Source: Acidimicrobiia bacterium (lineage in GTDB: Bacteria; Actinomycetota; Acidimicrobiia; Acidimicrobiales; SZUA-35). Taken from it: a stretch of 33,306 nucleotides of DNA. The notes under the pieces were generated by a model that searched no databases, had not been told where the DNA came from, and saw only the letters and a program-made list of their open reading frames with translations. Below, piece by piece: positions 1-33,306 of the stretch; positions within the stretch are counted from its first letter, which is position 1; every line of letters begins with the position of its first letter. Both the position numbers and the translations under genes were made by a program. The stretch is taken from the NCBI GenBank assembly GCA_003231975.1, contig QIKW01000163.1, forward strand, positions 1-33,306, given 5' to 3'.

Positions 1-55
1 TCCTCGGCCTAACGGCCTCGTCTCTTCCCGAGTGTTTGTCGCTTCGCTCCAAAAC

Positions 56-70
56 TCGCCCGAGAGGCGA
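56..70 (-). terminator. possible weak terminator after the CAP-domain gene
   Basis: On the minus strand, 8 bases after the stop codon of the CAP gene, a 5-bp stem TCGCC/GGCGA with a 5-base loop is followed by GTTTT. This has the shape of a short intrinsic terminator. The stem is short and the T-run is only four bases, so termination is uncertain. A second, imperfect hairpin (CGAGT-TTT pairing with AAA-C-ACTCG) lies directly downstream. The rest of bases 1-78 shows no gene. Confidence 0.35.
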
Positions 71-78
71 TAGCCGAA

Positions 79-1689
79 CTAATCAACAGAGTATTCGGCG
101 CTGGCGGCGAGGTTGGCGGCCAGGGAGATGTCGTCGCCGTTCAGTAGAACCTCGGCCCAGTAGTCCCTGCCGCTTGGGTCTGGGCTGCGGTCGAGGAGCT
201 TGACGAACAGGGCATCCACCCTGGCCCGTCTGCTTTCCTGCGACTGATAGAAGCTTCCGGCAACCGAGCTGGTGCCCTTTTCCTCAACCTGAGCTAGCCA
301 GTAGTTGAGACCGCCCGAGTCTGGGCTGCGATACAAGAGTTCGCTGTAAAGGTCAACTAGCCAGGCGTTGTAGGAGTTGCCCTCGTTTGCGAGGTATTCC
401 GGACTGCCGTAGAACTGGGCGGCAACCTCGGCAACGGTTAGGCCGTTGCGCATCCTGTCGGCCCAGTAGGCCTTGCCGCCAACGTCGGCTGGTCGACCCA
501 ATGTGTCCAGGTACATCTGGTCAATCACGTATGCGGTCCACTCGTCGCTCTCGGCGAGGGCCAGCACGAAGGCGTAGCGAGTGGTTCCGGAATTCAGCTT
601 CATGTTCCAGTCGGCAATTTCGTTGGCGCTTGGGTAACGGCCAAGGAAGTCCTTGTATGCGTTCTTTATGAAGGGTTCGTAGTCAACGTTTGTTACCTGC
701 GCGGGTTGTTCGCCGATCACGATGACCTCGTAGGTGAAACTCTTGGTTGCACCACCGGAGCCAACCCCAGAAACTGTTACCCGATAGGTGGTGTCGATAG
801 CTGGGGATGTGTCGATCCCAACGGGCTGCCACACGATGATCGAAGATGGTGCGCCCGAGGTGCCATTGCGGAATTCAACTGGTGAACTGACGGCCTGGGT
901 GCTTCCGTCTGCGTTTACCCGGCTCATCGACACGCTGGCACTTGTGAAGTCTCCCGCCCTCAAGGCCAACGACCAGCGAGGGTAAACCACCTCGCCAGGG
1001 ACATAACCCCTTGGCGGCCAGGCAACAAAACCTTCGGCTTCGCGCAGGGCTGGTTGCGGCCCGAACACGTCGTCGAACACCCAGAGAACGTTTGAGGCCC
1101 AGCCGCCAGCAGCCGGAATGTCTCCCGTTCCCATCTGCCTGGTGGTTGGGTGAAGGATCCAGTTTCGGTGGCCGACTGGTGCGTTATTTGCGCCAGGATC
1201 GAACATATAGCCGGTGATGGCGTCGGGGCCGGTGCGGCCGAGGTAGAGGTTGGACGAACCTGCAGCAGCAGCGCCGGCCGAGGTGTAGCAGCTAAAGGAG
1301 GGGCTGGGGGTGTGGCTTAGCTGGCCCGTTTCGCTCATCATGAGCGCCGCCTGTTGGGCGCCTGCGGTGTAGGAGGCGTTCTCGGTAACACCAACGGGAA
1401 CGCCAGCCATGCCTCGGAACCAGTTGATGCGGTCGAAGATGGCGTTGCGGTAGGTCTGGGATGTGGTGCCAGAGGCACAGGTGGCGCGGTTGCCGGTCCA
1501 GCCGGGATCAGGCGTCGGTTTTGAGAACTCGGCTTGGTAGGCAGCGATCACCTGGCTCCGACTGGCGGTATCTGACCATGGGACAGAAGCATCAGCGATG
1601 GGAGGGGCACTGCCGAAGAGGAAGACAGATGCAAGAAGGATCGACGCCATGAGAACGCGGCGGGTTTGGGGCAGATTTAGCGGCAACAT
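79..1689 (-). CDS. secreted CAP/SCP-domain protein with DUF4214-like repeats
   Basis: The 536-residue protein begins with a signal peptide: basic QTRR, a hydrophobic core at about residues 13-28, and a likely AxA cleavage at ADA/SV near residue 34. Residues about 80-205 look like a bacterial CAP (SCP/PR-1) domain, with a helix reading IFDRINWFRGMAGVP, the HTPS stretch near 126 and the strand motif VGHRNWILHP at 172-181. Residues about 215-325 resemble a beta-sandwich spacer. Residues about 335-536 hold four diverged units of about 50 residues around a core such as YLDTLGRPADxGGxxYW, typical of DUF4214 domains found in secreted and surface proteins. The four units are centred near 350, 398, 454 and 500. 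Molecular function is unknown: bacterial CAP proteins are generally extracellular and not demonstrated enzymes. It stands downstream of nusB, separated by 88 bases, with no clear Shine-Dalgarno. An internal ATG at residue 14 would still leave a usable signal peptide. Confidence 0.85.
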   Translation of the reverse strand: MLPLNLPQTRRVLMASILLASVFLFGSAPPIADASVPWSDTASRSQVIAAYQAEFSKPTPDPGWTGNRATCASGTTSQTYRNAIFDRINWFRGMAGVPVGVTENASYTAGAQQAALMMSETGQLSHTPSPSFSCYTSAGAAAAGSSNLYLGRTGPDAITGYMFDPGANNAPVGHRNWILHPTTRQMGTGDIPAAGGWASNVLWVFDDVFGPQPALREAEGFVAWPPRGYVPGEVVYPRWSLALRAGDFTSASVSMSRVNADGSTQAVSSPVEFRNGTSGAPSSIIVWQPVGIDTSPAIDTTYRVTVSGVGSGGATKSFTYEVIVIGEQPAQVTNVDYEPFIKNAYKDFLGRYPSANEIADWNMKLNSGTTRYAFVLALAESDEWTAYVIDQMYLDTLGRPADVGGKAYWADRMRNGLTVAEVAAQFYGSPEYLANEGNSYNAWLVDLYSELLYRSPDSGGLNYWLAQVEEKGTSSVAGSFYQSQESRRARVDALFVKLLDRSPDPSGRDYWAEVLLNGDDISLAANLAASAEYSVD

Positions 1690-1777
1690 CGCCGTATTTG
1701 TCGTCCACTAGCGAGATAGTTCTAAATGGGACGACCGGCCCCTCCGCATAGGTCGCCTGGCCCTATTCGCATTGGCG

Positions 1778-2206
1778 TTAGGTTGGACGAAGCTCGTCGG
1801 CCAGCGCCGACAGCACACCATTCACGAAGCGACTTGATTCATCTGTGCTATATCGACCGGCGAGGTCGACCGTTTCGGACAACACCACATTGGTTGGGGT
1901 GTCGGTTGTCATGAACTCGACAACTGCCAACCTCATTAGGAGGCGGTCGATCAGAGGAAGGCGTTCGTGGCTCCACCCTCGGAGCTTTTCTGCCACCCGT
2001 TTGTCTGCTTCGTCCTTGTGGGTTTCGGCTGCATTGAGGAGCGCCTCGGCGAACGGGTCGGCGGGCAGAGTGAGGGTGGCCATGAGTTCAGCAACACTGA
2101 GAGACCGCTGCTCTCCTTCATAGGCCAATTCGATTGCTCGCTCTCGCGCTTCGCGGCGAAGCTGGGCTCGACCTATGGCAGGCCCGCCACGGCCGGTTTC
2201 AGGCAC
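1778..2206 (-). CDS. nusB: transcription antitermination factor NusB
   Basis: This 142-residue protein is NusB, which with NusE (S10) binds boxA RNA and supports rRNA antitermination. The N-terminal helix RREARERAIELAYEGEQR and the C-terminal FVNGVLSALADEL are the typical ends of the family fold, and TNVVLSETVDLAGRYSTDESSRFVNG (quoted here only as the segment around residues 104-129) is the conserved helical core. The start is a GTG that overlaps the end of efp by 8 bases, so translation is probably coupled to efp. A slightly later start is possible because the first dozen residues are not conserved in the family. It is the last gene of the aroB-M24 peptidase-efp-nusB run, as in other actinobacteria. 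Confidence 0.93.
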   Translation of the reverse strand: MPETGRGGPAIGRAQLRREARERAIELAYEGEQRSLSVAELMATLTLPADPFAEALLNAAETHKDEADKRVAEKLRGWSHERLPLIDRLLMRLAVVEFMTTDTPTNVVLSETVDLAGRYSTDESSRFVNGVLSALADELRPT

Positions 2207-2762
2207 GGGTTAGGTACTCGCCGCTTCGGGTGTCGACCTTGATCCGAGAGCCGGGCTCAACAAACAGGGGCACTTGCACTACCAGCCCGGTTTCGAGTGT
2301 TGCTGGCTTGCGGGCACCAGAAACGCGGTCTCCCTGTAGCCCAGGCTCGGTTTCGGCAATGGCAAGCTCAACCGAGGCCGGGAGGTCGGTGCCGATGATC
2401 TCGTCGCCGTAGGTCAAGATGGTGACCACCGAGTTCTCGACGATGAAGTTGGCAGCGTCTGCCATTGCGGCTTCGCTAACCGTAGTTTGCTCGAAGGTTT
2501 CGTTGTCCATAACCACATAATCGGGGCCATCGCGATAGAGGAACTGCTGCTGGCGCTTCTCGATGAACGCCCTGTCCACCTTCTCGCCTGCCCGAAACGT
2601 GCGGTCAACGACTGCGCCGGTGCGAGCGTTCTTAAGCGTTGTTCGCACAAACGCCCCGCCCTTGCCTGGCTTGACGTGCTGGAAGCTAACAACCTGCATG
2701 AGATCGCCGTCAAGATCCAGCGTCATGCCGTTCTTCAAGTCGTTGGTTGAGAAGACTGCCAT
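2199..2762 (-). CDS. efp: elongation factor P
   Basis: EF-P binds between the ribosomal P and E sites and rescues ribosomes stalled at polyproline. The 187-residue protein has the three-beta-barrel layout: the KOW-like N domain with the tip loop KPGKGGAF, and the C-terminal OB domain with ATLETGLVVQVPLFVEPG and GEYLTRA. Lys34 in the tip loop is at the position that is modified in some bacteria. No modification gene (epmA/B or earP) is seen here. I chose the ATG at 2762 because MAVFSTNDLKNGM matches the family start. The longer reading frame adds 14 unrelated residues. This start lies inside the tail of the upstream peptidase gene, so the two coding regions overlap by 28 bases. Proline-rich proteins in this same window (for example at 14726-15580 and 5720-7117) are plausible clients. 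Confidence 0.96.
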   Translation of the reverse strand: MAVFSTNDLKNGMTLDLDGDLMQVVSFQHVKPGKGGAFVRTTLKNARTGAVVDRTFRAGEKVDRAFIEKRQQQFLYRDGPDYVVMDNETFEQTTVSEAAMADAANFIVENSVVTILTYGDEIIGTDLPASVELAIAETEPGLQGDRVSGARKPATLETGLVVQVPLFVEPGSRIKVDTRSGEYLTRA

Positions 2763-3874
2763 GTTGGAACCAGGCCTTTTGGACTGAGGGTGATTGGGGT
2801 GCACCCGGTTCGGGTGACCACCACCGAATCCTCCACCCTTACCCCGCCGAAGCCGGGCAGGTAGGCGCCGGGTTCAACGGTGACCACTTGATTTGCCAGG
2901 AGGATACCCACCGAGTGAACGGACAAGATGGGTTGCTCGTGGATCTCCAGGCCGATGCCATGACCGGTGCCATGCACAAAGGCTTCGCCAAGATTCCGGC
3001 TCTTCAGAAAGTCCCGGCAGGCGCGATCAACTTCAAGCTGTTCTACCCCATCACGAACCACAGCAACCCCGGCCGCCTGAGCTTGGCGAACTGACTGGTA
3101 GAGATCGCTCTGCTCAGCCGTCGGTTCGGCCCCGCACACAAAAGTGCGGGTGATGTCGCTTCCGTAGCCTTCGATGGCTGCTCCGAAGTCGACCACAACA
3201 AGATCTCCAGGAGAGATTGTTCTGCCTGACGGACGGGCATGGGGTCTGGCGCTGTTGGGCCCCGAGGCCACGATGGTGTCGAAGCTGATTCCGTCTGCCC
3301 CAAGGTCGAACATGTGGTTCTCGAGGTCACGAGCGAAAGACCGCTCTGACATGCCTCCGCCCGCCAGGATGTTGGGAGCCGTGAGACGCAGCGCCTCGTC
3401 GGCAATTGCTGCCGCCAGTTCCAGCCGTGACTGCTCTCCCGAGTCCTTGGTTTGTCTTTGCCGGTCAATCACGTCGCCCACTGAAACCAGCTCAGCTGAG
3501 GGGAAGGCCGATGCCAGCGCCGCCAGCCGGTCAACCGTAAGGTGGTGAGACTCAATCCCAAGCCGCTTCAACGATCCAACGGCGGTTTTCAATGGCGCCC
3601 ACGGTTGGCGGGAAATCTCGACCTGGGCGTGCACTCCGGCTGCCGCCAATTCCATTGCCGCCTGTTCTTCATAGCGCCCGTCTGTGACCAAAATGCTGGC
3701 ATCGGCGGTCAGCAAGAGGTTGCCGTTCGAGCCGGTGAACCCGCTGAGCCAACGTATGTTCACTGCCTTGCTAACCACCAAGCCCTCTATGCCAAGGCCA
3801 TCGAAGGAGCTGGCCACCAGCCCGCTTCTGGCCGCAACGTCCATCTCTTTGAGAGCCCGGAAGCTGGCCCTCAC
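2735..3874 (-). CDS. M24 family Xaa-Pro aminopeptidase/dipeptidase
   Basis: This 379-residue metallopeptidase has the two-domain layout of aminopeptidase P and prolidase. The N-terminal creatinase-like domain (about 15-130) includes WLSGFTGSNG. The C-terminal pita-bread domain carries all five metal ligands: Asp in VVVDFGA, Asp in SDITRTF, His in HGTGHGIG, Glu in TVEPGAYL and Glu in VRVEDSV. It removes or splits N-terminal residues preceding proline in the cytoplasm. The GTG start overlaps the aroB stop by 4 bases (GTGA). An ATG at residue 11 is the alternative. The gene sits between aroB and efp exactly as the pepQ-like gene does in other actinobacteria. The exact specificity (PepP or PepQ) cannot be told from sequence alone, so no symbol is given. 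Confidence 0.93.
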   Translation of the reverse strand: MRASFRALKEMDVAARSGLVASSFDGLGIEGLVVSKAVNIRWLSGFTGSNGNLLLTADASILVTDGRYEEQAAMELAAAGVHAQVEISRQPWAPLKTAVGSLKRLGIESHHLTVDRLAALASAFPSAELVSVGDVIDRQRQTKDSGEQSRLELAAAIADEALRLTAPNILAGGGMSERSFARDLENHMFDLGADGISFDTIVASGPNSARPHARPSGRTISPGDLVVVDFGAAIEGYGSDITRTFVCGAEPTAEQSDLYQSVRQAQAAGVAVVRDGVEQLEVDRACRDFLKSRNLGEAFVHGTGHGIGLEIHEQPILSVHSVGILLANQVVTVEPGAYLPGFGGVRVEDSVVVTRTGCTPITLSPKGLVPTWQSSQPTT

Positions 3875-4881
3875 CGCCGCACCGCTTCCAGGGCGTCAAG
3901 CAACACCGCTGAGTCCTCAACCAGAACAGGTTCAACCCCGTTCGGTCCGTCAAGCACAAAGGTGATTCCGTCAACTGCCTTTTTGTCCCTGGCAAAGAGG
4001 GCCAAGATCTCAGCCGAGTCAAAGCCGGCGGGCACGGTTGTTGGCAGGCCGTAGTGCTCTACCACCCTGATGTGTTCTTGGACCGAGGCGGCGTCGATCC
4101 GCCCCAGTCTGTTGGCCAGTTCGGCTGCATACACCAAGCCGATGGCCACGGCTTCACCGTGGCGAAGCTCGTAGGTGCCAGCAGATTCCAGGGCGTGGGC
4201 CAAGGTGTGTCCGTAGTTGAGAACTACCCGACGGCCCCCTTCGCGTTCGTCTTCGGCAACCACAGATGCCTTGATGCGCACACAGGCAGCAACCCTTTCA
4301 TCGAGCTCCATCAGATCAAGCCTGCCGCCGCCAAGAAAGTGATACTTGGCCAGTTCGCCAAGGCCGGCCCGAAACTCACGCTCGGGCAGGGTGGCCAGGG
4401 TGTCTGTGTCGCAGACGACTGCCGCTGGTTGCCAGAACGAGCCAACCAGGTTCTTTCCTTCCGGGAGATTCACCCCGCACTTGCCGCCGATGGCTGCATC
4501 GATCTGTCCGAGCAGGGTTGTTGCCACATGTATCACCGGAATGCCGCGGTGATAAACGGAGGCGACAAAGCCGCCAACGTCGGTAACCACTCCCCCGCCA
4601 ACTGCAACCACCGCATCGTTGCGGGTTAGGCCCCACCGGGCCAGGCGAGAGGTGAGGTCGGCCACGACGTCAAGCCGTTTCGCCTGTTCGCCGTTCTCGA
4701 TCTCAAATGTCCTTTGTTCAACTCCGGAATCAACTTCAACCCCGATGCCGTCCTGGGTGATCACCGCCACTCGTTTGGCGGCGCCTGGAACCAGCTCGGC
4801 CAACCGACCGAGCGCGCCAGACCCAACGATCACCGGGTAGGAACGATCGTTGGCCAGATCGACCGTTATGACGCGCTGCAC
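3871..4881 (-). CDS. aroB: 3-dehydroquinate synthase
   Basis: AroB turns DAHP into 3-dehydroquinate, the second step of the shikimate pathway, using NAD and a divalent metal. The NAD-binding and active-site motifs are all present: VGGGVVTDVGGFVAS, TTLLGQIDAAIGGKCGVN (residues about 122-139), GELAKYHFL and the metal-site NYGHTLAHALE. The length of about 336 residues is slightly short for the family but complete. Two starts are possible: TTG at 4884 or GTG at 4881. I prefer GTG because a TAGATT box lies exactly 6 bases before it, as in leaderless actinobacterial promoters. The 33-base gap upstream separates it from the prepilin peptidase gene. In related genomes aroC and aroK sit in that place, and both are missing here. 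Confidence 0.95.
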   Translation of the reverse strand: MQRVITVDLANDRSYPVIVGSGALGRLAELVPGAAKRVAVITQDGIGVEVDSGVEQRTFEIENGEQAKRLDVVADLTSRLARWGLTRNDAVVAVGGGVVTDVGGFVASVYHRGIPVIHVATTLLGQIDAAIGGKCGVNLPEGKNLVGSFWQPAAVVCDTDTLATLPEREFRAGLGELAKYHFLGGGRLDLMELDERVAACVRIKASVVAEDEREGGRRVVLNYGHTLAHALESAGTYELRHGEAVAIGLVYAAELANRLGRIDAASVQEHIRVVEHYGLPTTVPAGFDSAEILALFARDKKAVDGITFVLDGPNGVEPVLVEDSAVLLDALEAVRR

Positions 4882-4887
4882 CAATTG

Positions 4888-4893
4888 AATCTA
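4888..4893 (-). promoter_or_regulatory. -10 box of a likely leaderless aroB promoter
   Basis: The minus strand reads TAGATT, then CAATTG (6 bases), then the GTG start of aroB. This fits TANNNT with transcription beginning at the first base of the start codon. No Shine-Dalgarno is visible. It would give aroB-efp-nusB their own promoter inside the larger co-directional block. Confidence 0.5.
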
Positions 4894-4914
4894 CCGGTGT
4901 GTCTGCTGCTTGGC

Positions 4915-5712
4915 TTAGGCCAACGCAGCCGGCGCGGTCGCTCCGATCACTATTACGGCCCCTGCAACCAGGAACGGACCGAGTGGGACCTCACCCGGTA
5001 TCCAGTCTTCGGGGTGGTGGGCAAACCGCTCTTCTGGTTGACGGCGGGCCCACGTGCGATACGCCAGGCCAATCACGCCACCAAGGAGCAAGCCGGTGAT
5101 CATGGCCCACAGCGAGAGCCGCAGGCTGTTCAGAACATCGTTGGTCATCCAGCCAACGAACAGGCCAAGGGTCGGGGCCAGCTTTACGTCGCCAAGGCCC
5201 ATTCCATCCGGATAAATCAGATGAGAGGCCAGGAAGAAGAATCCAAGAAATCCAGCGCCGGCAAAGGCGGGCCACATGCCATCGGCAAAGCCATTTGGCG
5301 TACTCAGAAGAAGGACGCCAAGGCTGCCAAGACCAAGAGCCGGGAGCGTCAGGTCATCGATCAAGAGGTGATGTTCAAGGTCGGTTACCAACAGCACGAC
5401 CAACACGGCAAAGAGGGCCAGGTAGGGCCACAACTGCCAGGTAAGGCCAAATCGCCAACCGGCAACGAAGAACATTGCCGCAGTGCTGATGTCGGTGAGC
5501 GGGTAGCGCCAGCGGGGATGGCTGGGGTTGGTGGGGCAGCGCAGGAACCAGGATCGAATGGGCACCAGCGCCGCGGTTGGCAGAGTTGCCTGACAGCGCT
5601 GGCAGCGATGAGTGAGCTTTGGCTTTTCCCTGTCAACGACGCGGTCAACGGCAATTCCCAGAAATGGGCCCGCCAGCAATCCAAGCGCAGCCAGAACCAA
5701 AGCGAACTGCAC
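4915..5712 (-). CDS. prepilin peptidase (A24 aspartic protease family)
   Basis: The 265-residue polytopic membrane protein resembles PilD/TadV-type prepilin peptidases, which cut the leader of type IV pilin-like proteins on the cytoplasmic side. About seven hydrophobic segments are seen. The two catalytic aspartates are visible: Asp111 in VTDLEHHLLID and Asp175 in GMGLGDVKLA. The N-terminal region has CQRC at about 37-40, typical of the bifunctional enzymes that also N-methylate the mature pilin, but the second CxxC is reduced to one cysteine (FLRCPTNP). The zinc-type site is therefore incomplete. No pilin or pilus assembly gene lies in the window. The GTG start is 7 bases after the stop of the DUF4388 gene, so the two are probably co-transcribed. 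An equivalent gene follows aroE in other actinobacteria. Confidence 0.88.
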   Translation of the reverse strand: MQFALVLAALGLLAGPFLGIAVDRVVDREKPKLTHRCQRCQATLPTAALVPIRSWFLRCPTNPSHPRWRYPLTDISTAAMFFVAGWRFGLTWQLWPYLALFAVLVVLLVTDLEHHLLIDDLTLPALGLGSLGVLLLSTPNGFADGMWPAFAGAGFLGFFFLASHLIYPDGMGLGDVKLAPTLGLFVGWMTNDVLNSLRLSLWAMITGLLLGGVIGLAYRTWARRQPEERFAHHPEDWIPGEVPLGPFLVAGAVIVIGATAPAALA

Positions 5713-5719
5713 GGAGGGC

Positions 5720-7117
5720 CTAGCCGTTGCTCTTGAGGTAGCGCATCAGCAGTGAACCGCCGGGCTTGGCTTCATCACTCTGGTCCTCGTCTGTGGCATC
5801 ATCGCCAGCAACAGCGGCAGGCACGGCAGCCTCGGCGGCAGCAGCAGCAACCGCAGCCCCCGGTGACTGAACCTCTGCGGCCTCGAAGGCGCCAAGCGGC
5901 AGGTTCTCGTCTTCGGAACGCCGGGTGAATGCATCTGGGATGGCAACGCCCTCGGCCGATGGCGGCACTGAAGGCGAACCGGGAACGGCATCGCCCAGGT
6001 TGCTGGCAACCACAAACGATTCTCCGGCTGCTGTGTTTGCCGCAATGGACGGCGAGGTCGGCAACGGTGGATCGACCGAGAGAGGGGGATCGACCGAGAG
6101 AGGCTGGGCCGCCCTTGTTGGCAACGGTGGGACTGCTGGGAGTGTCGTGGTCTCGGCGAATTCAGCCTCAGCAGATTTGGGGGCCCCAACAATGGCCGAG
6201 CCTGGTGGTAGGAGGCCTGCCGATGAGTCATCGAGCAACCCCGCAGCATCGATTTCGTCTACCGACGGGGGCGCTGGCCGCGGGGGAATCTGGCTCGTGG
6301 GGGCTGCGCCGATCAGTCCTTCCGGCGAAGCGTCCATCTGGCGGCCCGGGGCCAGGACATCTTGACTGGTTACCTCAAGCCCGATTTCCTCAGCAGCTGC
6401 TACCTGGGCGGCCTGAGCAGGCGTGGCGCCTGGAGGCTGCGCCTCGAACTGGGCGGGCGGCGCAATTTCTGGCGACAGATCGGTGATGGGAGCCGCGGCT
6501 ACAGCAGAACTTGGCATCTCGGCGGCAAGCACCGCGGCGGCGGCTGCGGGTCTTGGCGACAGCGGAGCAGACTCTGCCGCCCCGGTGATCCGAACCAGGT
6601 TGCGCTCAACCAGGCCCTTCACTCTTCGTGAACCGTCAACCTCGCCGAGGCCCAGCCGATCGGCCAGGACGCCAACAGGTGCACCTTCACCAATGGCAAC
6701 AATCGTTGCCCACTCTTCGGCATCAAGCGAAACCTGCGAGGTCGGAATTTGTGGTGTGAGCTCCAAGTGATGGTCGAGCGAAGGAACGACCGCCTCGATC
6801 GTTTTCCATTCGGCCAGCTGTTGGCCGGCATCAGCCATCACAACGTCGAGTTCTTGCGGATCGTCGCCTTCGACGCTGTCTCGCGCATCGAACTCGAACG
6901 AACCCTCTTGATAACGAAGCAGCTCGAAAACGATCGATCCGACCGAAGCCTCACTTGAGATTCGCTCGGCCGAACCAGATACGAGCTGCCCATCTCGAAG
7001 ATTCAGTGCCCCGGTCCCGCGATCGCCGCGAAGTTTGAGCACACCGGTCTTGCTGGCTGCAGCCAACAGGCTGAGCACTTCATCCAATGAAAAACCGTCA
7101 AGCGTTCCCTGCAACAT
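5720..7117 (-). CDS. DUF4388 domain protein with long Ala/Pro-rich linker
   Basis: Of the 465 residues, about 1-110 look like a DUF4388 (PATAN-type) domain: it begins LQGTLDGFSLDEVLSLLAAA, followed by KTGVLKLRG, then FELLRYQEGSFEF. Such domains occur in response-regulator and motility or gliding proteins. Residues about 128-178 look like a winged-helix unit (LDAEEWATIVAIGEG ... VKGLVERNLV). From about 180 to 450 the chain is low-complexity and rich in Ala, Pro, Ser and Glu, so probably disordered, and it includes an 18-base tandem repeat encoding PLSVDP twice. The last residues, SLLMRYLKSNG, are an amphipathic tail set apart from the linker and could be a docking peptide. The start has a good Shine-Dalgarno: GGAGG, 7 bases, ATG. 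Function is unknown. Its place directly before the prepilin peptidase suggests a link to pilus-like structures or surface behaviour, which is inference only. Confidence 0.85.
   Translation of the reverse strand: MLQGTLDGFSLDEVLSLLAAASKTGVLKLRGDRGTGALNLRDGQLVSGSAERISSEASVGSIVFELLRYQEGSFEFDARDSVEGDDPQELDVVMADAGQQLAEWKTIEAVVPSLDHHLELTPQIPTSQVSLDAEEWATIVAIGEGAPVGVLADRLGLGEVDGSRRVKGLVERNLVRITGAAESAPLSPRPAAAAAVLAAEMPSSAVAAAPITDLSPEIAPPAQFEAQPPGATPAQAAQVAAAEEIGLEVTSQDVLAPGRQMDASPEGLIGAAPTSQIPPRPAPPSVDEIDAAGLLDDSSAGLLPPGSAIVGAPKSAEAEFAETTTLPAVPPLPTRAAQPLSVDPPLSVDPPLPTSPSIAANTAAGESFVVASNLGDAVPGSPSVPPSAEGVAIPDAFTRRSEDENLPLGAFEAAEVQSPGAAVAAAAAEAAVPAAVAGDDATDEDQSDEAKPGGSLLMRYLKSNG
6069..6104. repeat. 18-base tandem repeat, two copies
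   Basis: Two adjacent 18-base units (6069-6086 and 6087-6104) match at 17 of 18 positions, with core GGATCGACCGAGAGAGG. On the minus strand they encode PLSVDP-PLSVDP inside the disordered linker of the DUF4388 protein. The unit length keeps the frame, so it looks like a recent slippage or duplication in a region under weak constraint. Confidence 0.9.
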
Positions 7118-7190
7118 TTCCTGGCCTCCATCTAGCCCTCGTGGCTTGCCTTTGTCTTCTTAATCGGTCGCGGGCCGAGGGATGTGAGCG

Positions 7191-8012
7191 TCAAGAAGCG
7201 CGAACAGCTTCCCCCATTAGGGCGACTGGTGCAGATGTACCAGTCCAGTGCTCAAACGCAACGGCCGCCTGATGAACCAGCATCGCCAAACCGTCGATGG
7301 TTGTCGCTCCACGCTCAGCACCGGCGGCCAACAGCCTTGTGCGCTCTGGGGTGTACACGATGTCGGCAACGATCTGGCCAGACGAGATCAATTCGGCCGG
7401 AAACGGGAGCTGGTCAGGAGCGTTCCCGCCCCTCATGCCAACCGAGGTTGCGTTGATGATGATGTCGGCTCCGGCAATGTCGGGCTGGGCGCCAACAACA
7501 ACTCGCTGATGCAGAGAGGCTGCGTCAACAGCAGCAGCATTGGTTCGATTAATCACAGCCACCCTGCCTGCCCCTGCGTTGGCCAGTGCGTGAACTATGG
7601 CCCGGCCCGCTCCCCCGGCGCCCACCACGGCGATGTTGGCGTCGGCAACCGTTACGCCTGCGGTGGCTTTCAAAGCTCTAACGAATCCCTCTCCATCGGT
7701 GTTGTCGCCAACCAACTGCTTGCCGTCACGGAAAACGCAATTAGCGGCCCCAAGGACTTGAACGGCAGTGGTTTGGCGGTCAACCGCTGCTGCCACCGCC
7801 TGTTTGTGAGGCATCGTGACGCTAAGCCCCCGAATCCCCAAGGCCCGCATGGCTTCAACAGCCTGGGCACCGCAGCCCGCAGCCACCGGGAGAGCCAGAA
7901 AAACCCAGTCCAGGCCATTGGCCTTGAACGCCGCGTTGTGGATCTGAGGTGACCGAGAGTGACTGATGGGGTAGCCAACAACCGCGGCCACTTGGGTGTT
8001 GCCTGTGATCAT
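7191..8012 (-). CDS. aroE: shikimate dehydrogenase
   Basis: AroE reduces 3-dehydroshikimate to shikimate with NADPH. The 273-residue protein shows the substrate motif ISHSRSPQIHNAAF near the N-terminus, the catalytic lysine in VTMPHKQAV, the catalytic aspartate in GDNTDGEGF, the dinucleotide-binding VVGAGGAGRAIVHAL and the later NATSVGM. The C-terminal GLAMLVHQAAVAFEHWTG is also typical. The NADP-preferring basic residue after the second strand appears as NRTN. It starts 9 bases after mltG and lies upstream of the DUF4388 gene with a 73-base gap that shows nothing beyond that gene's ribosome binding site. With aroB it is the only shikimate gene in the window. Confidence 0.95.
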   Translation of the reverse strand: MITGNTQVAAVVGYPISHSRSPQIHNAAFKANGLDWVFLALPVAAGCGAQAVEAMRALGIRGLSVTMPHKQAVAAAVDRQTTAVQVLGAANCVFRDGKQLVGDNTDGEGFVRALKATAGVTVADANIAVVGAGGAGRAIVHALANAGAGRVAVINRTNAAAVDAASLHQRVVVGAQPDIAGADIIINATSVGMRGGNAPDQLPFPAELISSGQIVADIVYTPERTRLLAAGAERGATTIDGLAMLVHQAAVAFEHWTGTSAPVALMGEAVRAS

Positions 8013-8021
8013 GGAACCAAG

Positions 8022-9251
8022 TCAGCCGCAGCCAAGGCCGAGGTCGATGCAGACCTGCTTGGCCACCTGGAACTCTTCGTCGGTTTCGGCAAAGGTGTGG
8101 GTTCCGTCGGCATTGGTGAGCACGTAGTAGATGAAGTCGCTATGAGCGGGCTGAATGGCGGCCTGCAGCGAGGCCCGGCTGGGCGAGTTGATGGGGGTTG
8201 GCGGCAGGCCGATTCTTTCCCGGCAGGAGTAAGGGTTCTCGGAATCGAAAAGCACCTCATTTGTGAGCACGGAGGGATCGCGGGTTTCCTGGCCGTAGAG
8301 GCAGGTGGCATCGATGCCAAGCGGGATCTGTTCGCGCAACCGGTTGTAGATGACAGAGGCAACCAAGGTTCGCTCTTCGGGGATTCGGGTTTCGGCCTCG
8401 ATAAGGGAGGCGACGATCACAACCTCATAAGCCGAGAGGTTCACGAAGTTCTCAGATGCGCCAAAGCCCAGCTCTCCTGTTACCTCGCTGAACTCATCCG
8501 ACATTTTCTGCAACACCTCAAGGGCGGTGGCATCAGCAGCTACCTCGTAGGTGTCCGGAAACAGCAAACCCTCCCAGCTGGAAAGACCAGGAGGCCGATA
8601 GCGGGGGGCGATCCGTTGGGCGTTGAGAACAGCCCGCAGCTGGCCGACGGTAACGCTGTCCAGCTGGTTGGCGATGATCGGCAGCATCTCGTCAACCCAT
8701 AGCCCCTCTCGCACCTGGAACCGGGCGAACACTTGGGGTTTGGGGCCGCCGTTGAGGGTGTCGATCGCTTCCTGGGCACTTGAATTCAGAGGAATCTGAT
8801 ACTCGCCTGCCTGAAAGTTCTCTTCACCTTCCCAGCGGGCGTAGTAGCGGAAGAAAGTGCTGTTCGGCACGATCCCTTCAGCCTGAAGGATTCCCCCGAT
8901 ATCCGCCGTTGTGGCCCCAATCGGCACAATCACAGTGATGGCCTCCCCCGGCTCGCCTGCCGGGTCAAGTTGGCGATCGAACCAGCCTTTGACACCGCGG
9001 AATCCAATGAGGCCGACATAACCAATGAGCGCGACCGCAGCAACTGCCCTGAGCAATCTGAACCAGGCGGGGCGCACCCTCACAAAGTTGGCGTCCTCCT
9101 CCCATTCGAGGGGTGCATCTTCGGCCGAGCGCTTTGATTCTTCGGCCACCTTGTCGGCGTGGATGACCGTGCCGGGCCGATAGCCGTCGTTGGATTCCGG
9201 GGAATCCTGATCGAAGAAGCTCACTCTGGACATGTTAGGGCGTCGAGCCAC
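8022..9251 (-). CDS. mltG: endolytic peptidoglycan transglycosylase MltG
   Basis: MltG (YceG family) cuts nascent glycan strands in the membrane-proximal zone and sets their length. The 409-residue protein has a charged cytoplasmic N-terminal part (about 1-62), one membrane segment at about 66-84, and an external YceG domain. The catalytic glutamate is Glu285 in ASLIEAET, followed by the family motifs VASVIYNRL and TPINSPSRASLQAAIQPA. The cytoplasmic extension of about 60 residues is longer than in E. coli, as is common in actinobacteria. The first start is GTG at 9251; an ATG at 9233 is an equally good choice. Either lies inside the 3' end of ruvX (30- or 13-base overlap). It follows ruvX and precedes aroE in the conserved actinobacterial order. 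Confidence 0.94.
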   Translation of the reverse strand: MARRPNMSRVSFFDQDSPESNDGYRPGTVIHADKVAEESKRSAEDAPLEWEEDANFVRVRPAWFRLLRAVAAVALIGYVGLIGFRGVKGWFDRQLDPAGEPGEAITVIVPIGATTADIGGILQAEGIVPNSTFFRYYARWEGEENFQAGEYQIPLNSSAQEAIDTLNGGPKPQVFARFQVREGLWVDEMLPIIANQLDSVTVGQLRAVLNAQRIAPRYRPPGLSSWEGLLFPDTYEVAADATALEVLQKMSDEFSEVTGELGFGASENFVNLSAYEVVIVASLIEAETRIPEERTLVASVIYNRLREQIPLGIDATCLYGQETRDPSVLTNEVLFDSENPYSCRERIGLPPTPINSPSRASLQAAIQPAHSDFIYYVLTNADGTHTFAETDEEFQVAKQVCIDLGLGCG

Positions 9252-9649
9252 CCCTGGAGGAGCACTGCTGCGGCAACCTGGTCAACAACGTCACGCTTCT
9301 TGGTGCCCTTTGTGCCGCCCCGGCGCAGGGACTGCTCTGCTGTGACCGACGTGAACCGCTCGTCCTGTTCAACCACCGGCACGCTCAGTCGCTTACGGAG
9401 GCCTCGTAGCTCGGACCGAATTGCCCTGGCCGCTGGACCTTCACTTCCGTCCAAAGAGAACGGGATACCGACAACAACCACTGATGCTTCGATCTCGGTG
9501 ACGATCTCGTTAATCCGGCCGTGCTCTACCAGTTGGTCGCCAACCCGCTTGATGGTTTCGAATGGCGTGGCCAACACCCTTTTGCTGTCGCTGACTGCGA
9601 TGCCGATTCGACGAGAGCCGAAGTCGACCCCGACCGCCCGCCCGCTCAT
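9221..9649 (-). CDS. ruvX: RuvX/YqgF RNase H-like nuclease
   Basis: The 142-residue protein has the RNase H fold of the YqgF family, which is linked to pre-16S rRNA 5' end processing and was originally proposed as a Holliday junction resolvase. Motifs are AVGVDFGSRRIGIAVSD at the N-terminus with the first catalytic Asp, VVVGIPFSLDGSEG, VVEQDERFTSVTAEQ with the acidic Glu/Asp pair, and KKRDVVDQVAAAVLLQGWL at the C-terminus carrying the last Asp. The ATG overlaps the alaS stop codon by one base (TGATG), so translation is likely coupled to alaS. Confidence 0.93.
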   Translation of the reverse strand: MSGRAVGVDFGSRRIGIAVSDSKRVLATPFETIKRVGDQLVEHGRINEIVTEIEASVVVVGIPFSLDGSEGPAARAIRSELRGLRKRLSVPVVEQDERFTSVTAEQSLRRGGTKGTKKRDVVDQVAAAVLLQGWLDALTCPE

Positions 9650-12231
9650 CAGAGAATGCCCGCGGCCCGCCGGGCCAGCTCCAAACCGTTGTCGATTCCC
9701 TCAGGGTCCTTGCCTCCGGCCATTGCAAGCTCGGCCCCTTTGCCGCCGCCACCCTTGATTGACTTGGCCGCATCGGCGATCAGGTCGCCCGCGCTCAGCT
9801 GAGCTTCCGAACTGGCAGCAGCCACCAGAGCCGCGCCGCCACCCGTTGGGGCTCCACCAAGCACGACAGCCCGAATACCCTGGCAGTTTCGAATGGCAAC
9901 TGCCAGGTCCTTCAGCTCGTCTCGACCAAGTCCATCAACCCTGGCAATCACCACACCGTCAACTGCCGCGCTGGCCAGTTCGCCAGCTTGGCCGGTAGCC
10001 AGCCGACGCTTCAGCTCGGCCACCTCGGTTCGAAGATCCTTCACCTCGGCTAGCCGCTTGGCCACACCATCGACGACGCTTCCCTTCGGCACATTCATGG
10101 CCAACGCGGCGGCCTCGATCGTGTTGTCGGCCTCTCGCAAAAGCGAGATGGCACCGTCGCCGGTTACAGCCTCGACCCGGCGCAGGTTGGATCCGATCGA
10201 GCTTTCACTGACAATTTTCAGCAATCCAATTTGGCCAAGCGCCCCAACATGAGTGCCACCACAGAACTCGAGCGAGGGGCCGGCCCGCAGCACTCGAACA
10301 CGTTCGCCATATTTGTCGCCAAAGAAGGCAATGGCCCCCATTTCTTCGGCTTCGGCCTTTGTGACCTCAGGGTGTTCGGTTGGAGCGTTGGCCAGTATCT
10401 CCGCGTTCACCAGGTCCTCGATCTGGACAATCTGGGCCTCGGTTACCGGTTCGAAATGAGAAAAGTCGAAGCGGAGCCGGTCTGGGGCAACCAGCGAACC
10501 CTGCTGTTTGACCTGATTACCCAGCACTTCTCTGAGCGCCCAGTGAAGGATGTGAGTGCCGGTGTGGTTGCGACGAATGCCGTTTCTGCGGGCAACGTCA
10601 ATTGTGGCCTCGCACCCCTGGCCAGCAAGAATCTGGCCGTCTGTGATGCGGACCACGTGACGGTGAACGCCGGGAACAGCCGCAACGGTGTCGAGCACCT
10701 CGGCCGAGCCGGTGTCGGTTGTGATGGTGCCGGTGTCTCCAACCTGGCCGCCGGACTCGGCATAAAAAGGCGAGCGGTCCAGGAAGATACTGACCGTGTC
10801 TGTTCCCTGGCCGGTAACCAGCAGAACGTTGGCCCTCACGTCGCTCAGTTCGTCTCGGCCAACAAATTCGGTGAGGCCAGAAGTGTCGAGCATCACCTGA
10901 ACCTGTTCGATGTCGCCAGCTTGCACCACGCCCTTGCGGTTCTCCTTAGCCCGCTTGCGTTGGGCTGCCATGTCGACCTCGAAGCCGGCGCGGTCAACAG
11001 TGAAGCCACGTTCCTTAACGACCTCCTCTGTCACCTCGAATGGGAATCCATAGGTGTCGTGCAGCAAGAACGCAGCCGAGCCAGGCAGTTGCCCGCCTTC
11101 TGGCACATCGGTTAGCTGCTCGTCGAGGATCTTCAGCCCCTTGGCCAAGGTGCGGCGAAACTGGGTTTCCTCTCGTTCTACAACTGAGCGAACCAGCTGG
11201 TGGGTGGTGTCCAACTGCGGATAGTCCGCCGCCATGATCTGCACCACGGTGTCTACCAAAGACGGGGTAACGAGGTCTCTGACACCAAGGAGATAAGCGA
11301 AACGAACGGCCCGCCGCATGATGCGCCGCAACACATAACCCCTGTCTTCGTTGCTTGGAAACACACCGTCTGAGATCAGAAACGTCATCGTGCGGGCGTG
11401 CTCGGCCAGCACCCGAAGGGCCAGATCGCTGTTCTCGTCTGCCCCCAACGTGTAGCCGGTTACCTCCTCGGCCGCTTCCACCAACGTGACCATTTCGTCT
11501 ATCTCAAAGATCGAGTCCTTCCCCTGCAGCACCGACAGGATGCGTTCAAGGCCGGCCCCTGTGTCGATCGAGGGTTTCGGCAACGGCGTGCTGACACCGG
11601 CCTCATCGGTTTCAAACTGCATGAACACGAGGTTCCAGATCTCAACGTAACGTTCGTCGGCCTCGGGGTTCGCCGGGCCACCTTCGGGGCCGTACTTTGG
11701 GCCCTTGTCCCAGAAGATCTCAGAGCAAGGGCCGTTCGGGCCGGTGTCGGCCATTCGCCACCAGTTGTCTTCGTCTAGCCGCTGAATCCGTTCGCGCGGC
11801 ACCCCTACTGTTTCGGCCCAGATCTCCTCGGCCTCGTCGTCGCTGAGGTGCACGGTAACCCAAAGACGCTTGGGGTCTAGCCCAAGAACCTCGGTGAAGA
11901 ACTCCCAGGCCTGAGGAATGGCCTGCTCTTTGAAGTAGTCGCCGAAACTGAAGTTCCCCATCATTTCGAAGAAGGTGAGATGGCGGGCAGTGCGCCCAAC
12001 CTCGTCGAGGTCGTTGTGTTTGCCGCCAGCCCGAACACATTTCTGAACACTGACTGCACGTGGATGGGGCGGCCGCTCCTCGCCGACAAAGTACGGCTTG
12101 AACGGCACCATCCCGGAGTTAACAAACAGCAGCGTTTGATCGTGCGGGATCAGGCTGGCTGACGGGATCAGCTGATGATCACGGCTGGTAAAGAACTCAA
12201 TGAAGACCTGGCGCAGTTCGTTCGCTCTCAT
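9649..12231 (-). CDS. alaS: alanyl-tRNA synthetase
   Basis: AlaRS charges tRNA-Ala. At about 860 residues it is full length and carries the class II catalytic domain at the N-terminus (LLFVNSGMVPFKPYF, then RTARHLTFFEMMGNFSFGDYF within residues about 60-100), the tRNA-recognition helical region, the editing domain with RRNHTGTHILHWALR and the matching CGGTHV, and the C-Ala domain ending in GGGGKGAELAMAGG. The editing His/Cys residues that clear Ser- and Gly-tRNA-Ala are present. I chose the ATG at 12231 (MRANELRQVF), which matches the family N-terminus. A second in-frame ATG lies at 12246 because the start region is a perfect 15-base tandem duplication. No clear Shine-Dalgarno precedes either. 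It is followed by ruvX with a 1-base overlap. Confidence 0.96.
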   Translation of the reverse strand: MRANELRQVFIEFFTSRDHQLIPSASLIPHDQTLLFVNSGMVPFKPYFVGEERPPHPRAVSVQKCVRAGGKHNDLDEVGRTARHLTFFEMMGNFSFGDYFKEQAIPQAWEFFTEVLGLDPKRLWVTVHLSDDEAEEIWAETVGVPRERIQRLDEDNWWRMADTGPNGPCSEIFWDKGPKYGPEGGPANPEADERYVEIWNLVFMQFETDEAGVSTPLPKPSIDTGAGLERILSVLQGKDSIFEIDEMVTLVEAAEEVTGYTLGADENSDLALRVLAEHARTMTFLISDGVFPSNEDRGYVLRRIMRRAVRFAYLLGVRDLVTPSLVDTVVQIMAADYPQLDTTHQLVRSVVEREETQFRRTLAKGLKILDEQLTDVPEGGQLPGSAAFLLHDTYGFPFEVTEEVVKERGFTVDRAGFEVDMAAQRKRAKENRKGVVQAGDIEQVQVMLDTSGLTEFVGRDELSDVRANVLLVTGQGTDTVSIFLDRSPFYAESGGQVGDTGTITTDTGSAEVLDTVAAVPGVHRHVVRITDGQILAGQGCEATIDVARRNGIRRNHTGTHILHWALREVLGNQVKQQGSLVAPDRLRFDFSHFEPVTEAQIVQIEDLVNAEILANAPTEHPEVTKAEAEEMGAIAFFGDKYGERVRVLRAGPSLEFCGGTHVGALGQIGLLKIVSESSIGSNLRRVEAVTGDGAISLLREADNTIEAAALAMNVPKGSVVDGVAKRLAEVKDLRTEVAELKRRLATGQAGELASAAVDGVVIARVDGLGRDELKDLAVAIRNCQGIRAVVLGGAPTGGGAALVAAASSEAQLSAGDLIADAAKSIKGGGGKGAELAMAGGKDPEGIDNGLELARRAAGIL

Positions 12232-12250
12232 AGATTTCGCTCTCATAGAT
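12221..12250 (-). repeat. 15-base tandem duplication spanning the alaS start codon
   Basis: Two perfect 15-base units (12221-12235 and 12236-12250), ATCTATGAGAGCGAA on the minus strand, lie head to tail. Each contains an ATG in the alaS frame, so the gene can begin MRAKSMRANEL or MRANEL. Because 15 is divisible by three, the duplication keeps both starts in frame. Confidence 0.95.
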
Positions 12251-12260
12251 GGAGCGGACC

Positions 12261-12875
12261 CTAGCGGCCAAAGCGGGGCCGATCCCAAGCCTTTTCGGGC
12301 CTTCTGTAACTGCGCTGCATTCGGGGCACTTCGGGAGCTGGGGGCGGGCGACGGAAGCGACGACGCCCCGGGTTGACCGCGGTTTGGACCATTGGAAGTG
12401 GCTGGGCTTCGACGTCTCGACGATCAAGCAGGGTCTCAAGACCAGCCTCGTCGCCGTCGACGTGACGGGCATAGTCAGATGCCAGCTCCTTACGGGCCGC
12501 TTCGGTTTCGTCCTGCCAAGCACGTTTGGCCGCGGCCGCTCTGGCTCCGAACCGCTGCTTGGTGCTTGGCACCAAGTGAGCCGCGGCCGAGCCGGACTTA
12601 GCCACTGCCGCGCTAGTTCTGGCGGCAACAGACCCCCCACGCACGGCAAGCATCCCGGTTCGTTTGGCAGCACGACCCGCCACTGCGGCGGTGCCACCGA
12701 CGCGCAGAACATCGCCCGGCAACGCATTCGCCAACTTTGCAACCGATTGGGGAAGCCGATCTTCAAGCTCGGTGGCCGCCTGGTTGACAGAATTGCCGAG
12801 ACCTCGGCGGGCCAGCCATTTGGCTCCTGCCCCTAGCAGAACCCACCGGAAGCGCCGTAACAAGAATGCGATCAT
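12261..12875 (-). CDS. basic conserved protein of unknown function upstream of alaS
   Basis: I do not recognise this 204-residue protein from its sequence. It starts with a short hydrophobic segment within IAFLLRRFRWVLLGAGAKWL, possibly a membrane anchor or peripheral helix. An alanine- and basic-rich middle of helical character follows (about 70-135), and the C-terminus is strongly basic and proline-rich (GRRRFRRPPPAPE). In Streptomyces and relatives the gene between the DUF948 gene and alaS is likewise a small membrane-anchored protein of unknown function (DUF6167-like by position), so this may be its counterpart; the similarity is positional. It lies 6 bases after the DUF948 gene and ends 29 bases before the alaS ATG, so all three are probably one transcript. 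Confidence 0.8.
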   Translation of the reverse strand: MIAFLLRRFRWVLLGAGAKWLARRGLGNSVNQAATELEDRLPQSVAKLANALPGDVLRVGGTAAVAGRAAKRTGMLAVRGGSVAARTSAAVAKSGSAAAHLVPSTKQRFGARAAAAKRAWQDETEAARKELASDYARHVDGDEAGLETLLDRRDVEAQPLPMVQTAVNPGRRRFRRPPPAPEVPRMQRSYRRPEKAWDRPRFGR

Positions 12876-12881
12876 CGGGCC

Positions 12882-13283
12882 CTATCCGGCTGCCTTCTCG
12901 GCCAGTTTGTCTGACTTGCGGCGCTTTCTGCGAGCCCCGAGCCAACCGCGGGCAACCTTGCTTGACCCAGATGCGATGGCCAGGGAGCGAATCACCGGAT
13001 CTTGCACGGCCTCATGGGTTCGGCGGGAAGTCTCGCTTATGTAGGTGGTTGCCTGATCGGCTCTGTCAAGCACCTGATCCACCTTGTCAAGCTCTGCATC
13101 AGCATCTGATACCAGTTGGCGCAGTTCACGAAAGGCGCTGATTCCTTCGTCTCGCAGTTGGTGAGCGGTGTCTTCCATTTTGGCCATGGTGCGGTTCAAG
13201 TTGTTGACCGCCATTACAAGCACAACCGCTATTACAACAACGGCCATTGCAACCACAACGGCGGCGAACTCAGCGATGGTCAT
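12882..13283 (-). CDS. DUF948 family small membrane protein
   Basis: The 133-residue protein has one N-terminal membrane segment at about 5-26 (AAVVVAMAVVVIAVVLVMAV). A helical, heptad-like stretch follows (NRTMAKMEDTAHQLRDEG ... ELDKVDQVLDRADQATTYI). The tail is very basic (ARRKRRKSDKLAEKAAG). This is the layout of DUF948 proteins, which occur next to rarA and alaS in most actinobacteria. No biochemical function is established. The ATG overlaps the rarA stop by 4 bases, so it is translationally coupled to rarA. Confidence 0.85.
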   Translation of the reverse strand: MTIAEFAAVVVAMAVVVIAVVLVMAVNNLNRTMAKMEDTAHQLRDEGISAFRELRQLVSDADAELDKVDQVLDRADQATTYISETSRRTHEAVQDPVIRSLAIASGSSKVARGWLGARRKRRKSDKLAEKAAG

Positions 13284-14641
13284 GGCTGCTCACGATAGCG
13301 GGCCTCATAGCCACGATTGGTTGGGCGGTAGTAGCGACGTTGAAGCGCCTCATCTGGCAGGTACTGCTGATCAACCACGGCATCCTCGTGATTGTGGGGA
13401 TAGACGTAGCCCTCACCATGGCCTAGCGACTTGGCCCCTTTGTAATGAGAGTCTCTGAGATGGACCGGAACCTCGCCCGCCGAAAGCTCCTGAACGTCAG
13501 CTCGGGCTTCTGCGATTGCCAGCGTTGCCGAATTGGACTTGGGAGCTGTTGCCAGATGAATGACAGCCTGCGACAGGGTTAGCTGGGCCTCGGGCAGACC
13601 AACAAACTCAACTGCGCGAGCGGCAGCGTCGGCGATCAGCAAGCTCATCGGATCAGCCATTCCAACATCCTCAGAGGCAAGGATCACAAGGCGGCGGGCG
13701 ATGAAGCGGGCGTCCTCACCTGCCTCCAACATTCGGGCCAACCAGTAAACCCCGGCGTCGGGGTCGCTGCCCCGAATGCTCTTGATGAACGCACTGATCA
13801 CGTCGTAGTGCTCGTCACGGCCGTATCGCAGGGCCTTCAGATCGGTTGCCGACTCTGCATGGAAGAGCTCAACCCGAACCGGGGCGGTGTCGTCGTTGTC
13901 GGGTTGGCTTGAGGCATCTGCCCCGGCCAGCGCAACCGCAACCTCAAGTGTGGTGAGAGCCTGCCTTCCATCGCCTGCTGCTCGCCCTGCTAAATAGGCC
14001 ACAGCCTCATCGGACGCGGTGGCTCGTTCGGCTTTGAGACCGCGCCTCACCAGCTCACCAAGATCGTCTTCGGACAACATTTCCAACCGGAACAGGGTTG
14101 ACCTGCTCCGTAGGGGCGGGTTCACCTCGAAGAAGGGGTTCTCTGTGGTTGCACCTATCAACGTAAGCACGCCGGACTCAACCGCGGGAAGAAGCGCGTC
14201 CTGCTGGGCCTTGTTGAAACGGTGCACCTCGTCAAGGAACAGGATGGTTCCCTGACCATGGGCGCCAAGCCTTTCCTCGGCCTGCCGGATCACCTCGCGA
14301 ACATCCTTGACGGTTGCTGACACAGCCGACAGTTGCTCGAAGGCCTTGGCCGAAGCCGCTGCGATCAGGCGGGCCAGCGTAGTTTTGCCAGTGCCAGGAG
14401 GCCCCCAGAGAATGGCCGAAGAAAGTCGGTCTGCCTTTACCAGCTGCCGCAACGTGCCGGTTGGGCCAAGCAGATGCCTCTGGCCGACCACATCGTCAAG
14501 AGTTTCGGGCCGCAGCCTGGCGGCCAGCGGAGACCGCGCTTTCAGACGGACCGCAGCAGCAGCGGCGAAAAGATCATTCCCCACGAGCGCAGGGTACTCG
14601 GCGATTGCTGATCGATACGTGTCCCACATCTCAGACGCCAT
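13280..14641 (-). CDS. rarA: RarA/MgsA-type AAA+ replication recombination ATPase
   Basis: RarA (relative of eukaryotic WRNIP1) acts at stalled replication forks. The 453-residue protein has [23 protein letters not shown], then Walker [12 protein letters not shown], Walker [16 protein letters not shown], the sensor [11 protein letters not shown], the arginine-finger region [11 protein letters not shown], and a C-terminal tetramerisation domain with [21 protein letters not shown] and [18 protein letters not shown]. The family normally begins close to DLFAAAA (residue 23 here). I kept the ATG at 14641 because AGGAGG lies 11 bases before it; a GTG at 14584 is the alternative. The intergenic region before it is shared with the plus-strand gene at 14726. 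Confidence 0.94.
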
Positions 14642-14678
14642 CCATCAGCAGCCTCCTACCCTGGCCTTGACCGGTTGG

Positions 14679-14684
14679 AAGGTA
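14679..14684 (-). promoter_or_regulatory. possible -10 box for rarA
   Basis: The minus strand reads TACCTT here, which would place transcription about 30 bases before the rarA ATG and leave a leader containing its AGGAGG site. No convincing -35 is visible, so this is tentative. The box shares the 84-base divergent region with the start of the plus-strand gene. Confidence 0.25.
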
Positions 14685-14710
14685 AACCTGTTCGGAGGGT
14701 CGACTGGCTG

Positions 14711-14716
14711 TAGGAT
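14711..14716 (+). promoter_or_regulatory. possible -10 box for the plus-strand membrane protein
   Basis: TAGGAT lies 9 bases before the ATG at 14726. Transcription from it would start only 2-3 bases before the gene, a near-leaderless arrangement. No Shine-Dalgarno is present in that space, which agrees with this reading. Confidence 0.35.
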
Positions 14717-14725
14717 CAACTGCCC

Positions 14726-15580
14726 ATGCAGGACGTAGTGGTTTATGGCCTTTACCTCTGGGTAGCAATCTCGGTTCTGGTTCTGGCGGCTCAGCTGATG
14801 AAACGCGCCCGCCAGAAGGGTCCGAGCAACCAGCGCAGTGAGCCCGAACCAGACAACCCTCCTTCGGCGAGGCACACGCCAGAGCCGGAGCAGGCTCCGT
14901 CGGCCCCAACCATCCCTGCTGCCCCAACTGTTTCGACCACGCCAGGCGTACCCAGTGCGCCCACTGTTTCTGCCGCCCCGGGCGTTACTGCACCCTCTAC
15001 CTCAGTTATTCCAGTTGCCCCAAGCGTCACGGTCTCACCGGGCGTGACTGTTCCGGCCCCACCAACAGTCCCCGCGGCGGCCAGCCCCACCCACGCTGAT
15101 CCGGCTCCGTCACCAACCAAATCGCCACCAACCAAATCGGTCCGCATGCCCTCGGTGGTGCCAGACTCGCTAACTGAAGCTGAAGCCGCGCCACCTCAAA
15201 GTGCCAGCCCCCCAGCTTCAGATCCAACCCCCCTGCCACCCCCCGGGCGATCGCTGGCCCAGGTACTGGCCGGGCTACAGCTTCCGTCGAACCTGTTACC
15301 TGCGATAGACCAAACTCGGCCACCAAGCAACCAGAGGGTAAGCCTTCTTACCAACACCGCCCCGCCAAGCGAGGTTGGAGGCGCCGTTGCCGACGAACTC
15401 GAACGCTTGGGATTCGTGTTGTCCGTAACAGCTGACGATCAGGCAACGGCCAGCCGAGGCGAAGACCTTCTTGGCCTCCACATCGTTCCTGAAGCCGTCA
15501 CTGATTTTGTTGAAGGCAAGCCGCGTTTTCCCGACGCTCCTGAGAACTCGGTGGCGGTTGACATCTGGCTCAAATCGTAG
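14726..15580 (+). CDS. single-pass membrane protein with proline-rich linker, unknown function
   Basis: I do not recognise this 284-residue protein. Residues about 6-23 form a membrane helix (YGLYLWVAISVLVLAAQL) followed at once by KRARQK, so the rest should lie in the cytoplasm. Residues about 35-175 are a Pro/Ala/Thr/Val-rich, low-complexity linker with degenerate PGV-T-AP-type repeats. Residues about 175-284 look like a small folded domain (SLAQVLAGLQLPSNLLPA ... VADELERLGFVLSVTADD ... SVAVDIWLKS). The gene is coding rather than a shadow: it has a clean membrane anchor and no better frame covers the region. It is divergent from rarA and its last 11 bases overlap the end of aspS. The plan resembles a membrane tether holding a small domain at a distance. 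No function can be assigned. Confidence 0.78.
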   Translation: MQDVVVYGLYLWVAISVLVLAAQLMKRARQKGPSNQRSEPEPDNPPSARHTPEPEQAPSAPTIPAAPTVSTTPGVPSAPTVSAAPGVTAPSTSVIPVAPSVTVSPGVTVPAPPTVPAAASPTHADPAPSPTKSPPTKSVRMPSVVPDSLTEAEAAPPQSASPPASDPTPLPPPGRSLAQVLAGLQLPSNLLPAIDQTRPPSNQRVSLLTNTAPPSEVGGAVADELERLGFVLSVTADDQATASRGEDLLGLHIVPEAVTDFVEGKPRFPDAPENSVAVDIWLKS

Positions 15581-17303
15581 TTCGCAACCCCAGCTCGGCC
15601 AGCTGCTTGGCATCCACCTCGGTTGGCGAATCGGTCATCGGATCCAGCCCGCTCTGCGGCTTCGGGAAGGCAATAACCTCCCGAATGTTCTCTTCACCTG
15701 CCAGGATCGCCGTGAGCCGATCAATGCCATATGCAAACCCCCCGTGCGGTGGGGCCCCATACCTGAAGGGCTCCAGGAAGAACCCGAATCGACGGTTCGC
15801 CTCGTCTTCGTCGATCCCCAACACGGCGAACACTCTTCGCTGCAAGGCCGGGTCGTGGATACGAATACTGCCAGAGCCAAGCTCCCAGCCGTTCAGCACC
15901 AGGTCATAGGCCCAAGCCCTAACGGCCATTGGATCGGTTTCCAGTTTGTCGACATCGGCCGGGTGAGGGTGACAGAACGCATGGTGACCCGGCTTTGGCC
16001 TGCCGGTTACCGCATCAACCCCAACAAACAAGGGAAAGTCTGTAACCCACAGGTACTTGTATGGGCCCTGACTAACGGGCGGCCGTGCCACCCGGTTTCG
16101 CAGCTCGCCAAGCACACCACAAGTGGTCATCCACTCGTCGGCAATTATCAGCAGCAGATCACCCTCATTGCCACTGAGTCTTGAGATCAAGGCAGTCTTT
16201 TCTTCTTCGGAGAGAAACTTGGCAACGGGTGACTCAAGGGTTGGGGCTCCATCTTCGGTCTTGACCCTCAGCCAAACCATGCCCTTCGCACCAAACGACT
16301 TGGCAACGTCGGTTAGCCCGTCCAGCTTGTTACGGCCGTAGTCGGCCGACCCGCCAACAACGTTGATGCCCTTGATCGAAGAGGCAGAGCTGAAAGCCTT
16401 GAAGCCGGTTGAGGCGAACACATCTGTCAGCTCAACCAGTTCGACCTCGAAACGAAGATCGGGCTTGTCGGTGCCGAACCGCTCCATTGCTTCCTGCCAC
16501 GTGATCCGTGGCACCGGGTCTGGGCGCACCCCGGTTGCCGCCTCGGCGGCGTCCATAACCCCAACCTCGGCTGCGCTGAGTACGTCGTCAACTTCGGCAA
16601 AGCTCATCTCCATGTCGAGTTGCATGAACTCATATTGCCGATCTGCTCTGAGATCTTCGTCGCGAAGGCAGCGGGCAATCTGGTAGTAGCGGTCCAACCC
16701 GCCAACCATCAAGAGCTGCTTGTAAAGCTGGGGGGATTGAGGAAGAGCATAGAAAGCCCCCGGCCGCTGCCTGGAGGGAACCAGGAACTCCCGGGCCCCC
16801 TCGGGGGTGGACGGCATAAGCATTGGGGTTTCTACCTCAACAAAGTCCTGGCGCTCCATTGCGTTTCGGATGGCCGCGTTCACAGCCGAACGAACCCGCA
16901 TGTTCTTCTGCATGCGTTGGCGGCGAAGATCGAGATAGCGATACCTCAGCCTGATTAGCTCGTCGACGCCGTCGGCCCGGTCATCAAGAGGGAAGGGCGG
17001 GGGTTCGGCCTTTGAGAGCACTTCAACCGTGCAGTCCTTTAACTCGATTTGGCCAGTTGCCAGATCTGGGTTGACGGTGTCTTCTGTGCGCATCGTGACC
17101 GTGCCCGAAACGGCAAGTACATACTCGCTGCGCACGTCTATGTCGTTGTTGATCACGCACTGGGTGACACCGGAAAAGTCGCGCAGGTCGATAAACGTTA
17201 GGTGATCGCCGTGCTCGCGGCGACGGTTCACCCAGCCGGTGAGGGTGACCTCTTGGCCAGCTTCGGCTGCGCTCAGCCGGCCGCATAGGTGGGTTCTCAT
17301 CAT
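15570..17303 (-). CDS. aspS: aspartyl-tRNA synthetase, probably non-discriminating
   Basis: The 577-residue class II synthetase has the bacterial layout: an N-terminal OB anticodon-binding domain (LTGWVNRRREHGDHLTFIDL, residues about 21-40), class II motif 2 around YYQIARCLRDEDLRADRQ, the bacterial GAD insertion, and motif 3 with GFAYGIDRLTAILAG. Residue His31 in RRREHG is the residue found at this position in non-discriminating AspRS such as that of Pseudomonas aeruginosa. Discriminating enzymes such as E. coli carry Leu. This suggests it also charges tRNA-Asn with Asp for later amidation by GatCAB. The start could be either of two adjacent ATG codons (17303 or 17300). The first overlaps the hisS stop by 4 bases. 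The 3' end overlaps the convergent plus-strand gene. Confidence 0.95.
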   Translation of the reverse strand: MMRTHLCGRLSAAEAGQEVTLTGWVNRRREHGDHLTFIDLRDFSGVTQCVINNDIDVRSEYVLAVSGTVTMRTEDTVNPDLATGQIELKDCTVEVLSKAEPPPFPLDDRADGVDELIRLRYRYLDLRRQRMQKNMRVRSAVNAAIRNAMERQDFVEVETPMLMPSTPEGAREFLVPSRQRPGAFYALPQSPQLYKQLLMVGGLDRYYQIARCLRDEDLRADRQYEFMQLDMEMSFAEVDDVLSAAEVGVMDAAEAATGVRPDPVPRITWQEAMERFGTDKPDLRFEVELVELTDVFASTGFKAFSSASSIKGINVVGGSADYGRNKLDGLTDVAKSFGAKGMVWLRVKTEDGAPTLESPVAKFLSEEEKTALISRLSGNEGDLLLIIADEWMTTCGVLGELRNRVARPPVSQGPYKYLWVTDFPLFVGVDAVTGRPKPGHHAFCHPHPADVDKLETDPMAVRAWAYDLVLNGWELGSGSIRIHDPALQRRVFAVLGIDEDEANRRFGFFLEPFRYGAPPHGGFAYGIDRLTAILAGEENIREVIAFPKPQSGLDPMTDSPTEVDAKQLAELGLRTTI

Positions 17304-18562
17304 AGTTGCAGCAGTTCCTTCACTTTGGACACCATTTCCCTCCGGGCCACAACGGCCTGATTGCCGTCGCCCTGCATCAATCGGAGGCTGACCGTATCGT
17401 CGGCAACCTCCTGGTCGCCAACAATTACAGCAACCGGGGCCGCGGAGCGGTTGGCCGCCTTCATCTGGGCCTTCATTGATTTGCCATCGAAACTTCGGTT
17501 TACAGAAAGCCCGGCCCGGCGAAGCTCTGCTGTTAGCTGAAGTGCCTCAGTGCCTGCTGTAGCTGCCACAACCCACACCTGCGGGCTGGCAGGCTGGGGG
17601 TCGAACACGCCTTCTGAGTCACAAGCCAACAAGGTGCGGTCTACCCCGAGGGCAAAACCAACACCGGGCTCTTCCGGGCCGCCAAGGTCGGCAACCAGGC
17701 CGTCGTAGCGACCGCCGCCGCCAACCGCGTTCTGAGCCGCGTCGAGGGCGGAAGACGCGAACTCGAAGGCTGTACGGGTGTAGTAGTCGAGACCGCGCAC
17801 CAAACGAGGGGCGATTGTGAACGGTATTTCCAGCGCCCTCAGCCCACCCTGAACCCGCTGAAAGGCGCTGGCCGCGTCGTCTGACACGTAGTCGATTAGC
17901 AGCGGAGCGGCCGCAACCAGATCAGCATCAGCGGGTCGCTTGGAGTCGAGCACTCGGAGCGGATTGGCCTCAAGGGTGTGCCTTGATTGCTCTGAAAGAG
18001 AATCAAGGTCGGCACTGAAGTGGCCTCGCAAAGCCTCCAGATAGCGGGGGCGGTCTGCCTGATCACCAAGCGTGTTGATCAACAGCACAACCTGATTTAG
18101 GCCAATCCGGCGGTAGAAGCTGGCCGCAAGGGCAATCACCTCGGTGTCGATGTCGGGGTCGTGGCTGCCGATTACCTCAGCCCCCACTTGATCGAACTGG
18201 CGATAACGACCCCGCTGAGGCCTTTCTTGACGAAAAGCAGGGCCCGCGTACCAAGCCTTCCACGGTATTAGCGGACGCTCCTGAACATAGGCCCGACAAA
18301 CCGAAGCCGTGAACTCGGGTCGCAACGCAAGGCGGCGACCACCGTTGTCCTCAAGGTCATAGAGTTCTTTGGTGACAACGTCGGTGGACTCGCCGAGCCG
18401 GGTGAACACTGCAATGTCTTCAAACATCGGCGGAATGATCTGTGCAAACCCCGCCAACATCGCCTCGTCACGGAACACCTCAACCAACTCCCACATCCGG
18501 TCGGTATGAGGCGAGAAGAGATCTCTGGTACCAGGCGTCGCCTGAAACAAGGGCCGTGACAT
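17300..18562 (-). CDS. hisS: histidyl-tRNA synthetase
   Basis: HisRS charges tRNA-His. The 420-residue protein shows the N-terminal PGTRDLF, motif 1 region with FTRLGESTDVVTKELYDLED (residues about 53-72), motif 2 FRQERPQRGRYRQFDQVGAE, the histidine A loop LVRGLDYYTRTAFEF, motif 3 GVGFALGVDRTLLA, and a C-terminal anticodon-binding domain with VAVIVGDQEV. Length and motifs are normal. The ATG at 18562 lacks a Shine-Dalgarno but has TATGGT 8 bases upstream. It is the first gene of the hisS-aspS pair and is divergent from apt across 114 bases. Confidence 0.96.
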   Translation of the reverse strand: MSRPLFQATPGTRDLFSPHTDRMWELVEVFRDEAMLAGFAQIIPPMFEDIAVFTRLGESTDVVTKELYDLEDNGGRRLALRPEFTASVCRAYVQERPLIPWKAWYAGPAFRQERPQRGRYRQFDQVGAEVIGSHDPDIDTEVIALAASFYRRIGLNQVVLLINTLGDQADRPRYLEALRGHFSADLDSLSEQSRHTLEANPLRVLDSKRPADADLVAAAPLLIDYVSDDAASAFQRVQGGLRALEIPFTIAPRLVRGLDYYTRTAFEFASSALDAAQNAVGGGGRYDGLVADLGGPEEPGVGFALGVDRTLLACDSEGVFDPQPASPQVWVVAATAGTEALQLTAELRRAGLSVNRSFDGKSMKAQMKAANRSAAPVAVIVGDQEVADDTVSLRLMQGDGNQAVVARREMVSKVKELLQL

Positions 18563-18570
18563 AACCAGCT

Positions 18571-18576
18571 ACCATA
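18571..18576 (-). promoter_or_regulatory. -10 box for hisS, near-leaderless
   Basis: TATGGT on the minus strand is followed by 8 bases and the hisS ATG, so the leader would be 1-2 bases. It sits in the imperfect palindrome ACCATATTGGT. The remaining hisS-apt gap holds a 5-bp hairpin (CCGGC-TTC-GCCGG at 18597-18609) of unknown role. Confidence 0.4.
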
Positions 18577-18664
18577 TTGGTTCGGCTACCGCCTCACCGG
18601 CTTCGCCGGATCAGCGTCAGCATGTTCCAGCGTGGTCGACGCAGTCGGCAACGCGTGACCCCTG

Positions 18665-18670
18665 TAACCT
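18665..18670 (+). promoter_or_regulatory. -10 box of a likely leaderless apt promoter
   Basis: TAACCT is followed by CTTGGC (6 bases) and the ATG of apt. This is the spacing expected if transcription begins at the A of the start codon. There is no Shine-Dalgarno. Confidence 0.55.
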
Positions 18671-18676
18671 CTTGGC

Positions 18677-19201
18677 ATGGCGCCACCTGCCTGGCTGAAA
18701 GAATCCGTAACCGAGGTCCCCGATTTCCCCAAGCCCGGGATCGCGTTCAAAGACCTGTCTCCTCTGTGGCGGTCTTCCTCGGCCACATCGCGGTGCGCGG
18801 TGGCGTTGGCTGCCAACCTTCCGGACATCGATGCGGTGGTTGGAATTGAGGCTCGGGGCTTCCTGGCGGGAATCATCACCGCCCAACGGCTTGGCGTAGG
18901 GTTCATTGCGGCCCGCAAGCCGGGCAAGCTTCCAGGCCCGGTTGCCAGGCAGAACTACGAACTCGAGTACGGCACCGATGGGTTGGAGATCCAGCAGGAT
19001 GCGATCTCAGCAGGAGACCGCATCCTGGTCGTTGACGACGTAGTCGCTACCGGGGGCACTGCCGAGGCGGTTTGCAACCTTGTCGAACAGCTTGGCGGGC
19101 AAGTAGTAGGGGTCCGGGCGATCATCGAACTGAGCGAACTGCGAGGGCGAGACCGGCTTGGCCAGTACAACGTCTCGGCTTTGTGGGAGGTTGGCGCCTA
19201 G
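18677..19201 (+). CDS. apt: adenine phosphoribosyltransferase
   Basis: Apt salvages adenine to AMP with PRPP. The 174-residue protein begins with a conserved VPDFPKPGIAFKDLSPLW stretch, followed by VVGIEARGFLAG, FIAARKPGKLPGP, YELEYGTDGLEIQ and the PRPP-binding loop ILVVDDVVATGGTAEAV. Length matches the family. The stop codon TAG overlaps the GTG start of rel by one base. Pairing of apt with rel after secDF is a conserved actinobacterial feature. Here the pair is turned to the opposite strand from secDF. Confidence 0.95.
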   Translation: MAPPAWLKESVTEVPDFPKPGIAFKDLSPLWRSSSATSRCAVALAANLPDIDAVVGIEARGFLAGIITAQRLGVGFIAARKPGKLPGPVARQNYELEYGTDGLEIQQDAISAGDRILVVDDVVATGGTAEAVCNLVEQLGGQVVGVRAIIELSELRGRDRLGQYNVSALWEVGA

Positions 19202-21444
19202 TGGCCGTTGTTGAACGGGTTCTTCCCTGGCGCCGAGAGCGTCAGGCAATCGTTTCCGAAGTTGCCTCACTGGTTGCGGGGTTCGACGGACCTCGTCGCA
19301 AGGAACAGATCGATCTTGTTCAGCGGGCCTACAAGGTTGCCGAACAAGCCCACCAGGGTCAACGCCGCAAGTCTGGCGAGCCATACATCACTCATCCGTT
19401 GGCGGTTGCTGGCATCGTGGCCAACCTGGGCCTGGACGACGTAACCATTGCGGCTGCCCTCTTGCACGACGCGGTTGAAGACACCAGTTGCACGCTGGCC
19501 GACATCCAGGATCAGTTTGGCGAAGAGGTGGCAGCCATCGTCGACGGTGTCACCAAGCTCGACCGCCTCAGGTTTCAAACCAAAGAGGCTCAGCAGGCTG
19601 CAACTTTTCGCAAAATGCTGGTGGCAATGGCGAAAGACGTTCGGGTCCTCATCATTAAGCTGAGCGATCGTCTCCACAACATGCGAACAATCGCTGCCAT
19701 TCCTCGCTGGAAGCAGGAGCGAACGGCAAGGGAAACCCTCGACGTCTACGCCCCCCTGGCCCACCGTCTTGGAATCCAGGAGGTCAAAACCCAGCTGGAA
19801 GACCTCAGTTTTGCCGCCCTTCATCCCAAGCGTTTCGGCGAGTTTGAAAACATGGTGGCCGCCCGCTCCCCCGAGCGAGAGCTGTATCTCACCCAGGTTC
19901 TGGAAGACGTCAGGGGCCGCATCGCCGAACTGAACATCGATGCCGAGGTAACGGGCAGAGAAAAGCACCTCTACTCCATCTATGAAAAGATGGTAGTGAA
20001 AGGCAAAGAGTTCACCGAGATCAACGACCTCATCGGGATCCGGGTTGTTGTTGATTCGGTTCGAGATTGCTACGCCGCCCTCGGCTCAATTCACGCCACG
20101 TGGAAGCCGGTGCAGGGCCGGTTCAAGGACTACGTGGCGATGCCCAAGTTCAATCTCTACCAGTCTCTGCACACCACTGTGATTGGGCCCCAGGGTAAAC
20201 CGATCGAAGTTCAGATTCGCACCAAGGACATGCACGCCAGAGCCGAATTCGGTGTGGCCGCCCACTTTGTCTACAAGGAGAACCCAGACCAGACAGGCAA
20301 GGGGCCTAAGTCGGGCCCTGGGCTTGATCTTGCGTGGCTCGACCGCATCATTGGTTGGGAGGAGGAAACAAACGACCCCGGGCTGTTTATGGCGAACCTG
20401 AAGGTAGACCTCGATCAGGACGAGATCTTTGTGTTCACGCCCCAAGGGGCCGTAGTTACCCTCCCGACAGGATCAACCCCGGTTGACTTTGCGTACACAA
20501 TCCACACCGACATCGGCCATCGCACGGTTGGTGCCAAGGTTGAGGGCAAGCTTGTGGCTCTGACCGAGCAGCTCAACTCGGGCGAGACGGTTGAAATCTT
20601 CACCTCAAAGGTTGACGGCGCGGGCCCATCCCAAGACTGGCTTACCTTCGTTCGCTCGCCCCGGGCGGCCAGCAAGATCAAGCAGTGGTTCTCCCGAGAG
20701 CGGCGCGAAGACGCCATGTCAACCGGCCAGGACGATCTCCAACGTGAGCTGCGCAGAGATGGTTTGCCGGTGCAGAAGATTGCTGCCGCGGGGGTTATCT
20801 CCAAGGTGGCCGAGAAGATGAACTACCCCGACGTCAACGCCTTGTATGTTGCGATCGGCGACCACCAGGTTTCGGCGAAGTCAATAGCGGCCCGGGTTCA
20901 CAGAGAGCTAGACGGCTCTTCCGGGCGCGAAGAATCACTCCCTGTTACCGCTCGTCGCAAACGCCGGCGCAGGCCAGGCGGCTCGCCCGGGGTACACGTT
21001 GAGGGTTTGGACGACGTGCTGATCCGGCTGTCTCGTTGCTGCACCCCGGTTCCAGGCGACGAAATTCTTGGTTTTGTCACCCGCGGGCGTGGTGTGTCGG
21101 TGCATCGCTCCGACTGTGCCAATGGAATGTCGCTTGCCACCAACCAGGACGACCGACTGATCGACGTTGAGTGGGATGCGGGCGACACCGGCATGTTCAT
21201 TGCCTCGGCCGAAGTGAAGGCTTACGACAGATCTCACCTCTTGTCGGAGGTTTCACGGGTCTTCTCCGAGAACCACGTGAACATCCTTTCATCCCAGTCT
21301 CAGACCGGGTCTGACCGGATGGCTCGCCTCAAGTTCGAATTCGAAATAGCAGACCCGTCTCACCTTGAAGAACTGCTTCGGGCAACCAGGAAGATCGACG
21401 GCGTCTACGACGCCTACCGAGTGCTGCCCGGCAGAGGCGCCTAG
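19201..21444 (+). CDS. rel: bifunctional (p)ppGpp synthetase/hydrolase Rel
   Basis: The 747-residue Rel makes and degrades the stringent-response alarmone. The N-terminal HD hydrolase domain is intact, with YITHPLAVAGIVANLG and ALLHDAVEDT. The synthetase domain has NDLIGIRVVVDS, the RFKD motif that marks bifunctional enzymes, and YQSLHTTVIGP with EVQIRT. A TGS domain (IFVFTPQGAVVTLPTGSTPVDFA, positions about 410-432), a Cys-rich zinc-finger-like segment (LSRCCTPVPGDEI) and a C-terminal ACT domain (SHLLSEVSRVFSENHVNI) follow. I chose the GTG at 19201, which overlaps the apt stop and has GGAGG 10 bases upstream. The longer frame would extend 43 residues back through apt in another frame and is unconserved. 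It ends 22 bases from the convergent end of secF with no terminator visible between. Confidence 0.96.
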   Translation: MAVVERVLPWRRERQAIVSEVASLVAGFDGPRRKEQIDLVQRAYKVAEQAHQGQRRKSGEPYITHPLAVAGIVANLGLDDVTIAAALLHDAVEDTSCTLADIQDQFGEEVAAIVDGVTKLDRLRFQTKEAQQAATFRKMLVAMAKDVRVLIIKLSDRLHNMRTIAAIPRWKQERTARETLDVYAPLAHRLGIQEVKTQLEDLSFAALHPKRFGEFENMVAARSPERELYLTQVLEDVRGRIAELNIDAEVTGREKHLYSIYEKMVVKGKEFTEINDLIGIRVVVDSVRDCYAALGSIHATWKPVQGRFKDYVAMPKFNLYQSLHTTVIGPQGKPIEVQIRTKDMHARAEFGVAAHFVYKENPDQTGKGPKSGPGLDLAWLDRIIGWEEETNDPGLFMANLKVDLDQDEIFVFTPQGAVVTLPTGSTPVDFAYTIHTDIGHRTVGAKVEGKLVALTEQLNSGETVEIFTSKVDGAGPSQDWLTFVRSPRAASKIKQWFSRERREDAMSTGQDDLQRELRRDGLPVQKIAAAGVISKVAEKMNYPDVNALYVAIGDHQVSAKSIAARVHRELDGSSGREESLPVTARRKRRRRPGGSPGVHVEGLDDVLIRLSRCCTPVPGDEILGFVTRGRGVSVHRSDCANGMSLATNQDDRLIDVEWDAGDTGMFIASAEVKAYDRSHLLSEVSRVFSENHVNILSSQSQTGSDRMARLKFEFEIADPSHLEELLRATRKIDGVYDAYRVLPGRGA

Positions 21445-21466
21445 GCAGCTCTCGCGGCAGACATCA

Positions 21467-22441
21467 TTACCGGCCTCGGGTTTTTCGGGCCTGGCGCTTT
21501 TCTCGAACTTTGCGCTCGGCGGCAATGTCTGGCTGTCGTTCTTTCAACCAGACCAGGGATGGAGCAGCCACAAAGATCGAGGAATAGGTGCCAAGAATCA
21601 GCCCTATGAACAGGGCTAGCGCAAAGTCCCGAAGGGTGGCTCCGCCCAGCAGCACAGCCCCGATCACAAGCATCGACACCACCGGCAAAAGTGTGGTGAT
21701 TGTCGTGTTGATAGAGCGCATCAGCACCTGATTCATTGCCCCGCTGACGTGGGCGGTGTAGCCGTCGTGAAGGGCAATCCGTTCGTCTTTTTGGCGTTCA
21801 AGAATCTTGTCGTAAACCACAACGGTGTCATACAGCGAGTAGCCCATAATTGTGAGCAGCGCAATTACTGTGGCCGGGCTTACCTCGAATCTGGCAATTG
21901 CATAGATCCCAGTGATGATTAGCAAATCATGAACAACAGCAATCAGAGCACCAACCGCCATTCGCCACTCCAGGCGCCACGCCAGGTAGATGGCAACCAC
22001 AACAAAGAAAAAAGCAAGCGCCCGCACTGCCTTACCCGTTATCTGGTCCCCCCATGTCGGGCCAACTTCGTTGATGCTGACCGAGTCGGTTGTCACACCA
22101 CCAAAGTCAGCCAATTCCTGAACAACTTCTGAGGATCTGGCAAGGGCGTCAGACCCGGTTTGGACGCGGATGAAGGCGCCCCGATCTGGATCTCGAACCA
22201 GCTGGATCCGAGCCGTTGGATCAGAAAGCGCCCCCCGCGCGTCCTCAACGGTTACCGAGTCGGATACCGGAACCTCGAAAATTCCGCCTCCCTCGAAGTC
22301 GATGCTGAGACGCAGGCCAAGAAAGACCAGCAGAAGCAGGGAGATGCCTGCGGCAGTGAGGGAAACCGGAAGGGTGCGCTTCCAGATCGGAGCGAACTCG
22401 ATCTTCGATCTTCCGGCGAATATGGCTCGCAACGTCTTCAT
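21467..22441 (-). CDS. secF: protein translocase subunit SecF
   Basis: SecF with SecD uses the proton gradient to complete export through SecYEG. The 324-residue protein has the expected first membrane helix (LPVSLTAAGISLLLLVFLGL), the SIDFEGGGIFEV motif just after it, a short external domain, and five further membrane helices. These include AVVHDLLIITGIYA, the signature LTIMGYSLYDTVVVYDKILE and NTTITTLLPVV. The C-terminal tail is basic (RKVREKRQARKTRGR). The ATG overlaps the secD stop by 4 bases, so it is coupled to secD. Confidence 0.96.
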   Translation of the reverse strand: MKTLRAIFAGRSKIEFAPIWKRTLPVSLTAAGISLLLLVFLGLRLSIDFEGGGIFEVPVSDSVTVEDARGALSDPTARIQLVRDPDRGAFIRVQTGSDALARSSEVVQELADFGGVTTDSVSINEVGPTWGDQITGKAVRALAFFFVVVAIYLAWRLEWRMAVGALIAVVHDLLIITGIYAIARFEVSPATVIALLTIMGYSLYDTVVVYDKILERQKDERIALHDGYTAHVSGAMNQVLMRSINTTITTLLPVVSMLVIGAVLLGGATLRDFALALFIGLILGTYSSIFVAAPSLVWLKERQPDIAAERKVREKRQARKTRGR

Positions 22442-23994
22442 GAGTCCACCTCGACTCGCAGCCCAAGAAGCTTCGGATTGTTCCCAGCCATTCTGGCAAT
22501 CAGGGCAAGGGCTGGCCGCATGAAGAGGTAAGAAACGAACAAGTCGAGCAGCGTTGCCACTCCCAGGTAGAAGGCGAAGCCCCGAACGGCGCCAACGGTT
22601 AGGAAATAGAGAAGTCCGGCGGCGATCAGGCTTACGATGTCTGCCTTCAAAATGGTGCTTATCGAGGATTCGTAGGCTCGCTCAATGGCGGTTGGAATGC
22701 GACGGCCCTGAGAAATGGACTCTTTGACGTTTTCAAAATACACAATGTTCGAGTCTGCCGATACGCCGATGGCAACCGTGAGGCCCACCAGGCCTGCCAA
22801 CGAGATGGCGAGGCCCTGGTTGGCTCCGAACCAGGCAATGATGGTCCACAACATGAGGCCCGATAGCACCAGGCCCATGATTGCCACCAACCCCGAGAGC
22901 CGATAGTAAGCCAAGAGATAGACGCCGACCAGGGCGAGGCCGATCAACCCGGCGGTTGCGCCCGACCGAAGAATGTCGTCGCCGATTGTTGCCGAAACCG
23001 TGCGTGTGGCCTGAGCCTCGAGCTCTACCGGAAGGGCACCGAACTTGAGGGCGGTGTTCAGGTCTCGAGCCTCGTCTTCGGTGAACGAGCCGGAGATCAC
23101 TATCCGGTCTCTTTCGAAGGCGGGAGCGTTGATGGATGGAGCCGAGATCACCTCACGATCCAACACAATTGCCAGTTGTCGGGTTGGGCAGGCTGGGGTG
23201 GCGTTGAAGCAAAGCTCGGCTACCGCGTTGAAGGCCCCGATGCCCTCATCGCCCGCCTTGAACACCGGATTCACTCCCCATTCCCGGGTATCGAAGCTGA
23301 CCTCGGATGTCTCGAGGGTTTCACCGGTCAGCAAGGTTGGCCCGAGGCAGGCAACACCGCCGTCTCTCATTGGCAACAGCACAAACGCTTCGGCGAAGTC
23401 ATCTTCAGGCCTGGTTAGCTGGCCCGAGCAAGCTGTTTCGGCACCCAGCTGAAACGAATCGACTGGCGGAACCTGAGATTCGGCCGGATCTTCGTCTGTG
23501 CCGTCGCCCGTGCCCTGACGGCGACGCAGCGGACCAAGCCCTTCTTCGTCTGAGCCTGGGGTGCCTTCGGTTTGCGATGCATCTGGCTCTTCGCCCAACG
23601 GGTCGTTCCCGATGAGGTCGTCGATGTTGAACTCACCTGTTGGCGTCGGGAACGGTAGGAGCGGCCTGAAACGAAGCTCTGCTGTCTGGCCGATCAGCTG
23701 GAGAGCGCGTTGCTGCTCTTCAACACCTGGAAGATCAACAACGATTGTGCCGCCTTGACGGGAGATCTCGGGCTCGGCCACACCGAGGGCGTCGACGCGC
23801 GCTCGGATGATTTCAACCGTTTGGTCAAGGGCATCATCATCGGCGACCGACGTTGGTTGGTAGACCACCGAAACCCCACCTTGGAGGTCAAGGCCCAGGA
23901 GCGGCTCATTACCAACCGCCAGGGTGTACCCAAAACCGCCGACGGCCACCAACACCACAAAGAGCGCCGACAGCACGTGCTTTTGGTTCATCAA
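22438..23994 (-). CDS. secD: protein translocase subunit SecD with acidic linker
   Basis: The 518-residue protein has an N-terminal membrane helix (about 8-27), then the LLGLDLQGGVSVVYQP motif, the external P1 domain, and five C-terminal membrane helices with GLVGLTVAIGVSADSNIVYFE and SLIAAGLLYFLTVGAVRGFA typical of SecD. Residues about 118-178 form an unusual low-complexity acidic segment (for example GEEPDASQTEGTPGSDEEG) inserted in the external region. Four cysteines occur in the following part. The ATG start overlaps the yajC stop by 4 bases. It is part of the yajC-secD-secF operon. Confidence 0.96.
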   Translation of the reverse strand: MMNQKHVLSALFVVLVAVGGFGYTLAVGNEPLLGLDLQGGVSVVYQPTSVADDDALDQTVEIIRARVDALGVAEPEISRQGGTIVVDLPGVEEQQRALQLIGQTAELRFRPLLPFPTPTGEFNIDDLIGNDPLGEEPDASQTEGTPGSDEEGLGPLRRRQGTGDGTDEDPAESQVPPVDSFQLGAETACSGQLTRPEDDFAEAFVLLPMRDGGVACLGPTLLTGETLETSEVSFDTREWGVNPVFKAGDEGIGAFNAVAELCFNATPACPTRQLAIVLDREVISAPSINAPAFERDRIVISGSFTEDEARDLNTALKFGALPVELEAQATRTVSATIGDDILRSGATAGLIGLALVGVYLLAYYRLSGLVAIMGLVLSGLMLWTIIAWFGANQGLAISLAGLVGLTVAIGVSADSNIVYFENVKESISQGRRIPTAIERAYESSISTILKADIVSLIAAGLLYFLTVGAVRGFAFYLGVATLLDLFVSYLFMRPALALIARMAGNNPKLLGLRVEVDS

Positions 23995-24437
23995 TCCTTC
24001 GATTCGGTCACGGTGTCGTCAGGCCCAGACCCCGGGTCTCCGAACAGGTCGTCGTCGGGGTCATCGTCATCGTCATCACGGTCATCATCATCATGATCGT
24101 CAGGGCCATCATCAGCGTCATCGTCGTCGCGGTCATCGTCGTCGCGGTCATCGTCGTCGTCATCGTCACGGTCATCATCGCCATCATCATCGATGATTTT
24201 CGAGGCCACGGAGCCGCGGCCCACCTTCAACTCAACGCCATCAGCTACCTCCACCCAAATGATCTCGTCGTCGACGCTGCTGACAAACCCGTGAATCCCA
24301 GAGCTGAGAACGATCTCGTCGCCTTCCTGAACGCTGGCGATCAACTCACGGGCCTGCTTCGCCTGACGTTGCTGGGGGCGAATCAGCAACAGGTACATAA
24401 TTACAAAGATGAACGCGAAGGGAATTAATGCTTCCAT
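23991..24437 (-). CDS. yajC: YajC, Sec accessory protein with polyaspartate tail
   Basis: YajC is the small accessory subunit of the SecDF-YajC complex. The first 80 residues are standard: one membrane helix at about 4-19 (LIPFAFIFVIMYLLLI), then the family signature RPQQRQAKQ, and a soluble domain with EGDEIVLSSGIHGFVSSV. After residue 82 comes an extra tail. Residues 83-130 hold about 38 aspartates, broken by single Arg, His, Gly, Ala and Pro residues, followed by a short end DTVTESKD. Total length 148 compares with about 100-115 for most family members. By E. coli topology the tail faces the cytoplasm. A weak GGAAG lies 7 bases before the ATG, and two palindromes lie directly upstream. Confidence 0.93.
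   Translation of the reverse strand: MEALIPFAFIFVIMYLLLIRPQQRQAKQARELIASVQEGDEIVLSSGIHGFVSSVDDEIIWVEVADGVELKVGRGSVASKIIDDDGDDDRDDDDDDDRDDDDRDDDDADDGPDDHDDDDRDDDDDDPDDDLFGDPGSGPDDTVTESKD
24048..24191. repeat. GAC/GAT codon microsatellite encoding polyaspartate
   Basis: The plus strand is a run of GTC/ATC trinucleotides over about 144 bases, which the minus strand reads as Asp codons in yajC. Codon choice alternates irregularly between GAC and GAT and is broken by CGT/CGC (Arg) codons. It looks like trinucleotide expansion that has since been mutated and kept in frame. The opposite strand reads open as well, but this is a by-product. Confidence 0.9.
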
Positions 24438-24455
24438 GTTGGCTTCCGGTTGAGG

Positions 24456-24479
24456 GCGCTGTCACAGCGCGTGACGCGC
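24456..24479 (-). promoter_or_regulatory. two overlapping palindromes before yajC-secDF
   Basis: GCGCTGTCACAGCGC (24456-24470) is a perfect 7-bp inverted repeat around one base. GCGCGTGACGCGC (24467-24479) is a perfect 6-bp inverted repeat around one base. They share four bases, so in RNA the two hairpins cannot form together. They end 19 bases before the yajC ATG. They could be an operator site, a transcript structure controlling translation or attenuation, or a terminator remnant. No T-run follows. Confidence 0.5.
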
Positions 24480-24549
24480 GGGAGGATCAGCCGGGAAACG
24501 CTAGCGCCTGGTGGACCCGAACTGGTGATGCCCGGCCGCGTTTAGTAAC

Positions 24550-24561
24550 TGGGCCGGCCCA
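24550..24561. other. 12-base GC palindrome after tgt
   Basis: TGGGCCGGCCCA is a perfect palindrome 11 bases beyond the tgt stop codon. It could serve as a weak transcript end hairpin, but it has almost no loop and no T-run follows, so no function is assigned. The whole tgt-yajC gap (24438-24572) has no gene. Confidence 0.3.
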
Positions 24562-24572
24562 AGGACCGCCTC

Positions 24573-25679
24573 CTAAGCCCAGTCGGCCAATACTTTCTGC
24601 CTGAACGACTGGAAGGTGCCCTGTTGAATCGACAGCCTCATCTGTGCCGTGAACTCAGCCAACCAGGCGAGATTGTGCAGCGTGATGATGCGGCCTGCGG
24701 TGAGTTCGTTGGTGTTGAGCAGGTGGCGGACATAGGCCCGGCTGAAGCGACTAGACAGAGGGTGATCGAAGTTTGGATCTATTGGTTGCTCGTCTGAGCG
24801 GAAACGCAGGTTCTTTAGGTTGAGGCGGCCTTCGCCGCTAAGCGCGGTGCCGTGACGGGCTAAACGGGTTGGGAGCACACAGTCGAACATGTCGATGCCG
24901 TTGGCAACTGCTTCGACCAGACCAACAGGATCGCCCAGCCCCATAAAATAGCGGGGCTTGTCTGCCGGGAGGCAGGCAGTTGCCGCCGCCAGAGCCGGAA
25001 TCATTTCGCTTCTGTCTTCGCCAACCGACAACCCCCCAACCGCATACCCGTCAAAACCAACCTCCACCGTTCCCTTGGCAGACTCGGCCCGTAGTTCCGG
25101 GCTCACTCCGCCCTGAACAATTCCGAACTGAGCCTGTCCTTGGCGAGAGTGGGCGGCCTTTGATCGATTCGCCCATTGCAGCGTCAAGTCGACGGCTCGG
25201 CGCTGCACGTCTGGTTCGCTTGGCAAAGCAGGGCACACATCAAGCACCATTGCAATGTCGGCGCCAAGTTGTTCCTGGATCCTCACCGACCGCTCGGGCG
25301 TTAGGTGAACCGCCGACCCGTCGTACACAGATTTAAACGTTGCCCCGTCTTCACTGATCTTTGGTCGCAGCGAAAAGATCTGATAACCACCAGAATCTGT
25401 CAGCAGATGGCCAGACCAGTCCATGAACCGGTGGAGGCCGCCCATCTGTTCAACTAGGTCGGCACCGGGGCGCTCCATGAGGTGGTAGGTGTTTGCCAAA
25501 ACGATGGGGGCGTCAAGCCGTTCGAGGTCTCCGGTATCGAGAGTCTTTACTGCCGCCCTGGTTCCAACTGGCATGAACACCGGCGTTTCGATGACGCCCC
25601 GACTCGTTGTAATCAGCCCTGCCCTGGCGTCACCGTCTGTTGTCTCAACAACCATCGAGATGGGGCCGGGATCGGTCAC
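24573..25679 (-). CDS. tgt: queuine/preQ1 tRNA-ribosyltransferase lacking zinc cysteines
   Basis: Tgt swaps guanine 34 of GUN-anticodon tRNAs for preQ1 (or queuine). The 368-residue protein keeps the catalytic aspartates Asp95 in LLTDSGGYQIFSL and Asp266 in MFDCVLPTR, as well as GGLSVGE. Cys149 and Val219 correspond to residues typical of bacterial, preQ1-using enzymes. The zinc site is degenerate: where the family has CxCxxC just before the SRAY motif, this protein has FDHPLS (residues 304-309) before SRFSRAYVRHL. The fourth ligand, His335 in ITLHNL, remains. Start: GTG at 25679, with ATG at residue 9 as the alternative. A TAGCCT box lies 7 bases before the GTG. It follows queA by 10 bases and works in the same pathway. 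Confidence 0.93.
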   Translation of the reverse strand: MTDPGPISMVVETTDGDARAGLITTSRGVIETPVFMPVGTRAAVKTLDTGDLERLDAPIVLANTYHLMERPGADLVEQMGGLHRFMDWSGHLLTDSGGYQIFSLRPKISEDGATFKSVYDGSAVHLTPERSVRIQEQLGADIAMVLDVCPALPSEPDVQRRAVDLTLQWANRSKAAHSRQGQAQFGIVQGGVSPELRAESAKGTVEVGFDGYAVGGLSVGEDRSEMIPALAAATACLPADKPRYFMGLGDPVGLVEAVANGIDMFDCVLPTRLARHGTALSGEGRLNLKNLRFRSDEQPIDPNFDHPLSSRFSRAYVRHLLNTNELTAGRIITLHNLAWLAEFTAQMRLSIQQGTFQSFRQKVLADWA

Positions 25680-25686
25680 GGATGCG

Positions 25687-25692
25687 AGGCTA
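25687..25692 (-). promoter_or_regulatory. possible -10 box for leaderless tgt
   Basis: TAGCCT is followed by 7 bases and the GTG of tgt. It overlaps the stop codon of queA (the TAG itself), which lowers its weight because the stop codon supplies half the match by chance. Confidence 0.3.
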
Positions 25693-26694
25693 ACTTGTGC
25701 GCCGGGTTACCAGCATGGCGTCGCCGAAGCTCAGGAATCGATAACCGTCGGCCAGCGCCAATTCGTACAGGTCTCGCCAGCGGCTGCCAATGAACGCGTC
25801 GACCATTACCAACAGGGAACTTCGGGGAACGTGAAAGTTGGTCAGCAGCACGTCAACTACCTGCCAACCGAAGCCCCTATGAATGAACAGTTCTGTCCGA
25901 TCCGTTAGTCGACCCGTAGTGGCGGCCGCCTCCAACGTTCTGACGGTGGTGGTACCAATGGCAACCACTCGCTTGGCTGCCTGCACCTTTGCCCAAACCT
26001 CAGCCGAGACCGAGTAGGTCTCGCCGTGCATCTGATGGTCAAGGACAGAATCGGAGCTGATTGGCCTGAAGGTTCCAAGCCCAACCCTCAGGTCAACCGA
26101 AACAACCTCAATTTGGCGTTGCACCAGTGCCTGCAGCACCCGATTTGTGAGATGCAGGCCAGCGGTTGGCGCGGCAACCGAGCCGGCAACATTGGCATAA
26201 ACGGTTTGGTATCGATCTGGGTTGGTCAAGGACTTCGTGATGTATGGCGGCAACGGCACCTGGCCTGCGCGTTCAACAAGATCCTGGGCCAGTAGGCGAA
26301 TAACGCGGCGGCCGTCCGGCAATTCGCCAACAACCTCAACCGCGGGCTGAGCCTCCCATTCCAGTACCGCTCCGATCTTCAGCCTCTTGCCGGGCCGCAC
26401 CAGGGCCTGCCACTCGCAGGGATTGCCCGTTGGTTCAAGAAGCAGCACCTCAACTGCCCCTCCTGTCTGTTTGCGCAGGCTGAGCCGGGCCGGCAAAACC
26501 TTTGTGTCGTTGACCACCACCAGGTCCCCGGGTTCCAGCAGGTCGGCCAGACCGGCCACACGATGGTGGCTTGGCGGGTCCCCGTCAACCAACAGCCGAG
26601 CCGCATCTCGCGGTTCGGCAGGCACTTGGCCAATGGCAGAGTCTGGCAGCGAATACTGGAACGCCGAAGCGTCCGGAAACTGGGGCCGAGGCAT
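25690..26694 (-). CDS. queA: S-adenosylmethionine:tRNA ribosyltransferase-isomerase
   Basis: QueA transfers and rearranges the ribosyl part of SAM onto preQ1-tRNA to give epoxyqueuosine, the step after Tgt. The 334-residue protein has DLVVVNDTKVLPARL near the N-terminus, VPLPPYI, SVAAPTAGLHLT, the signature VGLGTFRPI, HGETYSVS, VVAIGTTTVRTLE and the C-terminal LLTNFHVPRSSLLVMVDAF with GYRFLSFGDAML. All are typical and the length is normal. The ATG is preceded by TGAGG at about 10 bases. It lies 12 bases after ruvB. No genes for preQ1 synthesis are in the window. Confidence 0.96.
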   Translation of the reverse strand: MPRPQFPDASAFQYSLPDSAIGQVPAEPRDAARLLVDGDPPSHHRVAGLADLLEPGDLVVVNDTKVLPARLSLRKQTGGAVEVLLLEPTGNPCEWQALVRPGKRLKIGAVLEWEAQPAVEVVGELPDGRRVIRLLAQDLVERAGQVPLPPYITKSLTNPDRYQTVYANVAGSVAAPTAGLHLTNRVLQALVQRQIEVVSVDLRVGLGTFRPISSDSVLDHQMHGETYSVSAEVWAKVQAAKRVVAIGTTTVRTLEAAATTGRLTDRTELFIHRGFGWQVVDVLLTNFHVPRSSLLVMVDAFIGSRWRDLYELALADGYRFLSFGDAMLVTRRTS

Positions 26695-26706
26695 AAGTTG
26701 TGGGCC

Positions 26707-27732
26707 TCAGCCGAACAGTTGGGCTGGCTGCTCGGGAGGCTCCAGGCCCAGATGATGCCATGCGTTCTCGGTTGGCACCCGACCCCGAGGGGTGCGAACC
26801 AACAGCCCCTGTTGGATCAGGAACGGTTCAATCACATCTTCGACGGTTTCGGTTGGCTCGCCAACGCTGATGGCCAGGGTGCTGAGGCCAACCGGGCGAC
26901 CACCGAACTTGACACAAAGATTCTCAAGCAGGGTGCGATCAACCTTGTCCAACCCCAATTCGTCGATCCCGAACAGGGCAAGACCATCAAAGGCTGCCTG
27001 TTGGCTGATGGTCCCATCGCCTCGGACCTCGGCGAAGTCTCGCACCCGGTTCAGCAGGCGGTTGGCTATGCGGGGCGTTCCCCTACTGCGGCGGGCAATT
27101 TCGGACGCGCCCAACGGATCGATGGAGATTTCAAATATCTCAGCTGATCGGGTAACGATTACCTGAAGGTCTTTCTGGTCATAGAACTCAAGACGGAAGG
27201 AAAACCCGAATCGATCTCGGAGGGGGCCGGTGATCAGACCCGTTCGAGTGGTGGCGCCAACCAACGTGAACGGTTCGAGGTCGAACCGGATAGATCGAGC
27301 GGCGGGGCCCTTGCCAAGCATCACGTCTAGTTGGCGGTCTTCCATTGCCGGGTACATGACCTCTTCCACCATTCTTGGAAGGCGGTGGATCTCGTCTATA
27401 AAGAGCACGTCGCCTGCTTCAAGCTTTGTGAGGATCGAGGCGAGGTCTCCGGCCCGTTCGATGGCAGGGCCAGACGTGATGTGAAGGTGGGATCCCAGCT
27501 CGGCGGCAACGATGCCAGCCAAGGTGGTTTTGCCGAGGCCGGGAGGACCGGCAAACATCAGATGATCGGCAGGCTCATCTCGCATCTTCGCCGCCTCAAG
27601 GATGATGCCAAGTCGCTCTTTCAGCTCTCGCTGACCTACGAATTCATCAAGGGTGCGGGGCCGCAGCGACAGTTCGTTGACCGGTTCGCCATCCTCCATC
27701 GGCCGTGGGTCTACCCATTGGTCTCTTGGCAC
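26707..27732 (-). CDS. ruvB: Holliday junction branch migration ATPase RuvB
   Basis: RuvB is the hexameric motor that drives branch migration with RuvA. The 341-residue protein has [19 protein letters not shown], Walker A in [14 protein letters not shown], Walker [16 protein letters not shown], the sensor [18 protein letters not shown], the arginine-finger motif [18 protein letters not shown], and a C-terminal winged helix ending in [12 protein letters not shown]. The GTG start at 27732 has a good Shine-Dalgarno, GGAGG 8 bases before it. It begins one base after the ruvA stop codon. Confidence 0.97.
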
Positions 27733-27733
27733 G

Positions 27734-28402
27734 CTAGGGCCCTCCCAGGATCCGCAGCGCCTGCCTCAACAGGTCTCCGGAATCTGGCACTACCTCGGGC
27801 TCCGAATGGTCTTCGGGCTGATCTGGCCGCGGCAGCTCGGCCACAGCAGCCCGTGCCTCTTCGTTGCTGTAGCCAAGCTCAACCAGCGCCCCTCGGACGT
27901 CGGCCAGCACCGAGCCCCTGGTTGGGGGCCCTGAGGCGGAGGTCGAAGCGGTGGAATTGCCACTTGAGGATGACGACGCCTCTGGCAACACAAGCTTGGA
28001 CCGCAACTCGATTAGGAGACGCTTTGCCGTTTTGGGACCAACCCCTGGCACTTGGCAGAGCGAGTCGACATCATCGTCATCAAGTATGCGAGCCAGTTCT
28101 TTCGGCGGATGGGTGGCAATGATGGCAATGGCCAACGATGGGCCAACCTTGTGAGCGGCCAAGAGCCCCTCAAAGGCAAGCCGCTCGTCTTTGGTGAGGA
28201 ACCCGAAAAGCCGCTGGCCGGGGTCTGAGAAGTGGTGATAGACGTGCAACATCACCTCGCCCGATGAGGGAAGCCTGCCAAGGGTTTCGCCGGTGACGGT
28301 GAGTCGGTAGCCAACTCCGCCAACGTCGAGGATGACGTCGGCGCTTGGCTTGTCGAGAGACTGATCTCGGTCAACCAGTTGACCGCGAAGCGACCCGATC
28401 AT
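27734..28402 (-). CDS. ruvA: Holliday junction DNA helicase subunit RuvA
   Basis: RuvA binds four-way junctions and loads RuvB. I chose the ATG at 28402, where the protein begins with the conserved [10 protein letters not shown]. The longer frame adds 35 residues that overlap ruvC and are not conserved. The 222-residue protein has the OB domain with DVGGVGYRL, two helix-hairpin-helix motifs ([16 protein letters not shown] and [19 protein letters not shown]), a serine-rich hinge ([14 protein letters not shown]), and the C-terminal RuvB-binding helix region with [15 protein letters not shown]. Its start is 13 bases after the ruvC stop. Confidence 0.96.
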
Positions 28403-28415
28403 TGGTTTGCCGAGC

Positions 28416-28928
28416 TCAACGGAGCACCGCAGACACACGGTTTTGCAGGAATCCACTTGGATCGTTGGCCAGATGACACAGCGCCAGCGCGGCGGCGTCC
28501 GCGGCATCAGCGGGTTTCGGTATTGCCGAAAGGTTCAGCAGCACCTGCACCATCTCTTGCATTTGCAACTTGTCTGCTCTGCCGTCGCCGGCCACCGCAC
28601 TTTTGACCTGGTTGGGCGAGTACTCAACAACGTCGGCCCCGCCCGAGATTGACTCGGCGATGATCAACCCTGAAACCTGCGCCACGCTAACCGCGGTGCG
28701 CACGTTGTTCTGGAAGAAGATGCGCTCGACAGAGACCACGGCCGGATGGTACTCACGCATCAGGGCCCGAAACTCGCGTTGAATCTCGGCCAAACGAATT
28801 GGGGTTGGCTCCTTTGGCGCGGTTGTGATCACACCGAGAGCAACAGCGCGACCGCCACCACGCCGAGACGGCTCGACAACAGCGAAACCACAGCGACTGA
28901 GACCAGGATCTATTCCTAGAACGAACAC
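28416..28928 (-). CDS. ruvC: crossover junction endodeoxyribonuclease RuvC
   Basis: RuvC cuts Holliday junctions. The GTG at 28928 gives a 170-residue protein starting FVLGIDPGLSRCGFAVVE, the normal length and N-terminus. The longer frame adds about 60 unconserved residues. Catalytic acids are visible: Asp7 in GIDPG, Glu in VSVERIFFQNN and the Asp pair in ADAADAAALALCH. QVSGLIIAE and YSPNQVKSAVAGDGRADK are also conserved. TAGCTT lies 7 bases before the GTG and no Shine-Dalgarno is present, so the transcript is probably leaderless. It heads the ruvC-ruvA-ruvB-queA-tgt run. The usual upstream partner yebC is separated here by an ABC transporter pair. Confidence 0.95.
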   Translation of the reverse strand: MFVLGIDPGLSRCGFAVVEPSRRGGGRAVALGVITTAPKEPTPIRLAEIQREFRALMREYHPAVVSVERIFFQNNVRTAVSVAQVSGLIIAESISGGADVVEYSPNQVKSAVAGDGRADKLQMQEMVQVLLNLSAIPKPADAADAAALALCHLANDPSGFLQNRVSAVLR

Positions 28929-28935
28929 GCGTACG

Positions 28936-28941
28936 AAGCTA
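28936..28941 (-). promoter_or_regulatory. -10 box of a likely leaderless ruvC promoter
   Basis: TAGCTT on the minus strand, then 7 bases, then the GTG of ruvC. Spacing fits transcription starting at the G of the start codon. The box sits in the 98-base divergent gap to the ABC transporter genes. No comparable box is seen for the opposite direction. Confidence 0.5.
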
Positions 28942-29026
28942 GCTGATGTTGGGCGCACAGTTGCGGATTCTCCTCCAGCTGTGCGTCTGCTCGCCGATAA
29001 CCCAGAGCGTGACAAGAGAATTAATT

Positions 29027-30019
29027 GTGGACCTTGCCGCCGTGTCCCAGTGGTTTGGAGATGTGCAAGCTCTCGCCGACCTAACCATCCAGGTGCCAAA
29101 GGGCTCAATCACGGTGCTGCTGGGACCGAACGGCGCAGGCAAGACAACCGCTATTCGCATGATCACCGGTGCCCTGTCTCCGGCCACAGGCTCGGTTCGG
29201 GTGTTCGGGCTTGACCCCGGCACCCCCGATGGCGAGCAGGTTCGGTCCAACTGCGGTGTTGTGTCGGCCAAACCGTCTCTCTATGACCGCCTGAGCGGTT
29301 GGGACAACCTGCGGTACGCAGCCGAGCTCTACGACCTGGGCCGCAATGCAGACACCCGAATCCGAGAGGCTGCCTCCCAGTTCGGGATTGATGCCGCCCT
29401 GGACCTTCAGGTTGGGGGCTACTCAACCGGGATGAAGACGCGTCTGGCGCTTGCCCGATCGGTTCTCCACGACCCCGAACTGCTGCTGCTCGACGAGCCA
29501 ACCTCGGGCCTGGATCCCGAGTCCGCAGTTTCGGTGCTTGAGCTGATCCGGGACATGACCGGGCAGGGCCGCACCGTTGTTCTCTGCACCCACCTGCTGC
29601 TGGAGGCCGAGGGTTTGGCCGACGAGATCGCAGTGATGCAGCACGGCTTCAATCTCTTGTCTGGCAAGCCGGACGAGCTGGCCCAGCGCTACTGGCCAAC
29701 TCCGCAGTTGCATATCACAGCCGTTGAGGGCCCAGAGCTTGATCATGTGGCCAACAGCGTGGGGGTTGTGTCTTATGAGCGGGAATCGAACACAGCAACA
29801 GTTGGGCTTCAATCGCTAGACGTGGTGCCGGATCTGGTTGCTGCTCTGGTTGCAAGGAACGTTCGCCTTACCGCGGTTGTGCCGTTCATCCCAACTCTGG
29901 AGGATCTCTACTTTGCCGTCAGGCGAGAGCAGGGCACGGCAGCCGACGAGATCACCCCACCGTCCAACACCACCGGCCGACCGGTAAGGCGCTCTCGCGT
30001 CGCCGAGTTGGCCCGCTAG
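29027..30019 (+). CDS. ABC transporter ATP-binding protein (ABC-2 exporter type)
   Basis: This ATPase energises a membrane exporter. From the GTG at 29027 the protein has 330 residues. It has Walker A LLGPNGAGKTTAIRM, the Q-loop region SAKPSLYDRLSGWDNL, the signature GGYSTGMKTRLALARS (STGMK instead of SGGQ), Walker B LLLLDEPTSGLDP, and the H-loop VVLCTHLLLEAEGLADE. A C-terminal domain of about 100 residues follows, as in the NatA/CcmA-like group. AAGAG lies about 8 bases before the GTG, and the sequence from there (VDLAAVSQWFG) aligns with usual family starts. A GTG at 29009 is an alternative. Its permease follows after 20 bases. Substrate unknown; multidrug, ion or lipid-linked export are all possible. 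Confidence 0.93.
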   Translation: MDLAAVSQWFGDVQALADLTIQVPKGSITVLLGPNGAGKTTAIRMITGALSPATGSVRVFGLDPGTPDGEQVRSNCGVVSAKPSLYDRLSGWDNLRYAAELYDLGRNADTRIREAASQFGIDAALDLQVGGYSTGMKTRLALARSVLHDPELLLLDEPTSGLDPESAVSVLELIRDMTGQGRTVVLCTHLLLEAEGLADEIAVMQHGFNLLSGKPDELAQRYWPTPQLHITAVEGPELDHVANSVGVVSYERESNTATVGLQSLDVVPDLVAALVARNVRLTAVVPFIPTLEDLYFAVRREQGTAADEITPPSNTTGRPVRRSRVAELAR

Positions 30020-30039
30020 AGCTAACGCAGGAACACATC

Positions 30040-30861
30040 ATGAACTGGTCACGAACATTCACCGTTGCCCGAACTGATCTGAAACAGTTGGTGCAGGCGA
30101 AGGACTTCTGGATGCCGATGGCGTTCCTCGGATCGCTTTTCTTCGCGATCGTTCCGTTCTTCCTTCTGATCACAATCACAAGGATCGGCAATGTCGAGGT
30201 GGTCGGCCAGATCTCACAAGCCCTTGACGCTCTTCCTGATGCCGCTCGGGCCCAGGTCCGGGGCGACACACCAGAAGCCCAAACGGGCTATGCGCTTGCG
30301 GTGTTCCTGTTCGCCCCAGTAGCCGTGATCGTGCCGCTAACGATTTCGACCGCGGTTGGTGCGGCAACCATCGTCGGCGAACGAGAGCGGGGCACCGGCG
30401 AGTTTCTGGCTCACTCCCCCGCAGGCGTTAAGGAAATCTATCTTGGGAAGCTGATTGCCTCCCTTGTCCCCGGCTACGCCACCACCCTGATCGGTTTCGG
30501 CGTCTACTCCCTGATCGTGAACCTGGTGGTTGGGCCAAAGGTTGGCGGCTGGTTCTTTCCAACCGCGCAATGGTGGCTGATGATCCTTTGGGTCTTGCCG
30601 CCCTTCCTTGCCATTTGCCTTTCGCTGGTGTTGCGGCTGTCGGCCAAGGTTAAGTCAACCGCGGCCGCCCAACAGGCAGCAGGCCTGGTGTCTCTTCCCC
30701 TCATCATGATCGCCTACAGCCAAAGCACCGGAGTGCTGTTCGGCGCCGGTTACGTTCCAGTAATAGTTGGTGCGCTGGCCTGGGCGATTGCACTATTCAG
30801 CCTTCATCGAGGAGTTCGCTCGGTAACACGCCAACGGCTGCTTGGCGTGGCTGGCACTTAA
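30040..30861 (+). CDS. ABC-2 type transporter permease
   Basis: The 273-residue membrane protein has about six hydrophobic segments. The first is near residues 26-47 (MAFLGSLFFAIVPFFLLITI), then an external loop of about 50 residues, then FLFAPVAVIVPLTISTAVGAA. It carries the ABC-2 cytoplasmic coupling signature GERERGTGEFLAHSPAG ... YLGKLIASL. A Shine-Dalgarno-like AGGA is 7 bases before the ATG. It forms a two-gene operon with the ATPase. Its stop lies 3 bases from the convergent yebC stop. No substrate can be inferred. The pair resembles sodium or drug exporters of the NatAB type. Confidence 0.9.
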   Translation: MNWSRTFTVARTDLKQLVQAKDFWMPMAFLGSLFFAIVPFFLLITITRIGNVEVVGQISQALDALPDAARAQVRGDTPEAQTGYALAVFLFAPVAVIVPLTISTAVGAATIVGERERGTGEFLAHSPAGVKEIYLGKLIASLVPGYATTLIGFGVYSLIVNLVVGPKVGGWFFPTAQWWLMILWVLPPFLAICLSLVLRLSAKVKSTAAAQQAAGLVSLPLIMIAYSQSTGVLFGAGYVPVIVGALAWAIALFSLHRGVRSVTRQRLLGVAGT

Positions 30862-30864
30862 TTG

Positions 30865-31611
30865 CTAGCTGAGAGCAACGATCACGTCGTCTGACAGATC
30901 CACATTCGAGTGCACGTCTTGAACGTCTTCGTGATCGTCAAGAACATCAGTTACCCGAATCAAGGCGTTCGCAGCCGAGACTTCATCGATTGACACAAGA
31001 TTGGACGGCCGCATCGTTGTGCCGGACTCGACCACGTCGATTCCCGCCTCTTCGATGGCGTCTCGCAAACTGTTCACATCGGTTGGCAGGCACGTGACCT
31101 GCCAGAAATCCTCGATGTCATCAAGATCTTCCGCGCCATTGTCTAACCCGACCATCATGACGTCGTCTTCCTCTGCACTTTTGGCGACGTTCACATAACC
31201 CTTGCGGTCGAACTGCCAGGAAACGGAGCCGGGCTCGGCGAGGGAGCCGCCGTTCTTGGTTAACAAAGATCTGATCTCTGAACCGGTGCGGTTGCGATTG
31301 TCAGACAACGTCTCGATCAGAAGGGCAACGCCGCCTGGGGCGTAACCCTCATAGGTGATGCTCTCGTAGCTGACCCCTTCCAGCTCACCGGTTCCCCGCT
31401 TCACGGCCCGCTCAATGGTATCGAGAGGCACCGAGTTGTCTCTGGCCTTCTGGAACATGGTTCGCAGCGTTGGGTTCGCGTCGGGATCTCCGCCGCCCGA
31501 ACGGGCCGCAACTTCCACCTGTTTGATCAGCTTGGCAAACAGCTTCCCCCGCTTGGCGTCGGTGGCGCCTTTCTTGTGCTTGATGGTTGCCCATTTGGAG
31601 TGACCCGACAT
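30865..31611 (-). CDS. yebC: YebC/PmpR family protein
   Basis: YebC proteins have been described as transcription regulators and, more recently, as translation factors helping ribosomes through difficult sequences such as proline runs. The 248-residue protein starts GHSKWATIKHKKGATDAKRG and has FAKLIKQVEVAARSGGGDP, SVPLDTIERAVKRG, YEGYAPGGVALLIE and TDNRNRT-like LSDNRNRTGSEIRSLL. The C-terminal region is acidic with VLDDHEDVQDVHSNVDLSD. All three domains are complete. TAGGCT lies 6 bases before the ATG, and no Shine-Dalgarno is present. Usually it is followed by ruvC; here it converges on the ABC permease instead. Confidence 0.95.
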   Translation of the reverse strand: MSGHSKWATIKHKKGATDAKRGKLFAKLIKQVEVAARSGGGDPDANPTLRTMFQKARDNSVPLDTIERAVKRGTGELEGVSYESITYEGYAPGGVALLIETLSDNRNRTGSEIRSLLTKNGGSLAEPGSVSWQFDRKGYVNVAKSAEEDDVMMVGLDNGAEDLDDIEDFWQVTCLPTDVNSLRDAIEEAGIDVVESGTTMRPSNLVSIDEVSAANALIRVTDVLDDHEDVQDVHSNVDLSDDVIVALS

Positions 31612-31617
31612 GGGGCC

Positions 31618-31623
31618 AGCCTA
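31618..31623 (-). promoter_or_regulatory. -10 box of a likely leaderless yebC promoter
   Basis: TAGGCT, then GGCCCC (6 bases), then the yebC ATG on the minus strand. It lies within the 24 bases between pdxT and yebC, so yebC may be transcribed independently of pdxST. Confidence 0.55.
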
Positions 31624-31635
31624 GGCCAACAACTA

Positions 31636-32232
31636 CTAGCGGCACTCAACCGGCTTGGCAGCGATCACCTGATCCACGAACAGTTGGTGCAACCTGACGT
31701 CGTCTGTCAGTTCAGGGTGAAATGAGGAAACCAGCACGTTCCCTGCTTGGCACAGAACGGGCGCACCGTCTACCTCGGCCAGTACGTCAACGCTGCTGCC
31801 GACTCGCTCAACCAACGGAGCTCTGATGAAGGCTGCCCGCAGAGGGCCGTCGAGGCCCTTGACCGAGAGGTCCGCCTCGAACGAATCGACTTGGCGGCCA
31901 TAGCCATTTCGGCGAACCGACAGGTCGATTGCGTTGAACGAAATCTGATCTGGCCTGCCATCGAGGATCTCTCCGGCCAGAAGGATCATTCCGGCGCAAG
32001 TGCCGAAGACCGGCAGCTGGTTCGACAGAAGAACTTGCAGCGGCTCAACGAGCGCGTTGGCAACCAAAAGTTTGCTGATTGTTGTGCTTTCGCCCCCAGG
32101 GATGACCAGCGCGTCAACCTGGCCGAGCAGATTCTCGGTTCGCACCTCAACAGCCTCCACACCACAAGCCCTCAGTGCGTCAACATGTTTGGCGAATGCT
32201 CCCTGAAGAGCAAGAACCCCAACCGTCAGCAA
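31636..32232 (-). CDS. pdxT: pyridoxal 5'-phosphate synthase glutaminase subunit
   Basis: PdxT releases ammonia from glutamine and passes it to PdxS. The 198-residue class I amidotransferase has GVLALQGAFAKHV, the oxyanion-region LVIPGGESTTISKLL, the nucleophile Cys in FGTCAGMILLA, RRNGYGRQVDSFE, FIRAPLVE, and the catalytic His-Glu in SSFHPELTDD. The start is TTG at 32232, 6 bases after the pdxS stop, with weak AAGG just before. No ATG or GTG lies nearer, so this start is favoured by conservation of the N-terminus. Confidence 0.95.
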   Translation of the reverse strand: MLTVGVLALQGAFAKHVDALRACGVEAVEVRTENLLGQVDALVIPGGESTTISKLLVANALVEPLQVLLSNQLPVFGTCAGMILLAGEILDGRPDQISFNAIDLSVRRNGYGRQVDSFEADLSVKGLDGPLRAAFIRAPLVERVGSSVDVLAEVDGAPVLCQAGNVLVSSFHPELTDDVRLHQLFVDQVIAAKPVECR

Positions 32233-32238
32233 TTCGCC

Positions 32239-33129
32239 TTACCAGCCACGCTCGGCGAACTTGACCGAGTCGTCCATGCCGATACCGGTCATTGGGGCGC
32301 CAAGGCCAGAGCTGACTTTTGCCAGAATGTCTGCGTCCATGAAATTGGTTGTTGCCTCAACTATGGCCTTGGCTCGCGGCGCTGGATCGTCGCTCTTGAA
32401 GATCCCGGAACCAACAAAGACCGACTGGGCCCCAAGCTGCATCGCCAGAGCGGCGTCGGCAGGCGTGGCGAGACCCCCGGCGCAAAACAGCGGGACCTGA
32501 AGCTCACCAGTCTCGGCAATCTCCTGAATGAGGGGCAGCGGGGCCTGCAACTCTTTCGCCCACTGGAACAGTTCGGCCTCGTCGGCCTGAGTGATCTTCT
32601 TGATGTCTCCGGTGATTGAGCGCAGATGGCGCACAGCCTCAATGACGTTGCCGGTGCCTGCCTCTCCCTTGGAGCGGATCATGCAGGCTCCTTCTGAGAT
32701 GCGACGCACGGCCTCGCCAAGGTTTGTCGCCCCACAAACAAAGGGCACGGTGAAGGCCCATTTGTCTATGTGGTGGGCCTCGTCAGCCGGGCTGAGAACC
32801 TCAGACTCATCAACGTAGTCAACCCCAAGGGCTTGGAGGATCTGCGCTTCGACAAAGTGGCCGATTCTGGCCTTTGCCATCACTGGGATGGAAACCGCGG
32901 CCTGAATGCCCTGCACCATGGCCGGATCACTCATTCTGGAAACACCGCCGTCTCGTCGAATATCGGCAGGCACCCGTTCCAGAGCCATCACGGCACAGGC
33001 CCCGGCATCCTCGGCAATCTTGGCCTGGTCGGGGGTAACCACATCCATGATCACCCCACCCTTCAGCATCTCGGCCAAGCCACGCTTAACCCGAGTGGTT
33101 CCGGCAACTTTCCCCTGCGTTTCAGTCAT
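32239..33129 (-). CDS. pdxS: pyridoxal 5'-phosphate synthase subunit PdxS
   Basis: PdxS forms the dodecameric barrel that makes PLP from ribose 5-phosphate, glyceraldehyde 3-phosphate and ammonia (DXP-independent route). The 296-residue protein shows [20 protein letters not shown] with the first-site Asp, [10 protein letters not shown], the catalytic Lys in [34 protein letters not shown], the second Lys in [10 protein letters not shown] and [19 protein letters not shown]. Length and motifs are normal. TACACT lies 6 bases before the ATG, and there is no Shine-Dalgarno. It is the first gene of pdxST. Confidence 0.97.
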
Positions 33130-33135
33130 GGGGCA

Positions 33136-33141
33136 AGTGTA
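33136..33141 (-). promoter_or_regulatory. -10 box of a likely leaderless pdxS promoter
   Basis: TACACT on the minus strand, then TGCCCC (6 bases), then ATG. The spacing places transcription start on the A of the ATG. A -35 is not clear. This is the best example in the window because pdxS has no gene close upstream on its strand within the sequence shown. Confidence 0.6.
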
Positions 33142-33207
33142 AATCTGCCGGGCAGGCCAGTTGCCACATCAGCAGGCCACTTTGTTGTTTTGGGTCTCTG
33201 CTTATTG

Positions 33208-33225
33208 GGTCTGCTATCGCAGACC
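33208..33225. other. 7-bp inverted repeat (hairpin)
   Basis: GGTCTGC and GCAGACC flank a 4-base loop TATC, a perfect stem. It contains most of the first copy of the 15-base repeat listed separately. No T-run follows on either strand, so it is not a standard terminator. Confidence 0.6.
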
Positions 33226-33306
33226 GGCCTCCGGGCCATCCAACTCAGTAGCTCAAAGCTGGTCGCCGACGGCGACCACGCAAAACACGCCATCGCAGAC
33301 CGGCCT
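33216..33306. repeat. 15-base direct repeat pair at the window edge
   Basis: ATCGCAGACCGGCCT occurs at 33216-33230 and again at 33292-33306, 76 bases apart. The second copy runs to the last base of the window, so the repeat may be longer. Between them lies the hairpin at 33261-33277. The 177-base stretch from 33130 onward holds no gene. Confidence 0.8.
33261..33277. other. 7-bp inverted repeat (hairpin) between repeat copies
   Basis: GGTCGCC and GGCGACC flank a 3-base loop GAC. The stem shares GGTC...GACC ends with the hairpin at 33208-33225, so the two may belong to one family of small palindromes. No T-run follows, though AAAAC is nearby on the plus strand. Confidence 0.6.

Follow-up and report, generated by a model that had tools for sequence, protein, structure and literature searches.

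A tgt gene without the zinc cysteine triad

The window analysed here is a stretch of 33,306 nucleotides from an Acidimicrobiales bacterium (GenBank assembly GCA_003231975.1, contig QIKW01000163.1). On its minus strand lies tgt (24573..25679), which encodes a tRNA-guanine(34) transglycosylase (Tgt) of 368 residues. The protein matches TIGR00430 with 422.9 bits, passing the equivalog cut-off of 306.75, and PF01702 with 454 bits, and it fails both archaeal models (TgtA, 128.5 bits against a cut-off of 350; ArcS, 18.2 bits against 440). It is the sole Tgt of its genome, a 3.71 Mb draft in 275 contigs that is 95% complete.

Directly upstream of tgt lies queA (25690..26694, minus strand; NF001140, 355 bits; PF02547, 348 bits), which encodes the next step of queuosine synthesis, and yajC (23991..24437, minus strand; PF02699) is the conserved downstream neighbour. 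The assignments agree with synteny, as queA lies upstream and yajC downstream of tgt in most relatives, triad-less and normal alike. The yajC product carries a long Asp/Arg-rich repetitive tail (DDDGDDDRDDDDDDDRDDDD...) past the YajC domain (residues 4–78), and the DNA of this tail is a degenerate GTCATC-type repeat.

The structural zinc site of bacterial Tgt, formed by a CxCxxC motif and a histidine, is incomplete in the window protein, in which the histidine is the only ligand left. Specifically, residues 304–309 (24753..24770, minus strand) read FDHPLS, and alignment to the E. coli motif C302-D-C304-Y-T-C307 places F304, H306 and S309 at the positions of C302, C304 and C307, respectively. 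A preliminary description of this DNA had reported FDHPLS where CxCxxC is expected; the minus-strand codons (TTC GAT CAC CCT CTG TCT) and the alignment bear this out, and the loss of the motif is a real, confirmed observation. The zinc site is usually called a hallmark of the family, yet the TIGR00430 family model does not need it. The alignment likewise supports the retention of the former fourth ligand, His335 (24675..24677, minus strand; E. coli His333), and of both catalytic aspartates, the nucleophile Asp266 (24882..24884, minus strand; Z. mobilis Asp280) and the acid/base Asp95 (25395..25397, minus strand; Z. mobilis Asp102). One helical turn before His335 sits Ile331 (24687..24689, minus strand; E. 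coli Leu329), which comparison among Tgts marks as a candidate compensating change.

Conserved residues and predicted structure

In an alignment of 51 diverse Tgts, the columns of the catalytic pair D95 and D266 and of the base-recognition residues D147, C149, G216 and E221 in the substrate pocket are invariant, and that of Gln189 is at least 90% conserved. All 63 triad-less Tgts collected from Acidimicrobiales keep Asp89, Asp143, Asp264, an aromatic residue at 310, Tyr314, His317 and His333 (E. coli numbers). The dimer hot spot of Z. mobilis Tgt, composed of Trp326, Tyr330 and His333 (PMC5395182), corresponds to Phe312, Tyr316 and His319 in the window Tgt, and the three positions are aromatic, Tyr and His, respectively, in 63/63 of the same set. 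Purifying selection on the gene is strong, with a dN/dS of about 0.07–0.10 in two comparisons with unsaturated dS. Together with the conserved queA-tgt-yajC order, this value upholds the earlier judgement that decay is unlikely.

The AlphaFold2 model of the window Tgt comprises the whole TIM-barrel Tgt fold, including the C-terminal subdomain. Because AlphaFold is blind to metals and its alignment is rich in zinc Tgts, the model supports fold compatibility only, and its confidence (pLDDT of 93.9 overall and 88 over residues 301–310) and its superposition on T. maritima Tgt (2ash; 1.2 Å over 360 residues, Z score of 53.7) and Z. mobilis Tgt (1pud; 1.4 Å over 365 residues) are to be read in that sense.

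Loss of the triad is a clade trait in Acidimicrobiales

Of 39 genomes in the family of the window, 37 encode a Tgt, and the triad is absent in all 31 of these proteins that were read, the usual pattern being PIDPxFxHPLSxRYSRAY. The Tgt of a congener, 81% identical to the window Tgt, carries an identical FDHPLS. An even draw of 118 genomes across the order yielded a Tgt in 93, and these, pooled with the family set, comprise 63 proteins without and 54 with the triad. By hand count, 16 of the 46 sampled Acidimicrobiales families are triad-less and none is mixed; triad-less families other than that of the window show FxxSPAxR, LxxSPxxR and similar patterns. The loss is therefore a clade trait, as the preliminary description had proposed to check among Acidimicrobiia, and a sequencing error, which it had also considered, is contradicted by the congener and by the lack of any same-family Tgt with CxCxxC (0/31).

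A tree computed with the motif columns removed fits better when the core triad-less Acidimicrobiales rows are held together (log-likelihood higher by 58.6, p-AU of 0.97), so a single old loss can explain this core. A small lineage (rows L037 and L198) needs its own, separate loss.

Residues that take the place of the zinc site

Relocated Cys or His ligands were sought across the triad-less Acidimicrobiales Tgts, and no consistent gain was found; in particular, the alignment of these proteins reveals no Cys ligands at another place in the same fold. The number of cysteines per protein falls from mostly 6–7 to mostly 2–3 in the triad-less group, and the commonest that are left, C149 and C267, are common to Tgts generally.

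The replacing residues follow a pattern. The first Cys position is occupied by Phe in 46/63 triad-less Acidimicrobiales Tgts and otherwise by Leu, Trp or Val, while the third is occupied by Ser, Ala or Thr. The residue before the third position is Leu or Pro in 53/63, whereas it is mostly Val or Thr in normal Tgts. Furthermore, E. coli position 329, normally Leu, is Ile in 52/89 triad-less versus 0/240 triad-bearing Tgts of a sample spanning several phyla, in which some of the Ile329 rows have an unusual amino-acid composition. The carriers belong to Acidimicrobiales, several alphaproteobacterial lines and one Planctomycete. Independent pairs on supported branches number 2–4 concordant and 0 discordant, too few for significance; these comparisons of sequences are suggestive, but not proof, of Ile329 as a change that compensates for zinc loss. 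L354F (E. coli numbering), another candidate in Acidimicrobiales, was dropped, since Phe is frequent at this position in normal Tgts elsewhere.

Recurrent loss in other bacteria

The same sample, which is no census and of which one set was chosen by similarity to the window Tgt, yielded a combined tree of 329 Tgts (FastTree, motif columns removed), in which the 89 triad-less rows need about 20 changes, at least 8 of them forced by well-supported branches. Among Alphaproteobacteria, sampled evenly, the triad is absent in 12/69 Tgts, mostly with Ser in place of the first and the third Cys, and the His is also lost in 4 of these 12. The triad is absent as well in some Planctomycetota, one Verrucomicrobium and one Beijerinckiaceae. 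In two Tgts, one from an Acholeplasmataceae and one from a small genome (L055 and L051), all four zinc ligands have been lost, His included, and the loop is one residue shorter.

The queuosine pathway of the host

QueG is encoded in the same genome (contig 79; 226 bits against a cut-off of 200). In this 95% complete draft, QueH and QueF were sought and not found, and the only match to QueC lies in a frame that was read by eye as TilS. By the rule given in PMC10570037, such a set of Que genes is a preQ1-salvage genotype, and given that neither QueC nor QueF was detected the host probably imports or salvages preQ1; alternatively, de novo genes may lie in the missing 5% of the draft.

QueF is unevenly distributed within the family of the window, occurring in 19/39 genomes, including one congener. 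Across Acidimicrobiales, the strong QueF type (>95 bits) is found mostly in zinc-Tgt genomes. A lower-scoring QueF-like group (L210–L214 and L218–L220; 38–82 bits) keeps motifs such as CPVTxQPD and ESKSLKLYL. We do not claim a tie between zinc loss and QueF loss, since weaker QueF-motif proteins also occur in triad-less genomes and QueF loss is patchy.

Interpretation

The window protein probably functions as an ordinary, catalytically active Tgt without metal, its structural zinc having been lost, a reading to which conserved residues and the predicted fold both point. The loop that once wrapped the zinc would now be held by the packing of an aromatic or aliphatic side chain in place of the first Cys, a Leu or Pro at 308, a small side chain in place of the third Cys and, on the facing helix turn, Ile331. 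His335, we guess, may be kept for packing or for a hydrogen bond. The enzyme would still insert preQ1 in place of guanine 34 in tRNAs with a GUN anticodon, and QueA and QueG would then turn the preQ1-tRNA into queuosine. Folding without metal had been among the readings offered earlier and is the best of them, as the triad is gone, no substitute ligands were consistently gained and a Tgt fold is predicted. Against it, the conservation of His335 in all 63 triad-less Acidimicrobiales Tgts needs another role to explain it, and mutagenesis of the E. coli ligands (Chong et al. 1995, as cited in PMC9508795) suggests that zinc matters in the E. coli enzyme.

A different metal site could instead exist in the family of the window, with His306 and His335 as ligands of zinc or another metal and Asp305 or Ser309 perhaps contributing. 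His306 is indeed present in most of the family and His335 in all of it. Position 306, however, is Thr in two family members and is occupied by Ala, Glu, Asn and other residues in sister families with fold and context unchanged; position 305 is unconstrained (D, R, S, A, Q, E, T, V, K), and no further ligand was gained. Since His306 (30/63 triad-less Acidimicrobiales Tgts) is practically limited to the family of the window and one neighbour, and position 305 is free to vary, such a site cannot be general, and the earlier suggestion that His306 holds a different metal finds no support; even within the family we consider it improbable. We give equally little credence to a changed role, in which the protein would make no queuosine with preQ1 but act on another base or another RNA, or be purely structural. 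The loss of a supposedly required zinc site and the failure to find QueC and QueF in the draft would fit such a role, which the preliminary description had also raised, but the catalytic aspartates and the substrate pocket show no change, the gene lies next to queA in a genome that also encodes QueG, the gene block is common to triad-less and normal relatives, and the eukaryotic subunit QTRT2 shows the opposite pattern, with catalysis lost and the zinc domain kept (PMC6165067). That the gene is an incipient pseudogene or its site misassembled or misread is a notion that the draft state of the genome (275 contigs) might encourage; with an intact reading frame, the low dN/dS, FDHPLS shared with the congener and the triad lost across 31 family members from independent assemblies, its probability is close to negligible.

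A related question is why a metal-free Tgt would have been favoured. Selection by zinc scarcity or thiol oxidation, that is, for zinc saving or oxidant resistance, would fit the recurrent loss of the triad in unrelated lineages, the report for the queuosine pathway of a second queD copy predicted to be under the zinc regulator Zur (PMC9508795), and one Verrucomicrobium genome (G158) that has two Tgts, one triad-less and one with CxCxxC (L199 and L206). The same pattern would also arise by neutral drift once a stabilising change had occurred, however, and we regard such selection as rather unlikely. As for the metal-free Tgt itself, a broader proposal can be put forward at low confidence: that it is widespread and evolved repeatedly by a partly repeatable route, with a hydrophobic residue plugging the place of the first Cys and Ile one turn ahead of the retained His, and that selection favoured it for making queuosine synthesis independent of zinc supply or of thiol oxidation.

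Relation to known systems

The triad-less Tgt is a variant of a well-known enzyme and no new kind of system. It shares with bacterial Tgt (TIGR00430/PF01702; 1pud, 2ash) the fold, the catalytic Asp pair, the substrate pocket, the dimer hot spot, the fourth-ligand His and the queA neighbourhood, and differs from it in having F, H and S for the zinc cysteines, such that a zinc site of the known type cannot form. With the eukaryotic queuine transglycosylase QTRT1/QTRT2 it shares the superfamily and the TIM-barrel fold; in contrast to the window Tgt, which keeps the catalytic residues and has lost the zinc site, neither eukaryotic subunit, not even the non-catalytic QTRT2, has lost its zinc domain. 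The zinc residues of Tgt have been called highly conserved (PMC4425180), and a 2022 paper (PMC9508795), one of those citing the E. coli ligand mutagenesis, states that zinc is required for activity. The literature searched, which excluded most papers in subscription journals and the annotation rules of databases, yielded no account of a Tgt that naturally lacks zinc.

Judging from the loss of the triad in a large Acidimicrobiales group and repeatedly in other bacteria, with the residues for chemistry kept, zinc appears to be dispensable in Tgt. With natural Tgts that miss just the zinc ligands, the question of whether the enzyme needs the metal can be put to a direct test, and such proteins would show how packing can replace a structural zinc. 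They also make CxCxxC an unsafe annotation mark of a working Tgt, and they are relevant to the connection that has been proposed between queuosine and the supply of metals.

In Cys-less (C-) ribosomal proteins, as in other zinc proteins that have a zinc-independent version, structural Cys ligands are replaced while fold and function are kept. By analogy, the structural Cys ligands of Tgt are replaced and its function is kept as proposed here. Unlike the C- ribosomal proteins, which are second copies made under zinc stress, the triad-less Tgt is mostly the sole copy in its genome: a second Tgt is absent in 6 of 7 checked triad-less genomes, taken from the similarity-picked set. Separately, a relative of the same family, whose draft genome is 8% contaminated, contains a second, divergent Tgt-like match of 36% identity (G001:C818:6751-7767).
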